64,000 nucleotides of DNA from Acidobacteria bacterium RIFCSPLOWO2_12_FULL_66_21 (lineage in GTDB: Bacteria > Acidobacteriota > Vicinamibacteria > Vicinamibacterales > 2-12-FULL-66-21): contig MELC01000083.1 of NCBI GenBank assembly GCA_001767455.1, positions 32,504-96,503 on the forward strand, in the 5' to 3' direction. Shown piece after piece: positions 1-64,000 of the stretch. The notes beneath the pieces are model-generated. The model saw only the letters and a program-made list of their open reading frames with translations, was not told the origin of the DNA and made no database searches. The translations under genes were made by a program, and so were the position numbers. Position 1 is the first letter of the stretch. Every line of letters begins with the position of its first letter.

Positions 1-100
1 CGAAGGCGGTGCCTGCCGCGCCGAAGCCCGAAAGCATCGAGCGGGCGAAGGCGGTGCCTGCCGCGCCGAAGCCCGAAAGCATCGAGCGGGCGAAGGCGGG
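1..100. repeat. 45-bp tandem repeat at window edge
   Basis: Two perfect copies of a 45-bp unit (1-45 and 46-90) are followed by the first 9 bases of a third. The unit length is a multiple of three, and one forward frame stays open through both copies and stops with TGA at 105-107. This may be the repeat-rich C-terminus of a gene starting left of the window, or a G+C-rich intergenic repeat. The window edge prevents a decision. Confidence 0.8.
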
Positions 101-133
101 AACTTGACGTCCGGATTGATCGTATGAAAGACT

Positions 134-150
134 AGTCTGTATTACAAACT
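134..150. promoter_or_regulatory. Palindromic operator upstream of membrane protein/regulator pair
   Basis: AGTCTGTATTACAAACT has 8-base arms around a central T that match at 7 of 8 positions. It lies about 20 bases before the start of a two-gene unit whose second gene is a winged-helix regulator. It is therefore a likely binding site for that regulator (autoregulation). The assignment rests on symmetry and position only. Confidence 0.55.
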
Positions 151-170
151 GGTTTTCCGTGGAGGCCATC

Positions 171-809
171 ATGACGGAGCAGCCGGATCTCGATGAACTC
201 GCTCGGCGTCCCCGCCGCTACTGGACGATCGACGGGCTTCCCGAGCTGGTGGTCGGAGTCCTGTGGATCATCTGGGGCGGCGCCTGGCTCATCGGCCAGA
301 ACATCCCCCACGACTGGCGCTGGGCGGCGTACTGGCTGATCGTGCCCCCCGTCCTCGCGTTGAGCGGCTTCGCGGTCAACTGGATCACGCGGCGCCTGAA
401 GGAGCGGATCACCTTCCCCCGCACCGGCTACGTGGAATGGAGGAAACCCAGCAACCGGGTCAGCCTCGGCGTCGGCCTCGCCATCGCGGGCATCGCTGCC
501 GTCCTCGCAGTCGTGACCATGAGCGTCACGGGCGGCGACCAGCGACTCGAGCGCACGATGCCCTTTTCGCTCACGGTCTGCCTCGCGCTCTCGTTCGTCG
601 CCGTCAGTGTGCGACAAAGGACGCTCCATCACCTCGCACTCGCCGCCGCCGTCGTCGTCCTCGCCCTGGCCATCTTCAGCGTCACCAGTGGCTGGGACGC
701 CATGAACTGGCTGTTTCTCGGCCTCGGCACGATCTGCGTTTTCGTCGGCGCGATCCGCCTCGCGCTGTTCCTGCGATCGCACCCGCTGCCGGCGGGAGAA
801 GGGCTGTGA
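171..809 (+). CDS. Six-TM membrane protein of unknown function
   Basis: A 212-residue integral membrane protein. About six hydrophobic segments are visible, at roughly residues 22-42, 48-66, 98-120, 130-148, 155-172 and 178-200, separated by short charged loops. The ATG at 171 is preferred over an in-frame GTG at 159 because a GGAGG ribosome site lies at 161-165, five bases before it. The stop codon overlaps the GTG start of the next gene by four bases, so the two are translationally coupled. Membrane protein plus winged-helix regulator is a common arrangement in which the regulator controls its own unit. No catalytic motif is seen, so no function is assigned beyond membrane location. Confidence 0.85.
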   Translation: MTEQPDLDELARRPRRYWTIDGLPELVVGVLWIIWGGAWLIGQNIPHDWRWAAYWLIVPPVLALSGFAVNWITRRLKERITFPRTGYVEWRKPSNRVSLGVGLAIAGIAAVLAVVTMSVTGGDQRLERTMPFSLTVCLALSFVAVSVRQRTLHHLALAAAVVVLALAIFSVTSGWDAMNWLFLGLGTICVFVGAIRLALFLRSHPLPAGEGL

Positions 810-1135
810 CCGAACTCGATCGCGTCATACACGAACCCGCCCGCCTCCTCGTCGTCGCGCTCCTTGCGGGAGTAAAGGAGGCGGACTTCCTCTGGGTGCT
901 CCGCGAGAGCGCGCTGACAAAGGGCAACCTCTCCAGCCACATCGCGAAGCTGGAAGAAGCCGGCTACGTCGAGGTGGAAAAGACCTACAAGGGCAGGATC
1001 CCGCTGACCTTGCTTCGTCTCACGCGCCAGGGACGATCGGCGTTCGAGCGCTACAAGAAAACGCTGAACGGCGTCCTCGGCACGAAAAGCAACAGGAGAA
1101 GGGGAGAAAGCGAGCCAAGCGCGACCACCGAGTGA
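806..1135 (+). CDS. Winged-helix transcriptional regulator (MarR-like, HTH_34 type)
   Basis: A 109-residue protein that is essentially one winged-helix DNA-binding domain. It has the opening 'LDRVIHEPARL', the recognition helix region 'LTKGNLSSHIAKLEEAGYV' (about residues 37-55) and a wing with 'LTRQGRSAFERYKK'. This order is typical of the PF13601-type stand-alone regulators that are usually co-transcribed with a small membrane protein. The start is a GTG at 806 inside the upstream stop (GTGA overlap). The last 25 residues are basic and low in complexity. It probably represses or activates its own operon through the palindrome at 134-150; this is inference from position. Confidence 0.88.
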   Translation: MTELDRVIHEPARLLVVALLAGVKEADFLWVLRESALTKGNLSSHIAKLEEAGYVEVEKTYKGRIPLTLLRLTRQGRSAFERYKKTLNGVLGTKSNRRRGESEPSATTE

Positions 1136-1140
1136 CATTC

Positions 1141-1300
1141 ACCACGGAAAAACACGGAATTACACGGACACCCGTTACGATTCGGCTTGACGTGGACAAG
1201 CGGAATCCGGCCGTTCTGGCCGCGTTACGCGGGTGAGATGAGATGAGATCGATTTCGTCTTTCCCGTGTTCTTCCGTGTTCTTCCGTGTTCCTCCGTGGT
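1141..1300. repeat. Intergenic inverted repeat with 27-nt arms
   Basis: Arms at 1141-1167 and 1274-1300 are complementary at 23 of 27 positions. Each is itself built from short CCACGG/ACACGG (or CCGTGT) reiterations. The structure fills most of the gap between the regulator and the EF-P-like gene. It could fold into a long hairpin or be a remnant of a miniature mobile element. No gene is seen in 1136-1354. Confidence 0.7.
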
Positions 1301-1354
1301 TTGGATGACCGTGTGAGCCCGTGGTTGTTCTTCGTCCGGCTATACTCGGAGGTT

Positions 1355-1930
1355 ATGGCGTCACTGATTGAAGCGATCGATATCAAGCGGAAGATGTTCT
1401 TCGAGCACGAGGGCACGCCGTATCACTGCATCGACGTAGACGTGTCCAAGCCGACGGCGCGCGGGGGCCAGACGCTCGTCCGGATCAAGATGCGCAACCT
1501 CTTGACGCGGGCCGTGTTCGACAAGACCTTCAAGGCGGGCGACAAGTTCAAGGAGCCGGATCTCGTGGTCGTGGCCGCGACGTACCTCTACGCGGACGGC
1601 AGCGGCTATCACTTCATGGACCAGAACACGTTCGATACGTTGACGCTCAGCGCGGAGGTCGTCGGCGACGATCGGCGGCTGCTGGTCGACAACGTCCCGG
1701 TCCAGGTGCAGAAGTACAACGGCAACCCGATCGGGCTTCAGTTGCCGCCGCACGTGGAGCTGACCGTCACCTACACCGAACCGGGCGTTCGCGGCGACAC
1801 CGCCAGCGGCGGCGTCACCAAGGCCGCGACGCTCGAGACCGGCCTGGAAATCCGCGTCCCTCTCTTCATCAAGGAAGGCGAGAAGGTGAAGGTGCACACC
1901 GAGACGCGCGAATTCGCAGGCCGGGCGTGA
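1355..1930 (+). CDS. efpL: EF-P-like translation factor, EfpL/YeiP subfamily
   Basis: A 191-residue protein covering all three EF-P domains: KOW-like domain I (about 1-65), the central OB domain (about 66-130) and a C-terminal OB domain ending in 'FAGRA'. The ribosome-facing loop reads 'SKPTARGGQTLVRIKMRNL', with Arg36 at the tip. Ordinary EF-P carries a modifiable Lys or Arg in a shorter KPGKGQ-type loop. The SPTARG-type loop, the 'GYHFMDQ' segment and the ending resemble E. coli YeiP, now called EfpL, which relieves ribosome stalling at polyproline and related motifs. The start is set by GGAGG at 1348-1352. No EF-P modification gene is seen nearby, as expected if the tip Arg is used unmodified. 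Subfamily assignment is by motif memory, not by alignment. Confidence 0.85.
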   Translation: MASLIEAIDIKRKMFFEHEGTPYHCIDVDVSKPTARGGQTLVRIKMRNLLTRAVFDKTFKAGDKFKEPDLVVVAATYLYADGSGYHFMDQNTFDTLTLSAEVVGDDRRLLVDNVPVQVQKYNGNPIGLQLPPHVELTVTYTEPGVRGDTASGGVTKAATLETGLEIRVPLFIKEGEKVKVHTETREFAGRA

Positions 1931-1933
1931 GGA

Positions 1934-2590
1934 TCAGCCGCGGAACCTGTCCGGGAACTGCTTGATGATGCCGTCCGACAGCACGTCCGCCATGTGCAGG
2001 ATGTGGATGTAGACCGCGTCGAACGCCGCGACATCCTCGTCGTACTTGTGCTGGAGCCGCGCGACCACTTCCTTCGTCGTCGTCTCGAGGTGCATGTTCA
2101 TCGCGTCGGTCATCGCCGCGGCCGGCCAGTTCGGATTCGCCTTCGACAGGAACACCGCGATGTCCGCGGCGTTCTGCTTCCACGTCGCGTTCGCGGCGTC
2201 GAACGCCGCCGTATTGTTCGTCTTCGCGGCATTCACGAGGGTGACGGCGATGCTGATGTGCTCTTTCAACAGCGCGGTCAGCTTGTCCCCCGCGCCCTTC
2301 CCGTAGTACGGAACGATCGCGGCGCCGATATCCTCCTGGTTCTTCATCAGGCGCTTCGCCGCGGCGTCCGCGTCGGGCGTCCCCGCGACGGCGGCGACGA
2401 CGTATTCACGGGTCCAGACAACGTGATCGGTCCAGAGCTTGCGCATGGCCTCGCGAAGCGTGCGCTCGCTCGAGGTGGCCGCCGCGGGATGCTGCATCCC
2501 GGTCATCCGCTGGCCGGCGGCGCCTGCCGGGGCGCCAAGCAGCACAGCCAGAGCGGCGACGGCGAATAGACGGTGAATCCCAGGTTTCAT
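1934..2590 (-). CDS. Exported helical protein of unknown function (LW-DHV-WTR family)
   Basis: 218 residues with a signal peptide (about 1-27, ending AGA). A mature all-helical domain contains 'LWTDHVVWTREYVV', 'DIGAAIVPYYGKGAGDKLT', 'LLKEHISIAV', 'FLSKANPNWP' and 'HILHMADVLSDGIIKQFP'. I recall this pattern from uncharacterised secreted or surface proteins in Firmicutes and other phyla. The conserved His and Asp residues hint at a ferritin-like four-helix bundle, but no metal site can be proven. The ATG at 2590 is supported by an upstream GGAGGAG. It converges on efpL with only three bases between the stop codons. Function unknown. Confidence 0.8.
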   Translation of the reverse strand: MKPGIHRLFAVAALAVLLGAPAGAAGQRMTGMQHPAAATSSERTLREAMRKLWTDHVVWTREYVVAAVAGTPDADAAAKRLMKNQEDIGAAIVPYYGKGAGDKLTALLKEHISIAVTLVNAAKTNNTAAFDAANATWKQNAADIAVFLSKANPNWPAAAMTDAMNMHLETTTKEVVARLQHKYDEDVAAFDAVYIHILHMADVLSDGIIKQFPDRFRG

Positions 2591-2645
2591 GGCTAACTCC
2601 TCCATGGCAGCACTCGCAGGTCCTGCCCGAAATCGGATGCGCTCC

Positions 2646-2713
2646 AAGGGCCACAGGCCCTTTGTAGCGCCGGGCTTGGGCCTGTCGTATGTAGCGCAGG
2701 GCTTCAGCCCTGC
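2646..2713. repeat. Two short palindromic (REP-like) hairpins
   Basis: AAGGGCC-ACA-GGCCCTT (2646-2662) and GCAGGGC-TTCA-GCCCTGC (2696-2713) are perfect hairpins separated by a 'TGTAGCG'-containing spacer that occurs twice. They sit between divergent genes, so they are more likely repetitive extragenic palindromes than transcription terminators. Confidence 0.6.
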
Positions 2714-2806
2714 TCATACAGAGTCCGGACAATCCGGAAGGTTACGGCGTAAACTGAGCCCTTACCGTTTGCCTCCCGATACCCTCTCGCCAAAAGGGGT
2801 GGATTC

Positions 2807-4594
2807 ATGACCTTCAAGCGCTTTCGGTCCACGGTGCTTCCGCTCTCGTTGTTTGGTGTGATGTTGGCCGCTGCGCCCTTCGTCGCCGCTCAAACTGGCG
2901 GCGGGACCCCGCAGACGCCGCCACCGGCGCCAGCGGGAGCAAAACCTGCGCCTCCCGCGACGCAGCCGTCGCCGGCCACCCGGCCCGTCACACCGCTTCA
3001 GCAATGGCTCACTGACACACGCAAGATCGAGGACCCCGGCAAGAAGCTCGAGGCGCTCCGGTCGATCCGCAACGGATCGGCTGCGGCGCTGCGGACCGTG
3101 GACACCGACATCCTCTCGCTCCTGTTGACGAAGTTCCCGGACAGGACCGACGACATCGGCGCCGCGTTCAGGCAGGTGCTGGATGGCATTCCCGCCTCCT
3201 CGTCACCTGAGAGCCGGCTGGCGATGACGGTCAGTGCCGCCACGCTGCTGCTCGACAGGAAGATCCTGCTCTACAAGGCCGAGGCGGCGGTGGCCCAGGC
3301 TTACGAGGCGTTCGACCCGGAGAAATACGCCGCTTCGCTGCGCAAGATGGCCGCCGACTCCAAGCGACCCGCGCCGAGCGAGAAGCAGCTCACGACGTCG
3401 GTGAACAACACGAAGGCCCGTGCGCTGGAGACGCTGGGGCGGCTGCACATCGCGTTGGGCGACACCGCGCGTGGCGAGAAAGAGCTGAAGGACGTCCTGA
3501 CACTCAACCCGGTGTCGGCTCCCGCAGCCATCGCGCTTGCCGAGAGCGCCGTGAAGCACGGCGAGAAGAACACCGCGCTCGGCTACTACTTCGCCGCGGC
3601 GCTCGGTGGCCGCATCAAGCCCGCCGACGAAACCGCGATGCGGGGCCTCTATCGCGACGTGAGCGGCAGCGATGCGGGGTTCGAAGACGCGTGGGACAAG
3701 ACGTACCGGGAAAAGCTGCCGAACCCGGTGACCGCCGAAAAGTACGTGCGGACCGCGAGCCGGACGAACCGAACCATCCTCGCCGAGATGTTCACCGGAT
3801 CCGGGTGCCCGCCGTGCGCCGGCGCCGATCTGGCGCTCGACGCCGTCATGGCGCGGTACCGGCCGGAAGACGTCATCGCCATCGCCTACCATGTCCACAT
3901 TCCGCAGCCGGATCCGATGACGACGCCGGGGTCGATGGCGCGGAAGGAGTACTACAAGGTGCCGGGCGTGCCGACGATTCACGTGGACGGCGGCGGCGAG
4001 CCGCCTTCGGCGGGTCGTGGATACTTCAAGGTCGGCGGCGGCGATCGCGACTCGGCGACCAGGATCTATCCGGACTACGTCAAGGCCATCGACAAGGAGC
4101 TGGAAATCGCGCCGCGCGGCGCGCTCGGGGTCCGCGCCTCACTCGACGGGCAGCGCGTGAAGGTGACGGCGACCGTCTCCAATGTCGCGGCGGACGCGAA
4201 AGATCTGAAGCTGCACGTGATTCTTGCCGAGCACGAGCTGCGGTTCAGCGGCGAGAACGGGATCCGGTTCCACCCGATGGCCGTTCGCGGCGTCGCGGGC
4301 GACGACAAGCCCGGGCTGCCCGTGACGCTCGAATCCGGCAAGGCGACAATCACGCACACGTTCGACCTCGCCACGATTCGGGAACAGATCGTGAAAAGCC
4401 TGGCCGACGAGATCGCGAAACGCCGCGAGCAGACCAAGGCGGCGCCCGTACCGCCGACGTATCGCGCGGAGGGACACGCGTACACCGAGATCGACACGTC
4501 GGCGCTCGCGGTGGTCGTGTTCCTGCAGGACGCGGATCGGAACGTGCTGCAGGCGGCGCGAGCCGACGTCGCGCCCGTGCGCACGAAGCGGTAG
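2807..4594 (+). CDS. Exported TPR/thioredoxin-like protein with CPPC motif
   Basis: 595 residues. A signal peptide (about 1-28) and a Pro/Ala-rich linker (about 30-66) are followed by an alpha-helical region with TPR character (about 130-280). A thioredoxin-like segment then carries 'GSGCPPCAG' (C334-P-P-C337), 'DVIAIAYHVHIPQPDPM' and the cis-proline-like 'GVPTIHVDG'. A C-terminal beta-rich domain follows (about 430-590). Such proteins are placed in the periplasm or outer surface. The CPPC pair suggests thiol-disulfide or redox-sensing chemistry, but a partner is not evident. The ATG at 2807 follows GGGGTGGA. It is a single-gene unit divergent from the gene ending at 1934. Specific function unknown. 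Confidence 0.82.
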   Translation: MTFKRFRSTVLPLSLFGVMLAAAPFVAAQTGGGTPQTPPPAPAGAKPAPPATQPSPATRPVTPLQQWLTDTRKIEDPGKKLEALRSIRNGSAAALRTVDTDILSLLLTKFPDRTDDIGAAFRQVLDGIPASSSPESRLAMTVSAATLLLDRKILLYKAEAAVAQAYEAFDPEKYAASLRKMAADSKRPAPSEKQLTTSVNNTKARALETLGRLHIALGDTARGEKELKDVLTLNPVSAPAAIALAESAVKHGEKNTALGYYFAAALGGRIKPADETAMRGLYRDVSGSDAGFEDAWDKTYREKLPNPVTAEKYVRTASRTNRTILAEMFTGSGCPPCAGADLALDAVMARYRPEDVIAIAYHVHIPQPDPMTTPGSMARKEYYKVPGVPTIHVDGGGEPPSAGRGYFKVGGGDRDSATRIYPDYVKAIDKELEIAPRGALGVRASLDGQRVKVTATVSNVAADAKDLKLHVILAEHELRFSGENGIRFHPMAVRGVAGDDKPGLPVTLESGKATITHTFDLATIREQIVKSLADEIAKRREQTKAAPVPPTYRAEGHAYTEIDTSALAVVVFLQDADRNVLQAARADVAPVRTKR

Positions 4595-4828
4595 GTACTG
4601 GCGCCCCGGGTCAGGCTCCCGGGGCGCGCAGCACGCTGAGGGCATTGGTCCAGCGGGGTCGGCTACACCTCCGTTCATCATGAGCTCGTTCTGCAGTTCG
4701 TGTCGTTCGGCACCGACGGCCGATCCAACCCGGCCATGATTGTGCTGGAGCCGTCCGGGAACGAAGCACGGCGCGCCGTGGGATATCTGGCGTCGAAAGA
4801 TGCCGTCGTATTCCTGAAGTGAAGGACG

Positions 4829-5395
4829 TCAGTGCTTGCGCTGAGCCGCCTGCAGGGCCTCTTCGTACTCGAGAACTTCGTGCCTGACGCGGTCGCCGAT
4901 CGCCCTCGCGGCGTCGGTCTCGTGCTGTCCGCGAACGATCTCGAAACCAATCCTGTCGTACAACGCTTCCATCGTCTTCGTGCTGACGACATGCGAGGCT
5001 GCCGCGACTTCGGCCGCGTGCTGAAGCTCGTGGGCGACGACCTCCAGCAACTGCATCCGGCTCAACTCCTGTTTCACGTTCACGCGCAGGTACCGCACGC
5101 CGGGCGCGGACGCGGCGAAGTGCAGCTCTCCCCAGATCAGCTCCTTCGCGGGCACTTGAGGCGCGATGAACACGATGACGTCCGAGCGCTGCAGCGTGTC
5201 GATCAGCTCACGCAGGGTCTCCGAACCGGCGATACCATCCGCCAGTACGGCCTGGAGCCTCGCGCTGGTCGCGCGCACGCGTATCAGCTCCGTCCGATCC
5301 CCCGCTGCGATCCCCGACACCGTCACAGCGAGACAGAGCGCGGAGGCCACGTACAGTCTTCGCAGCCACGATAAGCGAGCACGGCTCGACGACAT
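4829..5395 (-). CDS. Secreted zincin-like metalloprotease domain protein (HELQH)
   Basis: 188 residues, with an N-terminal hydrophobic export segment (about 10-32) and a soluble domain carrying 'LLEVVAHELQHAAEVA'. This is an HExxH zinc motif in the helix expected of a minimal zincin. No clear third ligand could be assigned, though acidic residues follow in 'ETDAARAIGD'. The frame is open further upstream, but the ATG at 5395 is preferred because it gives a normal signal-anchor start. It is transcribed away from the neighbouring five-gene operon stop with a 168-bp gap that holds nothing recognisable. Protease activity is inferred from the motif only. Confidence 0.75.
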   Translation of the reverse strand: MSSSRARLSWLRRLYVASALCLAVTVSGIAAGDRTELIRVRATSARLQAVLADGIAGSETLRELIDTLQRSDVIVFIAPQVPAKELIWGELHFAASAPGVRYLRVNVKQELSRMQLLEVVAHELQHAAEVAAASHVVSTKTMEALYDRIGFEIVRGQHETDAARAIGDRVRHEVLEYEEALQAAQRKH

Positions 5396-5563
5396 GCGCC
5401 GTGTGGGCGCAATGGGAGTGCCATCGGCGGCCGATCGAAGTTGCTCAGCGAAGTGCGTCCGAGGGTTGTCTCGATGCCGGATTCCCGGCTGTTCTTCGAT
5501 CAGATTCGCGGCGATCCTGCGGTCCACCGCCAACCACGTGCGCGGCACGCAGGGGCCGCGTTT

Positions 5564-7849
5564 TCAGCGACTGGCCAGAACGGGCGGGATGCCCGCGGCC
5601 TCCGGGCGCGACGCCGTCGCGTGCACGATTCCCGCGGCGGTCAGGTTCACGAGATCCTCAACGGTACTCCCATACTGTATGAGATGCGCCGGCAGGCGCG
5701 TCCCCATCAGCACCGGTCCGACGACGACCGCCTCGCCCATGTGCTCGAGGAGCTGCATGGCCAGATTGCCCGACTGAAGGTCCGGGAAGATCAGCACGTT
5801 GGCGTTGTGCTCGAGGTCGCAGAACGGGAAATACTCGGTTCGGATGTCGGCGCTCAAGGCGGTGGCGAGCTGCATCTCACCGTCGATGGTCAGATCCGGC
5901 GCGCGCGCCTTCACGATCTCCGTCGCCTGGCGCATTCGTCGCGCGACGGCGTGGTCCACGCTCCCGAAATTCGAGAACGACAGCATCGCCACCCGGGGCT
6001 CCAGCCCCAGCGCCCGCGCGCAGCCCGCGGTCAGCAGCGCGATCTCCGCGAGATCCTCCGCCCCCGGCTCGATGTTGACGGCACAATCCGCGAGGAAGTA
6101 CACGTCTCGCGGCAGCAGCACCATGTAATGGCTCGAGATCCGGCGCACGCGTGGAGCGGTGCCGACGACCTCGAGGATCATCCGCAGCGAGTCCGCGTAA
6201 TGCGCGGCGAAGCCCGACACCATCATCTCCGCGTCCCCGCCGTTCAGCATCATGCCGCCGTAGTACTCCGGCTGCTGCAGGCGCTCGAACGCGGTCGATC
6301 GCATGACACCGCGCCGCCGTCGCAGCCTGAAGTACTGCTCCGCGTAGGCGTCCCGCCGCGTGCTGCGCGCCGGATCGACGACGCCGATTCCCGCTGCGTC
6401 GAGGCCAAGGCGCTCGACCATCGCCCGGATCTCCGCCTCGCCGCCGAGGAGGATCGGCCGCGCGATCCCTTCGTCGGCGAGGATGGCCGCCGCCCGCAGC
6501 ACCGTCTCGCTCGAGCTTTCCGGAAAGACGACGCGCGGATGCTCGTGCCGGGCCTTCACGATCAGCCGCCGCATCAGCTCGCCGCCGGTGCCCAGCCGGA
6601 TGCGGAGACTTTCCTGATACGGCTCGGTGTCGATCGGCTTGCACGCGACCCCCTCGGCGATCGCCTGGCGCGCCACCGCCGCGGATTGGCGCACCAGGAT
6701 GCGTGGATCGATCGGCTTGGGGAGCAGGTACTCGGGGCCGAAGCTGAAGCGCTCGCGTCCGTAGGCGCGGCTGACCTCGTCGACGACTTCCTCGCGCGCG
6801 AGTTCCGCGAGCGCCTCGGCCGCCGCACCCAGCATGCCGTCGGTGATCCGCGTGGCCTGCACGTCGAGGGCGCCGCGAAACACGTAGGGGAAGCTGAGGT
6901 GATCGACAATCGCGTTGGGAAACTGCGACAGCGCCGTGGCCACGATCGCGTCCCGCCGGCTGGCCCGCGCCTCCTCGTACCCGATCTCCGGCACCGGCGT
7001 CGCGAGACTGAAGACGATGGGAAAACGCGCCATCGACCGGATCATCTCCTGCGTCAGGACGCCGCCGACCGAGGCGCCGATGAACACGTCGGCGCCCCGC
7101 AGCCCGTCCTCCATCGTCAGCGGCCCGCTGGCCGAGGCAAACGCCCGCTGGTACTCCGTGAGATCGTCGCGGCCGGCGTGGATCAGGCCGTGCGCGTCGT
7201 ACACGAGCAGCCCGTCCGCCGTGACGCCCATCCTTCGCAGCATGCGGGCGCAGCCGACGCCGACCGTGCCGGCCCCGCAGATCACGATGCGCGCGCGGCC
7301 GACGGCCTTGTCCACCAGCTCGAGCGCGTTCGACAGCGCCGCCGCCGCGACCACGGAGGTGCTCTGCAGGTTCTCGTGGAACACCGGGATGTGGAGCAGG
7401 CCGCACAGGCGCTCGTAAATCGAGAGCCCCTCGGGAGCGCGGATGTCCTTGAGGATGATGCCGCCGAATCCCGGCTCGAGCAGGCGCACGGTCTCGACAA
7501 AACGATCCGCGTCGCGCGTATCGAGCTCGAGATCGAACACGTCGATGTCGGCCAGCCGTTTGAACAGGATCGCGAGTCCCTCCTGCATCGGCTTCGCGGC
7601 GCGTGGACCGACGTCCCCCAGTCCCGGCACGGCCGATCCATTCGTCACGACCGCGACGAGATTGCCGCGCGAGGTGTACCGGAACACCGCGTCCGGGTCG
7701 GCGGCGATGGCTTCGCACGGAAACGCCGCGCCCGGCAGGTACGCGAGCCGCAGCTCCCGCGCGGTGAGGCAGGGTTTGCTCGCGCGCACCTCGATCTTGC
7801 CCGGACGGTTCGCGCCGTGATAGTCGAGCGATTCTTCGCGCCGGATCAT
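5564..7849 (-). CDS. Malic-enzyme-like / phosphotransacetylase-like fusion with altered metal site
   Basis: 761 residues with the domain order of NADP malic enzymes of the MaeB type. An N-terminal malic domain (about 45-175) is followed by an NAD(P)-binding domain with 'VICGAGTVGVGCARML' (about 180-400) and a C-terminal phosphotransacetylase-like domain (about 432-755, 'RVVFPESSSETVLRAA'). The catalytic Lys of 'AAKPMQEG' (K86) is kept. The metal-binding segments normally read about 'LEDIKAP' and 'FHDDQHGT'; here they read 'LKDIRAP' (K134-D135) and 'FHENLQST' (E159-N160). Two of the three usual carboxylate ligands are therefore replaced. This argues against ordinary malate decarboxylation. The ATG overlaps the stop of the preceding dikinase-like gene (ATGA), implying coupled translation and a shared job. 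It is the last gene of the operon. Confidence 0.85.
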   Translation of the reverse strand: MIRREESLDYHGANRPGKIEVRASKPCLTARELRLAYLPGAAFPCEAIAADPDAVFRYTSRGNLVAVVTNGSAVPGLGDVGPRAAKPMQEGLAILFKRLADIDVFDLELDTRDADRFVETVRLLEPGFGGIILKDIRAPEGLSIYERLCGLLHIPVFHENLQSTSVVAAAALSNALELVDKAVGRARIVICGAGTVGVGCARMLRRMGVTADGLLVYDAHGLIHAGRDDLTEYQRAFASASGPLTMEDGLRGADVFIGASVGGVLTQEMIRSMARFPIVFSLATPVPEIGYEEARASRRDAIVATALSQFPNAIVDHLSFPYVFRGALDVQATRITDGMLGAAAEALAELAREEVVDEVSRAYGRERFSFGPEYLLPKPIDPRILVRQSAAVARQAIAEGVACKPIDTEPYQESLRIRLGTGGELMRRLIVKARHEHPRVVFPESSSETVLRAAAILADEGIARPILLGGEAEIRAMVERLGLDAAGIGVVDPARSTRRDAYAEQYFRLRRRRGVMRSTAFERLQQPEYYGGMMLNGGDAEMMVSGFAAHYADSLRMILEVVGTAPRVRRISSHYMVLLPRDVYFLADCAVNIEPGAEDLAEIALLTAGCARALGLEPRVAMLSFSNFGSVDHAVARRMRQATEIVKARAPDLTIDGEMQLATALSADIRTEYFPFCDLEHNANVLIFPDLQSGNLAMQLLEHMGEAVVVGPVLMGTRLPAHLIQYGSTVEDLVNLTAAGIVHATASRPEAAGIPPVLASR

Positions 7850-10800
7850 GTCGCCCTCCCGGGAAGTGGATGTCGCTCTCTGGTGTCGCGCCACACCGCG
7901 AACACGGCCGGCACCGGCCGAAGCTGCAGCAGCCAGAAATTCGTGCCTTCGATGGCGAACTCGATGTCGAGCGGCTGGCGGTAGCCGGCCTCGAGCCGCG
8001 CGGCGGCGCTCACGACGTCGCAGAGCGCGACGTACTCGAGCGCCGGCCGCAGCCGCTGGTGGTACAAGGTGTCGACGCGCCGGGTCCCGGACCCGAACCC
8101 GGCGTCGAAGACGACGCGCTCCCGCTTGTCGTTGGTGATGTAGCGGAAGCGAATCGGCCCGCCGCCGGTGCTCTCGTCCTTCGACACGACGATCTGGTCG
8201 GCGGCGACCGCTCCGGAGACGATGCCCTCGCCGAGACCGTACGCCGCGTTGATCACTATTTCGCGCCACTGGCCGTCCGCGAGGTTGATGGTGTGCAGGA
8301 CGCCCGAGGCGGACGCCCAGACCATCCGCTGCACGAGCACGCCGCCGCCGACTTCGCCGGTGATGCCGAGCACGGAGCGGTTGTGAATCGCGCGCGCCGT
8401 CCACAACCCGCTCCAGGCGCGCCGCAGGTGCTCGCAGAGCGCCGCCTCCCCCCGCACGAACAGGAAGGTGTCGAAATCGCCGGCGCGGGCCGCCGATGGG
8501 AGGTCCTCTTCCCGCGCCGACGATCTCACCGCGACAAACGGCTGCCGCGGATCGTCGTGGCCGCCGGCGCACGCCGCCGCGGATGTGTCCGACGCGAGCG
8601 TCCGGTACGCGGCCGCGATCTCCGCTTCGAGATCGGCCGGGAGGCGCACGCTATCCCACGCGCGACGGATGGCGATCGATTGCTGCGCGGGCGACGTGTC
8701 GGTGCGCGCGAGAGTCCGGCGGATTGACTCGCGCAAGGGCAAGGTCAGCGCGCCTTCCACCGGGTCGGGAACCGGCGAGGCGAGCACGTCCTGGAAGGCC
8801 CGGTCCGTGACGACGAACCATGGCGGAATGAGCGCGCCCTCGCCGAGGCGCCGCGCTTCGGCGAGATTCGCCGCCTTCGAGCCGACGAGCGGCCACAGCT
8901 CGACGCCGCCATCGGCGGGCCACAGGACGCGGCGGCCGGACAGGAGCCTGACGAGCCCGTCGTCGTCAGCCGCCAGGCGCTCGCGGATCGATGCGGTCCT
9001 GGCTCTCGGCGCGGATGCGGTCCCGAGCACGTTGTCGATCCGATCGATTGCGTCGAGCGCGTGCCTCCAGCCGGCCGCGCCGCACGGCGGCGGCGACGCG
9101 TCGAACGCCGCTGACAGCTCGTCGCGCAACGCGAGGAGCCGCGCGGTGGCGAGCTGGTCGGTCGCGGGGCTTGCCGCCGGCGCCCGGTCGGGGGGCGTCC
9201 CGGTCCGGCTCCAGGACAAGAGCTCGTCGATGTTCGCGGCGAGATCGCCCGCGCGGACAACGGCGAGCCGCGCCGACAGCACCTCGGCCGGGTCGCCGGC
9301 AGCGGGAATGCTGGCCGCCGCCGACTGGGTGAGGGCGGCGAGACGGCGACGAACACGCTCCTCCATCTCCTTGACTGTCCCTCGGGTGATCTCACCCACC
9401 GAGGGATTGCGGAAGAGCGCCCCGAGCAGGCGAATCTTCTCCTGCTGCGCGACGGCGTGCCCCGCGCCAACCTCCCCCACGAGCAGCTCTGTGGCCGCAT
9501 GCCGGGCCAGCACCGGATCGTGCAGTCGTGTCAGCAGCCGTTCGAGCTGGTGCCGCGCCCGCAGCATCCGTCCGCGGCACGCGAGGAGATCGGCATCGGT
9601 CCGGGCGCCGCCGAGGCTTCGACTGGCCGCGGCGAGGAGTTGAAGCCCCTCGTGGAGCGCGAGCGCATCCCGTTCCTGTCCAAGAACGCGGAGCGTGCCC
9701 TCGTCCGCGTCGACGACGAGAAGGTCTCCGTCCTGCACGCGCTCCTCGTGCTCGACCGAATCGTGCTGTTCCACCACCTCGAAGCCATCGACGCGCGCCC
9801 GCACCTCGCGGTGCCGCACCCTGGAGTACACGAGCGACTCGCGGCCGGCCGCGTCGCGTTCGAGCGCCGCCGGCACCACGAGCGCCGGCTTGCGGAACTG
9901 CAGCGCGAGCAGCCCGGCGTGGCTCAGGATTCCACCGCCGGTGGAGATGACGGCGGCCGAGCGGAAGACGAATGGATTCTCGGCGGGGCTCAGCACTGGG
10001 GCGATGAGGATGCTGCCTTCGACGTCCTGGGGCCGCCGCCCGGCCAGGCCGACGCGCGCGAGACCGACCGCGCGCCCCGGCGAGGCTTTGACGCCGGAGA
10101 GCGCCCGTTCCCCGGGAACCAGGGCGGAGCGCGTACGCGTGTTCGGCGCGCCGAAGAGCGCACGCACGGCGGACGCGATCGACGCAGCCGGCTCTGTCTC
10201 ACGGTCCATCCACGCCGCGGCAAAGTTGTTGCGCCGGAGCAGCGCGGCAAAGGCGTCGGCGTCCACGGACCAGTTCGCGCGCCATGGCGCGTCCGTGGCG
10301 TCGCGGCGCTCGTGCAGCGTCTCGCCCACGCCACACAGCGCGAGACGCTGGATGCCGCTCGCGTCGCTGAGCGCATAGAGCGCGAGCGCGCGGTCGGCCA
10401 GCGGCAGGATCGCGCGCTTCACCTCGTATCCGTTGACGGCGCCACTCGTCTCGGAACGAAGGCCCGCCTCGAGCACGGCGGCGAGCCTCGCCAGGCGCGC
10501 GGACTCCGCCAGTGTCTCGTCGTCGGACGCGAGCATCCGCGCGAAGACGCTTGCCTCGTGGAACGTGCGGTAGAGCGTGGGCGGGCGCGCGCTGAAGCCG
10601 TCGCGCCCTTCGACGATCTCTCCTCTCTCGAGCGCGTGGCGGAGCGGCGCCAGGAGGTACGCGTCGAGGGCAAGTTGCGTCAGCGGGCGTTCGGCGCTGA
10701 AGGTTGGAACACAGGCGATGGCGCGGCGATCGAGGGCTTCCCTGAGCGCCGGCCAGAACTCCGCGGGCGCGTCCACGGAAAACCGATCGCGATACGGGCC

Positions 10801-12864
10801 GTCCCCGTTCCAGCGGAGCTCCCGCTCGCCGGCCGGATCGCGCTCGACGCCGACGAGAATCCCGAGCCGGTCGCCCGTGAGCACGTGACGCATCGGCACG
10901 AGACCCCAGCGGGCGAAGAACTCGGCCCACGCGCACGCGACCGCCCCGCGCGCTTCCTCGCCGAGCTGAAGGTCGCCGACGATCCAGTCCACGTCCATCA
11001 ACGACGGAACCAGCCGGAAGAGCGCCTCCACCTTGTCCGAGAGCTGGTGGAGGTCCGCCGCACGCTCCTTGTCGTAGCGCGCGTGGATGCGGGTGTTCGT
11101 GACTTGGACGTCGAAGTCCATTCTGCGGAAGATGGCCTCGATCGCGGTCAACGACGGATTCGGATGCCACTCCAGGTCGTACTTGCTGACGCCGCAGTAC
11201 TCCAGATCGATCATTCCGCCGCGCTGCGGGGGCGAGAAGTCCACTCGAATGAACACGGGGTGGTTCCGAAACGCGGCGAAGCAGTGGACCTCGTTGCCGT
11301 AGCAGAAGATCCGCAATTTCGGCAACGCCCGCTCGCCGTGCAGGAGGTGGCGTGTGAATGCGTCGGCCGCGATCCACACGACGCGCGGCACCGGCCGCTG
11401 GCCGCGCGATTCGAAGTCGGCGTATTCGATGGGCGGCAGCGTCTGCAGGACGCCGTCGGAGGCCGCCAGCACGAGCGTGACCGTGCGGTTCGTCATGCCC
11501 GTGCCCTCCGCCAGCTTGAAGCCGAGGGCGAGCCCTCGCTGATGAAGGTAGCGCTTGCACCCATGCATCGTGCGGACGTCGGCCGCGGAGGCGGGATCCT
11601 CGAACATCTGCGCCAGCCGGGTCAGCGCCGGGGAGAGCGGCTGCCCCGGCACGGCCGCCGACAGCTCGCGCTCGATGGCGGCGCGGAGCGTGCGGTACAC
11701 GCGCGCGACGCCGTCGCACTCGTCGGTATGGCCGGCAAAGATCGCGACGAAGTCCTCGACGATCTCGTCCATCTGCGCGAGCATCCGCCGCACTCGATCG
11801 ACGGTCAGCGGGGCGACGTCCAGCAGATCGACGAGGATGTCGGCGTGCCGCAGGTTGTACGCGCGGAAGCGATCGACGGCCGTACTTGCGGCCTGGGCTT
11901 CGCCTGAGGTGGTTGCGCCGTACGCCTCGGCGACGAGGTGCTCGGACAGCTTGCGGACGCCCGGGCAGTGCGCGAGAAGCGCATACTCCGCGGGCGTCGC
12001 CAGCAGCGGGAAGGACTCGCCGACGGCAAAGGCGATTCGCGCATTCACCACGAGCCCGCAGTTGAGCGCCCGCCCGCCGATCTCGCCCACGATCTGACGC
12101 AGCAGCGCCTCGCCGCATCGGGCCTCGGCGGCCTTCAAATCCTCGATGAGCGCGTCCGGATCGCATCCGCCCGCCGCAAGGTCGACCAGATCCAGGTAAG
12201 TCGCCCGCGTGTAAGCGAGGTACGGCTCGAGAAACCCGGCGAGCTGCCGGCCGAGGAGGCCCGCCGCGACATCACCTGGCGGCAGCGACGACGACAGGTC
12301 GAGGAGCCGGGCGGCCAGCCGGCGCGTCGAGAGATGCGGCGCGCGCAGGTCGGGCGCGCCGCCGAGAAAACGAGCGACCGTCTCCATGGCCGCCGCGGAT
12401 CGCAGGAGGTCGGGTCCGGAGTCAATCGTCCTGGCGAGCGCGCCGACGAACTCGTCGTCGATCGCCACGCGGCCCTGGCGCACGAGCTGCTCCAGGCGAT
12501 CGAGCGTGCGGCCGCAGACCTCCGGATCGGCGGACGCGAGCAGTTCCACCAGCATCGTCCAGGGGCGGTCGCCGGCCTCCGCCACGTCGTAGAGCAGCGA
12601 GATGAGCGGCCCTTTCGCCGCGTCCGGCGTGGTCCGGGACAGTCGGACCAGGCTCCGGAGACGCGCGGCATGTTCCGGGCGGTACCAGTCGTGGCGGTGC
12701 TGCCTGAGGGCCGCGCAGGCCTGTGCGACCCGCTCGGCGTCACCCGAAATCAGCGCCAGCTCGGATTCGATCGTCTCGACTGCGCGATCGAACGGCGACA
12801 CCTCCGGCCGATCCTCGATGTGGGGGGATGAAGGTCCCGCGAGTCCGTGGGCGTGACTCGACAT
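7846..12864 (-). CDS. Giant PEP-synthase/dikinase-like protein with reversed domain order
   Basis: 1672 residues. The first ~900 are not recognised: a helical region (about 20-440), then a mixed alpha/beta part with 'TMHGCKRYLHQRGLALGFKL' and 'IDLEYCGVSKYDLEWHPNPS'. At about 930-1050 there is a swivelling phosphohistidine domain, 'TGGGILSHAGLLALQFRKPA', with His982 in the expected place. From about 1320 to the end there is a PPDK/PEP-synthase-type ATP-grasp domain ('LVGSKAANLAEARRLGEG', 'VAVRSSAREEDLPSAARAG', 'QPLDIEFAIEGTNFWLLQLR'). PEP synthase and rifampicin phosphotransferase place ATP-grasp first, and PEP synthase adds a C-terminal PEP barrel. Here the order is reversed and the barrel is absent, as in plant alpha-glucan water dikinase. 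It likely transfers a phosphate from ATP, through His982, to a substrate held by the N-terminal region. Substrate unknown. Confidence 0.85.
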   Translation of the reverse strand: MSSHAHGLAGPSSPHIEDRPEVSPFDRAVETIESELALISGDAERVAQACAALRQHRHDWYRPEHAARLRSLVRLSRTTPDAAKGPLISLLYDVAEAGDRPWTMLVELLASADPEVCGRTLDRLEQLVRQGRVAIDDEFVGALARTIDSGPDLLRSAAAMETVARFLGGAPDLRAPHLSTRRLAARLLDLSSSLPPGDVAAGLLGRQLAGFLEPYLAYTRATYLDLVDLAAGGCDPDALIEDLKAAEARCGEALLRQIVGEIGGRALNCGLVVNARIAFAVGESFPLLATPAEYALLAHCPGVRKLSEHLVAEAYGATTSGEAQAASTAVDRFRAYNLRHADILVDLLDVAPLTVDRVRRMLAQMDEIVEDFVAIFAGHTDECDGVARVYRTLRAAIERELSAAVPGQPLSPALTRLAQMFEDPASAADVRTMHGCKRYLHQRGLALGFKLAEGTGMTNRTVTLVLAASDGVLQTLPPIEYADFESRGQRPVPRVVWIAADAFTRHLLHGERALPKLRIFCYGNEVHCFAAFRNHPVFIRVDFSPPQRGGMIDLEYCGVSKYDLEWHPNPSLTAIEAIFRRMDFDVQVTNTRIHARYDKERAADLHQLSDKVEALFRLVPSLMDVDWIVGDLQLGEEARGAVACAWAEFFARWGLVPMRHVLTGDRLGILVGVERDPAGERELRWNGDGPYRDRFSVDAPAEFWPALREALDRRAIACVPTFSAERPLTQLALDAYLLAPLRHALERGEIVEGRDGFSARPPTLYRTFHEASVFARMLASDDETLAESARLARLAAVLEAGLRSETSGAVNGYEVKRAILPLADRALALYALSDASGIQRLALCGVGETLHERRDATDAPWRANWSVDADAFAALLRRNNFAAAWMDRETEPAASIASAVRALFGAPNTRTRSALVPGERALSGVKASPGRAVGLARVGLAGRRPQDVEGSILIAPVLSPAENPFVFRSAAVISTGGGILSHAGLLALQFRKPALVVPAALERDAAGRESLVYSRVRHREVRARVDGFEVVEQHDSVEHEERVQDGDLLVVDADEGTLRVLGQERDALALHEGLQLLAAASRSLGGARTDADLLACRGRMLRARHQLERLLTRLHDPVLARHAATELLVGEVGAGHAVAQQEKIRLLGALFRNPSVGEITRGTVKEMEERVRRRLAALTQSAAASIPAAGDPAEVLSARLAVVRAGDLAANIDELLSWSRTGTPPDRAPAASPATDQLATARLLALRDELSAAFDASPPPCGAAGWRHALDAIDRIDNVLGTASAPRARTASIRERLAADDDGLVRLLSGRRVLWPADGGVELWPLVGSKAANLAEARRLGEGALIPPWFVVTDRAFQDVLASPVPDPVEGALTLPLRESIRRTLARTDTSPAQQSIAIRRAWDSVRLPADLEAEIAAAYRTLASDTSAAACAGGHDDPRQPFVAVRSSAREEDLPSAARAGDFDTFLFVRGEAALCEHLRRAWSGLWTARAIHNRSVLGITGEVGGGVLVQRMVWASASGVLHTINLADGQWREIVINAAYGLGEGIVSGAVAADQIVVSKDESTGGGPIRFRYITNDKRERVVFDAGFGSGTRRVDTLYHQRLRPALEYVALCDVVSAAARLEAGYRQPLDIEFAIEGTNFWLLQLRPVPAVFAVWRDTRERHPLPGRAT

Positions 12865-12891
12865 GGCGGCGCGTCGGCAGGACCTTCGAGA

Positions 12892-12903
12892 CTCAGTATA
12901 GTC
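12892..12903 (-). promoter_or_regulatory. Possible internal -10 element
   Basis: On the minus strand the 64-bp gap between the second radical SAM gene and the dikinase-like gene contains GACTATACTGAG, with a TATACT hexamer about 30 bases before the ATG at 12864. No convincing -35 box is seen, so an internal promoter is only possible. The gap also lacks a strong ribosome site. Confidence 0.25.
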
Positions 12904-12928
12904 CCGATAGGGGCCCTCGGCTGTCGCG

Positions 12929-13678
12929 TCAGCCCGCCGGTCGCAGCTCCGGCGTTCTCGTAATCAAATACGACGTGCCGAGCGTTCCGTCGGCGAACAG
13001 GTTGATGCTCCGGCATTCGGCACGATCGAAGTCCCAGCGCGTCACTTCCATGCCGTGATAGTCGAGCACCGCGTTCCCCTTGAACCACTTCACCACCGGA
13101 TAGGCCGGGAGAATGCTCCACCGGCGCTCGTCGCCGTACAGCGTCCGAAAGACGAGACGGCGCACGCCAGCCTCGTGGCATCGGGCCACGAACTCGTCGA
13201 CCTCGCCGGCGTTGTGCTCGTTGATGACGGCCGACACCTTCACCGGGATCGTCGCGCGGCGCAGGATCGCCGCCAGGTCGGGCACGTGCGTCGATCCCGT
13301 CAGCCGCGCGTAGGTTGCCGGATTGAATGACGGGAACGAGATGCACGCGCGATCGTACCGGTTGAAGATGTCGATTCGGCGGAGCGCCAGCACGCCGTTC
13401 GTGTGCAGCGCGAGGCGCGCGCAGGGATGGAGTCGCTCGCGCAGCAGCTCGAGGAGCCTGGCCTCGTGCGCGTAGAGCTGCGGGTCGCTGACGGTCCCTG
13501 TCAGCGTCACCTGTGGAATCCTCCACCGATTGACCGTCTCGACGAAGCCCTCGAGGCCGCGCAACGGGTACTCGTTCAGGTTGCTGACGTTGACACGGTC
13601 GGGCAGCAGGCGTCCGATGCACCACGGACACGCGCGATTGCAGGGGCCTGCGAACAGGATGTTCGCAAAGTCATACAT
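12929..13678 (-). CDS. Radical SAM protein (CxxxCxxC), short form
   Basis: 249 residues, starting almost at once with the 4Fe-4S motif 'CNRACPWC' (C13, C17, C20). This is followed by a partial TIM barrel with 'QVTLTGTVSDPQLY' (in place of the GGEP strand), 'LALHTNGVL' and 'IPVKVSAVINEHNAGEVDEF'. No SPASM or twitch cluster follows, so only one Fe-S cluster is expected. It shares the MoaA/NifB-like barrel, but I cannot place it in a characterised subfamily. Its start overlaps the end of the HemN-like gene by eight bases, and it lies 64 bp before the dikinase-like gene. Two different radical SAM enzymes in one operon suggest a multistep modification of a small molecule or cofactor. Confidence 0.85.
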   Translation of the reverse strand: MYDFANILFAGPCNRACPWCIGRLLPDRVNVSNLNEYPLRGLEGFVETVNRWRIPQVTLTGTVSDPQLYAHEARLLELLRERLHPCARLALHTNGVLALRRIDIFNRYDRACISFPSFNPATYARLTGSTHVPDLAAILRRATIPVKVSAVINEHNAGEVDEFVARCHEAGVRRLVFRTLYGDERRWSILPAYPVVKWFKGNAVLDYHGMEVTRWDFDRAECRSINLFADGTLGTSYLITRTPELRPAG

Positions 13679-15116
13679 GGGCGGACGTCATCTCCTGCGG
13701 TCGATAGTCGCCAGTCGCTGTTCGAGAGTCGGTCGCCGACTCCAGCAAGTACTGCTGGATCGACGGCGCGTAGAACAGCGCGATCACGCCATTGACACTG
13801 CGGCTCCCGGCGCGCGTGAGCCGAAGCGTTCGCGCGGTGTAGTCCATGAGCCCCTCCCCAATCGCGAAGTCGATCTCGCCGCGAAACAGGTGGGCGAGCG
13901 CCACGCCGAATTTCGACGCGAACGCGCCGGTGTCGATTTCGCCGAAATAGAAGCTGACGGCGCACATCTTTCCCATCATCTGCCGCGCGGGCAGATCGTA
14001 GAGATCCTGCAGCGGCAGCGATCCGCGGGCGATCGCCCGACGATACGCGGCGAGGTTCTTCGAAGCGGCTCCGGTGTTGTAGGAAATCGTCGTGTGGGTG
14101 AACGACTGCGCGCCCAGCCCGAGCCCCAGGTACGGCATCGCCTCGACGACCCGGCGCGTCAGGTACGCGCTGGTGCCGGCATCCCCCGCAATCCTGCTGT
14201 ACGTCGTCTTCCCGGGAGTGGCGGCGTAACCCGCATCGGCGAGCATGTCGCATGCGAGCGCAGTCATCGCCCGCACCTTCCCCAGACCGACATGCCGCGC
14301 ATGGTGCGCGATCCGCGTCAGCTTGTAGCGCATCCGGTACAGAGTGATGTACTCGGGATCCAGGCCGATGGCGTGTCGCAGCGTCGCGCGCCATCCCTCG
14401 AGATCCTGCCCAGCGAACCCGTACATCAGATCGAGGTTGAGCCGGCGGAAATCGGCCGCGCGGACGTTCTCCACCGCACGGCGGTGGCAGTCTGCGGCGT
14501 TGCCCGACCGGTTGAGGGCTTTGAGGAGATCGAGCTCGACGACCTGGAGGCCCATGCTGATCCGATCGATCCCGATCCGCCTGAAGGCGGCCAGCTTGTC
14601 CGGGCGGGCGGCCGCGATCTTCGGCGTCGTTTCAATGCTGATGTCGCTTCCCGGCATGAACCTGAACATGGAGCGCGCCTTCTCGACAATGCGCGCGACC
14701 TCGTCCGCCGGAAGAACCGAGGGGGTCCCGCCGCCGATGTCGAACCCGTGCAGCAGCCTGGGCTCGGGTCCGAAGACCTCCCGATAGAGGTCGAACTCGC
14801 GGAGCAGATCGTCGACGTAGCCGGCGGCCGCGGGCAGGCCCTCCCGGTCGACCACCGCGTATTCGCAAAACGAACAGCGCGTCTCGCAGAACGGGATGTG
14901 AACGTAGAGGCAGAGATCGTCGATACCGGACCAGGCACGGCCGGCCACCGCCGCCGCGCTCGCCGCGTCGACGCGGTAGGGCGCCCACGTGAGGGTGTGC
15001 GCGATCGGATACGCGGTATTCGCGATGTGATGGTTCCGGAGCCCGGCCTCGAAGACAGCACGCGGCGCGAACGGCCTCGCGTCGGCAGGCGAGGGTGGGA
15101 CCCAGACGCGATTCAT
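13671..15116 (-). CDS. HemN/HemW-like radical SAM protein
   Basis: 481 residues. After ~65 variable residues comes 'CLYVHIPFCETRCSFCEYAV' (C77, C81, C84), then 'GFDIGGGTPSVL', 'IDRISMGLQVV' and a winged-helix-like C-terminal region. This is the HemN family pattern (coproporphyrinogen dehydrogenase, HemW haem chaperone and the radical SAM methyltransferase or cyclopropanase relatives). The N-terminal extension ('PFAPRAVFEAGLRNHH') and divergent C-terminus make true coproporphyrinogen oxidase unlikely. The upstream oxidoreductase stop overlaps its ATG (ATGA at 15116-15113), so expression is coupled. Electron delivery by that flavoprotein is a reasonable inference. Confidence 0.87.
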   Translation of the reverse strand: MNRVWVPPSPADARPFAPRAVFEAGLRNHHIANTAYPIAHTLTWAPYRVDAASAAAVAGRAWSGIDDLCLYVHIPFCETRCSFCEYAVVDREGLPAAAGYVDDLLREFDLYREVFGPEPRLLHGFDIGGGTPSVLPADEVARIVEKARSMFRFMPGSDISIETTPKIAAARPDKLAAFRRIGIDRISMGLQVVELDLLKALNRSGNAADCHRRAVENVRAADFRRLNLDLMYGFAGQDLEGWRATLRHAIGLDPEYITLYRMRYKLTRIAHHARHVGLGKVRAMTALACDMLADAGYAATPGKTTYSRIAGDAGTSAYLTRRVVEAMPYLGLGLGAQSFTHTTISYNTGAASKNLAAYRRAIARGSLPLQDLYDLPARQMMGKMCAVSFYFGEIDTGAFASKFGVALAHLFRGEIDFAIGEGLMDYTARTLRLTRAGSRSVNGVIALFYAPSIQQYLLESATDSRTATGDYRPQEMTSAHV

Positions 15117-16444
15117 CGCGTGGTGGCGGCGTTTCCTGCGACGTTGACGGGATCGCGCACGGCCGAATACGGCGGCGCGTACGCAAGATCGAGCGCGGCC
15201 AGCTGCTCCACCGTCAGCCCGCCCGCCACGGCCGTGGCAAACACGTCGATGCGCTTGTCCACGCCCGCCCGGCCGGCCAGTTCCGCGCCAAGGACGCGGC
15301 CGGTGGACCGCTGGTAGGTCAGCTCGATCGCGATCGGCTCCGACCCTGGAAAGAACTCGTCGTGCGACGGCGCTGTGACGTGCAGCACCGCGGCATCCGG
15401 TCCCGCATCGGTGGAGGTGACGCCGGTGCGCGCGATGGTCGTGTCGCCGGCGCGCAGGATCGCGGTGCCGAGTACCGCACCCAGCCGCGCATCGCCGCCC
15501 GCGGCGCAGATGCCGGCCACCTGCGCCGTCTTGTCAGCCATCGCCGCCTGGGCGAACCAGATGGGGCGCCCCCACGGCGCGTGCGGCACCGACACGCAGA
15601 CGCCACACGCGAACACGCCGGGCAGGCTCGTCGCCGCGTGCTCGTCGATGGGCACGGTGCCGTCCGGCAGGAGCCGGGCGCCCGCGGCGCGAAGAAGATC
15701 CGTGCGCGGCCGCAGCCCGGCCGCGATGACGACGAGGTCCGCCTTGAGCCGCCGGCCGTCCGCCAGCACGACAGTCGTGACCTGGGAGCCTTCGCGCATC
15801 ACCGACGCCGGCGCCGCCCCGGTGAGGACGGTCGCGCCGGCCCCCTGCAGCGCCTCGGCGGCCATCGCGGCAATCGTCTCTGAATGCCTGCTCAGAAGCC
15901 GCGGTTCGCGCTCGACGATCGTCACCCGGCATTTCCGCCGTAGGAACCCGTCGGCGGCCTCGACGCCGAAGTAGCCGCCGCCGAGAATGACGACGCGGCG
16001 CGCGCCGCGATCGAGCGCGGCCGAAATGCCTTTGAGATCCGCGGGAGTCCGAAAGCGGAAGACGTTGCGCGCCGTCTCGAGTCCGGCGACGTCCGGCACA
16101 ATCGACTCGGCGCCGGCCGCGAAGATCAGCCGGTCGTACCGCAGCCGCTCTTTGTCGAGCACGAGCTGGCGGCTCTCGGCGTCGATCCGTTCGACGCGCA
16201 CGCGCGTGCGCACCTCGATGTGATGGACGCGCTCGACAAGCTGCGCCTGGCGCCGGTTCGCCGCCGTCAGGTCGGCAACCTCCCGCGACACGGAGTAGGC
16301 CAGCCCGCCCACCGCGTAACGCACGGCCGCGCCCTGCTCGAGGATGACAATGCGAGCGGTCCTGTCGATCTCGCGTGCCTTGAGCGCAGCGGTCGGCCCG
16401 CTCAGGGCCCCTCCGACGATGGCAATCACCCGAGGCTCCACCAT
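15113..16444 (-). CDS. CoA-disulfide-reductase-like FAD oxidoreductase lacking the redox Cys
   Basis: 443 residues in the layout of CoA disulfide reductase/NADH oxidase proteins: FAD site 'IVGGALSGPTAAL' (about 9-21), NAD(P) site 'VVILGGGYFGVEAADGFL' (about 150) and a C-terminal dimerisation domain ending 'YAPPYSAVRDPVNVAGNAA'. The family signature around the active-site cysteine, roughly 'SFANCGLPYY', is 'RYAVGGLAYS' here, so Gly46 replaces Cys. The usual 'AAGDC' FAD contact is 'ACGVC'. The protein may still bind FAD and pass electrons but should not form the Cys-SSCoA intermediate. The frame is open upstream to 16531 through a repeat element; the ATG at 16444 is preferred because homology starts there. 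It is the first gene of the five-gene operon. Confidence 0.85.
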   Translation of the reverse strand: MVEPRVIAIVGGALSGPTAALKAREIDRTARIVILEQGAAVRYAVGGLAYSVSREVADLTAANRRQAQLVERVHHIEVRTRVRVERIDAESRQLVLDKERLRYDRLIFAAGAESIVPDVAGLETARNVFRFRTPADLKGISAALDRGARRVVILGGGYFGVEAADGFLRRKCRVTIVEREPRLLSRHSETIAAMAAEALQGAGATVLTGAAPASVMREGSQVTTVVLADGRRLKADLVVIAAGLRPRTDLLRAAGARLLPDGTVPIDEHAATSLPGVFACGVCVSVPHAPWGRPIWFAQAAMADKTAQVAGICAAGGDARLGAVLGTAILRAGDTTIARTGVTSTDAGPDAAVLHVTAPSHDEFFPGSEPIAIELTYQRSTGRVLGAELAGRAGVDKRIDVFATAVAGGLTVEQLAALDLAYAPPYSAVRDPVNVAGNAATTR

Positions 16445-16483
16445 AGGGAGTTCGGCGCATGGTAGTCCCGACGCCACCGCCCG

Positions 16484-16530
16484 GTCAAAGCCCTTCGACA
16501 CGCTCAGGGCAGGCCCTTCGGCCAGGCTCA
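16484..16530. repeat. Short intergenic repeat (CTTCGACACGCTCAGGGCAGG type)
   Basis: The stretch carries 'CCCTTCGACACGCTCAGGG' followed by 'CAGGCCCTTCGG', a G+C-rich motif that recurs in many bacterial genomes as an extragenic repeat. It lies between the oxidoreductase and the kinase-like gene and covers the kinase stop codon. Confidence 0.5.
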
Positions 16531-17160
16531 CGGCTCGCGGAAACGGTCGATCTGCTCGTATGGGACTTCCTGGAAGGGCGGCAGGCCGGCCGCCTCGATG
16601 ATGTGCATCAGCCCGGCGCGGTCGTGGAATTCGACGCCGTCCCGGTTGATGACGACGGTGTTGGGGGACGCCGGAGCGAGGCGGCGGAACTCGCGGTCGA
16701 TGAGCCGGAAGCGCCGCACCATGTTCTCCGCGTCCTCGAACGGCCGGTTTCTATGGCGGATGTGCTTTTCGACGGTGTCGGTGCTCGACGTCAGGACGAT
16801 GACTCGATCGGGGTGCCAGAGGTCGCCGACGGTCAGGACGTTCCTGAGCTCTGCGTGGAACTGCTCGGGATACTCCGCGATGTGCGCCTCGAGCGTGATG
16901 CGGGCCCCTTCGAAGAAGATCACGCGGCCAGGGCGGTCGTGGTCGGCGGCGTCACGGTAGTTCGCGTCGTACAACCGCGCGAAGTACGCGGTCACGCCCA
17001 CCGGATTCAGTCCTGCTTCGATGTCCTCCAGGACCCGCGGATCCCAGACGCCTTTCTCCCCCTCCCCGTACGAGCCGTTGTGATACAGGTCGCCGAGCTG
17101 CCGCACGAGCGTGCTCTTGCCGATGCCCGGTCCGCCGACGATCGCGACGCGCACTCGCAC
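16528..17160 (-). CDS. P-loop deoxynucleoside-kinase-like protein
   Basis: 210 residues beginning with a Walker A loop 'IVGGPGIGKSTLVRQL' (about 7-22). It contains 'GRVIFFEGARITLEAHIAEYP' in the position of a Walker B/DRS-type segment, and 'HIRHRNRPFED' as a lid-like basic helix. Size and layout fit the deoxynucleoside/thymidylate kinase fold, but the substrate cannot be read from the sequence. The usual 'ER' of the deoxynucleoside kinase DRS/ERS motif is not obvious. It lies 42 bp downstream of csaA and 83 bp upstream of the five-gene operon on the same strand, so it could be the promoter-proximal part of that transcript. Confidence 0.7.
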   Translation of the reverse strand: MRVRVAIVGGPGIGKSTLVRQLGDLYHNGSYGEGEKGVWDPRVLEDIEAGLNPVGVTAYFARLYDANYRDAADHDRPGRVIFFEGARITLEAHIAEYPEQFHAELRNVLTVGDLWHPDRVIVLTSSTDTVEKHIRHRNRPFEDAENMVRRFRLIDREFRRLAPASPNTVVINRDGVEFHDRAGLMHIIEAAGLPPFQEVPYEQIDRFREP

Positions 17161-17202
17161 ATTCTAAGTGGTTCTAGGGTTCTGGGGTCCTGGGTGGGGC
17201 GC

Positions 17203-17535
17203 TCAGAAGAGCCGGCCGCCGAGAGGCACGTCGCGGTCGGGCGCGACAAGAACGACGGCGCCGTCGGCGTCAGGCACGCCCAGCGTCAGGACCTCGGAGA
17301 CGAACCGCCCGATCTGACGCGGCGGGAAATTGACGACCGCGAGGACGAGCCGTCCCTCCAGCTCCTCGCGGCGATAAATCCTGGTGAGCTGCGCGGACGA
17401 ATTGCGACGCCCGATGCCCGCGCCGAAATCGATCGTCAGCTTGTAAGCGGGCTTGCGCGCCTCCGGGAAGTCCTCGGCCTGCACGACCCGGCCGACGCGG
17501 ACATCCACCTTGTCGAAATCGGCGATGGTGATCAT
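17203..17535 (-). CDS. csaA: CsaA-type tRNA-binding domain protein
   Basis: 110 residues, a single EMAP/CsaA-type OB-fold tRNA-binding domain. It starts 'IADFDKVDVRVGRVVQAEDFPEARKPAYKL' (first 30 or so residues; key Asp-x-Arg-Val-Gly) and continues with 'DFGAGIGRRNSSAQLT', 'LVLAVVNFPPRQIGRFVSEVL' and 'LGVPDADGAVVLVAPDR'. Its length equals the usual stand-alone CsaA, which has chaperone-like and RNA-binding activity as a cytoplasmic dimer. The ATG at 17535 is the only sensible start. It is transcribed divergently from the M1 peptidase gene. Confidence 0.93.
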   Translation of the reverse strand: MITIADFDKVDVRVGRVVQAEDFPEARKPAYKLTIDFGAGIGRRNSSAQLTRIYRREELEGRLVLAVVNFPPRQIGRFVSEVLTLGVPDADGAVVLVAPDRDVPLGGRLF

Positions 17536-17659
17536 GCTCCCGATGCTACTTCGGGACGATGACCGTGTCGTCCTTCATCGCGCCGGGCCCCCAGATTTGA
17601 CCCGCGGCCGAGCCGCCGGTACCATCCGAACGTCAACGCGACCAACTGGAGAACTACTG

Positions 17660-19747
17660 ATGGCTCGCCGCATTGCGACCCTGCTGTCTTTTCTCGGCGT
17701 CCTCGGCCTTCTTGTCCTTCAACCCTCGCCGATGGCGGCGCAGGCGCGGCCCGGGGCGGCGGCGGCCGTCAAGGCGGAGCTGCCGCGTGCCGTCAGACGG
17801 GACGTGCCGCTGACCGGCGCGATCCGGCGCGCCATCGAGGCCGGTACGCGCAACACCAGCGGACGCCCGGGTCCGAACTACTGGCAGCTCCAGACCGATT
17901 ACACCATCAACGTCCGCCTCGATCCGCCAGCCGGCACGCTGACGGGCACCGAGACGATCGCGCTGCACAACAACAGCCCGCAAGAGCTGCGCGAGGTCTA
18001 CCTGCGGCTCGACCACAACATCTATCGTGGCCTGGTACCGCGCGGCGGCTCCGTGCCGGCGGAAAACACCGATGGGATGGTCGTGACGCGCCTCAGCGTC
18101 AACGGGGAGGCGGTCGACCTCGCCGCGCCGCCGCCCGGCGGCAGGGGGATGGCGTCCGCGCCGCGCAAGCTGACGGCGTCGAATCTGGATCAGACGCTTG
18201 GCCGGATTTCCCTCGTCACGCCAATCGCCGCGAAAGCCACCGCGACGATCGAGATCGCCTGGCGCACGAAGCTGCCCGGCGGACCGGGGCGCGGCCACCG
18301 GATGACCCAGCGGTTCGACGACACGCTGTTCCAGCCGACCCAGTGGTACCCACGGATTGCGAAGTACGACGACCTGCGCGGGTGGGACACCAACGTCTAT
18401 CTCGGCCCCGCGGAGTTCTACAACAACTTCGGGCGCTTCGACGTGAAGATCGATGTGCCGGCGGGATGGATCGTGAGCGGCACCGGCGTGCTGCAGAACC
18501 CGCAGGAGGTGTTGACCCCGAAGGCACGCGAGCGGCTCACGCACGTCCTCGAGTCGGACACCGTGATCACGATCGTCGGCGAGGACGAAGTGGGGCCCGG
18601 CCAGGCCTCAGCGGCGGGCGATCGCCTCGTATGGCACCACGTCGCCGAGATGGTCAACGACTTCGCGTGGGCGACCGCAAGGAAATACGTGTGGCGCGCG
18701 ACGCGCGCCACGATCCCCGGCAAGGGAGCGATTCCCATCCACATGCTCTACCTGCCGGAGCATGCCAACTCCTACACCAACGCGGGACCCGTCGCCCGGC
18801 ACGCGCTCGAGTTCTACTCGAAGCTCTGGGCTCCGTATCCCTTCCCGCAGTTCACGCTGCAGGATGGCCCGAGCCTGGGGATGGAGTACCCGATGGTCAT
18901 CAACTCCAACCAGGGGGCGGCGGACCACGAGGCCGGGCACCAGTGGTGGCCGATGACCGTCGGCACGAACGAGACGTGGTATGGCTGGATGGACGAGGGC
19001 TTCAACCAGTACATGAACATCCTCTCCGGCGCTGACGCGAGGGGCGTCGCGCCGAACCTCAACGGCCCGGGCCAGTTGTACGGGCGGATGAGCGGTAACG
19101 AGGACGAGCCCCCGATGATGTGGAACGCCAACTACGCGGGTAACATGTACGGCTTCCAGACCTACAGCAAGGCCCCGCTGATGCTCTCGATGCTCGGCGG
19201 CATCGTGGGCGACGCCAACGTCCAGCGCGCGATGAGCGACTACGCGAAGACCTGGAGCTTCAAGCACCCGTCGCCGTGGGACTACATCTTCTTCATGAAC
19301 AACGCGCTCGGGCAGGACCTGAACTGGTTCTGGTACTACTGGCTGTGGACGACCGAGTCGGTCGACGGATCGATTGCAAACGTCACGACCACTGGTGCGC
19401 GCACCGTCGTCAGCGTGCGCCAGGACGGGCAGATGCCGTCGCCGGTCGTGCTCAAGGTCCAGTTCGCGCCGAACGGGCCCGCCATCAAGCCGATGACCAA
19501 CGCGAAGATGGTGGACGCCACGACGGCGGTGGTGACGTGGCCGGTCGACGTCTGGTTCAGCGGCAACCGCATGTTCCAGGCGGCGCTGGATTTCGGCGCG
19601 CGGCCGATTACCACGATCACGCTCGACCCCGACTGCCGATTCCCGGATCGCGATCCCGCCGACAACGTCTGGCCCAAACCGGCCAAAGCGACAACTCCCG
19701 CGCCGGCTGGCGGGATGGGACGCGGGGCCGCGGTCTGCGGAGGGTAG
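17660..19747 (+). CDS. Exported M1-family zinc aminopeptidase
   Basis: 695 residues with a signal peptide (about 1-28). An N-terminal beta-saddle ('YTINVRLDPPAGTLTGTETIAL') is followed by a thermolysin-like catalytic domain. The zinc motif is HEAGH (H423, E424, H427) and the third ligand is E446 in 'WMDEGFN', giving the HExxH-x18-E spacing of M1 enzymes. The segment 'GPSLGMEYPMVI' takes the place of the GAMEN exopeptidase motif (here GMEYP). This deviation is shared by bacterial secreted M1 proteins whose substrate is unclear. The C-terminal ERAP-like helical domain is short. The ATG at 17660 follows GGAG. A single-gene unit; likely a periplasmic peptidase. Confidence 0.9.
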   Translation: MARRIATLLSFLGVLGLLVLQPSPMAAQARPGAAAAVKAELPRAVRRDVPLTGAIRRAIEAGTRNTSGRPGPNYWQLQTDYTINVRLDPPAGTLTGTETIALHNNSPQELREVYLRLDHNIYRGLVPRGGSVPAENTDGMVVTRLSVNGEAVDLAAPPPGGRGMASAPRKLTASNLDQTLGRISLVTPIAAKATATIEIAWRTKLPGGPGRGHRMTQRFDDTLFQPTQWYPRIAKYDDLRGWDTNVYLGPAEFYNNFGRFDVKIDVPAGWIVSGTGVLQNPQEVLTPKARERLTHVLESDTVITIVGEDEVGPGQASAAGDRLVWHHVAEMVNDFAWATARKYVWRATRATIPGKGAIPIHMLYLPEHANSYTNAGPVARHALEFYSKLWAPYPFPQFTLQDGPSLGMEYPMVINSNQGAADHEAGHQWWPMTVGTNETWYGWMDEGFNQYMNILSGADARGVAPNLNGPGQLYGRMSGNEDEPPMMWNANYAGNMYGFQTYSKAPLMLSMLGGIVGDANVQRAMSDYAKTWSFKHPSPWDYIFFMNNALGQDLNWFWYYWLWTTESVDGSIANVTTTGARTVVSVRQDGQMPSPVVLKVQFAPNGPAIKPMTNAKMVDATTAVVTWPVDVWFSGNRMFQAALDFGARPITTITLDPDCRFPDRDPADNVWPKPAKATTPAPAGGMGRGAAVCGG

Positions 19748-19754
19748 ACCGGTT

Positions 19755-20864
19755 CTAAATGACCCTTCCTGGCGTGACGGCGGCGGCATCAATCCAGTCG
19801 GCGGGCTGTCCGGACAGGAGCGATGCCGCCAGCTCACCGACCGCCGCGCTGCACATCATCCCGAATCCTCCCAGGCCGGATACGTGGAAGAGGCCCGGGA
19901 GCTGCGGGTCGCTGCCGATGAGCGGGCGGCGATCCGGCGCGAACGTGCGAAGGCAGGCCCAGCTCCGGCGGATGGCGAGATCGCCGAGGCGCGAAGCCGA
20001 GCGGCCCAGTTTCTCCGCGAGCAGTTCCGCGGCCGCAGGATCGGTGGATGGCAGACCCGGCGGCATCGGCGTCTCGTCGCACGGTGACAGCAGCAGTCCG
20101 TCTCCTTCCGGTCTGAAGTACAGCGCCGCGTCCTCCAGCCACGTGAACGGAAGATCGCCGCGAACGAAGTCCACCGGCCCTGACACGAAGAGATGGCGCC
20201 GCATGGGTGTCAGGCCAAGCGGCGCGGACGCGCGTCCGAGCTGTCCCGCCCACGCACCTGAAGCGTCGACAATCGTGTCCGCGCGGATCTCGTCGTCGCC
20301 GATCAGGACGCCAACGGCCCTCCCCCGCTCCATCACGAGATCGTCGACGCGCGTGTTGGTGCGCAGCCGGAAGCCGCCTTCGCGTGCGCCTTCGAGGTAG
20401 CGCACGAGAAGGGCGTGGATGTCTGCGACCCCCTCGTCGGGACACCACAGGGCGCTCTGAAAATCGAGGAGCTCGAGGAACGGCCACTCCCGCCGTGCTC
20501 GATCGAACGGCAGCAGGCGTGACGGCACGCCTTCCGTCGCGAGCGCGTGCTGGAGCTCCTCGAGCTCGTGCGCGCTCGAGTCGCTCGACGCGACGGCGAG
20601 TCCGCCCGTCTGGTTCAGCAGCGGCGCGCCAGGTGATTCGAGCGATCGCATGCCGCGCAGTCCGCGCTTCGCCAGCGTGCGTATGATCGGGTCCCCCTCG
20701 GACAGCTTCACCAGCGCGGCGTTGCGCCCCGAGGCGTGCATGCCGAACGACGGTTCCTGCTCGAGGATCAGCCCGGGCCCAAGGCCGGCACGCGATAATG
20801 CCCATGCCGTCGCCGCGCCCGCGAACCCCGCTCCGACGATCACCCACCGCGTCTGCTGCGCCAT
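19755..20864 (-). CDS. FAD-dependent oxidoreductase, DAO family
   Basis: 369 residues with an N-terminal Rossmann motif 'WVIVGAGFAGAATAWAL' (about 7-23), 'GMHASGRNAALVKL' in the FAD-binding loop, 'IVDASGAWAGQLG' and a C-terminal 'GLFHVSGLGGFGMMCSAAVGE'. This is the D-amino-acid oxidase/glycine oxidase fold (PF01266). The substrate cannot be told from motifs. The start codon directly follows the stop of the upstream DUF2891 gene, so the two form an operon. It converges on the M1 peptidase gene with seven bases between them. Confidence 0.9.
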   Translation of the reverse strand: MAQQTRWVIVGAGFAGAATAWALSRAGLGPGLILEQEPSFGMHASGRNAALVKLSEGDPIIRTLAKRGLRGMRSLESPGAPLLNQTGGLAVASSDSSAHELEELQHALATEGVPSRLLPFDRARREWPFLELLDFQSALWCPDEGVADIHALLVRYLEGAREGGFRLRTNTRVDDLVMERGRAVGVLIGDDEIRADTIVDASGAWAGQLGRASAPLGLTPMRRHLFVSGPVDFVRGDLPFTWLEDAALYFRPEGDGLLLSPCDETPMPPGLPSTDPAAAELLAEKLGRSASRLGDLAIRRSWACLRTFAPDRRPLIGSDPQLPGLFHVSGLGGFGMMCSAAVGELAASLLSGQPADWIDAAAVTPGRVI

Positions 20865-21965
20865 CTACCTGTCCGCCGCATGCGGCGGCAGGCCGCGGAG
20901 GGTGACGAGGTAGACGGCGAAGGTCCCGAGCCAGTGCCCGCCTTCGTAGTGTTCGCCGGTGACATCCTTCAACCCGGCGTCGCGATGGATTCTCGCGGCG
21001 GCATCGAGTGAGCCGCGCCGCGGATCCGAGGCCGGCAGCCCGCTCGAGATCCCTTCGAGCATCCACGCGCGCGACAGGTTCAATCCGCTCAAGTGCCCCA
21101 GCTTCGGATCGCTGGGATCGGTGACGACGCCGGGAACGAGCCAGTCGCCGCGTCCGGTCGTGGGAAGCGAGGGAAGGAAGCCGGCGAGCCAGGACGCGAA
21201 CTGCGGCGGAGGCAGGACGCGCCGCATCAGGTCCGCTTCGGCAAGGCAGGGAGACAGAAAGTCTTCGCCCGACGGCTCGTAGGCGGTCGGGCATGCGCGG
21301 TCCTTGAAATAGAAGTCGCGCGCGCGCGAGACGAGCAGCCCCTCCATGTCCTTGTGGCCCGTGGATCGCGCCCAGTCCAGCATCAGGCTGAACGAAAACG
21401 CGCTCTGTGAGTGCTCGCCGATGCGGATGGGCGCCGTCAGCTTCGGCAGCCAGTCGCGGATCCGCGCGGCGGCCTCCCGCTCGAGCGGCGCGAGTGTCGC
21501 CGCCCAGCTCCGCACGTCCGCGTCGCCCGGACGTTCGCCCGCCCACTCGTCGAGCTCGGCTCCAAGCCGCAACAGCCAGGCGAGCCCGTACGGCCGCTCG
21601 AAGGACACGCGGCCGGCGGCCTTCAGGTACCGCACCTCACCGGCGATGTTCGCCGGCGTCAGGCTCTTCGCGAGCGCGGCGCGCGCGCGGGCCGCAAACG
21701 GCGCATCCGGATGGCGCCTCGCGAGCCTGGCCAGCAGCCAGTGGCCGTGCACGGACGAATGCCAGTCGTAGCAGCCGTAGAAGGCCGGCGTCAGCTCCCG
21801 CGGCGGCCTGACGTCGTCGTCGCCATTCAGGGCGTGCGCAATCTTGTTCGGGTATTCCTTGTGGACGCACGCGAGCGCGAGCTCGACGAAGCGCGTCTCG
21901 GAGGCCACGTCGAGGGAAGGCCGTTGTGGAGGAGCCGCCATCAGGGCGAGCGCAAGCAGCAGCAT
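20865..21965 (-). CDS. DUF2891 family protein
   Basis: 366 residues with the hallmark 'FVELALACVHKEYPNKIAH' near the N-terminus, 'YGCYDWHSSVHGHWLLARL' and 'GEHSQSAFSFSLMLDWAR'. It ends with 'EHYEGGHWLGTFAVYLVT'. These are the conserved blocks of DUF2891, an alpha/alpha-toroid-like family of unknown activity. The conserved Asp, His and Glu residues look catalytic. The ATG at 21965 is chosen over an in-frame TTG at 21983 because it gives a short signal peptide 'MLLLALALMAAPP'. Immediately followed by the DAO oxidoreductase gene. Confidence 0.9.
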   Translation of the reverse strand: MLLLALALMAAPPQRPSLDVASETRFVELALACVHKEYPNKIAHALNGDDDVRPPRELTPAFYGCYDWHSSVHGHWLLARLARRHPDAPFAARARAALAKSLTPANIAGEVRYLKAAGRVSFERPYGLAWLLRLGAELDEWAGERPGDADVRSWAATLAPLEREAAARIRDWLPKLTAPIRIGEHSQSAFSFSLMLDWARSTGHKDMEGLLVSRARDFYFKDRACPTAYEPSGEDFLSPCLAEADLMRRVLPPPQFASWLAGFLPSLPTTGRGDWLVPGVVTDPSDPKLGHLSGLNLSRAWMLEGISSGLPASDPRRGSLDAAARIHRDAGLKDVTGEHYEGGHWLGTFAVYLVTLRGLPPHAADR

Positions 21966-21993
21966 GTCGCGATCATATGGCAACGAGAGGCCA

Positions 21994-22515
21994 TCACGAC
22001 CTGGCCGTGCGCTCCGCCTGCGCGAGCAGCTTGTCCAGCGCGGCGCGGTCCAGCCATCGGCCGTCGAACATCACGCCGTCAATCGCTGTCGTGTTCCTGA
22101 TGCCGTCGAGCGGATTCCTGTCGAGCAGCACGAGATCCGCGGCCTTGCCGACGCCAACCGATCCGAGTGAGTCGGTCGTGCCCATGAAACGCGCCGGATT
22201 GATGGTGGCCGCCTGCAGCTGCTCGTCGTACCAACGGACGTGCATGTCCCACAGGCCGGGTATCAGATACTTTCCGGCCGCATCGATGACCTGGGCACCC
22301 GCGGGAACCGGCGCCGACGCCGATGGCTCGATGCGCGCGATCCGTCTGTCCGACACGATCACGGTCATGTCAGGGCTGAGGGGACCGCCCGTCGTGTCGA
22401 CGATGGTCACATGCGTGAGCGCGAGCGTCTGCGGCTGCGTGCTCACGGCCGGTGCCATGGCCGCGAACAGGACGCCGGCCAGCAAGGCGCCGCGGGTCGA
22501 GGCGTGTTTCGTCAT
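21994..22515 (-). pseudogene. Amidohydrolase lacking its catalytic barrel (in-frame internal deletion)
   Basis: 173 residues. The N-terminal half is a normal exported amidohydrolase start: signal peptide, 'ALTHVTIVDTTGGPLSPDM' and 'AGKYLIPGLWDMHV', up to the first metal-binding His. The sequence then jumps to 'QLQAATINPARFMG' and 'SVGVGKAADLVLLDRNPLDG', the normal C-terminal beta-sandwich end. The ~250 residues of TIM barrel with all remaining metal ligands are absent, yet the frame is kept. What remains is the composite beta-sandwich domain alone. It cannot hydrolyse by the usual mechanism and is probably a deletion derivative. An in-frame TTG at 22551 is an alternative start. Confidence 0.85.
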
Positions 22516-22570
22516 GAGAACCCCGGAGCCGACGAGTCTAGCGCGCGACAATCCGGGAAGACGATCAGTC

Positions 22571-23746
22571 CTACGGGATCACCGCCTGTCCGAGGCGATC
22601 GATGTCTTCCAGATCGTTGTAGATCTGCGCGGAGATCCGCGCGTACAACCGGCCGTTCGTGGCGTGGAGCTGAACCTCGATGCGGTCCTCGAACAGCAGG
22701 CGGTCTCGCAGCTTCGCCGCATCCTCCACCGTCGTGCCGAGCGACGACGGCAGCATGACGGTCGCCATCGTGCCGATCATCGACTCCGGAGCGACGAACT
22801 CCGTGTTCCACCGGCCCGCGAGCAGGCGCGCCCCGTCCCAGGCCAGCGAGTGGTTGTAACGCTGCACCGCCTCTACGCCCAGCTCGCGCATGTAGGCGAG
22901 CGCGGCGGGTGCGGTGAGGTGCGCGGACGGATCGCGCGTCCCCGGGAGATCGAACTCCGTCGTGAAGCCCTGGTCCAGCCCCCATGACGTCACGGCCGGA
23001 TGCACGCCCGCCTGCCGCTCGGGCGCGGCCCACAGGATCGCGCTGCTGCGCGGCACCCACATCCACTTGTGGAGATTGCCGACGTACCAGTCCACGCCGA
23101 GCGAGGGGATATCCAGCGGGATCGCGCCTGGCGCGTGCGCGCCGTCCACGAGCACCGCCACACCGCGCTCGTGGAAGCGCCGGGCGATGTCCGCAACCGG
23201 GAAGATGAGCGCGGTATGCGCCGCGATGTGATCGATGATGGCGAGCCGTGTCCTCGGTCCTATCGCGGCCACGCACGCCTCGGTGATCTGCTCCGGCGTT
23301 CGAATGGCGTTCGGCAGCGCCGCCGTACGCACCGTGGCGCCCCGCTGGCGCGCCGCGAACGTGGCCGCATTCGTCACGCCGCCGTAGCCCTGGTCGGTGA
23401 CGAGCAGCTCATCGCCGGCTTCGAGCGGAGACGACCGCACGACCGCGTTCGCGCCGGTTGTCGCGTTGTCGACGAACACCACGTCATCGCCCCCCGCACC
23501 CACGAATGCGGCGACGACGCCGGCGGCCTGACGCAGCCGCGGAGGCTCGCTTCTCGGCTGGCCGACGACGACCGCCGTCAGCTCGCGCAGAAGGAAACGG
23601 CTCGGCTGCCGCTCGATTTGGTCCTGGAGCTCCCGCTGCGCCGCGGTGACCCGGCGCGGCGTGACGCCGACGGTGCCGTGATTGAGGTACGTGATGTCCG
23701 GATCGAGCGGCCATTCCGCCCGCATCCCGCGCCCGAATGTCTGCAT
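22571..23746 (-). CDS. Class V aminotransferase (isopenicillin-N-epimerase-like)
   Basis: 391 residues in the fold-type I PLP pattern: 'ITYLNHGTVGVTPRRV' at the N-terminus, 'VVFVDNATTGANAVV', 'AIIDHIAAHTALIFPV', 'LVDGAHAPGAIPL' (PLP-binding Asp) and 'NLHKWMWVPRSSAIL' with the Schiff-base Lys. These blocks are closest to isopenicillin N epimerase-like and cysteine-desulfurase-like members, whose substrates in soil bacteria are mostly unknown. It is not an IscS/SufS desulfurase, because there is no C-terminal Cys loop. It could start at an internal Met about seven residues on. Same strand as the preceding amidohydrolase remnant. Confidence 0.9.
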   Translation of the reverse strand: MQTFGRGMRAEWPLDPDITYLNHGTVGVTPRRVTAAQRELQDQIERQPSRFLLRELTAVVVGQPRSEPPRLRQAAGVVAAFVGAGGDDVVFVDNATTGANAVVRSSPLEAGDELLVTDQGYGGVTNAATFAARQRGATVRTAALPNAIRTPEQITEACVAAIGPRTRLAIIDHIAAHTALIFPVADIARRFHERGVAVLVDGAHAPGAIPLDIPSLGVDWYVGNLHKWMWVPRSSAILWAAPERQAGVHPAVTSWGLDQGFTTEFDLPGTRDPSAHLTAPAALAYMRELGVEAVQRYNHSLAWDGARLLAGRWNTEFVAPESMIGTMATVMLPSSLGTTVEDAAKLRDRLLFEDRIEVQLHATNGRLYARISAQIYNDLEDIDRLGQAVIP

Positions 23747-23755
23747 GATTCCTAC

Positions 23756-23864
23756 ATGCTATCCGAGGCGGGACGCGCCAGGTAATGTCAGGCTGGTTGG
23801 CGCAAAGAGAAAAAGGAAGTTTTGAAAATGCTATCCGAGGCGGGACGCGCCAGGTAATGTCAGG
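23756..23864. repeat. 37-bp perfect direct repeat, two copies
   Basis: Copies at 23756-23792 and 23828-23864 are identical over 37 bases and 72 bp apart. The first begins in the leader of the aminotransferase gene; the second runs into a row of hairpins. The spacer is A-rich (AAAGAGAAAAAGGAAGTTTTG). It may be a duplicated insertion or recombination scar. Confidence 0.85.
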
Positions 23865-23922
23865 GCATGAAGCCCTGACCCACAGAGACACTGTAGTGTG
23901 GGTCAGCCCTTTATGGGCTGAC
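23860..23922. repeat. Three consecutive perfect hairpins (REP-like cluster)
   Basis: TCAGGGC/GCCCTGA (23860-23878), GACCCACA/TGTGGGTC (23877-23904) and GTCAGCCC/GGGCTGAC (23902-23922) follow one another, each overlapping the next by a few bases. The 'GGGC..AAGCCC' design matches the hairpins at 2646-2713. They lie between the stop of the DUF2239 gene and the start of the aminotransferase gene, both on the minus strand, so a terminator role for DUF2239 is possible. Confidence 0.7.
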
Positions 23923-23945
23923 CTCAGGGACACAGATTCGAAGTC

Positions 23946-24545
23946 CTATGCAGGGAAAGCACCCGTCGCGAGACGGCGCGCGTGATCGCGGACGTCGGGC
24001 GGCCAGTGCTCCACGAGCTCGTCGAATCGACCGAGGTGCCCGGCAAACAACGCGCGCGTCGCTTCCTCGAAGCCGGGCTCGTTGCCGGCCATGGCGGACA
24101 TGAACTTGTAGGCCGCGGCCTGCGAGACCCGGAGGCGGTCCTTGCCCACGCTCGCGCGCTTTGCGTCTTCGACGAGGCGGCGCAGCGCCACGGAAGCGCC
24201 GCCCGGCTGCGTCGCGAGCCACTCCCAGTGACGCGGCAGCAGCGTGACCTCGCGCGCGACAACCCCAAGCTTCGGCCGGCCAGGCCCGCGCGGAGCCGGC
24301 GTACCGGAATCGGATCGGAGAGCGGCTGCCTCGAGCCGCCGGGCGACGTCCGCCGGGGAGCCGCGAAAATCGATTTCCACGAGCTCACCAGTCAAATCGT
24401 TGAAGATAAGGACAGGCTGCGGAGTGCCGCGGTCGATGACCGCCTTGGTCTTGAGAGCGACCCCGTGAAGGTCCCCGGACGCGATGCAAGTGGTGCCATT
24501 GAAGGAAGTGCAGCAGGTTGCGGCCAGATCTGGGGCGTTATTCAT
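23946..24545 (-). CDS. DUF2239 family protein
   Basis: 199 residues. The N-terminal half has 'TTCIASGDLHGVALKTKAV' and 'PQPVLIFNDLTGELVEIDFRG'. The C-terminal half has 'GRPKLGVVAREVTLLPRHWEWL', 'GGASVALRRLVEDAKR', 'AYKFMSAMAGNEPGFEEATRAL' and 'FDELVEHWPPDVRDHARRLA'. These are the conserved blocks of DUF2239, whose second half includes a probable DNA-binding segment ('GRPKLG..REV.L'). Function unknown. The ATG at 24545 coincides with the predicted transcription start of a good sigma-70 promoter, so the mRNA may be leaderless. It is divergent from the methyltransferase gene. Confidence 0.9.
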   Translation of the reverse strand: MNNAPDLAATCCTSFNGTTCIASGDLHGVALKTKAVIDRGTPQPVLIFNDLTGELVEIDFRGSPADVARRLEAAALRSDSGTPAPRGPGRPKLGVVAREVTLLPRHWEWLATQPGGASVALRRLVEDAKRASVGKDRLRVSQAAAYKFMSAMAGNEPGFEEATRALFAGHLGRFDELVEHWPPDVRDHARRLATGAFPA

Positions 24546-24552
24546 CCGGATA

Positions 24553-24580
24553 ATATTACCGAGGTACGTTCTCTTGTCAA
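24553..24580 (-). promoter_or_regulatory. Sigma-70 promoter for DUF2239 gene, possibly leaderless
   Basis: On the minus strand TTGACA (24580-24575) is followed after 16 bases by TAATAT (24558-24553). The expected +1 falls at or next to the ATG at 24545. The 50-bp intergenic region is unusually A+T-rich for this window and also carries TAATAT at 24592-24597, overlapping the ATG of the divergent methyltransferase gene. Confidence 0.65.
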
Positions 24581-24595
24581 TATCACCCGTGTAAT

Positions 24596-25264
24596 ATGCC
24601 CTTCTCACCGTCATCCAAGGCACGGCTTACCCATCGCGATTTCGGCCGATTCGCCGGCAGCACGCTGTTCGACCGCATCGGACGCGCCGTCTGCCAGGCG
24701 GGGTGTCTGCCGCGCAAGGAACTGTTCGAAGCGTGGGAGGTGGCGCGCCGCGTTCGCCGCCGGTTCCGTGGCGGCCCCGTCGTGGATCTGGGCGGCGGAC
24801 ATGGCCTGCTGGCGCAGATCCTGTTGCTGCTCGACGACTCGTCTCCCACCGCGCTCGTTGTCGACAGAACCCTGCCGATATCGAGCGCGAAGGTGCACGC
24901 GGCGCTGGTTCATGACTGGCCGCGGCTGGCCGGCCGCATCGAGTTCCTCGCGTGCGATCTGGAGAAGGTGGAGATCGGTGCGGCCGATCTGGTCGTGTCG
25001 AGCCATGCCTGCGGCGCGCTGACCGACGTGGTGCTTGCGCGCGCCTCCGCGGCGCGCGCGCGGGTGGCCGTGCTCCCCTGCTGCCACGACAGGACGTCCT
25101 GCGATCCCGGAGCGTTGTCCGGCTGGGTCGAGCCGTCGCTCGCCATCGACATCATGCGGGCCGTGCGTCTCGAAACCGCAGGCTACCAGGTCTGGACCGA
25201 GACGATTCCGCGAACGGTCACGCCCAAGAACCGCCTGCTCCTTGCCGCTCCCGCGGTTCAGTGA
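24596..25264 (+). CDS. SAM-dependent methyltransferase-like protein (Methyltransf_32 type)
   Basis: 222 residues. A Rossmann methyltransferase core carries 'PVVDLGGGHGLLAQIL' (motif I, about 61-76), 'ALVVDRTLP' (motif II), 'IEFLACDLEKVEIGAADLVVS' and 'SSHACGALTDVVLARA'. Then 'VAVLPCCHD' supplies the Cys-Cys-His signature seen in the Methyltransf_32 group. That group includes putative RNA and protein methyltransferases, and the substrate here is unknown. The ATG at 24596 has almost no 5' room because a divergent promoter region precedes it. No operon partner follows; the next gene is convergent. Confidence 0.85.
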   Translation: MPFSPSSKARLTHRDFGRFAGSTLFDRIGRAVCQAGCLPRKELFEAWEVARRVRRRFRGGPVVDLGGGHGLLAQILLLLDDSSPTALVVDRTLPISSAKVHAALVHDWPRLAGRIEFLACDLEKVEIGAADLVVSSHACGALTDVVLARASAARARVAVLPCCHDRTSCDPGALSGWVEPSLAIDIMRAVRLETAGYQVWTETIPRTVTPKNRLLLAAPAVQ

Positions 25265-25289
25265 CGCGCCAGGCCGACGATCCAGCCCG

Positions 25290-25739
25290 CTAGCTGAGCA
25301 CGCCCTTCTTGCTCATCGCACGAGCGTAATACGCCAGGAATGCGGCGAAGATAATGGGGAATACGGTGAAACCCAACGCACTCGTTCCGCCCATCACCTC
25401 CATCCCGCCAAGAAGAAACAAGCCGCCGAGATTGGAACCGATCGCCCCGATCACTGAGGCGAGCAAGACATGAAACGCGAGGCGGTTCTTGAGAAGCAAC
25501 AGGAGGCACCCGATCACGCCACCGAACACGCCGATCGCCCAGAACGCAACGGCCCACAACGGGAACGATTCGAAGTACTCGCGTTGCTGCGGAGGAAACC
25601 GGCTCATGACAGCTTCGACGTTCATCTGAGTGAGCATGAAGGACAGCACACCGATCGAACTCCACAGGCCTCCGATAATCCCGATCAACCACAAATGCCA
25701 CGGCCTACCCGGAGTCGTCGTCCCCTGCGCTTCGGACAT
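25290..25739 (-). CDS. Small four-TM membrane protein
   Basis: 149 residues with four hydrophobic spans: about 12-34, 62-86 ('LWAVAFWAIGVFGGVIGCLLL'), 90-110 and 120-140. A short lumenal loop 'MSRFPPQQREYFESFP' follows the first span. The pattern matches a group of small membrane proteins often annotated loosely as sugar-transporter-like. No transport motif is visible, so function is unknown. The start is supported by GAGGAGGAAACC just before the ATG at 25739. It lies tail to tail with the methyltransferase gene. Confidence 0.8.
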   Translation of the reverse strand: MSEAQGTTTPGRPWHLWLIGIIGGLWSSIGVLSFMLTQMNVEAVMSRFPPQQREYFESFPLWAVAFWAIGVFGGVIGCLLLLLKNRLAFHVLLASVIGAIGSNLGGLFLLGGMEVMGGTSALGFTVFPIIFAAFLAYYARAMSKKGVLS

Positions 25740-26061
25740 GGTTTCCTCCTCGGTCGTTTTCAGTTAGCGAGCGATTGTCGTGATCTGATAGTCCGCCATT
25801 CTGACACTGCATCCCCGTGTCCGTCCAAACCGGACCTGTGCCTCGCCAAAACCCAATCCGTGTCTCTCGACGACGACTTTCGAGTGTTGCCTGCGTGGTC
25901 CCGACGGTTCGACACGGTACCCACGACTCCATTGGACTGGAACGCGGTCGTTGTTTCGAGTGCCTGGCCTTCAGGCGGCCGCTCTCATCGACGGCGTGCT
26001 CCTGCCCAGCCCGCGCTGCGTTCTGGCGTGGGCAATCCCTAGCTGGTCGCTTCGTAACCGG
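25740..26061. other. Gene-free stretch left of the IS66 remnant
   Basis: About 320 bp with no coding sequence I can support on either strand. Its G+C is slightly lower than the neighbouring genes. It probably contains the promoter of the 25739 gene and decayed flanks of the insertion sequence. I found no clear terminal inverted repeat of IS66. Confidence 0.4.
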
Positions 26062-26926
26062 TCAAGCAACGGCGTTCTGGACGGACCGATCGATGTCTGA
26101 TCGGAGCGGATTGTCGGCGAAGTGCTCTTTCCACAGCCGCGGCGTCAGTTTCGCAACTTCCTCGAAGGGGTGATCGTCGACACGCTGCAACACGTCGACG
26201 AGGTAGATGTAGGGATCGACGTCTTGGAGGCGGCACGTCGCCAATAGTGAACGGATTCGATGGAAGCAACAGCCGCTCGTCGATCGTCTGCCCGATCCAT
26301 TCGAAGAAATCGTCCACGATCGGCTTGCAGCGTTTCGCGCACTGTTCGATCTGTTTCGTGTCGTCGAGGGATTTCCTTTTCAGCTCGGCTTCCTCGTCGT
26401 ACAGCCGCCGGATGACCGTGAGCGCACGAGCCGTCAGCTCGGGCTCGACAGCCTCGGCTTTCACGAACTGCCGCCGCGTGTGGCTCCAGCATTGCGCGTG
26501 GATGACCTTGTGGGCTTGCTCGGCGTAGCGCTCGTACGCCTGGTAGCCGTCGCTGATCAGCACGCCGCAGTACTCGCCCAGCACTTCGCGCACCATCGCA
26601 CCGGCGCGCGACGGCGAGAACGGGAACACGACTTCGTCCTTGTCCCCGTAGACTGGCCAGAAATACGCGGTCTTCATCCCGCCGTGGCCCCTGCGGCCCG
26701 CTTTGATCGGCGTTTCGTCCATCGTCAGCACGCGGCTTTTCAGCGCCGAGGCCAACTGCGCTGCGTAGATCGGCTGCAACAGGTCGGCGGTGCGATGCAC
26801 CAGTCCCGTCAGCGTCGATCGCGCCAGATGGATCCCGGCGGCGTCCATGCGCTGGTGCTGGCGGTAAAGCGGGAGGTGATAGCGAAACTTGTCGATGAGC
26901 ACACCTGCCAGGTCAGGCTGGCCCAA
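26062..26926 (-). mobile_element. IS66-family transposase remnant (5' truncated, internally deleted)
   Basis: The minus strand encodes the catalytic part of an IS66 TnpC: 'LAGVLIDKFRYHLPLYRQ', 'TLTGLVHRTADLLQPIY', 'VLTMDETPIKAG' (first DDE Asp), 'GVLISDGYQAYER' and 'HAQCWSHTRRQFVKAE'. After 'LLLPSNPFTI' near 26245 the text jumps, with a frame change, to 'ATCRLQDVDPYIYLVDVLQR' and the normal C-terminus ending at 26062. About 60-70 residues, including the last catalytic Glu region, are missing. The N-terminal ~170 residues and the tnpA/tnpB genes are absent too. The element is dead. It truncates the gene fragment at 26927-27108. Confidence 0.9.
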
Positions 26927-27108
26927 CCATCATCGATGATCTCAACGAGTTCGAAGGCGACCTGTTCCTCACCGTTGCCTATTCCACACACGACATCCGG
27001 CTCGGGGGGATCCCGATTTTCGATCGACGTCAGCACGACATTGAGCGGGCACACCTCCGCGAACCCTCGGAAGATCGCCAGCTCACTCTTCTTCTGACTG
27101 TCCTTCAT
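26927..27108 (-). pseudogene. 5' fragment of an unknown gene cut by the IS66 remnant
   Basis: About 60 N-terminal residues, 'MKDSQKKSELAIFRGFAEV' through 'GEEQVAFELVEIIDDGWA', read like the start of a small soluble alpha/beta protein. The frame then enters IS66 sequence. Its ATG lies 13 bases after the GTTAGCC core of the attC site at 27122-27219, the usual position of the first codon in an integron gene cassette. I do not recognise the family. Confidence 0.65.
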
Positions 27109-27121
27109 TTCTGGTTTGGCA

Positions 27122-27219
27122 GGCTAACGGCTGCGCTTCAGCCGCGAAGGCGCGCCGTCTGCGCCCGCTTCTTACCCGTTCGTCGACGCACCTTCTTCGG
27201 CTGCAAGCGCGGGTTAGGC
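27122..27219 (-). repeat. Integron attC recombination site (59-base element)
   Basis: Read on the minus strand, the site opens with GCCTAAC (27219-27213, fits RYYYAAC) and ends with GTTAGCC (27128-27122, close to GTTRRRY). The inner arms CGCGCTTGCAGCCG and CGGCTGAAGCGCAGCCG pair, with one extra base in the first arm, as expected of the L'' box. Length is 98 bp. It overlaps the 3' end of the antitoxin gene, and a new gene starts just after the core. No integrase gene is present in the window, so this resembles a CALIN (attC cluster lacking an integrase), here reduced to one clear site. Confidence 0.7.
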
Positions 27220-27452
27220 AGCCGGTCGTACGCCGGCGGTTCGACGTCTGGAACTTTGGCCAGTACCGCGTCGAACCCTGCCCGACTGCCGCGTTTCGCC
27301 CGCGCCCGCAGGTAGTCGAGGGTGTGCAGGGCGGCCACCTTTTCGCTCACCGCGGCGTTGATGATCTGGTTGATGGACACGCCCTCGCGCTCGGCCAACT
27401 CCCGGAGGTTCCGATGCAACGACGTAGACAGCCTTAGACTCAAGGTGCTCAC
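27138..27452 (-). CDS. Ribbon-helix-helix (HicB/CopG-like) antitoxin
   Basis: 104 residues. The N-terminal RHH domain is 'LSLRLSTSLHRNLRELAER' with 'GVSINQIINAAVSEKVAAL' (about 3-45), typical of antitoxins that pair with PIN_3-type toxins. A middle part, 'RAKRGSRAGFDAVLAKVPDVEP', is the toxin-binding type tail. The last ~30 basic residues ('NPRLQPKKVRRRTGKK') are encoded by the attC site, as often happens with cassette genes. The GTG start at 27452 overlaps the toxin stop by four bases. The gene looks intact, while its toxin has lost its N-terminus. Confidence 0.85.
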   Translation of the reverse strand: MSTLSLRLSTSLHRNLRELAEREGVSINQIINAAVSEKVAALHTLDYLRARAKRGSRAGFDAVLAKVPDVEPPAYDRLPNPRLQPKKVRRRTGKKRAQTARLRG

Positions 27453-27826
27453 GACAGGAGCCCTACCTTTCTCAAGAGATCGACTGGCGTCCAGACCTCG
27501 ATGCCAAAGCGCTCCGCCCCTCGAAAATCGCGGACATTGTAGGTGACGACCGCCGCGCAGCCGGCCGCCACCGCGAGTTCCAACACCATGTCGTCGTCTG
27601 GGTCGCGCAACGTCGGTCGCCACAAGAAGAACACCTCCTGCTCGCGCCCAGCCCCACAGAGATAATCCATCGCCGTTCGGACGTCCAGTTCCGTGATGCC
27701 CGCCGCCCGCTGTGCCACGAGTGCTTCTTCGTACTCGAGCACCAGCGGCACCGAAATCGCGATGTCGAACGATCTGCCGCCAACCGCGGCCAAGACTTGA
27801 AACGCAGCACCCCGTCGGCTCCGGAG
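27449..27826 (-). pseudogene. PIN-domain toxin lacking its N-terminus
   Basis: The frame reads 'LRSRRGAAFQVLAAVGGRSF', 'DIAISVPLVLEYEEALVAQ', 'LWRPTLRDPDDDMVLELAVA' and 'AVVTYNVRDFRGAERFGIEV'. This is the PIN_3 (COG1569) toxin with its central and C-terminal acidic residues. The first ~13 residues, which should hold the start codon and the catalytic Asp of the 'LDTNVLVSA' strand, are replaced by an unrelated fragment in another frame. A TTG at 27793 could start a shorter product, but it would lack the first Asp. Inactive toxin is the likeliest state. Confidence 0.8.
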
Positions 27827-28060
27827 GGGCTGCCAAACGTGTGCGTGTTCTTGTGCGCCTCGTCGATGGCGACGACCGGCCCTTGGCCGGACTCGTACGC
27901 GGGGCCAAAGCCTTGCTCCGCGGCCACAGACCCGCTGGCTGCGCCGATGATCCTCCGCAGTCCACAGATGCCGTGGATGATAGCACCGGCTGGTGGTGCG
28001 AACGGCTCGTCATTGGCTGCCAGGTGGGATGCGAACTCCGGACTCCTTTCGCTGCGAGCC
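27827..28060 (-). pseudogene. Gene fragment joined upstream of the broken toxin
   Basis: One minus-strand frame stays open through 'RSPEFASHLAANDEPFAPP', 'GFGPAYESGQ' and 'GPVVAIDEAHKNTHTFG', then ends at the junction with the PIN remnant. The 'IDEAH.N.HT' phrase resembles the N-terminal domain of DUF4350-type exported proteins, but the match is short. It has no clear start and no C-terminus. With 28061-28263 it makes up the gap before padR, where I see no intact gene. Confidence 0.4.
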
Positions 28061-28263
28061 CCTAGCGGCCGTTCACCTGACCGCAGATTCGTCTGAGGCA
28101 GCTAACGGTAAGCACAATAATGAGTTGTCGCCACGCGTGGAACAGCCGCAGGGCCAATCGCCGCGCGCGGTGGCGGCCAATGACCAGATCCCATCGTGTG
28201 CGTTCTCGCATCACGACTGGACCGCGCGCGGCGGTATCGGGACGATTCCCGCACGCACTTGCG

Positions 28264-28304
28264 TCGTTGTAACGATCTGTGTTATATCCAATATCGTTAT
28301 AACG
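28264..28304. promoter_or_regulatory. padR promoter/operator region with inverted repeat
   Basis: CGTTGTAACGA (28264-28274) and TCGTTATAACG (28294-28304) are inverted copies with 10 of 11 matches. They enclose TGTTATATCCAATA, which contains a -10-like TTATAT. The pair ends ten bases before the padR ATG. It fits an autoregulatory PadR operator; this is inferred from position. Confidence 0.55.
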
Positions 28305-28313
28305 GAGTTCGAT

Positions 28314-28748
28314 ATGGCAAGAGACATCGACGCGGAAATCCAGGCGCTGCTGCCGCTGGCGCCCGCGTTCTTGCACATCCTCATCGCCCTCGGTGAAGGC
28401 GAGCGGCATGGGTACGCCGTCATGCAGGAGGTGGCCGACCGGACGGCGGGCCGCGTGAAGATGAGTCCCGGGACGCTGTACGGATCCATCAAGCGCATGC
28501 TGGCCGAAGGCCTCATCGAGGAGCTCACCACCGGAGCGGCGGGAGCCGACGAGCGCCGGCGGTTCTATCGCATCACGAAGTTCGGGCGGCGCGTCGCCGC
28601 CGCGGAAGCCGAAAGGCTGACCTCGCTTCTGCTGCAGGCGCACGACTCCGGGCTCGTGCGAGGCGATCGTAGCGATGGCGCGACCGACCTTCGCCGAGCG
28701 CGTGTACCGCCTCCTCCTCCGCTTCTACCCGGGCGAGTTCCGCGATGA
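28314..28748 (+). CDS. PadR-family transcriptional regulator
   Basis: 144 residues. The PadR winged helix covers about 14-95, with 'ILIALGEGERHGYAVMQEV', 'VKMSPGTLYGSIKRMLAEGLIEEL' and 'RRRFYRITKFGRRVAAAEAERL'. These are the usual blocks of the small PadR subgroup that precedes ADOP permease genes in Acidobacteria. The C-terminal ~35 residues are proline- and arginine-rich and overlap the permease start (28675) in another frame, so the two are translationally linked. The ATG at 28314 follows CGGAG. It probably represses the unit in response to a ligand exported by the permease. Confidence 0.92.
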   Translation: MARDIDAEIQALLPLAPAFLHILIALGEGERHGYAVMQEVADRTAGRVKMSPGTLYGSIKRMLAEGLIEELTTGAAGADERRRFYRITKFGRRVAAAEAERLTSLLLQAHDSGLVRGDRSDGATDLRRARVPPPPPLLPGRVPR

Positions 28749-31159
28749 CTACGGGCGCGAGATGATGCTCGCGTTCCGCGAGCGCCTGTCGCACGACCGG
28801 ACCGTTGGGACCGGAGCCGTCATGCGCCTGTGGGCCCAACTGCTGATGGACTCGATCGTCCGCGCCCCCGGGGAGCACCTGGACGTACTGCGCCAGGACC
28901 TGCGGTACGCGTTGCGATCGCTCCGCCGCGCGCCGCTCTTCACGTTCACGGCGGTCGCCACGCTCGCGCTCGGCGTGGGCGCGAACACCGCGATCTTCAG
29001 CGTCGTCCATGCCGTCGCGCTGCGGCCGCTGCCCTACGAATCGGCCGATCGCCTCGTGCGGATCTGGGAGCGGAACGGCTCGCTCTCGATCACCGGGTTT
29101 GCCGTCTCGCTGCCGAACTTCGTGTCGTGGCAGGAGCGCGCACGCACGCTGGAGCTCGCGGGATGGCGCAGCGGAAGCGTGACGCTGCGCTCGACGGCCG
29201 AACCCATCCGCGTGGGGTCGGTCACCATCAGTCCCGAGTACTTCCGGATACTCCGCGCCACGCCCATGATCGGCCGGGCGTTTGCCGCGTCCGACGCGGC
29301 GCCAGGCGCGGAACGGGTGGCCCTGATTCGCGACTCCCTCTGGCGCAGCTACTTCGGGGGCGATCCCCGGGTCGTCGGGACGCCGGTGACCATCGCCGGG
29401 GACTCGCACACGATCGTCGGCGTCATCGCGGAGAGCAGCACGCCGCTGTCGGCCGAGTTCTACATGCCGCTGCGCGTGGACGTCGCCGCGGAGCAGCGCG
29501 ACAATCACATCGCGAGCGTGGGGTGTCGAGATGTCCTCGGTGTACGACTGGCTCGTACCGGAACCGACCAGACGCGCGCTGTTCGTGCTGCTCGGCGCGG
29601 TGTGCTGCGTGCTGCTCATCGCGTCGGCGAACGTCGCGAACCTGATGCTCGCGCGCGCCGCCGCGCGAAGGCGCGAGATGGCCCTGCGCATGGCGATTGG
29701 AGCGGCACGCCGTCGCCTGGTGCGTCAGGTGCTCACCGAAGGGCTGGTCCTGGCCGGCGCCGGGGGAACCGCCGGCATCCTCCTGGCCTATTGGGCTGTT
29801 CCGCTGATCCGCCAGTGGCTCGGGTCAACCCTCCCGCGCGCGGATGAGACAGCCGTGAGCGCGCCGGTGCTGCTGTTCTCGTTGGGCGTGTGCATCGTGA
29901 CCGGACTGGGGTTCGCCATCCTGCCCGCGCTCGCGAGCTCGCGCGGCGACGTCATCGGCTCGCTCAAGGACGGCGCGCGCGGCAGTTCCACCGGCGCCCG
30001 CTCGCGCCAGCTGCTCGCCGCCGCGCAGGTGGCGCTCGCGACCGTGCTCCTGGTCGGCGCCGGCCTGCTCGTCCAGAGCCTGCTGCGCCTGCAACGCGTC
30101 GAGCTCGGGTTCGACCCCGCCGACATCACGACCGGGATGATGGGGCTGCCGCCGGACCGGTTCAAGGCTCCGAATTCGCCGTGGGACAGTTTCTACAAAC
30201 CGCTGCTCGACCGCCTTGCCTCCGCCCCCGGCGTCCAGGCCGCGGCCATGTCGAGCGGCGCGCCGTTCGGCGGAGGCAACACGGGCATGCCGATCAATGG
30301 CGTCGGCGAAACGCGGATGGGGAGCGCCTCGCTGCAGACCGACTGGCGCATGGTCAGCCCCGGGTACTTCAAGGCCATGCGCATTCCGCTCCTGCGCGGA
30401 CGCTACTTCGAGCCGTCCGGCAGCACCGACAAGACCACCCTCATCGTCAGCGCCACGACGGCGCGGCGGATGTGGGGTGAGGCGGATCCGATCGGGCGGC
30501 AGATCCAGGCTGGCCCCAACGGCCGCTTCACCATCGTCGGTGTCGTCGGCGACGTCCGCAATCTCGATTTGTCGTTGACGCCGGCGCCCACGATGTACCT
30601 GTCGACGGCGGGATTCCTGTGGCCGACGATGACCATCATCGTCCGCGGCGATGAGCGCGCGCAGGCGCCGGCGTTGCTCCGGAACGTTGTCCGCGACATG
30701 GACCCGCAGCTCGCGGTCTTCAACATCCGGCAGATGAACGATCTGATCGACGAGAGCGCCGCCCAGCCGAGGCTCAATGCGTCGTTGATCGGGCTGTTCG
30801 CGCTGGTCGCCGCGCTCCTGGCTGCCATCGGCATCTACGGGGTGCTCGCGTATCTGGTGTCGCAGCGCACGCAGGAGATCGGGATCCGCCTGGCGCTCGG
30901 CGCGGGCCGGCCGGCGGTGCTGCGGCTGTTTCTCGCGCGCGGCCTCTGGCTCGCGGCCGGTGGACTGGCCGCCGGCGTCCTCGGCGCAGTCGGCGTGTCG
31001 CGCTGGATCGGATCGCTGCTCTTCGACATGAGGGCGCGGGATCCGTGGACGATCGCCGCCGCGGCCGGTACGGTCGCCTTGATCGCGGTCCTCGCGAGCT
31101 ACATTCCGGCCCGGCGGGCGACGAGGGTCGATCCGCTCCTGGCGCTGCGCTCAGAGTGA
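28675..31159 (+). pseudogene. ADOP permease gene broken by internal deletion and frameshift
   Basis: The 5' part (28675 to about 29520) encodes the N-terminal ADOP prefix ('RVYRLLLRFYPGEFRDDYGREM'), the first MacB-like TM ('TLALGVGANTAIFSVVHAV') and the periplasmic domain, up to 'DNHIASV'. The 3' part (from about 29523, next frame) resumes at 'VYDWLVPEPTRRALFVLLG' and runs through both FtsX/MacB permease repeats to 'RATRVDPLLALRSE'. About 40-45 residues of periplasmic domain are missing at the junction (about 29520), and the frame changes there. A full-length permease cannot be made. A shorter product starting at the ATG at 29531 would contain the permease repeats only. Confidence 0.85.
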
Positions 31160-31186
31160 GCTGACGGACGCTTCCCTGCCCGCTTC

Positions 31187-32143
31187 CTAGGCGGTCCCGT
31201 CGCGTGGTACGAAACGTTCTTCGACTGACTCCGGCTGGAGCTCAGCGGATACGCCTGTGAGCTGCGCCAGCAGCGCGGCGAGGATCGTCGCACCGGCGCG
31301 CACGGATCGCGCCTGCTCCCTCCCGTTCTGCAGCTCGATCGCCAGGACACCAGCGCAGCCCGTGGCCGTGAGCAACGGCGTCACCAGTGCGCCGCTCGTG
31401 TACTCGCTGCCCTTGACGGCGCACGTCTGCCTCAGCCGGAATGCGGCCGCTGTCGCGTTGTCGCCGTCGCGTCCGACCGCCGGCAGCTGCGCGAGCACCT
31501 GCTCGGAGTATCCGTGAACGAGCGTGGGCTTCAGTTGCCCGGTCAGCGCGTCCCAGAGCCAGACGATGAGCCCCCTGGCGTCGAGAATCCTCGCGGCATC
31601 CCGAAGCAACGGTTCCAGCTGACCGGCATCCTGGACACGACCGAATTCAGTGCAGAGATCCGCCAGAGCGAGGAAGTCGGGCTCAGATGACGGCTGGACA
31701 GCCGCAACCGGAGAAGGCGGCCCGGCTCGAGCGGGCACGCCGGCCGGACCCGCCGTCGCATCAGCGGCGACATCCTCCACGGGACTGCGCCTGAGCCGGG
31801 AGAGCGATCCGATCGCCGATCCGACCATCGAACGCAGCCGCGTCGGCGGTCCTCCATTGGCCCGTGCGGCCGCGGCCGCGATCGCCGGTTCGACGACTTC
31901 AGCGGGTTCGGGATGGACCTCGAGGAACTTGCGGACGACGACGTCCGGGTTCAGGTTGATGGCCTGCGCGTACGCGCGAAGGAACGCCCGCCGGAAGATC
32001 CCGGCGGGCCAGTGCGACACGTCGTCGCGCTCCAGCGCCTCGAGCAGCGACAGCTTGATCTTCGTCTGCTCGGCAATCGTGATGAGTGCGATGTGCTGTT
32101 CTTCGCGCCGCCGGCGCAGCCGGCCGCCGAACGTCTCTGGCAT
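31187..32143 (-). CDS. HTH (RodZ-type) and GAF domain regulator
   Basis: 318 residues. The N-terminal helix-turn-helix of the HTH_25/RodZ type begins 'ETFGGRLRRRREEQHIAL' and contains 'IAEQTKIKLSLLEALERDD', 'GIFRRAFLRAYAQAINLNPD' (about 3-72). A low-complexity Ala/Pro linker (about 85-150) follows, and then a GAF-like sensory domain (about 160-305: 'LEPLLRDAARILDARGLIVWLW', 'LVTPLLTATGCAGVLAIEL'). No transmembrane span is seen, unlike RodZ, so this is a soluble regulator or scaffold. It is the last gene on the strand after the MBL-fold gene (137-bp gap) and may belong to that unit. Ligand unknown. Confidence 0.85.
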   Translation of the reverse strand: MPETFGGRLRRRREEQHIALITIAEQTKIKLSLLEALERDDVSHWPAGIFRRAFLRAYAQAINLNPDVVVRKFLEVHPEPAEVVEPAIAAAAARANGGPPTRLRSMVGSAIGSLSRLRRSPVEDVAADATAGPAGVPARAGPPSPVAAVQPSSEPDFLALADLCTEFGRVQDAGQLEPLLRDAARILDARGLIVWLWDALTGQLKPTLVHGYSEQVLAQLPAVGRDGDNATAAAFRLRQTCAVKGSEYTSGALVTPLLTATGCAGVLAIELQNGREQARSVRAGATILAALLAQLTGVSAELQPESVEERFVPRDGTA

Positions 32144-32280
32144 GGGGGCATCCCTCGGCCCCCCTCGCAGTGAGGGCAGATGAACCTTAGCGAGAGTAGC
32201 AGCATGCGTGCACCAGTTCAAGGCGATAACCGGGCACGAACGCCTTTCATGCGCGGAACGATCGGGCAGGGATTCGCGAC

Positions 32281-33840
32281 TTACTTCAGGAAGTAGTCGA
32301 CGTAGGTATCCGTCGCCACGACGCCGGCTTTCGCAGCCTCCGGCGGCAGCGGTTCGTTCACGTCGGAGATGACGACGCGGTTCCTGGCGTGCTGGTTCAA
32401 CGCCTTCAAGAGCGGCGCCGCCGGCATGTCCCACCCTTTCGGAACGCCGTTCTCGTCCTTCTTGCCCTGCATCTTCGCCGTCGCCTTGTCGAGCGGTATG
32501 AAGGCGACCAGATCGTCGTTCTGCATCAGCTCGAGCCCGCCCTTCTTGAGCGTAGCGTTGTGGCTGCAGTGATGGCCGACCTTGTAGAAGACCGTGCGGG
32601 CGAGCAGATCGTGCGCGGGCATCGGCTTGGATCGGCCCGGCACGTCGAACTCCACCGAGGCCCACGACTGCCAGTTGCCGACCTGGGCGTCGCCGACGAA
32701 GAGCAGCACGTCGCGCGTGTGGACGAACTCGAACGCGAGCACCAGGCTGGTGTTGTTCGTATCGCTGTCCAGATCCAGCGCGAGCTGGCCGAAGGCCGAC
32801 AGCCAGTCGTGGTCGATGCGCCGCCATTCCTGCGCAGGGTCATCGTAGGTCTGCGCGACGAACGCTCGGATCGCGGCGAAGTGCGGGTTCGGCTTGACCG
32901 TGTCCGGGGCGGCCGGATCCCGTAACACGCGCGGAATACGATGTTCGGCCGAGAACGGATAGTACCTGTCGCGATCCGAGCCCGGCAGGGTCGCCACGGC
33001 GGCGCCAAGCGCGTCGACTCCCGCTTCACCTGTCCGGGACAGGTGATAGATCACGTCGTCCGTCTTGTGCGCTTTGGTCACTTCGCTGCTCTTCAGCAGG
33101 ATCGGATCGCGCGGCGGCCCGAGCACGTACACGCGGACCCCCTCGAGACCTTCGACTTCAATCGGTCCGGTCCCCGGCTCGCAATAGCGGAGATCGCCCG
33201 CGGCTTTGCCCCGCAGCTTCAGATATTCGAGGGCCTCGGCAATCGTTCGGGCGCCCGTCGTGTCGTCGTCCTCGGTGAAGGCAAGCAGTGACTCGATGTC
33301 CTGCAACTGCGCGCCGGCCGCGGCAGCCAGCGGACTGGCCAGCGCGGCCCTCAGCATCAGGGCCACGCGCTTGCGGGCTTCCTTGATCTTCTTGATCTCC
33401 GGTTTGGTGAGGTTCTCCGTCCAGCCGAGCCAGACCGACCCGAAGTCGAAGTCACGGCTGAAGACGTCGCGCGCCTGGTTGAAGCCCGACAGGTGGTCCT
33501 TGTGCTCGTGCGTGGCGACCACGACATCGAGACGCGCCTTGCCGGTCCGCGTTCCGCCGCGGATCGTGTCACGCACGTGCTCGACCACACGCGTCATGCT
33601 CTCGCCGGTGCCCACCAGAACTCCGCAATCGATCAGCACGTGAAACGGCTTGCCGTTCTGCGGAAACGTGACCAGGAAACAATCACCAAGCCCTTGGCGG
33701 TACATGCGCACCCGCGCCCGGAACTTCGCCGGACTGCCGGGCGCGACAATCGGCGCGCCGGGGGCCGGATGCCCGGCCGGGGCTTTGGTCCGGGATTTCG
33801 TGCCGGACCGCTTCTTGAGGGGCTTCTTCTTTGTCGGCAT
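32281..33840 (-). CDS. MBL-fold (metallo-beta-lactamase) hydrolase, ComEC-like
   Basis: 519 residues. A Lys/Pro-rich basic N-terminus (1-40) precedes a metallo-beta-lactamase fold: 'YRQGLGDCFLVTFP', 'FHVLIDCGVLVG', the metal motif 'VVATHEHKDHLSGF' (H111, H113, D115, H116), 'LLFVGDAQVGNW' (second-site Asp) and 'VFYKVGHHCSHNATL' (late His). An ~200-residue insertion sits between the first and second metal strands. The 'GDxQ..GHHGS' style resembles the ComEC/Rec2-type MBL group. It lies 15 bp after the gluzincin gene on the same strand, so they are co-expressed. There is no signal peptide; cytoplasmic. Substrate unknown. Confidence 0.87.
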   Translation of the reverse strand: MPTKKKPLKKRSGTKSRTKAPAGHPAPGAPIVAPGSPAKFRARVRMYRQGLGDCFLVTFPQNGKPFHVLIDCGVLVGTGESMTRVVEHVRDTIRGGTRTGKARLDVVVATHEHKDHLSGFNQARDVFSRDFDFGSVWLGWTENLTKPEIKKIKEARKRVALMLRAALASPLAAAAGAQLQDIESLLAFTEDDDTTGARTIAEALEYLKLRGKAAGDLRYCEPGTGPIEVEGLEGVRVYVLGPPRDPILLKSSEVTKAHKTDDVIYHLSRTGEAGVDALGAAVATLPGSDRDRYYPFSAEHRIPRVLRDPAAPDTVKPNPHFAAIRAFVAQTYDDPAQEWRRIDHDWLSAFGQLALDLDSDTNNTSLVLAFEFVHTRDVLLFVGDAQVGNWQSWASVEFDVPGRSKPMPAHDLLARTVFYKVGHHCSHNATLKKGGLELMQNDDLVAFIPLDKATAKMQGKKDENGVPKGWDMPAAPLLKALNQHARNRVVISDVNEPLPPEAAKAGVVATDTYVDYFLK

Positions 33841-33855
33841 GGTTGGCCACCCTGG

Positions 33856-35778
33856 CTATGCGCCGAGCTGATGCAGCGCGGCAAACGGCTCGTCCGCTTC
33901 GCCGAAGTACGTCGCCGCAAGCGAGGCGCCGGCGTCAACCCCTTCCTTGAACGCAATCGTGCGCACGAGCCGCTGGAGGTCGTGGAGCCCTTTTCCGATC
34001 ACGTACGTGATTCGGATTTCATCGAGATCGATGACGAGCGTGCTGCCGCAGCGAAACGACTGCACCCGGCCTTCGTGCTCCATCGTTTCGGACTGGAGCA
34101 GCGTGATGAACACCTGGTTGAGCGCCCGGCCGTTCCCCTGCTGACGCCTGGCCTCCCGGAACGCCTTCACGGTGAATACCGGAAGACCGTCCCGGTGGAC
34201 TTTCACGCCCTTTGGAACGTCGGCGGTCAGCGCCAGGCCGGTGAGGCGTTGGAGCAGCTCGGCTTTTCCGACGTACTCCTGAATCGACTGGTGCAGTGCG
34301 ATGCGAATGTTGCGGGTCTCGTCCCAGATCTCGGACCGCGTCTTCTTGTAGCGGAGCCGGTCTACCTGGTCGCGCAGACGGATGCCCTCGATGAACCTCT
34401 TCAGCATCGCTTCCATCTCACCCGGCGGAAGCACCGGGTCTTCCCCGGGCCTGGCCCAACGGAGGCTGTCCTCGGAAAGGGTCCGCACGTTGCGCGGGTA
34501 GATGCCGCGCCTCCGGAAAGCCTCGATGAAGGCGACCCGGTAGCGATGCTCGTCTTCAGGCATCAGATCCATGTCCGCGGTGATGAGGGCGCGGAGGTAT
34601 TCACCGAACGTGAGATCCACCGGCGGACAGTAATCGAGCGCCCGGATGCACATGTTCAGCACGTGTCCCGCCGCCTTTGATGCTTCCTGCGCCAGCCGGT
34701 TCACGAGGTCCGGGTGCAGCTCGCCCTGCACCTGTCCCGTACCGCCGCTTGACAGCCGCAACAGGTCCCTCGTGCGGTTCTTGTAGATCGACAGAAAGGC
34801 ATCGAACACCGCGGCCACGAAAATCGCGCCTCGCGCGTGCACCTCGAGGGTGTCGTCGAGCTCGAAGGGATCCGGCTCGTGCTTGACCCATTTGCGGCGG
34901 ACCGGGTCGTATCTGCCGATGGCATCGCGCAAGGCGGCGTGCGTGCCACGTGCGTGTCCGAATTGCGTGGCCAGTTGCGCCAGGAGATTCTCGGTTGCCG
35001 CCAGGTCCCCGCGCGTCGTGGCGATCTGGTGCGCGAGCACTTCGGGGAACGTGAAGTGCTGGAAGAGCGCGACGATATCGGCAAAGGCTTCGTGGAATGC
35101 GAGCACATCCGGATTGGTCGCCTCCATGAAGTACTCGTGAAAGCCGTCGAGCAGCGCATGCGTCGTTTCGTGCGCGACGATGTCGTGCGAGAGACAGGTG
35201 AAGACCATGCCGCCGGGAAACTGGCCGGACGCGGGGTCCTCGGTTGCCGGAAAGTAGCCGAACAGCAGACTGCCATGGTTCCGGCTGTAGTAGGCATTCG
35301 CCATGCGCAGCGCGTGCGGGTAGAGGCGGAGCCGCTGGATGAACTGGGTGGCGCGGCCGCCGCCGCGCTCGAAGCGGTCTGCCCAGAATGCCTTGCGCCC
35401 GAGAGACTTCTCGAACCGATCGATCGTCGTCATCGCGACCGCATAGACCATTTGTTGATGGAACTGCGGATTGCCTTCCGACGGCATGAGCCCGTGCTGC
35501 GCGAGCACCGCCGGATGGTCGAGGTCCACCGGCACGTAGAAGCAGTCGCTGGCCGCGTCGAAGTCCACCACTTCCACGTACTCGCCGATCGGCCCGGGTC
35601 TGAGCGGCTCCCAGGGTACGGTGTAGGTGATTTCGCTGACCAGCGCCGTCTCGAGTTTCGTGGCGAGACTCGGGTCGAAGGCGTAACCGCGCAAAGACCG
35701 GTGCGTGGGCACGGGCGGCATCGACGCGAGATGCGGCGGGACGGGATCGTCAGCGGGAGGCGTTTTCATTTTTGCCAT
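33856..35778 (-). CDS. Large cytoplasmic gluzincin metalloprotease-like protein
   Basis: 640 residues without a signal peptide. The zinc motif 'DIVAHETTHALLDGF' (H203, E204, H207) is followed 23 residues later by 'HEAFADIVALF' (E230 as third ligand, D234 as the supporting Asp). This matches thermolysin-type gluzincins. The N-terminal domain ('VEVVDFDAASDCFYVPVDLD') and the helical C-terminal ~350 residues are not recognised. Secreted thermolysins carry a propeptide and this protein does not. Its tight pairing with the MBL-fold gene (15 bp apart) suggests an intracellular two-enzyme module. Function unknown; proteolysis is inferred from the motif. Confidence 0.85.
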   Translation of the reverse strand: MAKMKTPPADDPVPPHLASMPPVPTHRSLRGYAFDPSLATKLETALVSEITYTVPWEPLRPGPIGEYVEVVDFDAASDCFYVPVDLDHPAVLAQHGLMPSEGNPQFHQQMVYAVAMTTIDRFEKSLGRKAFWADRFERGGGRATQFIQRLRLYPHALRMANAYYSRNHGSLLFGYFPATEDPASGQFPGGMVFTCLSHDIVAHETTHALLDGFHEYFMEATNPDVLAFHEAFADIVALFQHFTFPEVLAHQIATTRGDLAATENLLAQLATQFGHARGTHAALRDAIGRYDPVRRKWVKHEPDPFELDDTLEVHARGAIFVAAVFDAFLSIYKNRTRDLLRLSSGGTGQVQGELHPDLVNRLAQEASKAAGHVLNMCIRALDYCPPVDLTFGEYLRALITADMDLMPEDEHRYRVAFIEAFRRRGIYPRNVRTLSEDSLRWARPGEDPVLPPGEMEAMLKRFIEGIRLRDQVDRLRYKKTRSEIWDETRNIRIALHQSIQEYVGKAELLQRLTGLALTADVPKGVKVHRDGLPVFTVKAFREARRQQGNGRALNQVFITLLQSETMEHEGRVQSFRCGSTLVIDLDEIRITYVIGKGLHDLQRLVRTIAFKEGVDAGASLAATYFGEADEPFAALHQLGA

Positions 35779-35829
35779 CTGTCACCCACAAACATCAACG
35801 CCGCCGGCGGCTGAACCGAACAGCCTGTG

Positions 35830-36228
35830 TCAGGCTCGAGACGAGATCGTCAGCATGAAGCCGCTCGGCTCGGTCACCTCGAACGCCCGGCTGCCCCACG
35901 GCGTATCGTGCGCCTCCGCGTCCAGGGTGATGCCGGCTGCCTTGGCGCGCGCCGCAAGGCCATCGATGTCCTGCGCGGTCTCGACGAAGATTCGCATCCC
36001 GACGCCCTTCTTTCGATCGCGCCCCTTCTTCCAATCGTCCTGGCTCAAGCCGATCCGGGCGTCGCCACCCAGTAGCATCACGCCCTTCAATACGCCGTCC
36101 TCTTCCCATCGTTCTTCGACACCAAAGCCCAAACCTTCGAAGAACCTGATGCTCTTCTGAAGATCGTCCACGGTGAGGCTCGGGGTGATGGTCTTGGCCT
36201 GGAGAGCCGTCTGCGGGGATGTCGCCAT
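35830..36228 (-). CDS. VOC-superfamily (glyoxalase/bleomycin-resistance-like) protein
   Basis: 132 residues with paired beta-alpha-beta-beta-beta modules: 'ITPSLTVDDLQKSIRFFEGLGFGVEERWEE' style start (key 'VDDLQKSIRFFEGLG'), 'MLLGGDARIGLSQDDWKKG', 'GMRIFVETAQDIDGLAARAK' and 'DTPWGSRAFEVTEPSGFML'. These are hallmarks of VOC dioxygenase/resistance-type proteins. Metal ligands are only partly recognisable (late Glu in 'AFEVTEPSG'), so activity is uncertain. The ATG at 36228 is supported by GAGGCACC upstream. It is on the same strand as the protease unit, 51 bp upstream of it, and could share its transcript. Confidence 0.9.
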   Translation of the reverse strand: MATSPQTALQAKTITPSLTVDDLQKSIRFFEGLGFGVEERWEEDGVLKGVMLLGGDARIGLSQDDWKKGRDRKKGVGMRIFVETAQDIDGLAARAKAAGITLDAEAHDTPWGSRAFEVTEPSGFMLTISSRA

Positions 36229-36267
36229 AATCGGTGCCTCCTGAGTGTTGAAATCGACTCTCTATCC

Positions 36268-36358
36268 TAAGTGGTCACGGGCATAATTACGGCGGCATTC
36301 GACCGGCGATGCATCGACGGTCTCGGTGCGTCGCCGTAATTATGTCCGGGACCACTAA
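36268..36358. repeat. MITE-like palindromic element 1 (27-bp terminal inverted repeats)
   Basis: Arms at 36268-36294 and 36332-36358 match at 24 of 27 inverted positions; the core is GGGCATAATTACGGCG and its inverse. The element is 91 bp with a G+C-rich 37-bp middle and no coding capacity. It lies upstream of the VOC gene. It could be a non-autonomous transposable element or a REPIN-like structure; a transcript would fold into one long hairpin. Confidence 0.75.
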
Positions 36359-36373
36359 GCGAAGACAGGATCC

Positions 36374-36407
36374 GCAACGGCTCAGGTTCGGCAACGGCTC
36401 AGGTTCG
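36374..36407. repeat. 17-bp tandem duplication
   Basis: GCAACGGCTCAGGTTCG occurs twice in direct succession (36374-36390 and 36391-36407), between the two palindromic elements. Confidence 0.85.
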
Positions 36408-36439
36408 TCACCGGGGGAGCGGACTGCGGCGCGCGGCGG

Positions 36440-36604
36440 CTAGTGTCCCGTCCCAGTGGATCGTGGCATAAGTCCCGGGCGCGGCGCCCGGATCGCAAGG
36501 CGCGACGAGCGAGCATACAGGCCGTATGTGAGCGAGGAGCAACGCCGCGAGGCGGGATGCCCCGCCCGGGAATTGTGTCGCGAACCACTGGGACGGGACA
36601 CTAG
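36440..36604. repeat. MITE-like palindromic element 2 (20-bp perfect terminal repeats)
   Basis: The ends CTAGTGTCCCGTCCCAGTGG (36440-36459) and its exact inverse (36585-36604) are perfect over 20 bases; with mismatches the arms extend to 42 bases (37 matches). The middle contains a nested hairpin (CATAC-AGGCC-GTATG) and 'GCGACGAGCGAGC' / 'GAGCGAGGAGCAACGCCGCG' blocks. The right end supplies the stop codon region of the DUF4159 gene (TAG at 36603-36601). No coding capacity. It looks like a structured, non-autonomous mobile element. Confidence 0.8.
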
Positions 36605-37371
36605 TGCGTCAGGCCGTAGACGAAGTAATTGACCCCGAACTTGAAGGCTTCATTCGTCGGATCCACCGAATAGAAACCCCGCCCCGAGTGTTCCATGTAG
36701 TCGCCGATATCCATGTTGTAGTTGATGACGACCATCAGGCGCTTCGACGGATCGTTCCCTTCGTGAATGCCATAGAACTCCCCCGTGAGCCCCCTCTCGC
36801 CGAGGCGGCCCGGGTAGGGCACGTCGAGCGACTTGATTGAAAAGAAGCTGTTGAAGACCGGATGCGATCGCGCGAGACGCTCGATCCGCGCGCCCGGCAG
36901 CACCTTGTGCATCGCGGCCTCGAATACGCGCCACTCATTCTCGTAGTGGAAATCGTCGATGATGACGAATCCGCCCTTCGCCAAATAGCTCCGCAGGCCG
37001 AGCGCTTCGCTGTCGCTCGGGTACCAGTAGCCCGGCTCCGACAAGTACGCGATCGGGAACTTCAGCAGCTCCGGGTCGTCCATGCGGAAGATGTTGCTGC
37101 CGTCCGGGTGCATGCGCAGCGCCGAGATGTCCTGGAGGATGAGCGTGAGGTTCTGCTCCATGTCCGGATAGTCGAACGACCAGCCGGGATACCGCTCGTA
37201 ATAGAGGCGGACGATGACGATGCGTCCGTCGTACTCCACGCGCTTCGAGTCGCGAGGCAGCGACCCGAATCCGAAGCGGCGGCCGCCGCCGCGCTGGGCG
37301 AGCGCGGGCAGCGCGATGGCCAGGACCACGAGGCACACGATCGCGAGACCGCAAACCGACCGGCGGCTCAT
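36601..37371 (-). CDS. DUF4159 family exported protein
   Basis: 256 residues with a signal peptide (about 1-25, ending ALAQ). The DUF4159 domain follows: 'IVIVRLYYERYPGWSFDYPD', 'SDSEALGLRSYLAKGGFVIIDDFHY', 'EWRVFEAAMHKVLPG', 'LARSHPVFNSFF' and 'MVVINYNMDIGDYMEHSG'. The family has a class-I glutamine-amidotransferase-like or Rossmann-type fold of unknown activity and is often linked to MoxR/VWA gene clusters. None is adjacent here. A -10-like TATAAT lies 37383-37378, just before the ATG at 37371. The C-terminus may have been altered by the MITE-like element that supplies the stop. Confidence 0.9.
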   Translation of the reverse strand: MSRRSVCGLAIVCLVVLAIALPALAQRGGGRRFGFGSLPRDSKRVEYDGRIVIVRLYYERYPGWSFDYPDMEQNLTLILQDISALRMHPDGSNIFRMDDPELLKFPIAYLSEPGYWYPSDSEALGLRSYLAKGGFVIIDDFHYENEWRVFEAAMHKVLPGARIERLARSHPVFNSFFSIKSLDVPYPGRLGERGLTGEFYGIHEGNDPSKRLMVVINYNMDIGDYMEHSGRGFYSVDPTNEAFKFGVNYFVYGLTH

Positions 37372-37573
37372 CGCCCGATTATAGAAGGATTGCCGGCCAG
37401 CAACGGTTACAAACAAGTCAAGTAGAGCGCGGTCTCCAGCACCGGCGATTGCGACTGACACATCGCCCTGGTCGTGTGCGTTCGTTCCGAATCCGCACAC
37501 CAGGAACAAACCAACCACCCGGGTGTCCAATTCGTCTATAGCTTCTGGCAGCCCTCGAAACAGGGAGCGCGTA

Positions 37574-38656
37574 GTGTCCATCGTCCGCCTCCTCTTCTCC
37601 ATCGTCATTTCCGCGAGCGGCATCACGGCGCTGGGCCTGGCGCAGTCGCCCGTGCCCGCCCCCGACGCAGCCACGAAAGCTGAGCAGGTCCTTGCCGAGG
37701 CGCGGCGGGCGCTCGGCGGCGATAAGTTGGCCGGGGTAAAGACGATTGTCGCCTCCGGCCGCACCCGGCGCGTCCGTGGCAACAATCTCGTTCCGATCGA
37801 ATTCGAGATGTTCGTCGAGCTGCCGGACAAGTATGTCCGCATCGATGAATTCCCCGCCGAAGAAACGGACCCGACGTCGTCCGGATTCAACGGCGACGCG
37901 CTCATCCAGATTCCGCAGCCGGCCGCGGGTCCGCTCCCCGGCCGGGGGATGAGCATGCCTCCGGCGGCCGGTGGGCCGCCGCCCAGTCTGCCGGGCGGCC
38001 CCCCCGGGGCAACGCCCCCCGGCGCGCGCGGCACGCCGCCAGCCGGTCCACCGAGCGCTACGCCTGAGGGTGGCCGCGGTCCGGCGCCGGACCCGCGACG
38101 TGCGCGCGTCACGGCGCTCAAGCAGGAGTACGCGCGTTTGTCGCTGGGCCTCTTCGCCGCATCCAGCGCCTATCCACTCTCCTTCGTCTATGCCGCCATC
38201 GGGGAGGCCCCGCAAGGACGGGCCGACGTGCTGAACGTCAAAGGAGAGGGGAACTTCACCGTACGGCTGTTCGTCAACAGTGAAACTCGGCTGCCGATCA
38301 TGGTCACCTGGAACACGCCGCCGACCAGCGTGATCGTCACCGTTCCCGGCCAGCCTCCACCCAAGTCCATCGCCCCGGGTGTCGTCGTCGTCACCGGCCC
38401 GCCCGCCCCGGCGGCCACGGCGCCAAAGGAAGAACGGGATAAGTACACGAAGGAAGTTCTCGCACTGCGCACGAAGGCGCAGGCCACGCCGGTCGAGCAC
38501 CGCCTGTACTTCGCGGATTACCGCGACGTCGACGGCGTGCGCTTTCCGTTCAGGCTTCGCCGCGCCATTGGCACCGAGACAACCGAGGAAACGACATTCG
38601 ACCGATTTCGTATCAATACCAGGATCGATCCAAAGAAGTTTCAGCCGGTCAAGTGA
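37574..38656 (+). CDS. Exported protein paired with an Oar-like receptor
   Basis: 360 residues with an N-terminal signal peptide and a lipoprotein-localisation-like fold: 'AEQVLAEARRALGGDKLAGVKTIVASG', condensed as an ALGG-type helix plus beta strands, and a C-terminal strand set 'HRLYFADYRDVDGVRFPFRL'. Between them lies a Pro/Gly-rich loop of about 50 residues (about 135-190). Similar outer-membrane-lipoprotein-sorting-like proteins accompany TonB-dependent receptors in Acidobacteria. The GTG at 37574 is chosen because AGGGAG lies eight bases before it. The frame is open upstream. It ends 24 bp before the receptor gene, so they form an operon. Exact role unknown. Confidence 0.8.
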   Translation: MSIVRLLFSIVISASGITALGLAQSPVPAPDAATKAEQVLAEARRALGGDKLAGVKTIVASGRTRRVRGNNLVPIEFEMFVELPDKYVRIDEFPAEETDPTSSGFNGDALIQIPQPAAGPLPGRGMSMPPAAGGPPPSLPGGPPGATPPGARGTPPAGPPSATPEGGRGPAPDPRRARVTALKQEYARLSLGLFAASSAYPLSFVYAAIGEAPQGRADVLNVKGEGNFTVRLFVNSETRLPIMVTWNTPPTSVIVTVPGQPPPKSIAPGVVVVTGPPAPAATAPKEERDKYTKEVLALRTKAQATPVEHRLYFADYRDVDGVRFPFRLRRAIGTETTEETTFDRFRINTRIDPKKFQPVK

Positions 38657-38680
38657 CGGTTGCGTTGGAGAGAAAAAACG

Positions 38681-41407
38681 ATGCGCGCTGTCCTGATTCT
38701 GTGTCTTGCCTGCCTGGCGCCGGCCAACCTGCTCGCTCAGGCCGACCGAAATGCCACGCTGCTCGTGACCGTGCTCGACGAAACGCGCGGCGTACTGCCG
38801 GGGGCGACCGTCACGCTGGTCAACCTCGACCCCGCCAACAAAGGCGTCGCCATGGAACCCGTGCAAGCCAGCCCGCAGGGGCAGGTGAAGTTCGAGCGTC
38901 TTGCACCAGGCCGGTACTCGATCAAGGCGGAGTTCTCGGGCTTCCAGACGCGCACGCTCCCGGAGGTGCGGGTCCGCAGCGGTGAGAACCGGCAGGTGCT
39001 CGTCCTTCCGCTCGATCGGCTGGCGTCGTCGGTGACGGTGGAGCGCGACCGGCAGCAGGCGGCTTCGGATCGCGACGTGACGTTCGGGACCGTGTTGACG
39101 CGGGAACAGATCGAGGCGCTGTCGGACGATCCGGACGAGCTGCGCCGTCAGTTGATGGATCTTGCGGGACCGGACGCCAAGATCCTCGTGGACAGCTTCG
39201 AGGGCCGCGACCTGCCGCCGAAAGCGCTGATCAAGTCGATCCGCATGACGCGCGATCAGTTTGCGCCGGAGGCTCACTACGCGGGTGAGTTCAGGATCGA
39301 GATCCTGACACAGCCCGGCATCGGTCCCCTCCGCGGATCGGCACGAATGGGCTTCTACGACAGCGCCCTGGACGGCCGCAACCCGTTGGTCGGCCAGCGT
39401 GGCCCGGCGCAGAGCAAGATGTACGGCGTCGGCGTGAACGGGACGCTCGTCAACGAACGCGCGTCGTTCAGCCTCAATGTGAGCGGCCAGAACAGCTACT
39501 CGACTCCGGTGCAGTACGCGGCCACGTCGGCGGGCCAGATCCGGGGAAACATCCCGGTGCGCAGTCCCAACGCCAACATGTTCGGGTCGGGTGGGTTCGA
39601 CTACGCGCTGACGCGCGATCAGGTGCTCCGGGTGAATTTCAACGGCTCGCGGTTCAGTTCGCGCAACGCGGGCGTCGGCAGATACGACCTGATTGAACGC
39701 GCGTTCTCGTCGGAGAACAGTTCTTATGGCCTGTACGTACAGCAGAACGGCCCGATCGGACGGCGGTTCGTGCTCAACACGCGACTCTCCGCGACCGGAT
39801 CCAATTCCGAAATGCGGTCCGATGTCGAGGCGCCGACGATCGTCGTCAACGACGCGTTCACGGCCGGCGGCGCGCAGCGGCGGGGCGGAAGCCACGGCCG
39901 CAATTACTGGCTGAATTCAGATCTCGATTACGTGCACGGCCTTCACTCCATGCGCGCGGGCATCGAGGTTCAATATGCCCGGTACCGAACGGATTCGGAG
40001 AGCAACTACCTCGGCACCTACGTGTTCGAGAGCCTCGAGGCGTTCGAAGCCGGCAGGCCGCGCAGTTACAGCCGGCGCGTCGGCGACCCGAGGGTCAGCT
40101 ATACGAACGTGCAGGGGGGGCTTTACCTGCAGGACGACTACAAAGTACGCAAGGGACTGACCCTCACCGGGGGCGTCCGGTATGAAGCGCAAACGCACAT
40201 GCCCGACGTGCTCAACTTTGCTCCTCGCGTGGGATTCACCTGGGCGCCCTTCAAGAGCGGCAAGACGACGCTGCGGGGAAGCTGGGGGATATTCTACGAC
40301 TGGTTCTCGACCGGCACCTATTTGCAGACGCTGCAGGTGGACGGCTTCCGCCAGCGCGAGCTGAACATCTTCAACCCGACCTACCCGGATCCCGCCGGCA
40401 GCGGCCTGACGCCGCCCACCAACCGGTATCTCCTCGCCGGCGACCGCGTGATGGCGTATTCACAGCGGCTCAGCGCGGGCATCGCGCAAACGCTCTCGCG
40501 ACGGGTCAGCGCGAACGTCCTTTACAGCTATGGCTACCGTTACAAGCTGCTTGCCGGACGCAACCTCAATGCTCCCGTCAACGCCGTGCGGCCGGATCCG
40601 GAATTCGCCAATATCGTGCTGGCCTCGCCCGATGGCAGGGGAACCGAGCATAGACTCACCGCGTCGGCGAACATCAACCTTGCGCCGCTTGCGTCGCAAG
40701 GGCCGCCCGGAGGCGGCGGCACCACGACCATCATGATGCCGGGCGGCGGCATCATGATGATGTCGATGGGCGGCGGCCCTGCTTCCGCCTCCGGGCCGCG
40801 CTTCTCGTGGAGGCGCGGATTGACCGTCTCCGCCTTCTACAACTTCGGCCGGAGCTACGACAACACGGATGGTCCGTTCGCGATTCCCGCGAGCGTCAAC
40901 CTGGCCGACGAGTGGGGCCCGTCAGCCTTCGATCGCCGTCACAACGCGTTTGTCAACGTCACCAGCAGCGCCCTGCGCAATCTGAGCGCGCGCTTCTCCT
41001 TCGGCGGCTCGTCGGCGCCGCCGCTGACCATTCGAACGGGAGTGGACGACAACGGCGACCTCATCTTCAACGATCGCCCCGCCGGGGTTGGCCGGAACTC
41101 CGCCAGAACCAGGGCCACGTGGAATTCCTCCGCGAATTTCGGGTACTCCTTCACGCTGGGAAAAAAGCAGGTGACCTCCGGGGGCGGCGTTCAAATCATG
41201 GGATCGCCGGCCGGTCTGACGGTCAACCCGACGGCCGCGCAGACGACGCCGCGCTACCGGTTGAACGTGTCCTTGAGCATTCAGAACCTGCTGAACCAGG
41301 CCACCTACACCGGATTCAGCGGCATCATGACCTCCCCGTTCTTCCTGAAACCGACGGGCGCCACCGGATGGCGCCGGGTGACTGTGAACGCTAACGTCAG
41401 CTTCTAG
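38681..41407 (+). CDS. Oar-like TonB-dependent receptor with CarboxypepD_reg domain
   Basis: 908 residues. After a signal peptide ('AVLILCLACLAPANLLAQ') comes a carboxypeptidase-regulatory beta-sandwich (about 25-110: 'LPGATVTLVNLDPANKG', 'GRYSIKAEFSGFQTRTLPEV'). A plug-like region (about 130-230) and a long beta-barrel follow, ending in an aromatic residue ('VNANVSF'), the outer-membrane insertion signal. A Gly/Met-rich low-complexity loop ('MMPGGGIMMMSMGGG') lies at about 690. No TonB box is obvious. The start at 38681 is preferred because it gives a clean signal peptide; an in-frame TTG lies at 38660. Probably imports an oligomer handled with the 37574 partner; substrate unknown. Confidence 0.9.
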   Translation: MRAVLILCLACLAPANLLAQADRNATLLVTVLDETRGVLPGATVTLVNLDPANKGVAMEPVQASPQGQVKFERLAPGRYSIKAEFSGFQTRTLPEVRVRSGENRQVLVLPLDRLASSVTVERDRQQAASDRDVTFGTVLTREQIEALSDDPDELRRQLMDLAGPDAKILVDSFEGRDLPPKALIKSIRMTRDQFAPEAHYAGEFRIEILTQPGIGPLRGSARMGFYDSALDGRNPLVGQRGPAQSKMYGVGVNGTLVNERASFSLNVSGQNSYSTPVQYAATSAGQIRGNIPVRSPNANMFGSGGFDYALTRDQVLRVNFNGSRFSSRNAGVGRYDLIERAFSSENSSYGLYVQQNGPIGRRFVLNTRLSATGSNSEMRSDVEAPTIVVNDAFTAGGAQRRGGSHGRNYWLNSDLDYVHGLHSMRAGIEVQYARYRTDSESNYLGTYVFESLEAFEAGRPRSYSRRVGDPRVSYTNVQGGLYLQDDYKVRKGLTLTGGVRYEAQTHMPDVLNFAPRVGFTWAPFKSGKTTLRGSWGIFYDWFSTGTYLQTLQVDGFRQRELNIFNPTYPDPAGSGLTPPTNRYLLAGDRVMAYSQRLSAGIAQTLSRRVSANVLYSYGYRYKLLAGRNLNAPVNAVRPDPEFANIVLASPDGRGTEHRLTASANINLAPLASQGPPGGGGTTTIMMPGGGIMMMSMGGGPASASGPRFSWRRGLTVSAFYNFGRSYDNTDGPFAIPASVNLADEWGPSAFDRRHNAFVNVTSSALRNLSARFSFGGSSAPPLTIRTGVDDNGDLIFNDRPAGVGRNSARTRATWNSSANFGYSFTLGKKQVTSGGGVQIMGSPAGLTVNPTAAQTTPRYRLNVSLSIQNLLNQATYTGFSGIMTSPFFLKPTGATGWRRVTVNANVSF

Positions 41408-41459
41408 GCTTCAGCGCACCTTCGGCGAGCGTCGGCTGGCGCTCGGACGCGGTTGAGAC

Positions 41460-41774
41460 TTACGCGGCTGCCGCCCACCGCCCCACGACCCATCCGGCGA
41501 TCGCGCCGAAGATCGTCCCGGTGACCAGGATCGGGGCGTACGCCTTCGTGATGATCGCGTCCGGCACGCTCGTCAGAAGGCCCACGAGCACGCCGGCAGC
41601 CACCGCCGGGAGCGGAAGGCGGACGGTTGCCGCGAAGAACCCGAGCGCGAACCGCGCAAAGAAGGCGCCGAGCAGCGCGGCCCGTTTGTCCGGAAAGCTC
41701 AGCGGCAGCATCAACAGGACGTCGGCGACTCCGATCGCCAGGCCGAGCAGCACGCCGAGCGTCACCCGATTCAT
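41460..41774 (-). CDS. Small Gly/Ala-rich membrane protein
   Basis: 104 residues with three or four hydrophobic spans ('TLGVLLGLAIGVADVLLML', 'LLGAFFARFALGFFAATV', 'AVAAGVLVGLLTSVPDAII', 'LVTGTIFGAIAGWVVGRW'), a compact inner-membrane protein. No motif beyond glycine-rich helices is seen. Function unknown. It is divergent from the ADOP permease gene; the 88-bp gap between the two starts holds both promoters. Confidence 0.75.
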   Translation of the reverse strand: MNRVTLGVLLGLAIGVADVLLMLPLSFPDKRAALLGAFFARFALGFFAATVRLPLPAVAAGVLVGLLTSVPDAIITKAYAPILVTGTIFGAIAGWVVGRWAAAA

Positions 41775-41862
41775 GAGCCGTTCCTCCCGCGCTTGAGTGT
41801 AAACTCTTTTCTCTTCGACCTCGTCTGATGTCTAACGGTCGGCGTTGTGGGAGGCGCCCCCT

Positions 41863-44307
41863 ATGGACACGCTGCTCCAGGACCTTCGGTTCGCCCTGCG
41901 GAGCTTTCGTCGTGCGCCGGCGTTTCCACTGGCCGCAATCGCCACGCTGTCGCTGGGCATCGGCGCCACGACCGCGATCTTCACCACGCTGAACGCCGTC
42001 CTCCTGAAGCCGCTGCCCTACCCGGAACCACGGGATCTGTACAACATCCGGACGACGCTGACCGACGGTCGCGTCACCACGGGCATGCTGTCGAACGGCG
42101 AGATCTCTCGCCTGAACGCGCCAGACCTGTCCATCGTGCGGGCCGCCGGTCTGCAGCAGGCCGACCTGACGTTGCTGCACGAGGACGGCACGCCGCAGCA
42201 CGTCAAGATCTACGGCGTGACGGAAGGGTTCTTCGAGCTGTTCGGGCTGCCGATGACGCTCGGGGGCTTCGCGCACGAGCATTTCCTGCGTCCCGCGCCG
42301 CCGCCTCCAAACACGCCGCCGGTGCCGGGTGCCCCTCCGGTTGTCGTGATCTCGTATCGCATCTGGCAGGATCTCTACCATGGGGATTCGGCCATCGTCG
42401 GCAAGCCGATCCGGTTCGCGGAGGTCGCCACGACGATCGCCGGCGTGGCGCCTCGTGACTTCGACACGCCGCACGGCGGCGACTTCTGGTTCAGCCAGCA
42501 GCTCGACAAGGACGACATCAATCACTTCTTCGACGGCTACATGCGGCTGAAGCCCGGCGTCACGCTGGAGCGCGCCAGCACGGAAATGGCATCGGTCATG
42601 GCGGGGCTATCGCGGGACTTCCCCGCGTCGGACCTCAATCGGGCGTACGTCACGAAGCCGCTCGTCGCCGCAGTGGTTGGGGACCTCGGGCCGATCCTGA
42701 TCATCGTGATGTCGGCGACCACCCTGCTCCTCCTGCTCGCGTGCGTCAACGTGACCAATCTGCTGCTCGCGCGCGGCGCTGCGCGCGCGCGCGAAATGGC
42801 TGTCCGGGTGGCGCTCGGCGCCGCCCGGGGACGCATCATCCGGCAGCTGCTCACCGAATCGGCGCTGTTGTCCGTCGCGGGTGCGCTGCTGGGCGGGCTC
42901 GTCGCGTACGTGGGTGTGCGCGCGCTGCTCACCATGGGCGCCTCGAGACTGCCGCGTCTGGACGGCGTTGCCTTCGACGCCCGCGTGCTGCTGTTTGCGC
43001 TCGCGGCGCTCGTCGTGAGCGCCGCCCTCGTGGGCTTCGCGCCGGCGCTGCGGCTCGCGGGAGCGGACGTGCGAACCCTCATGAGCGAGAGCCCCCGCTC
43101 GACGAGCGGAGGACGCGGTACGGCGCGCTGGCTGAGCGTGATGACGGTCGTCGAGATTGCGCTGGCGATCATGCTGGTGGCGGGCGCCGGCTGGCTCGTG
43201 CGCGGCTTTGCCAACCTCCGCAACACCGACCTTGGATTCGTCGCGGACAGGCGGCTGCTGTTCGACGTGTCCTTCCTGGGTCCGAAGTATCCGAATGGCG
43301 ACGCCGTGCGCGCGGCGGCCCGGTCGTTGATGGGCCGTCTCGCGGCCGTCCCTGGCGTCACCGCCGTCGGCGCGACGGCGAACTTCCCCCTGAGAAATGC
43401 GCTGGAGGGCTCCCTTCTTGCGCAGCTCCACGGAGAGACGTTCGACCCCGTGCATCCGATAGGCACGCGGCAGCGGGTCGTCAGCCCGGGATACTTCGGG
43501 TCCACCGGCACGCGGCTGCTGCAAGGGCGCGATTTCGGGCCCGACGATCGCGGCAACACGACGCCAGTCGCGATCGTCAACAAGACGTTCGTGAAGCGGT
43601 ATCTGGCTGGACGCGATCCGATCGGCCTGCAGTTCTCGGCCGGCTATCCCAGGCCCGATCCGCGCAACGAGGTGACCGTCATCGGCGTGGTCGACGACGT
43701 GCGGCAGAAGAGTGTCAGCGACGAGGCCGAGCCGGCGTTCTACTCGTCGCTGGCGCAGATCCCGATCCGCCGGCAGACGATGGTCGTGGCAACCTCGCTG
43801 GCCGATGTCGCCCCGCTGGAATCCGCCATCCGCGAACAAGTGCGGCAATTCGACCCGCAGGTTGCCGTCGAGTTCGAGCTGGCCAGGGACCTCGTGGCCG
43901 GAACGATTCGGCGGCAGCAGCTCGGCATGACACTGATGCTGATCTTCGGCGGCGTGGCGATTCTCCTCGCCGCCGTCGGCATCTATGGCGTGGTCGCGTA
44001 TGCGGTCTCCGAGCGCCGTGGAGAAATGGCGACGCGGCTGGCCCTCGGGGCGACGCCGGGTGGCGTGTTCTGGCTGGTCATGAAGCAGGGCGGCGCGATC
44101 GGCCTTGTCGGCACTGCGATCGGCCTCGGCGTCGCGTATCTGTCCGGCCGGGTGGTCGCAAACCAGATTTATGCGATCCGCGCGTCCGACCCGCTCACGC
44201 TCGGCGCCGCCATCGCGATCGTGGCCGCCATCACCGCGGTGGCGACGGCGATTCCCGCGTGGCGCGCGTCGCGCCTGAACCCGTCCGGCGTGCTGCATGC
44301 GGAGTAA
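41863..44307 (+). CDS. ADOP-type permease (MacB/FtsX superfamily), intact
   Basis: 814 residues. It has the ADOP pattern of two MacB-like core segments, each followed by an FtsX permease repeat: TM1 'AAIATLSLGIGATTAIFTT', a periplasmic domain to about 265, then 'LLLLACVNVTNLLLARGAARARE' and 'MAVRVALGAARGRIIRQLL'. The second half has 'GYFGSTGTRLLQGRDF', 'FGGVAILLAAVGIYGVVAYAV' and 'MATRLALGATPGGVFWLV', ending 'AWRASRLNPSGVLHAE'. There is no ATPase gene next to it, hence 'orphan'. These proteins probably work with a separate MacB-type ATPase in export or act as mechanotransmitters. The N-terminal prefix domain present in the other copies is missing. No adjacent PadR. Confidence 0.92.
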   Translation: MDTLLQDLRFALRSFRRAPAFPLAAIATLSLGIGATTAIFTTLNAVLLKPLPYPEPRDLYNIRTTLTDGRVTTGMLSNGEISRLNAPDLSIVRAAGLQQADLTLLHEDGTPQHVKIYGVTEGFFELFGLPMTLGGFAHEHFLRPAPPPPNTPPVPGAPPVVVISYRIWQDLYHGDSAIVGKPIRFAEVATTIAGVAPRDFDTPHGGDFWFSQQLDKDDINHFFDGYMRLKPGVTLERASTEMASVMAGLSRDFPASDLNRAYVTKPLVAAVVGDLGPILIIVMSATTLLLLLACVNVTNLLLARGAARAREMAVRVALGAARGRIIRQLLTESALLSVAGALLGGLVAYVGVRALLTMGASRLPRLDGVAFDARVLLFALAALVVSAALVGFAPALRLAGADVRTLMSESPRSTSGGRGTARWLSVMTVVEIALAIMLVAGAGWLVRGFANLRNTDLGFVADRRLLFDVSFLGPKYPNGDAVRAAARSLMGRLAAVPGVTAVGATANFPLRNALEGSLLAQLHGETFDPVHPIGTRQRVVSPGYFGSTGTRLLQGRDFGPDDRGNTTPVAIVNKTFVKRYLAGRDPIGLQFSAGYPRPDPRNEVTVIGVVDDVRQKSVSDEAEPAFYSSLAQIPIRRQTMVVATSLADVAPLESAIREQVRQFDPQVAVEFELARDLVAGTIRRQQLGMTLMLIFGGVAILLAAVGIYGVVAYAVSERRGEMATRLALGATPGGVFWLVMKQGGAIGLVGTAIGLGVAYLSGRVVANQIYAIRASDPLTLGAAIAIVAAITAVATAIPAWRASRLNPSGVLHAE

Positions 44308-44330
44308 CGCGGCGACGGCCGCGACGGCGA

Positions 44331-44400
44331 ACTCCCGTCAGCGCCAGCTCGCCCTCCTCCGACAGCACGAGCAGTAAATCCTCATCGGCCGGGAGCGAGC
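44331..44400 (-). pseudogene. Fragment of a PQQ-propeller gene like that at 55385-57208
   Basis: On the minus strand 44390-44337 reads 'ADEDLLLVLSEEGELALTG', almost the same as 'SDQDLLLVLSEEGELALVR' in the propeller protein encoded at 55385-57208. About 50 bases are alike, with roughly eight differences. Nothing else of the gene remains, so this is a decayed duplicate or a recombination scar between the ADOP and receptor genes. Confidence 0.7.
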
Positions 44401-44501
44401 CAGGCCCATTGTTCTGCCTCCGGACAATATGCGTCCGCACGGGCCACCTGGTCCAGCCGAAACCACAGGCCACGGCGCGAACCGGCGTCCGGCGACAGAC
44501 C

Positions 44502-44528
44502 TTGACGGACGCCAGGAACAGGTATATT
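44502..44528 (+). promoter_or_regulatory. Promoter of the uronate-polymer operon
   Basis: TTGACG (44502-44507) is followed after 15 bases by TATATT (44523-44528), or after 17 by TATTGT, about 50 bases before the receptor ATG at 44581. The leader contains AGAGGG as a ribosome site. Likely drives 44581-55405; the ROK regulator encoded second in the operon is a candidate repressor. Confidence 0.5.
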
Positions 44529-44580
44529 GTCCCGCCTTGAGACAAATTACCCCGGCAATCCTGCAACCAGAGGGCTTGTG

Positions 44581-47500
44581 ATGAAGAAGTACACGTCGGC
44601 AACTGCCCTTCTCGTGGTGCTGATGGCGTTCCCGCTGGCATCGGCCGCCAGCGCCCAGGTCACCACCGCCACGATTGTCGGTACCGTCACGGACTCGAGC
44701 GGCGCGGCGCTCCCAGGCGCGACCGTCACGGCCCGCAACGTGGACACCGGTTTCAACCGCACCGTGCCATCCAACGAGGCCGGCGCCTACCGTCTCGAGT
44801 TCCTGCCGATTGGCAGCTACGTCGTGGAGGTCAGCCTCTCCGGGTTCAGGACGGCGACCCGCAGCGGCATCGTCCTGAGCGTCAACGACACCGCGCGCGT
44901 GGACGTCGCCCTGTCGCTTGGCGGCCTCGAGGAGACGGTGAACGTCGAGGCCGCGGCGCCCGATATCAACACCACCACCGCCGACATTTCGAAGACCATC
45001 AACGCCCTCGCGATCCAGAGCCTGCCGATCGTCGATCGCAACGTCTACTCGCTGCTGGACCTGACGCCGGGCGTCCAGTCCAACAACAACGGCGTGGCCT
45101 CCGCTTCATCGGGCACGAGCTCGCTCGTCCTCGGCTTCCCGGAGCAGCGCACCCTGATCAACGGCGGCGCCGACGGCGGCACCGGCTCGGTGAACTACTA
45201 CCTCGACGGCGGCATCAACATGACGGGATTGCGCAACACCGGCAACATCCTGCCCAATCCGGACGCCATCCAGGAGTTCAAGGTCCAGACCAACAGCTAC
45301 AACGTGGAGTACGGGCGCTTCTCGAGCGGCGTCATCAACGTCATCACGAAGGCTGGCACCAATACGTACAAGGGATCGGCCTTCGAGTACGTCCGCGACG
45401 AGTCGATGAACGCGAAGGAGTGGGGCTCACGGCTGGACAAGGCGCCGTTCGAGCGCAACCAGTTTGGCGGCACCCTCGGCGGCCCGATCAAGCTGAACCA
45501 GACGTTCTTCTTCGGTTCCTACTCGGGGCTGCGCCAGACGACCAGCACGTTCCTGAACACCGCCATCGTGCCGACCGCGCTCGAGCGCGCGGGTGATTTC
45601 ACCGCCTCCAAGACCATGCCGACAGACCCGGCGACCGGGCAGACGTTCACCTGCAACGGCGTCACCGGCGTGATCTGCGCCAACCGCCTCGACCCGGTGG
45701 CCATGAAGATCATCAATACCTACATTCCGGCATCCAACGTCCCGGGCAACATCTGGCAGGGCCACGTGCCCAGCCCCTACGACACTGACGAGATCCTGCT
45801 GAAGGTCGATCACCAGCTCAACCCCGCCCATCGTTTCACGGGCAGCTATTTCCTGACCTCCGGCTCGAACACCGTGAGGGCGGGCGGCGGCAACCTGCCC
45901 TGGGCCAGCCAGGAGTTCAAGTGGCGGCAGCACAACGTCAACATCAGCGATACGTGGGTGGTCAGCCCGCACAGGATCAACCAGGCCTGGTTCTCGTTCA
46001 ACCGCAACTACGGCGGCCGCCTGAACCAGCCGGCGACGTCGCTCACCGACCTCGGGTCGTCGGCCATCATCCAGGGCGCCCCGTCGCTGCCGCAGATCAC
46101 CGTGAGCGGCTACTTTTCCCTGACCAACGCGATCGGGGGACCGAAGGCCGGCGGCGATTTCTACTCCATGCGCGACGTCTTCAGCTGGACGACGGGCCCG
46201 CACGCGATCAAGATGGGCGGTGAAATCTCGTACAACAAGACCGTTCAGGACACCCTGCTGAACAACTACGGCGTCTTCACGTTCAACAACGGCGTGACGA
46301 AGAACGCGCTCGCGGACTTCCTGATCGGCATCCCCAGCGCGGCCACGCAGGACGCGCCCGTTACCGCCTACTGGAACAGCTGGTACGGCGCGGCGTTCCT
46401 GCAGGATGACTATCGCATCAGCGGGCGGATGACACTGAATCTCGGCCTGCGGTGGGATGTGCAGACGCCGGGCACCGATCCGCTCAACCGGTTCACGACC
46501 TACGTCCCCGGCCAGCGCTCCACCGTCAATCCGGCGGCGCCTGTGGGGCAGCTGTTTTATGGCGACCCCGGCGTCGAGCGCGGTGTCATTCCCACCAGTT
46601 GGAATCACGTGTCCCCGCGTGTCGGGCTGGTGTGGGATCCGTTCGGCGACGGGAAGACGTCGATCCGGGCCGCGGCGGGGCTCTTCTACGGCAGCATCTC
46701 GGGCAACGAGTGGAACACGATGACCAACTTCCAGCCGTGGTCCACACGCTTGACCTTCACGAACATCAACACCAAGACGAGCCCGACGGGTGTGCCGCTC
46801 GGCGCGTCGCTCAGCAACCCGTACAACGCGTTCGTCGGCGGCCCGCCGTTCCCGTACAACGGCTCGTACACGACGGGCGGCGGCCTCTTCGGCGTGGCGC
46901 AGGATTTCCAGTGGGCGCACGCGTACCAGACGAACGTCGGGATTCAGCGCCAGTTCGGCGGCTCGCTCGCGCTCGGCGCGGCCTACATCGGCACGTTCAA
47001 CCGGAACCTCCCGTTCGGCCGCGACGTGAATTATCCGGTGGTGACGCCGACCGCGACGGCGGCCGGCGCGAACATCCTGTCGCGGCGGCCCAACCCCGCG
47101 GTCGGCGCCGTGCTGATCCTGGATTCGGACCAGACCTCGGACTACAACGGCCTCCAGGTCACCGCGACGCTGCGCCCGTGGCACCACATCGGCTTCAATG
47201 GCTTCTACACGCTCAGCAAGACGATGACCAGCGCGCAGTTGATGAACAACACCACGCAGGGCCTGGCGCAGAACTACAGCCAACTGGTCGAGGAACACGG
47301 CCGCGCGGACACCGACCAGCGCCACGTCTTCAGCATGAGCGTGAACTGGGAGCTCGACTACTACCGCGGCCCGAACGCGGTTCTTCGCCACATCCTCAAC
47401 GGCTGGACCATCGCGCCCATCATCAAAGTGCGCAGCGGCCTGCCGTTCACGATCACCAATGGCAACGTCGACGCGAATCTCGACGGCGTGACCAACGACC

Positions 47501-47859
47501 GGGCGCAGCAGATCGGCGATCCCCACATCGACCGCCCGACGGCGGCGCAGTGGTTCAACACCGCCGCCTTCGCGCAGAACAAGGTCGTGACGGGCGTGGC
47601 CACCGACGGCAACACGCCTCGCAACCTGCTCGACGGCCCCGGCTACCGCTCCGTCGATCTGGCCATCTCGCGCGCGTTCCGGATGCCCGGGAACGTCAAA
47701 CTGAGCCTCCGCGCCGAGGGCACCAACGTGTTCAATATCGCGAACCTCGGGCAGCCTGGCAACAGCGTCCCGTCGGGCGCGACCTCCACCACCTTCGGCG
47801 TGATTCGCAACGCCGGCGCGATGCGCAGGTTGCAGTTGGGTGTGCGCGTGACATTCTGA
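44581..47859 (+). CDS. Oar-like TonB-dependent receptor of a polysaccharide-utilisation operon
   Basis: 1092 residues. Signal peptide (ending ASAQ), CarboxypepD_reg domain (about 27-110: 'IVGTVTDSSGAALPGATVTA', 'YRLEFLPIGSYVVEVSLSGF'), plug domain with 'SLPIVDRNVYSLLDLTPGVQ' and 'NPDAIQEFKVQTNSYNVEYG', then a long barrel ending 'LQLGVRVTF' with a terminal Phe. This is the Oar/SusC-like outer-membrane importer common in Acidobacteriota. It starts a row of genes that fit uronic-acid polymer use (ROK regulator, lyase-like proteins, KdgF, SDR, hexuronate-type MFS), with 27 bp to the next gene. It therefore probably imports oligouronides. Confidence 0.92.
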   Translation: MKKYTSATALLVVLMAFPLASAASAQVTTATIVGTVTDSSGAALPGATVTARNVDTGFNRTVPSNEAGAYRLEFLPIGSYVVEVSLSGFRTATRSGIVLSVNDTARVDVALSLGGLEETVNVEAAAPDINTTTADISKTINALAIQSLPIVDRNVYSLLDLTPGVQSNNNGVASASSGTSSLVLGFPEQRTLINGGADGGTGSVNYYLDGGINMTGLRNTGNILPNPDAIQEFKVQTNSYNVEYGRFSSGVINVITKAGTNTYKGSAFEYVRDESMNAKEWGSRLDKAPFERNQFGGTLGGPIKLNQTFFFGSYSGLRQTTSTFLNTAIVPTALERAGDFTASKTMPTDPATGQTFTCNGVTGVICANRLDPVAMKIINTYIPASNVPGNIWQGHVPSPYDTDEILLKVDHQLNPAHRFTGSYFLTSGSNTVRAGGGNLPWASQEFKWRQHNVNISDTWVVSPHRINQAWFSFNRNYGGRLNQPATSLTDLGSSAIIQGAPSLPQITVSGYFSLTNAIGGPKAGGDFYSMRDVFSWTTGPHAIKMGGEISYNKTVQDTLLNNYGVFTFNNGVTKNALADFLIGIPSAATQDAPVTAYWNSWYGAAFLQDDYRISGRMTLNLGLRWDVQTPGTDPLNRFTTYVPGQRSTVNPAAPVGQLFYGDPGVERGVIPTSWNHVSPRVGLVWDPFGDGKTSIRAAAGLFYGSISGNEWNTMTNFQPWSTRLTFTNINTKTSPTGVPLGASLSNPYNAFVGGPPFPYNGSYTTGGGLFGVAQDFQWAHAYQTNVGIQRQFGGSLALGAAYIGTFNRNLPFGRDVNYPVVTPTATAAGANILSRRPNPAVGAVLILDSDQTSDYNGLQVTATLRPWHHIGFNGFYTLSKTMTSAQLMNNTTQGLAQNYSQLVEEHGRADTDQRHVFSMSVNWELDYYRGPNAVLRHILNGWTIAPIIKVRSGLPFTITNGNVDANLDGVTNDRAQQIGDPHIDRPTAAQWFNTAAFAQNKVVTGVATDGNTPRNLLDGPGYRSVDLAISRAFRMPGNVKLSLRAEGTNVFNIANLGQPGNSVPSGATSTTFGVIRNAGAMRRLQLGVRVTF

Positions 47860-47886
47860 AGCCCGAGAGGACGCTTCGGTGCCCCT

Positions 47887-49095
47887 ATGGCGCAATCACA
47901 TAATCTCCGTGTGGCGACCCGGGGTACAAGCCGGGAGATCAATCGCCGCATCGCGCTGAGTCTGATCCGGATCAATCAGCCCATCTCGCGGGCGGATCTC
48001 GCGAGACTCATGGGCACGCGGCGCGGCGCGGTCAGCCTGCTGGTCGGAGAGTTGATCCAGCGCGGGGCCGTGTTCGAGGGGGCCACCGGCGAGGCGAAGC
48101 GGGGCCGCAAGCCGACGTTTCTGTATATCGACTCGCGCAAGCGGTGCGTGGTCGCGATCGACATCCGGCCGACGCGCACGTTCGTGCTGGTGACCGACCT
48201 GGTCGGCCACCAGCTCGCCAGCGTGAGCAGCTTTCCGACCGAACGCGACCCGAAGCGCTTTGTGGCGACGCTCGTCAAACGCGTCAAGGCCGTCCTGGTC
48301 GAGAACAGGGACCTTGGCCACTGCCAGGGCGTGGGTGTCGTCGTGCCCGGCATGGTGGCAGCGGAAACGGGCACGGTGCTCCTGGCGCCCAATCTCGGGT
48401 GGCGCGATCTCAGCCTGCGCGATCCAATCGCGAACGCGCTCGGTCTGCCGGTCCACATCGAAAATTCCGGGAAGGCCTGCGCGCTCGCGCAGCTCTGGGC
48501 GACCCGCGGGGCGCAGGCGCCCAGCAACTTCGTCTACCTCACGGTGTCGGACGGTCTCGGCGTCGGGATTGTCCTCGGCGGCGAGCTCGTGCGAGGCCAG
48601 CACAATATCGCGGGGGAATTCGGTCACGTCCCCCTGAACGTCGATGGTCCGCGTTGCGGGTGCGGCGCATCGGGATGCTGGGAGGCGTACGTCTCGAATC
48701 TTGCCACCCTCTCGAGGTATTTCGGGCGAGACCTGGGGCACTGCCCCGCCCCCACCGACGTCGCCGCACTGACGGTTGACGATCTCATCGCGCGGGCGCG
48801 CGGCGGGGACGCCAAGGCCCTTGCCGCCATCCTGTCGACCGGGCGGTATCTCGGCCTCGGTCTGGGGTCGGTCGTCAATGCGATCGATCCGTCGCACGTC
48901 TACATCAGCGGCGAAATCACCGCGGCCTGGGACCTCATCGAAGCCACGGTACGCGCGGCGCTCGCCGAGCGCGCGCTGACGAGGTCGGCCGCCGCCACAC
49001 CCATCGTCATCGTGCCGCCCGAGCAGTATCCGCGCCTCCGCGGCGCGGCCGCCCTGGTCGCGGCGCCGTCGTTCGCCAAAGGCGTGGTCGCGTGA
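47887..49095 (+). CDS. ROK-family transcriptional regulator
   Basis: 402 residues. An N-terminal winged helix ('ISRADLARLMGTRRGAVSLLVGELIQRG', key 'SRADLARLMGTRRGAVS') covers about 25-75. The ROK sugar-kinase-like fold follows, with 'VGVVVPGMVAAETG', 'VHIENSGKACALAQL' and the zinc-binding 'CGCGASGCWEAYVS' (about 260). Being HTH-fused, it acts as a repressor that senses a sugar or sugar acid rather than as a kinase. The catalytic Asp of kinases is replaced by Asn or Ser in 'IENSGKAC'. The stop overlaps the start of the next gene by four bases. It likely controls this operon. Confidence 0.93.
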   Translation: MAQSHNLRVATRGTSREINRRIALSLIRINQPISRADLARLMGTRRGAVSLLVGELIQRGAVFEGATGEAKRGRKPTFLYIDSRKRCVVAIDIRPTRTFVLVTDLVGHQLASVSSFPTERDPKRFVATLVKRVKAVLVENRDLGHCQGVGVVVPGMVAAETGTVLLAPNLGWRDLSLRDPIANALGLPVHIENSGKACALAQLWATRGAQAPSNFVYLTVSDGLGVGIVLGGELVRGQHNIAGEFGHVPLNVDGPRCGCGASGCWEAYVSNLATLSRYFGRDLGHCPAPTDVAALTVDDLIARARGGDAKALAAILSTGRYLGLGLGSVVNAIDPSHVYISGEITAAWDLIEATVRAALAERALTRSAAATPIVIVPPEQYPRLRGAAALVAAPSFAKGVVA

Positions 49096-50999
49096 AGGGA
49101 CTCGCACCGCGTCAATGCGCCGTAGCCTGTGCCGCGATCGCCGTCCTCGCAGGTTCGGCCACGGGCCGGGCCGGCGTTGTCACCGGACCGCCGGTTGCGA
49201 CGGCGGCGCTGAAGGCGGAGGTCGGCGCCTTCTTCGATCGTGAAGTGCCCTCGCACCTGCTGGCGATTCCGGCCGAGGGGCCGCTGCCCGATCGCGTGCA
49301 CGGCGCACTCACGACCGGCGAGTTCTCCTGGGGCACGTTCGTTCGTGCCCTGGCGGCCTACGCGGAAACGCGCCACACCCGAGTTGTGGCCGGCCGCGAC
49401 GTGGTGCCGCTCGTCGCCCGGGTCGGCGTGATCGAGTCGGCAAAGGGCGGCAAGGCTTTCTCGCAACTTTACGCGGCTCTCGCGCTTCGCCATTTCGGCG
49501 CCGACCTGGCCCACAACGCCCTCTGGCAGTCGCTCTCCGAGCGCGATCGCGTCGCATGGAAGGGGCTGCTGGATCCCACGCGGTTCTACGATCCGAAGAC
49601 CCGCCGCGTGATCGACCTGCCGGAGAACTACCTCGGTGTGGCGTCCCGCGTCGCGACCCTGTCGTCCCGGATGGGTGTGCTCGAGGACCGCGCCTTCGTG
49701 GACGCGCTGCTCGACCGCGCGGCCGAGCCGTTCACCAGCGGCGCACTCTACGCGGACGACGCGGGCACCGCGGGACGGTACGACAGGTACTCGAACGAGT
49801 ACGCGCGGTATGTCTACGAGGCCGCGGAAACCGTGAATCGGGAGGACATCCTCGCGGCGCTGCAGCCGTCACTGACCGCGCAGATGAAACTCTGGTGGGA
49901 CCTCGTCTCACCAGACGGCTACAGCTACCCGTGGGGCCGCAGTCTCGGCGTCGTCAGCTACCTCGACACGCTCGAGATCGTCGCGTTCCTGGCGGCCCAT
50001 CCCGCGTTTCGCCCGGCGCCGCTTCCCGAGCTGACGAGCGAATACCGCCTCGCCTGGCTCTGGCTGCGCGACAACTACGATTCCGATCGCCACATGTTGT
50101 CCGTCTTCGCGCCAGGCCGAGCCAACTACGCGTACATCACGAAGGACCGCGAGTGGCAGCAGACCGTCGGGTTCTTTGGCAAGGCCTTGATGGCGGAGGA
50201 GACGTTGATGCGCGCGCTCGCCGCCGAGAACGTCGCCTCGTTCCCGGCGCGCCCGAGTCTGCCGGCTGTCGCACGGTTCGAGTTCTTCCGCCATGGAGAC
50301 CGGCCGGCGGGCGTCTGGCTGGTCCGCCAGGGGCCTCTTCGATTCGCGCTCCCGATCACCACCGGCCCCAAGCCGGGAGTTGCCGACTACCTGCCGGCGC
50401 CCCACGGACTTCCCGGGTTTGCCGCGCCTGTCGAGCAGACAGTCCCGGCGTGCGCGTCATTTCTCTATTTGCCCGATGGCCGGACACTCGCTGCGAGCGA
50501 CGGCGCGGACGGGATCGCGCCGGGCGCCGACGGGCGATCGCTTCGCGCGACGTGGCGCCGCTTCGTGGCAATCGGCGACGAGAGCGGCCACTTGATCGAG
50601 CCCGGATTCGAGGTCTCGATCACGTGGCGCATCGAAGATGCAACGCTGACCCGCACGGAAACGCTGACGGCGACGCGGGACGTCGCCGTCCGGCGCCTGT
50701 CGTTGACCCTGTCATCCACCGCGACGGAGCACGAGCAGGTTCCCGTTGCGCCCGGGAACGTCAGCGCGATCCGCCTCTCCGGGCGCGACGGCATGCTCGA
50801 CGCGCGAACCGGAGGCGATCTGCCGGTCGTCACGTCGATCCGGAACGTCGGCGACGAGCCGCTCGGCCGGGGACCGCGGGTTCCGATTCCGATCCACGTC
50901 ACCTTCGAGGCGAACGATATCCAGCTTCGCGCGGGGCAGCCGCGGAGCTGGTTCATGAGGCTTGCCGCTTCGGCACCAGTTGAAAGGACCGCACGATGA
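49092..50999 (+). CDS. Predicted polysaccharide-active exported protein (alpha/alpha-toroid plus beta-sandwich)
   Basis: 635 residues with an export signal (about 1-27). A long helical part (about 30-390: 'FSQLYAALALRHFGADLAH', 'PENYLGVASRVATLSSRM', 'GRYDRYSNEYARYVYEAAE', 'SPDGYSYPWGRSLGVVSYLD') is followed by a beta-rich C-terminal half with 'GVWLVRQGPLRFALPI'. This shape, and conserved Asn, Tyr, His and Arg residues, is typical of toroid-fold polysaccharide lyases, but I cannot match a CAZy family. The GTG at 49092 overlaps the ROK stop. Placed between the ROK regulator and kdgF, it is most likely a lyase or glycoside hydrolase for the uronate polymer. Confidence 0.75.
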   Translation: MKGLAPRQCAVACAAIAVLAGSATGRAGVVTGPPVATAALKAEVGAFFDREVPSHLLAIPAEGPLPDRVHGALTTGEFSWGTFVRALAAYAETRHTRVVAGRDVVPLVARVGVIESAKGGKAFSQLYAALALRHFGADLAHNALWQSLSERDRVAWKGLLDPTRFYDPKTRRVIDLPENYLGVASRVATLSSRMGVLEDRAFVDALLDRAAEPFTSGALYADDAGTAGRYDRYSNEYARYVYEAAETVNREDILAALQPSLTAQMKLWWDLVSPDGYSYPWGRSLGVVSYLDTLEIVAFLAAHPAFRPAPLPELTSEYRLAWLWLRDNYDSDRHMLSVFAPGRANYAYITKDREWQQTVGFFGKALMAEETLMRALAAENVASFPARPSLPAVARFEFFRHGDRPAGVWLVRQGPLRFALPITTGPKPGVADYLPAPHGLPGFAAPVEQTVPACASFLYLPDGRTLAASDGADGIAPGADGRSLRATWRRFVAIGDESGHLIEPGFEVSITWRIEDATLTRTETLTATRDVAVRRLSLTLSSTATEHEQVPVAPGNVSAIRLSGRDGMLDARTGGDLPVVTSIRNVGDEPLGRGPRVPIPIHVTFEANDIQLRAGQPRSWFMRLAASAPVERTAR

Positions 51000-51045
51000 G
51001 CGTCGCGACCACCGACGATTCGGCCCGCACGGAGCAGAGGTAGCG

Positions 51046-51414
51046 ATGGGCGACACCGTATCGGTCCCACATCAGGCGTGGAACTGGGCCACGATACCCC
51101 GCGAGCGCCTCGGCGACGGCATCGTCCGCCAGATGGTCTACGGGGAGACGCTGATGATCTGCCGTCTCACGCTCGCGCCAGGCACGATCACCGCGGCACA
51201 CGATCATGTCCACGAACAGATGACGATTGTCGAGAAGGGCCGGGTCCGGTTCGTCCTGGGATCCGAGGAGAAGGTCTTCGGTCCGGGCGACGTCCTGCTC
51301 TTCCCGAGCGGCTTCTGGCACGGCGCAACGATGCTCGACGAGGAAGTCGTCCTCGTCGACATCTTCTCACCGATCCGGCGGGAATTTCTCAACGCGGCCG
51401 ACGCCGAGGTGTAG
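51046..51414 (+). CDS. kdgF: KdgF-like cupin (unsaturated uronate linearisation)
   Basis: 122 residues, one cupin barrel. The metal motif 'AAHDHVHEQMTIVEKG' supplies two His, a Glu/Gln region and the first-motif Gly. 'VLLFPSGFWHGATMLDEE' supplies the last His, and the ending 'LVDIFSPIRREFL' matches the KdgF C-terminus ('DVFTPMREDFL' in known members). KdgF converts 4,5-unsaturated uronates, produced by lyases from pectin or alginate, to the linear ketonised form. The ATG at 51046 is chosen; the frame is open upstream, but homology begins here. It is followed after three bases by the SDR gene. Confidence 0.88.
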   Translation: MGDTVSVPHQAWNWATIPRERLGDGIVRQMVYGETLMICRLTLAPGTITAAHDHVHEQMTIVEKGRVRFVLGSEEKVFGPGDVLLFPSGFWHGATMLDEEVVLVDIFSPIRREFLNAADAEV

Positions 51415-51417
51415 ACG

Positions 51418-52176
51418 ATGACATCGCTGAACGGTGTGGCTCTGGTGACCGGCGGAGGCGCCGGGCTCGGCCGGGCGTGTGCAATGACGCTCGGGCAACG
51501 GGGCGCGCGGGTCGCCGTCCACTACATGAAGAGCCGCGAGGGGGCCGAGGAGGTCGTCGCCGCCCTGAAGGCAGCCGGCACCGAGGCGCAGTCGTTCCAC
51601 GGCGACCTGACGAAGTCCGGCGACGTGACGTCGCTCGTCGCCAGCGTGACGGCGCGCTTCGGCGCCATCGACATCCTCGTCAACAACGCCGGCGACCTGA
51701 TTGAGCGCAGGCCGCTTCTCGAGATGAGCGACGAGCACTTCCACGCAGTGATGGACGTGAACCTCACGAGCACGTTTTTCATGTGCCGGGCCGTGGGCCC
51801 CGGGATGGTGACCCGGACGCGGGGCACCATCATCAACATGTCGTCGATCGCCGCCTGGAACGGCGGCGGTCCCGGCGCGGGGGCCTACGCGGCGGCCAAG
51901 GGAGCCGTCGTGTCGCTGACGAAGGCGCTGGCGAAGGAGCTGGCGCCGCATGGCATCCGGGTCAATTGCGTTTCACCTGGCCTGATCGGCGCGACGGCAT
52001 TTCACGGACGCTTCACCGCGCCAGCCGCCTTCGAGAACGCCGCGAAGAGCGTCCTCCTCGGACGCGCGGGCACCCCGGAGGAAGTCGCGACGGTCGTGGC
52101 TTTTCTCGCCTCCCCGGACAGCTCGTTTCTGACCGGCGAGACGATTGAAATCAACGGCGGAATGAACATGCGATGA
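51418..52176 (+). CDS. SDR oxidoreductase, probable uronate-pathway reductase
   Basis: 252 residues of classical SDR: nucleotide site 'LVTGGGAGLGRACAM' (about 8-22), 'DILVNNAGDLIERRP' (NNAG), the Ser of 'IINMSSIAAWNG', the Tyr/Lys pair 'YAAAKGAVVSL', and 'FLTGETIEINGGMNMR' at the end. Coenzyme preference is not clear: 'VHYMKSREGAEEV' has no Asp at the NADH position and has Lys/Ser/Arg, which favours NADP(H). Next to kdgF, the likely job is reduction of 4-deoxy-5-hexoseulose uronate to 2-keto-3-deoxygluconate (DEH reductase or KduD-like). That is inference from context. Confidence 0.88.
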   Translation: MTSLNGVALVTGGGAGLGRACAMTLGQRGARVAVHYMKSREGAEEVVAALKAAGTEAQSFHGDLTKSGDVTSLVASVTARFGAIDILVNNAGDLIERRPLLEMSDEHFHAVMDVNLTSTFFMCRAVGPGMVTRTRGTIINMSSIAAWNGGGPGAGAYAAAKGAVVSLTKALAKELAPHGIRVNCVSPGLIGATAFHGRFTAPAAFENAAKSVLLGRAGTPEEVATVVAFLASPDSSFLTGETIEINGGMNMR

Positions 52177-53447
52177 AGGTCAAAGGCCTGCGCTGGTTGA
52201 TGGTCAGCCTGATCTTCCTGGTCACCGTCATCAATTACATCGACCGGCAGACGGTCTCGGTGTTGAAGACCTCGATCAGCCAGGACCTCGGCCTGAGCAA
52301 CGCCGACTACGCCGCGATCCAGAACAGTTTTCTCCTGTTCTACGGCATCAGCCAGATGGTGTCGGGCCGGCTCTATGACGTCATCGGCACGCGTCTCGGC
52401 TTCGTCTTCTCGATCGTGGTGTGGTCGAGCGCCGCCGCGGCACACGCCATCGCTCGAACGGCGTTGTCTTTCAGCGTCTTCCGTGCCGTGCTTGGTTTCG
52501 GCGAAGCAGGCAACTGGCCGGGCGCCGCCAAGGTCGTGGGGGAATGGTTCCCGGTCCGCGAGCGCGCCTTCGGGATGGGGATCTTCAATACCGGCGCGGC
52601 CGTGGGCGGTGCGCTCTCGCCACCCATCATCGCCTGGCTCGCCACGGCCTACGGCTGGCGGGCGACTTTCATCGTCACCGGGGCGCTGGGTTTCATCTGG
52701 CTCGCGCTGTGGCTCGTGCTCTTCCGGACGCCCGATCTGCATCCATGGATTACGGAAGCGGAGCGCGCGCATATCCTGGAAGGCGCGAGCGGTACTGCTT
52801 CCGGCCCGGCGTGGCGGCCGGGGTGGCTGCAGCTGCTCACATATCGGCAAACGTGGTCGGTCGTGATGGGCCGGTTCATCACCGATCCCATCTGGTGGCT
52901 CTACATCTTCTGGCTGCCGTCGTACCTGCAGGAGGCGCGTGGCTTCAGCCTGCGACAGGTCGGGCAATCCGCGTGGCTGCCGTTTCTCGCCGCGGGCGTC
53001 GGCGCCCTCGGCGGCGGTTATGCGTCGGGCGCGCTCATCTCGCGTGGGTGGACGGTGAACCGGGCGCGAAAGGCCGTGATGATCTTCGGCGCGCTGCTGA
53101 CGTCAGCGGGCATCCTGGCGATGCGCGCCAGCGACCCGTACGTCGCGCTGGGCTGGATGGCCGTCGTCCTCTTCGGCTTCCAGGTCTGGGTCAACAACCT
53201 TCAGACGCTGCCGAGCGATTTCTTTCCGAATACGGCCGTGGGTTCCGTGTTCGGACTCGGCGGCGCAGCGGCGGCACTGGCGAGCATCCTCTTTACCTGG
53301 GGAACCGGCCAGGTCGTCGACGCTTTCGGTTACACGCCGGTGTTCTTCGTCGCCGGGATCCTCGGACCGCTCGGACTGGTAGTCACGTTATGGCTGGCAG
53401 GCCGTATCGACACGGTGGCCATTGAACGGAAGGCAGAGACCGCATGA
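52173..53447 (+). CDS. MFS transporter, ExuT-like hexuronate/anion:cation symporter family
   Basis: 424 residues with 12 expected TM segments. The first spans read 'WLMVSLIFLVTVINYIDRQT' and 'NSFLLFYGISQMVSGRLYD', with the MFS loop 'GRLYDVIGTRLGF' (motif A). 'RAVLGFGEAGNWPGAAKVVGEWFP' (key 'GEAGNWPGA') is a hallmark of the ACS family that includes the hexuronate transporter ExuT. It most likely imports mono- or di-uronates freed by the lyases. ATG at 52173 overlaps the SDR stop (ATGA) and its own stop overlaps the next start, so the whole block is coupled. Confidence 0.9.
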   Translation: MKVKGLRWLMVSLIFLVTVINYIDRQTVSVLKTSISQDLGLSNADYAAIQNSFLLFYGISQMVSGRLYDVIGTRLGFVFSIVVWSSAAAAHAIARTALSFSVFRAVLGFGEAGNWPGAAKVVGEWFPVRERAFGMGIFNTGAAVGGALSPPIIAWLATAYGWRATFIVTGALGFIWLALWLVLFRTPDLHPWITEAERAHILEGASGTASGPAWRPGWLQLLTYRQTWSVVMGRFITDPIWWLYIFWLPSYLQEARGFSLRQVGQSAWLPFLAAGVGALGGGYASGALISRGWTVNRARKAVMIFGALLTSAGILAMRASDPYVALGWMAVVLFGFQVWVNNLQTLPSDFFPNTAVGSVFGLGGAAAALASILFTWGTGQVVDAFGYTPVFFVAGILGPLGLVVTLWLAGRIDTVAIERKAETA

Positions 53448-55405
53448 AGAAAACAATGAGGATCGCCACCGCTCTTCTCCTCGGATGGCTGGCGGCGAGT
53501 CCCGGCCTGGCGCAGGAATCGATCCCGGCCTTCGAGGAGCTGCTTGCCTGCACGGTCGCGCTCAAACCCGCGCTCGTGGGCGTTCACCCGCGCGTGTTCG
53601 TGACGAAAGCGGAGCTCGAGGGCCTTCGCGTCCGTGCCCGCACGACGCATCGCGCGGAATGGACGAAGGTCACGGCGCGGCTCGCCGCGATGAAAGGCGC
53701 GCCACCCGCCGTCCCCGGGCCGCAGGAGCGGCGGTCGCAGAACAATGTGGCATTCGCGATTGCCGAGGTGAGTCTGGCCTATGCCGTCGAGCGGAAGCCC
53801 GAGTACCTGGCGGCTGCGAAAGCCTGGACGCTCGCCGCGATCGACTACGAACCCTGGGGCTACACCTACAACAAACCCAACACGGATCTGGCCGCCGGTC
53901 ATCTGCTGTATGCGATCGGCTGGGCGTACGATTTGCTCTACGACGAGTTCACCGCGGCGGAACGCGCGCGCATTCGCGTGTCTCTCGAACGGCACGCGAA
54001 CCTCGTCTACGACGCGTTCGCGCCCAAACCGGGGAGAAAGCACAGCTTCACGCAGAATCATGACTTCATTCCAACGGCCGGTCTCGCCGTCACGGCGCTG
54101 GCGTTGATGGGCGAGTCGAAGGACGCGGAGCGGTGGGCCGTCCTGGCACGCGCGCATCACCAGCGGACCGGCCAGCTCTTGAGTCCCGACGGCTACTACT
54201 ACGAGAGCTTCGAGTACTGGATCTTCTCGACGCCGTGGCTCGCGCATTTCCTGGATGCCTGGGAGCACGCCACCGGGGAGAGCCTGTGGGATCGCGATGT
54301 GTTCCGCAACTGGAAGACCTACCTCGCGCACGCGCTGCTGCCGGATGGACAGAACGTGTTCGACTTCGGCGACATCTGGGAAGGCGCGCTGACGCGCGCG
54401 AAGTCGGGCGCCGAGTACGGGCGCGTGTATCCTGGCGGGACGCTGCAGAGCAATTTCAACGTCATGTATCGCGTGGCCGCGCGCTTCCAGGATCCTCAGG
54501 CGCAGGCCGTCGCGGAGCGCTACGCCTCGTTCGGCCACAGCAACCTGGAGGAGTTCTGGACGCTGCTCTGGCGCGATCCTGCTCTCAACGCGGCGCCGAT
54601 CGAGACGCTGCCGCTCGCGCATCACTTCGCGGACTCGGGCGTCGTCTACATGCGGACGTCATGGGGCCGGGACGCGACGGCGATCGCCTTCAAGGCGGGA
54701 CCGCCGGAGGGCCATCGCGTCGCGACGCTGCTGCCCACGCTCAGGGAGTGGCGGCTCGACAGCGGTCACGCCCATCCGGACGCCGGCAGCTTCATCGTGT
54801 GGGCGCACGGCCGCTACCTGACCGGCGACACCGGCTACGCCGGGCTGCCCTCGGCACGCAACCACAACACGATGACCTTTGCAGGCGTGGGCCAGGGCGT
54901 CGAGACACAACATGACGTCTGGCGCCAGATGGACTACCGCGCGCTCGACGGAATACGAATCCGCGAGGCGAACCTCGCCGGCGGCCGCGCCAGGATCGTG
55001 GCCGATCTGACAGCCGCGTACCCGAAGGCGGCCGGCGTCAACGCCTTCACCCGCAGCTTCACCTGGGATGGCGGATCGATCATCACCGTAGCGGATACGG
55101 TGACGTTCGGTGCGCCTCGGACGTCGGAATGGCACCTGCAGTCCGACACGCCGTTCGATGGCAGCGGCACGCGCTTCGAGAACGGCCGCGCGGGCGAACC
55201 GCGACTCCGCGTGTCCTTCGGATCTTCCCTTGCGGTCACGACGGGTCACGCCACCGTGAAGGCGCCCGGGCCTCCGGGGTCGATCGAGAAGGGCGCCGAA
55301 GAGCGGCGCGGTTATGTGCTCACGGCGACTTCACCGGCAGCCGGAACGGTTCGTTTCGAGGTCACGCTCGAGCTACTGGGATCCTCAGCGGCGCGCCAGA
55401 GATAG
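53444..55405 (+). CDS. Heparinase II/III-like polysaccharide lyase
   Basis: 653 residues. Signal peptide ('IATALLLGWLAASPGLAQ'), then a DUF4962-like toroid domain (about 40-380: 'VHPRVFVTKAELEGLRVRA', 'TQNHDFIPTAGLAVTALALM', 'GYYYESFEYWIFSTPWL') and a heparinase II/III-type beta-sandwich (about 390-650: 'LDSGHAHPDAGSFIVWAHGR', 'GLPSARNHNTMTF'). The Asn-His pair, the Tyr in 'YESFEYW' and the 'HAHPDAGSF' His match the usual lyase catalytic set. Likely an exported exo- or oligo-lyase for alginate, heparin-like or similar uronides that makes 4,5-unsaturated uronate for KdgF. Its 3' end overlaps the convergent propeller gene by 21 bp. Confidence 0.9.
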   Translation: MKKTMRIATALLLGWLAASPGLAQESIPAFEELLACTVALKPALVGVHPRVFVTKAELEGLRVRARTTHRAEWTKVTARLAAMKGAPPAVPGPQERRSQNNVAFAIAEVSLAYAVERKPEYLAAAKAWTLAAIDYEPWGYTYNKPNTDLAAGHLLYAIGWAYDLLYDEFTAAERARIRVSLERHANLVYDAFAPKPGRKHSFTQNHDFIPTAGLAVTALALMGESKDAERWAVLARAHHQRTGQLLSPDGYYYESFEYWIFSTPWLAHFLDAWEHATGESLWDRDVFRNWKTYLAHALLPDGQNVFDFGDIWEGALTRAKSGAEYGRVYPGGTLQSNFNVMYRVAARFQDPQAQAVAERYASFGHSNLEEFWTLLWRDPALNAAPIETLPLAHHFADSGVVYMRTSWGRDATAIAFKAGPPEGHRVATLLPTLREWRLDSGHAHPDAGSFIVWAHGRYLTGDTGYAGLPSARNHNTMTFAGVGQGVETQHDVWRQMDYRALDGIRIREANLAGGRARIVADLTAAYPKAAGVNAFTRSFTWDGGSIITVADTVTFGAPRTSEWHLQSDTPFDGSGTRFENGRAGEPRLRVSFGSSLAVTTGHATVKAPGPPGSIEKGAEERRGYVLTATSPAAGTVRFEVTLELLGSSAARQR

Positions 55406-57208
55406 GCGGAACGCGGCCATCTCCTCGCCGTTGCGAACGAGCAGGACGTCGCCGGTCAATGCAGGGTGGTTCCAGGTCTTGCCCTGGATGGCGGGAATCC
55501 GTGCGATCTCGGTGAGCTGATCCGGGGTCGCCCTGACCAGCGCCAGCTCACCCTCCTCCGACAACACGAGCAGCAGGTCCTGATCGGAGAGCAGAACGAG
55601 CTGCCCGTTCCCGTAGCGTCCGCCCTTCCACTTCCGCTTCCCGTCCGCGAGATCGATGCACGACAGGATGTTTCCGTCGAAGCCAAAGGCGTGCCCGTTG
55701 TGGACGACGAAGTCGTTGAAATACGGCTTCAGTCCGGTGGACGTCCAGCGCTCTTTGACGGTCCATCCGCCGGATCCCTGCGCGAGCGCGATGCGGCGGA
55801 TGCCGGCTCCCCCGGCCATGCCGAGCGTGTTGATCAGGATATTGCCGTCGCTCGTCAGCGCCGGCTGGACGATCGTCGTCCCGCCGCCGGTCCATGGGTA
55901 CGACCACAAAAGCGCGCCTGTCGAGGGCGCGACCGCGGCCGCGCCGGATCCGTTGAGCAGCAGGACCTGAGTGACGCCGTCGATCGTCGCTCGATGCGGT
56001 GAGCTGTAGCTTCCCAGTTGGGAGGGACCGACCCAGCGCGAATTCCCGGTCGCAACGTCGTAGCCCACCAGCGTCCCCGATGCGGCGACGATGACGACGT
56101 CATCGATCACGAGCGGCGAGCTCGAGAACCCCCATGTCGGAACCTCTGTGTTGACGTCGGATGCCACGTTGCGCGACCACACGACGGCGCCGTCGCGCGC
56201 GTCGAGCGCGTTCAGGATTCCGGTCGCGCCAAAGGTGTAGAGGCGGCCGCCACTGAGGGACGGCGTCCCCCGCGGGCCGGGGCCGCCGTTCGACTCGTAG
56301 AACCGCGTCCGATCGCGATGGCGCCACACGGGCGCCCCGGTGGTCAACCGATAGCAGGCGACGATCTCGTCCTCGCCGCGCTGCTCCTGCGTGTAGAGCA
56401 GATCGCCGCTGACGGCGAAGGATGACCAGCCGGGCCCGATCGGCCGCCGCCACAGTTGGACCGGCGGCGACGTGGACCAGTCCGTCTCGATCCGCACGCC
56501 ACGAACGACGCCGTCGCGGTCGCCTCCGCGAAAGCCAGGCCATTCGACTCGCTCGAGCCCCGGCTCGATCGCCGCCGGAATCCCTGGCGGCTTCGTGGCT
56601 TTTGATGGAGGTGTCAAAGCGGTTGCGGCCGCATCGGCGCTCTTCGGAGCGGGCACTTCCGCTGGAGTGTCCAATGCCGGCGCCTGCGCCAGGAGCCGCT
56701 GCTCGGAGGTTGGCGTCCAGCGCCAGTGAAAGACCGAGCCGGAGTTGCCCGTGACGCCATCGGTACGTACGAGCGTCAACACGCCGCACCCGACCAGAAT
56801 CGCAGCGACCATGGACGCGCGCCGGAGCCCGTTGGAAAGCCGACGGCTGGCCACTACCGAGGCGACGAAGGCAAGGCTCAGGAGCGGGATGCCGTAGATG
56901 AAGACCATCATCCCCATCATTCCGCCCGCAATCGACGGGTGGACGACGCGCCGTGTGGCGGCAAGGGCGACGGCCACGACGACGAGTGCGCCGGCGCGCT
57001 CCGCCCATGGCGTCCGGCTGAAAAACATCCACCACGCGATGATCCCGAGCGAGGTAACGATCGCGCCCATGATGCCGAACACCAGCGTGTCGGGGACGAA
57101 AGCGGGAATGACGAACCTGATCAGCACAAGCAGCGCCGCGAGGACGACGCCGGGCCACAGGCGCAGCGGCTTGCGCAGGGGCGCTTGGGCGTTGTGTTGT
57201 GTGGACAT
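55385..57208 (-). CDS. Membrane-anchored PQQ-type beta-propeller protein
   Basis: 607 residues. Four to five N-terminal TM segments (about 18-150) are followed by a periplasmic linker rich in Pro/Ala. An eight-bladed-type propeller (about 215-600) then shows PQQ-like repeats: 'EWPGFRGGDRDGVVRGVRI', 'GWSSFAVSGDLLYTQEQRG', 'EIVACYRLTTGAPVWRHRD', 'RGTPSLSGGRLYTFGATGIL' and 'DQDLLLVLSEEGELALVR'. 'WPGFRG..RDG' is the standard opening of outer-membrane-style PQQ-like proteins in Planctomycetes and Acidobacteria. Classical quinoprotein catalytic Asp and Ca sites cannot be assigned, so it may be structural or binding rather than a dehydrogenase. A decayed copy of one blade lies at 44331-44400. Confidence 0.88.
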   Translation of the reverse strand: MSTQHNAQAPLRKPLRLWPGVVLAALLVLIRFVIPAFVPDTLVFGIMGAIVTSLGIIAWWMFFSRTPWAERAGALVVVAVALAATRRVVHPSIAGGMMGMMVFIYGIPLLSLAFVASVVASRRLSNGLRRASMVAAILVGCGVLTLVRTDGVTGNSGSVFHWRWTPTSEQRLLAQAPALDTPAEVPAPKSADAAATALTPPSKATKPPGIPAAIEPGLERVEWPGFRGGDRDGVVRGVRIETDWSTSPPVQLWRRPIGPGWSSFAVSGDLLYTQEQRGEDEIVACYRLTTGAPVWRHRDRTRFYESNGGPGPRGTPSLSGGRLYTFGATGILNALDARDGAVVWSRNVASDVNTEVPTWGFSSSPLVIDDVVIVAASGTLVGYDVATGNSRWVGPSQLGSYSSPHRATIDGVTQVLLLNGSGAAAVAPSTGALLWSYPWTGGGTTIVQPALTSDGNILINTLGMAGGAGIRRIALAQGSGGWTVKERWTSTGLKPYFNDFVVHNGHAFGFDGNILSCIDLADGKRKWKGGRYGNGQLVLLSDQDLLLVLSEEGELALVRATPDQLTEIARIPAIQGKTWNHPALTGDVLLVRNGEEMAAFRLSLARR

Positions 57209-57209
57209 G

Positions 57210-57325
57210 TCAGTCGGCCGTCATGACGATTTTCCCGCGTGCGTGCCCCGGCTCGAGGTATCGGATGGCCTCCGGGACCTCGCTCAGCGTGCAGCGTCTG
57301 TCGATCACCGGACGATGGCTTTCAT
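57210..57325 (-). pseudogene. Collapsed MDR (zinc-type) oxidoreductase gene
   Basis: On the minus strand an ATG at 57325 opens 'MKAIV', the usual first five residues of quinone-oxidoreductase/zinc alcohol-dehydrogenase proteins. After this the sequence passes directly, with a frame change, to 'PVIDRRCTLSEVPEAIRYLE' and 'GHARGKIVMTAD', the usual C-terminus, stopping at 57210. The ~300 residues between have been lost. Both ends of one gene survive with its middle excised. Confidence 0.75.
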
Positions 57326-57350
57326 GTGGACACGCGCAACCTGGCGCAGC

Positions 57351-60041
57351 TTACTGATGCCGTAGCGCACGCAACGGATTCGTCCGCGCCGCGCGCCAGG
57401 CGGGAACGATGGTCGCCACGACCACGACGCCCAGGACGAGCGCCAGCGCACGCGCGAACGAGACGGCGTCAGTCGCGCTGACGCCGAAGAGCACGCTCGT
57501 CAGGAGCCTCGTGACCCCGAGTGCGGCGGCCATGCCCAGCGTTGCGCCGATGGCGCCGAGCCGCAACCCGCGTCCGAGGAACCGGCGAACGACCGACCGC
57601 CGTGACGCGCCGAGCGCCATGCGGATCCCGATCTCACGCGCGCTTTGCTTGACGGCATACGAAACCAGTCCGTAGGTGCCCATGGCGGCGAGCGCCAGTC
57701 CGGCCAGGCCGAAGACCGACAGCATGGCGGCGGTCAGGGTGAACAGAATCAGCGCGCCGCGGGTCTGTTCCGTCATCGGCCTCGCGAACAGAACCGGCAG
57801 CTCGGGATCGAGCGCCGCCACGCGCGCCCGCGCCTGCTCGACAAGTTGATCGACGGGCGCAGGCCCGCGGGTGTGCAGGATCATGTCCGACCGGTACGAC
57901 TGCAGCACGGGAACGTAGAAATACGGGCGCGGGGCTTCGTTGATGCGCGAGTACTTCACGTCGGCCGCCACGCCGATCACGGTTCGCCACGGGCCGTTGC
58001 CGACGCGAAGGCGCCTGCCGAGCGCATGTGGCGCTCCGCCCCAGAATCGTTGCGCAAGCGTGTTGTTGACAACGGTCACCGGTGCGGCCGACCCGTCGTC
58101 CCTGTCTTCGAACGCGCGGCCCGCCATCAGCGGGATTCGAAGCGTGCGGAAGTAGTCCGGCCCGACGGTGTTCGACATGAAGGCGAGATCTTCCTCCCGG
58201 CGAGGCTCGTAGCCGTCGATCGCCACGCGCTCGGCGCGTACGTCGAGGAAGGCCAGCGGAAGGTACGCGGAGAGGGTCGCCGATTCGACGCCGGGCTCGG
58301 CACGTGCCGCGTCCAGCAGCTTGCGGTAGAACACCCGGCCGCGCGGCTCGTCGTAGCCGTTCTGTTTCAGATCGAAGGCAAGCGCCGTCACGTGGTTCTG
58401 ATCGAAGCCGGGATAGGCACGCCGCGCCGCGTCGACGCTGCGCGTGGCCAGGCCCGCGCCCACGAGAAGCAGGAACGAGACCGCGACCTGCGCAACCACG
58501 AGGCCCGCGCGCAGCCGTCCTCGCGACGCCCCGCGCGGCGACGCGTCTTCGTTGATGACGGCGATCAGATCGACCTTGGAGCTTTGAAGCGCCGGGAGGA
58601 AGCCAAAAACGACGGCGCTTCCGCAGGCGACGAGCACCGCGAACCCCAGGACGAGGCCATCCACGCCAATGTTGAAGAAGATCCGATCGGGGGCGGCGAG
58701 CTGCTCGGAGTAGCCGACGAGCACCGGGATTGCGCGCTGTGCGATCAGCGCGCCAAGGAGGGCGCCGGGAAGCGCGAGCACGAGGTTCTCGACGAGCAGC
58801 AGGCGCATGATGCGCGTCCGCGTCGCGCCGAGGGCCAGGCGCACGGCGATTTCGCCGCGCCGCGATACGCCCCGCACCAGCACCAGCCCCGCGATGTTGG
58901 CGCACGCGATCGTCAGGACCAGGAGCCCCGTGGCGCTCAGGACGATCATGCTCGGCAGCATGATCGACGGCGCACCACCGGGGGTCTGCCAGAACCGCGC
59001 GACTCTCAGGCGCTGTGGGGCGTTCGTGAGCGGCCGTTCGCGCGACAGCGTCGACCAGATCGCGTCCGTGCGGGAGGCGGCCATCGCGAGCGTCGTCGCC
59101 GGCCGCAGGTAGCCCTGCGGATAAAAGAACGCGGCGCGGCGGTCGGAGAGGATGCCCGATGGCGTGGTGCGCTGGCTTCCAAACGTGAAGCCAAGCTGCG
59201 GCGCCATCATCACCGGGATGAACACCTCGACGTCGTAGACGACGGTGGTGCCGTGGAACGTCGGATCGGCAACGCCGACCACCGTCAGTGGTGAGTTGTT
59301 GATCTCCACGGTCCGCCCGACGATGTCGGGATCGGCCGCGAAATCGCGCCGCCACAAGCCGTCGCTGATCACGACGACGGGATGACGGCCGGGAGCCACC
59401 TCGTCCGACGGCAGGAGCGTGCGGCCGCGCTCGGCACGAACGCCGAGGACCTGGAAGTAGTTCCCGGTGACGAGCTCGGCCCAGATCGAACGGGCACTTC
59501 GACCCCTGCCCAGGCCGACCGTCGCGACGGCAGAGCCGAAGAGTTGCGAGAACCCTTCATCGTGATCGCGAAGGTACCGATAATCGGGGTACGACAGGCG
59601 GAGCGGGCGTCCCGCGTTCGTTTCAGCGAAGACAACGGCGAGCCGAGCGGAACCGTCGACGCCGGCAATCGGCGCGAGCGCGAGCCCCTTGAGCAAGGTG
59701 AAGACGGCGGCGTTCAGGCCTATGCCGAGCGCGAGGACGCCGATGACGGCAAGCGAGAAGATGGGGTCCTTCGCGAGGCTCCGGATGGCGTAGCGGACGT
59801 CGCTCACCTGATCGTGCAGGGCATCGAGCCACCACGGGGTCCAGACCCGGCGAGCGGCTTCGGTCGTCAGCGTGACGTTGCCGAACTCCCTGAGCGCCGC
59901 GTAGCGCGCCTCCTGTGGATCCGCGCCCTCGGCGATCTTCTCACGGCTCGCGATGGCAAGGTGCGCGCGGATTTCTTCCTGGAAGTCCTCATCGTCCAGG
60001 CCCCGCCGCTTCAGACGCTCGAGCCAGGCCACGATCCCCAT
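57351..60041 (-). CDS. ADOP-type permease with N-terminal prefix domain, intact
   Basis: 896 residues. The prefix domain (about 1-75: 'LERLKRRGLDDEDFQEEIRAHL', 'DPQEARYAALREFGNV') is that of Acidobacterial Duplicated Orphan Permeases. TM1 is 'LAVIGVLALGIGLNAAVFTLL', followed by a MacB-like periplasmic domain, an FtsX-type repeat ('LTIACANIAGLVLVRGVSRRGE', 'IAVRLALGATRTRIMRLLL') and a second copy ending 'AWRAARTNPLRALRHQ'. The ATPase partner is not adjacent. The two tandem palindromes at 60075-60112 lie just upstream and probably control it. It lies downstream of the ECF sigma unit on the same strand, with a 108-bp gap. Confidence 0.93.
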   Translation of the reverse strand: MGIVAWLERLKRRGLDDEDFQEEIRAHLAIASREKIAEGADPQEARYAALREFGNVTLTTEAARRVWTPWWLDALHDQVSDVRYAIRSLAKDPIFSLAVIGVLALGIGLNAAVFTLLKGLALAPIAGVDGSARLAVVFAETNAGRPLRLSYPDYRYLRDHDEGFSQLFGSAVATVGLGRGRSARSIWAELVTGNYFQVLGVRAERGRTLLPSDEVAPGRHPVVVISDGLWRRDFAADPDIVGRTVEINNSPLTVVGVADPTFHGTTVVYDVEVFIPVMMAPQLGFTFGSQRTTPSGILSDRRAAFFYPQGYLRPATTLAMAASRTDAIWSTLSRERPLTNAPQRLRVARFWQTPGGAPSIMLPSMIVLSATGLLVLTIACANIAGLVLVRGVSRRGEIAVRLALGATRTRIMRLLLVENLVLALPGALLGALIAQRAIPVLVGYSEQLAAPDRIFFNIGVDGLVLGFAVLVACGSAVVFGFLPALQSSKVDLIAVINEDASPRGASRGRLRAGLVVAQVAVSFLLLVGAGLATRSVDAARRAYPGFDQNHVTALAFDLKQNGYDEPRGRVFYRKLLDAARAEPGVESATLSAYLPLAFLDVRAERVAIDGYEPRREEDLAFMSNTVGPDYFRTLRIPLMAGRAFEDRDDGSAAPVTVVNNTLAQRFWGGAPHALGRRLRVGNGPWRTVIGVAADVKYSRINEAPRPYFYVPVLQSYRSDMILHTRGPAPVDQLVEQARARVAALDPELPVLFARPMTEQTRGALILFTLTAAMLSVFGLAGLALAAMGTYGLVSYAVKQSAREIGIRMALGASRRSVVRRFLGRGLRLGAIGATLGMAAALGVTRLLTSVLFGVSATDAVSFARALALVLGVVVVATIVPAWRAARTNPLRALRHQ

Positions 60042-60074
60042 CCGCTACTCCTTGCTTTCGGGCGCCGTTCCAGG

Positions 60075-60112
60075 CCGTAGATAGTCTACGGCATTGGACG
60101 TAGAGCGTCTAC
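60075..60112. promoter_or_regulatory. Two tandem palindromic operators (GTAGA-NNN-TCTAC)
   Basis: CCGTAGA-TAG-TCTACGG (60075-60091) has perfect 7-base arms. A second site GTAGA-GCG-TCTAC (60100-60112) has perfect 5-base arms; the centres are 23 bp apart. Two such sites spaced about two helical turns apart, right before the permease gene, fit cooperative binding of a dimeric repressor such as BlaI/MecI-type proteins (operator class TACA-NN-TGTA/GTAGA). No such repressor gene is in the window. Confidence 0.65.
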
Positions 60113-60149
60113 AGCCTGTTCCTCCTTTTGGTTGGCAGCATGGCCATTC

Positions 60150-60521
60150 TCATTGCTCCTTGCTGTTGGCGGTGGACGGGTCGAAGCCGCAACGCTCCCC
60201 TATACGCTGCCGGAATCGGTCCCGTTCCTCGGGTGTCATGCCGTCCCACCGGTCGCCGATGCGATCGGCCAGGCGATCGGCAACACGGCGGCGGACGTTG
60301 GAGCGAGTGCCACCGCCGCGCCCCAATCCGCCGAAGAGAATCCGGCACAGCGCCAGCATTCCGAGCGCCTGCCAGAAGGTCACTTCGCGCCAGCCGAAGA
60401 TCGGCGGCAGCAGCCAGTTCCACAGCAGCTTCACGATTTCGCCGCCGATGAAACCGAACAGCAGAATCCCCAGAATCGCCAGCGGCGCGATGAAGATCAC
60501 TCTTTTCATTCTCGGTCTCAT
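60150..60521 (-). CDS. Small membrane protein co-transcribed with ECF sigma factor
   Basis: 123 residues. One or two N-terminal hydrophobic spans ('VIFIAPLAILGILLFGFIGGEIV', key 'APLAILGILLFGFIGG') and 'FWQALGMLALCRILFGG' are followed by an Arg-rich soluble tail with 'MTPEERDRFRQRIGERCG'. Short proteins of this type follow ECF sigma genes in several phyla and may bind or recruit the sigma factor. A role as anti-sigma is possible but it lacks the ZAS zinc motif. The ATG at 60521 follows GAGGGGA and lies 11 bp after the sigma stop. Confidence 0.8.
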   Translation of the reverse strand: MRPRMKRVIFIAPLAILGILLFGFIGGEIVKLLWNWLLPPIFGWREVTFWQALGMLALCRILFGGLGRGGGTRSNVRRRVADRLADRIGDRWDGMTPEERDRFRQRIGERCGFDPSTANSKEQ

Positions 60522-60532
60522 GGTCGGTCCCC

Positions 60533-61090
60533 TCACGCTTTCGTCAATTCGTCGTAAATGGCCTGCAACCTCTCGCGCAGACGCAAGACCGCGTAGCGCT
60601 TGCGCGAGAGCAGCGTATTCACGCTCAGGCCGGTCTCGGCGGCCATCTCCTTGAAGCTGCGCCCGTCCAACTCGTGCGCGACGAACACGTCGCGCTGCTC
60701 CTTCGGCAGCTCGGCGACCGCCAGCTCGAGTTCGTCGAGCAGCACGCTGCGGGCGTAAAGCGCCTCCGGTCCGGCATCGGGCGAAGGCAGCAGGTCTTCC
60801 ACCCGCAGCCGTTCGTCGTCCTCGTCGGCGACGCCGGTATCGCTGAAGCGCTCCGGCTTCTTCTTGCGGAAGAGATCGGTGATGCGATTGCGCGCCACGC
60901 GAAACAGCCACCCGGTGACGTGGTCGATCGGCATCAGCAGGCGATTCGCTTCGACCAGCTCGTAGAAGACGTCCTGGAGGATGTCCTCGGCGTCGCGCGG
61001 GTCGGGCACGCGCCGGCGGATGAAGTTGCGCAGCCGGGACTGCTCCCGCTTGACGACGTCGGAGATTCGCCGGTCCTGTTCGAGTGTCAT
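60533..61090 (-). CDS. ECF-subfamily RNA polymerase sigma factor
   Basis: 185 residues. Region 2 has 'LRNFIRRRVPDPRDAEDILQDVFYEL' (key 'DAEDILQDVFYEL') and 'DHVTGWLFRVARNRITDLFRKKKPER'. Region 4 has 'ELPKEQRDVFVAHELDGRSFKEMAAETGLSVNTLLSRKRYAVLRLR' (key 'GLSVNTLLSRKRYA'). The linker carries an acidic 'ADEDDERLRVED' stretch. The frame is open for ~107 codons further upstream, but homology starts at the ATG at 61090. It heads a sigma/membrane-protein unit and may also drive the permease gene downstream. The signal sensed is unknown. Confidence 0.92.
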   Translation of the reverse strand: MTLEQDRRISDVVKREQSRLRNFIRRRVPDPRDAEDILQDVFYELVEANRLLMPIDHVTGWLFRVARNRITDLFRKKKPERFSDTGVADEDDERLRVEDLLPSPDAGPEALYARSVLLDELELAVAELPKEQRDVFVAHELDGRSFKEMAAETGLSVNTLLSRKRYAVLRLRERLQAIYDELTKA

Positions 61091-61346
61091 CCGGTCCAGG
61101 CTCGCCGCAGCCTGCCTCGCCGAAGCTTCAACGGAGGCGGGCCCTTCACCTACGGTTGTAGACGTATGAGGGGGTGCGGATATTGTAGGGTGGCGCGAGC
61201 GGGACGGGTACGGCGCGCCGGCGACGCGCCCGAATGCCGACGTGGATCCTCCCCTCCTCTCCTCCTCCTGTTCCATTCGACAAGCCTCCACTGCTTCCCT
61301 GCTCCTGTTAGTATCTCGGGGATCGACAACGCCAAGGACAAGCCCA

Positions 61347-63719
61347 ATGCGCACGCGCACTGTTGTTGCCGCGCTGGTCTCGGTGACCCTCGTTTCGGTG
61401 TGGGGATTCACGGCCCCTCCCCGGGACTACACGATCGTCGCGATCCCGCAGTCACAGGTGGATATCACCGACGCGTTCTGGGCGCCGAGAATCGAGGTCA
61501 ACCGGACGGTGTCGATTCAGCACATTCTCCGGAAGTACGAGGAGACGGGCCGGTTCGACGGCCCGCGGATCATCGAGGCGGGTGCCTACATGCTGTCGAA
61601 GCGTGGGGACGCCGCACTGGAACGGCAGATCGATGACCTCATCGAGAAGTCCGTTGCCGGCGTCGAGAGCCGGCTTTCGAATCCCCAGCGCGCGATCGGC
61701 GTCTCGGGGAATCTCCTGGAAGCGGCGGCTGCGTACTATCAGGCTACGGGCAAGTCGCGGCTGCTCGACGCCGCGATCAAGGCAGCCGACGCGATGGACT
61801 CCGCCTACGGAGCTGGAAAGAAGACGTACATTTCCGGCCACGAAGGCTTGAAGATTGGGCTCATCCGGCTGTATCGGCAGACGGACGAGGAGCGCTACTG
61901 GAAGCTCGCGAAGTTCTTTCTCGACGAGCGGGGCAAGGACGACTATCCGCGTCAGGGTGAGTACGCAATCGACCGTACGTATGCACAGGATCATCTGAGG
62001 GTTGTCAGGCAGCGCGAAGCCGTTGGCCACGCGGTCAGGGCCACATATCTGTACATACCGCTCGCCGACGTCGCGGCGTTGACGGACGAACCCCAGTATC
62101 GGCAGGCACTGGACTCGATCTGGCAGGACGCGACCTACCGTAAGACATACGTCACCGGCTCGGTTGGCTCGATCCGCTTCCACGAGCAGTTTGGCGCTCC
62201 GTACGAGCTCCCCAACCTGAGCGGCTGGAACGAGACGTGCGCCTCCTACGGATCGGTCCTGTGGAACCACCGCATGTTCCTGCTGCACGAGGACGCACGG
62301 TATCTCGATGCGATGGAGCGCGTTCTGTACAACGGTTTCCTCGCTGGTGTGTCCTCGAAGGGGAACCGGTTCTTCTATCAGAACCCGCTGATGTCGTATG
62401 GATCGTACGAGCGATTCGATTGGATCGATACGCCGTGCTGCCCGCCCAACGTCGTGCGCCTGCTGGCGTCGCTCGGCAATTACATCTACGCAAAGAGCCG
62501 CGCTGACACCGACGTGTATGTGAATCTGTTCGTCGGCAGCACCGCCACGATTCCTCTGGGCGGGAGCGCCGTGCGGCTGCACCAGGACACGAATTATCCG
62601 TGGGACGGCCGCATCAGAATCTCAATCGACCCGCAGCAAACGCAAGACTTCACGCTGCACGTGCGAGTCCCCGGATGGACCCGCGATCGCGTGATGCCGG
62701 GGGATTTGTACCGATTCCTCGACACGCGAACCGATCCAGTGGCACTCGCCGTGAACGGCCTGCCGCAGCGGGTCAGGACTGCCGGTGGGTTCGCGCTCAT
62801 CGAGCGACGGTGGAGCAAAGGGGATGTCGTGGACGTGACGCTCCCGATGGCCGTCCGCCGGGTTGTCGCGGACCCGCGCGTCCGGGACGACGAAGGCCGC
62901 GTCGCGTTGACCCGCGGTCCGCTCGTGTACTGCGCGGAATGGCCGGACAACGGTGGACACGTGCTGAATCTCGTCGTCTCGGACCGCGCGCGACTCACGA
63001 GCCAGTTCAATCGCGCGCTGCTCGGTGGGGTCCAGGTTGTCACCGGCGACGTCGCAGCGCTCGGCCGATCGGGAGCCGGACGAGTTCAGGAACAGCCTCG
63101 CACGCTGGTCGCAATTCCGTACTACGCCTGGGCGAACCGGGGCGCTGGAGAGATGCAGGTGTGGCTGCCACGAACGTCCGCGAGGGCGCGTGTCACACCA
63201 GTGCTGCCGCCGGCGGCAATCGCGCAGGTCAGTTCGTCGGGCGCCATCGAGAAGCGATGGACGGGGTACAACGATCAGAACGACGACCTCGCGGCGGTGT
63301 ACGACGGCGTGGATCCACTGAGCTCCGCGGATGAATCCGGGCTTTACTTCCGGATGCGGCCCGCGCTCGGACAGCCGGCGTGGATCGAATACGACTTCAA
63401 GGGGCCGGCACGAATCTCGAGGGCGGACGTGTACTGGGTGAACGACCGGCGATTCTGCAGACTTCCGGCCTCGTGGCGAATTGTTTACAGGAAGGACGAC
63501 AGATGGGAGCCGGTCGTCGCGCACGGTGCGTATGACGTGACCGGAGACACGTTCAACCGCGTCGAGTTCGATCCCGTCACCACGACGGCCGTTCGCGTAG
63601 AGGTCGAGCCGCGGACCGTGCACTACAAGACGGGGGAGATTGGACCTCCCGGGGCGATGTTCCTGACCGCGCCGATCGATTGGCGGGAATTCGGGATCAT
63701 CGAGTGGAGAGTTCGATAA
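61347..63719 (+). CDS. GH127 family beta-L-arabinofuranosidase-like hydrolase
   Basis: 790 residues. A signal peptide ('VVAALVSVTLVSVWGFTA') precedes a toroid-type catalytic domain ('QVDITDAFWAPRIEVNRTVS', 'YMLSKRGDAALERQIDDLIE', 'GHAVRATYLYIPLADVAAL'). The GH127 zinc-cysteine cluster is complete: E280 ('HEQFG', acid/base), E296 and C298 ('NETCAS'), C364 and C365 ('TPCCPPN', nucleophile Cys). Beta-sandwich domains follow, and a C-terminal discoidin-like part ('AWIEYDFKGPARISRADVYW') may bind carbohydrate. It cleaves beta-L-arabinofuranosides or related linkages from plant or algal polymers. The ATG at 61347 is chosen for the signal peptide; the frame is open upstream. Confidence 0.93.
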   Translation: MRTRTVVAALVSVTLVSVWGFTAPPRDYTIVAIPQSQVDITDAFWAPRIEVNRTVSIQHILRKYEETGRFDGPRIIEAGAYMLSKRGDAALERQIDDLIEKSVAGVESRLSNPQRAIGVSGNLLEAAAAYYQATGKSRLLDAAIKAADAMDSAYGAGKKTYISGHEGLKIGLIRLYRQTDEERYWKLAKFFLDERGKDDYPRQGEYAIDRTYAQDHLRVVRQREAVGHAVRATYLYIPLADVAALTDEPQYRQALDSIWQDATYRKTYVTGSVGSIRFHEQFGAPYELPNLSGWNETCASYGSVLWNHRMFLLHEDARYLDAMERVLYNGFLAGVSSKGNRFFYQNPLMSYGSYERFDWIDTPCCPPNVVRLLASLGNYIYAKSRADTDVYVNLFVGSTATIPLGGSAVRLHQDTNYPWDGRIRISIDPQQTQDFTLHVRVPGWTRDRVMPGDLYRFLDTRTDPVALAVNGLPQRVRTAGGFALIERRWSKGDVVDVTLPMAVRRVVADPRVRDDEGRVALTRGPLVYCAEWPDNGGHVLNLVVSDRARLTSQFNRALLGGVQVVTGDVAALGRSGAGRVQEQPRTLVAIPYYAWANRGAGEMQVWLPRTSARARVTPVLPPAAIAQVSSSGAIEKRWTGYNDQNDDLAAVYDGVDPLSSADESGLYFRMRPALGQPAWIEYDFKGPARISRADVYWVNDRRFCRLPASWRIVYRKDDRWEPVVAHGAYDVTGDTFNRVEFDPVTTTAVRVEVEPRTVHYKTGEIGPPGAMFLTAPIDWREFGIIEWRVR

Positions 63720-63807
63720 GTTGAACAGGGGGAGGAAAGCAGCGGAGGCTTGTCGCCGTCTTACCTTCTCCTGGTAATTAGAGAGCCCCTGCGACCGATG
63801 CAAGTAG

Positions 63808-64000
63808 GCCGGGTGGCTGGTCACTGCCCACCCGACAATTTATTACTACGCGGAGCAGACTGGCACATCGCCGGATCGGATCGGCTCCACACGCTTTCAT
63901 GTGCCCGTGCGCCCGAAGCCGGCGCCGCGCGGCATGCTCGATGCCAACGTGGTGTCGGCGACCTATTTCGACGCGATGGGACTGGCGCCGAGCGCGGGCC
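63808..64000 (+). pseudogene. Partial ADOP permease sequence at the window edge
   Basis: The forward frame after the stop at 63805-63807 reads 'STRFHVPVRPKPAPRGMLDA' and 'NVVSATYFDAMGLAPSAG', the middle-to-second-half periplasmic block of ADOP/MacB permeases ('VSPGYFxTMGI'). No start codon or N-terminal half precedes it: 63720-63807 holds only a short spacer after the GH127 gene. So either the gene has lost its 5' half or this is a fragment. It continues beyond the window. Confidence 0.6.

Follow-up and report, generated by a model that had tools for sequence, protein, structure and literature searches.

In GWD, a phosphohistidine domain is followed by a C-terminal ATP-grasp domain. HpeHI, CreHI, PpsAB and rifampin phosphotransferase likewise combine an ATP-grasp domain with a phosphohistidine swivel domain carrying the motif S/TxxGGxxxH and have no pyruvate barrel; in HpeH, the substrate domain and the swivel are joined (PMC12167813). 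The roles of the catalytic residues of MaeB have been described for the Bdellovibrio enzyme (PMC7902834), and the acetyl-CoA pocket varies among MaeB clades (PMC12704298). We analysed a 64,000-nucleotide stretch of DNA from Acidobacteria bacterium RIFCSPLOWO2_12_FULL_66_21 (the window), in which a dikinase gene is followed by a gene for a malic enzyme/phosphotransacetylase-like (malic/PTA) fusion. Like HpeHI, CreHI, PpsAB and rifampin phosphotransferase, this dikinase has an ATP-grasp domain and the swivel motif and lacks a pyruvate barrel. Unlike them, it is one chain of 1672 residues in which the swivel comes before the ATP-grasp domain, and it has a solenoid, an orphan core and an obligate pseudo-malic partner; in addition, nothing in it convincingly matched the rifampin-binding fold of rifampin phosphotransferase in the fold searches. 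Its phosphohistidine domain (Pfam, residues 949-1056) lies ahead of its ATP-grasp domain (residues 1325-1651), the order found in GWD/PWD, but the dikinase shows no starch-binding module in a Pfam scan, is bacterial and comes with a partner gene. With PEP synthase and PPDK it has in common the ATP-grasp domain, the swivel domain and the catalytic residues, whereas the domain order differs and the PEP/pyruvate barrel is missing. The partner resembles the hybrid MaeB of Bdellovibrio (6zng) in being a full-length ME and PTA fusion (E 1.5e-195) with the NAD motif and Tyr52; unlike MaeB, its family replaces Lys107, Glu149, Asp174, Asp175 and Asn300 and always adjoins the dikinase.

Five open reading frames, all on the minus strand, fill positions 5564-16444 of the window, and Pfam and NCBIfam searches back the family assignments given for them. 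They encode a CoA-disulfide-reductase-like flavoprotein (15113-16444), a HemN-like radical-SAM protein (13671-15116), a short radical-SAM protein (12929-13678), the dikinase (7846-12864) and the malic/PTA fusion (761 aa, 5564-7849). The flavoprotein and HemN-like genes overlap by 4 bp (15113-15116) and the HemN-like and short radical-SAM genes by 8 bp (13671-13678), while at the last junction the malic start lies on the dikinase stop as ATGA (4 bp overlap, 7846-7849). The remaining junction, between the short radical-SAM gene and the dikinase, is a gap of 64 bp (12865-12928). No terminator was found in this gap, and the genes on its two sides may therefore be co-transcribed in the window. From this arrangement, which the coordinates bear out, the preliminary description derived a single five-gene pathway, in which the dikinase might activate a substrate that the two radical-SAM proteins modify, with the flavoprotein as electron donor. 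The comparison with other genomes leads elsewhere. It is near certain that the region joins two neighbouring modules: module 1 comprises the dikinase and its partner (5564-12864), module 2 the other three genes (12929-16444), and the 64 bp gap marks the boundary between them.

The evidence for module 1 is the pairing of its genes. When 149 genomes of the class were searched for the N-terminal region of the dikinase, six had a match, the window's own included. The malic/PTA gene follows the dikinase in the four other class genomes with enough flanking sequence, and the sixth match sits on a contig end. A strong match to the partner was obtained in exactly five of the 149 genomes, the same five that have a full dikinase. 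When named genome contigs were queried with a profile (alignment), 52 loci were retrieved, while a single-protein query gave none. In 12 of these, a short contig carries a truncated or broken dikinase; in all the others (40/40), where the contig extends past the dikinase, the malic/PTA gene comes directly after it on the same strand. The partners in these 40 loci are 47-76% identical to that of the window, and in 18 of 38 the partner start overlaps the dikinase stop by 4 bp. A mirror-tree comparison of dikinase and partner distances gave r = 0.88, where permutations reached 0.38 at most; shared species history contributes to this correlation. The tree covers ten labelled phyla in a patchy manner, which fits lateral transfer and is not proof of it. 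The dikinase and the malic/PTA fusion form an invariant two-gene unit across ten phyla. A literature search, which covered few subscription journals, returned no description of the pair, and this two-gene system is apparently undescribed so far.

The genes of module 2 do not share this history. None of the 40 dikinase loci contains the flavoprotein, the HemN-like gene or the short radical-SAM gene. All three are likewise missing from the locus in the four other class genomes with enough flanking sequence, and the five other dikinase-bearing genomes of the class have no short radical-SAM gene anywhere. The trio does occur apart from the dikinase: in genome G027, a HemN-like gene (67% identical) lies between a flavoprotein gene (50%) and a short radical-SAM gene (64%), and a search of G027 with the N-terminal region found no dikinase. 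Apart from the source genome of the window, just three of 396 genomes sampled from the phylum carry the short radical-SAM protein. In these three, the HemN-like and short radical-SAM genes are followed by genes for an NMN-adenylyltransferase-like protein, an adenylyltransferase-NAD kinase fusion and a glycosyltransferase, and the operon is transcribed divergently from the gene of an NrtR-type regulator; a search of the three genomes gave no close flavoprotein relative. This gene context makes a role of the radical-SAM pair in nicotinamide-nucleotide or similar cofactor chemistry probable. The literature, again with few subscription journals covered, yielded no account of the radical-SAM pair. 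Both radical-SAM proteins retain CxxxCxxC, and they match the Radical_SAM family of Pfam with 57 bits (P0002) and with 30.0 bits against a cut-off of 29.5 (P0003). The HemN-like protein falls under every curated equivalog cut-off (HemN/coproporphyrinogen oxidase, HemW, STM4012), STM4012 being the best with 172 of 380 bits. The flavoprotein scores 259 bits with the CoA-disulfide reductase model, whose cut-off is 578.8. Since SFANCGLPYY of CoA-persulfide reductase aligns to RYAVGGLAYS, its redox Cys is gone, as had been noted from the sequence, and a Gly stands at this position; the flavoprotein of G027 also has Gly there. Module 2 is best described as a rare unit of flavoprotein, HemN-like and short radical-SAM proteins with a separate function, and this division of the region is near certain.

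These distributions largely refute the five-gene pathway, which we now consider very improbable. The common strand, the tight spacing and the 64 bp gap without terminator speak for it, and the adjacency is notable since both modules are rare. Against this, the five genes do not co-occur in relatives, the trio exists without the dikinase, and elsewhere the radical-SAM pair is part of an NAD-cofactor operon. Nothing in the data supports the idea that the radical-SAM pair modifies a substrate activated by pyrophosphoryl transfer. What survives of the proposed joint recruitment to something new concerns the dikinase and the malic/PTA fusion, with their fixed pairing, and does not extend to the radical-SAM pair and the flavoprotein.

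We examined the dikinase by Pfam, family alignment and AlphaFold2 modelling. From the N-terminus, it consists of a solenoid, an orphan acceptor core, the His swivel, a linker and the ATP-grasp domain. PPDK_N and PEP-utilizers are the only Pfam families that matched, in the reverse of the ATP-His-barrel order; the whole-protein scan gave no CBM (starch-binding) match, and the inverted domains and the missing PEP barrel reported earlier are thus confirmed. The ATP-grasp domain (PF01326, 201 bits; 7912-8892) conserves K1330, R1447, D1633, E1635, Q1647 and R1649. The swivel domain (PF00391; residues 913-1062, 9679-10128) superposes in the model on that of PPDK with Z 16.7 and 2.4 A over 121 residues. 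It contains the swivel motif as S974-TGGGILSH982, in which His982 (9919-9921), the predicted phospho-carrier, is invariant in 35 relatives. It is possible to ask whether the dikinase is a plain PEP synthase or PPDK whose domains have changed places, as the match of its ATP-grasp and swivel domains to both enzymes might suggest. However, neither Pfam nor a profile search detected a PEP/pyruvate TIM barrel, the N-terminal 900 residues are unrelated to PEP synthase/PPDK at the sequence level, and the genomes also carry several other PPDK_N proteins. We regard this identity as improbable. As judged from its sequence, the dikinase has an intact ATP-grasp domain and an intact swivel with His982, and the position of the pyruvate barrel is taken by a solenoid and a conserved orphan domain.

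The model of residues 1-1110 has a pLDDT of 85.8 and a pTM of 0.80. Residues about 20-230 (12175-12807) look like a helical-repeat solenoid (HEAT/ARM-like) and match helical repeats at Z 8-10, possibly reflecting only a common arrangement. In a fold search with the N-terminal 1110 residues, the swivel domain alone was matched convincingly; the match to RPH runs mainly through the swivel, and its widest alignment has an rmsd of 7.4 A. The most conserved N-terminal part is residues 430-660 (10885-11577), a putative acceptor-binding domain. In an alignment of 35 full-length dikinases, which share a mean identity of 40%, conservation reaches at least 97% in 137 columns. Besides His982 and the ATP-grasp residues, these columns take in a dense block in 430-660 that includes LHGLKRYLHQ, RNHP..R.D.SPP..GGM.DL.Y.GVS, R596, D598 and K599. 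Folded alone, the core (residues 405-668) reached a pLDDT of 84. Foldseek found no match for it with E under 0.001, and the best Z, 6.3, was to unrelated chains and is under the level that the tool considers meaningful. The modelled core thus appears to have no convincing fold match, a result that is no proof of a new fold. Across 396 genomes of the phylum, this core was not found outside the dikinase and was seen only in open frames of about 1700 residues, the size of the dikinase. A plasmid search gave no full-length dikinase relative, the best matches listed being to the swivel/ATP-grasp part of other dikinases.

Alignment of the partner to 6zng shows a malic-enzyme-like domain (PF00390/PF03949; residues 17-357, 6779-7801) that keeps the NAD motif and Tyr37, and its family retains Tyr52, Asp150, Gly207/209 and Asp233 in MaeB numbering. 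The general acid/base Lys107 of MaeB is replaced by L92 (7574-7576), with Met or Ile in 31 of 38 relatives and never Lys; catalytic Glu149 is replaced by K134 (7448-7450; Lys in 33/38), and Asp174-Asp175 by E159-N160 (7370-7375; E in 35/38, N in 35/38). In the alignment to Bdellovibrio MaeB, Asn300 becomes Thr in 31 of 38 relatives, and the family signature reads HENLYST, compared with HDDQHGT in MaeB. Besides the two metal carboxylates whose absence had been recognized, the window's malic domain also lacks the general acid/base Lys and the Asn that serves the nicotinamide. All replaced residues, including D-D, are kept in the three canonical MaeB proteins encoded near the pair. The PTA-like domain (CoA sensor type; PF01515; residues 425-738, 5636-6577) keeps Y576, N718, P735 and Q748 of the acetyl-CoA pocket (MaeB numbering) and replaces T614, Y721 and K722. 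This partial conservation, with MaeB Tyr721 and Lys722 replaced, counts against the main explanation given below. The residues present suggest that the partner is not a working malic enzyme. Its malic-site replacements look selected rather than decayed because they are uniform over ten phyla, a conservation that is not visible from the window alone.

These conserved replacements could also mean a new catalytic activity, which counts against a regulatory subunit. Module 1 could then be a pair of metabolic enzymes, the rewired partner making or using the dikinase's phosphorylated product, for example the enol phosphate of a C3/C4 keto acid. The changes are fixed rather than decayed (E149K in 33/38; D174E and D175N in 35/38), the Lys at 107 has gone and a new one stands at 149, Tyr52 persists together with the NAD motif, and decarboxylase or MaeB genes lie nearby in six loci. 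Since neither the general base nor the metal ligands of the parent chemistry remain, however, we consider an enzyme pair rather unlikely.

The neighbourhood of the pair offers a hint of its substrate. In three loci, which belong to two lineages, Na+-pumping oxaloacetate decarboxylase genes adjoin the pair, and a canonical MaeB gene lies within the locus in three others. These 6 of 40 loci hint at C3/C4 acids of the malate/oxaloacetate/pyruvate node. Nothing else is widely common to the flanks of the pair. Histidine kinases, sortilin-like proteins, ABC transporters, a tRNA synthetase and hydrolases were considered as conserved neighbours and rejected on flank checks.

Our preferred reading, to which we give a probability of about 0.6, is that the region holds two modules and that module 1 is a standalone ATP-driven dikinase with a cofactor-binding pseudo-malic enzyme that controls it or is coupled to it. 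We are much less sure of the mechanism of module 1 than of the two-module split. By analogy with PPDK, PEP synthase, RPH and HpeHI (PMC12167813), ATP would phosphorylate His982, and AMP and Pi would leave. The swivel would then hand the phosphoryl group on to an acceptor held by the 430-660 domain, and the malic/PTA partner would bind NAD(P)(H), and possibly acyl-CoA, as an obligate regulatory or accessory subunit. Speculatively, the acceptor may be an acid at the pyruvate/oxaloacetate/malate node. In a bolder form, which we put forward tentatively, module 1 would be an undescribed ATP-dependent phosphotransfer system of ten phyla. Its dikinase would have a new acceptor-binding fold and would depend for its function on a malic enzyme turned into a cofactor-sensing or rewired partner, and the system would provide a new reaction or control point at this node.

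What remains of the five-gene region is a widespread two-gene system and a separate, rare radical-SAM module. Homology-based annotation would tend to label the pair as a PEP synthase and an NADP-malic enzyme, and metabolic models resting on such labels would be wrong. A two-gene unit fixed over ten phyla, with a strictly rewritten enzyme and an orphan, catalytic-looking domain, represents a clear and testable gap in carbon metabolism.

In the window's own genome (G000), nine stretches match PPDK_N, several of them within frames of 850-1060 residues, indicating that this genome encodes several further predicted dikinase-type proteins. The dikinase/malic pair is adjoined in two unrelated lineages by oxaloacetate decarboxylase alpha-like and Na+-transporting beta genes (L041:5018-9704; L043:16447-19449; L079:17110-19605). 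In three loci the pseudo-malic gene has close by a canonical MaeB with an intact active site (L060:16359-18575; L065:7552-9189; L068:1444-3666). Elsewhere in the window, a DUF2891 protein (20865-21983, minus strand) adjoins a DAO-family oxidoreductase (19755-20864).

In G027, Ser/Thr protein kinase genes (L031:1232-3730 and 7625-9244) lie on either side of the flavoprotein/radical-SAM trio. At another locus (L087:6750-13191, genome G176), and likewise at L088 and L089, the HemN-like and short radical-SAM genes belong to an apparent operon in which three more genes encode an adenylyltransferase-like protein, a fused adenylyltransferase-NAD kinase and a GT2. An NrtR-type regulator gene is divergent from the cluster at all three loci, and a DUF1848 gene lies upstream of it at L087 (16450-17283). 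This gene context suggests that the radical-SAM enzymes act in the synthesis of a nicotinamide-nucleotide or related cofactor.
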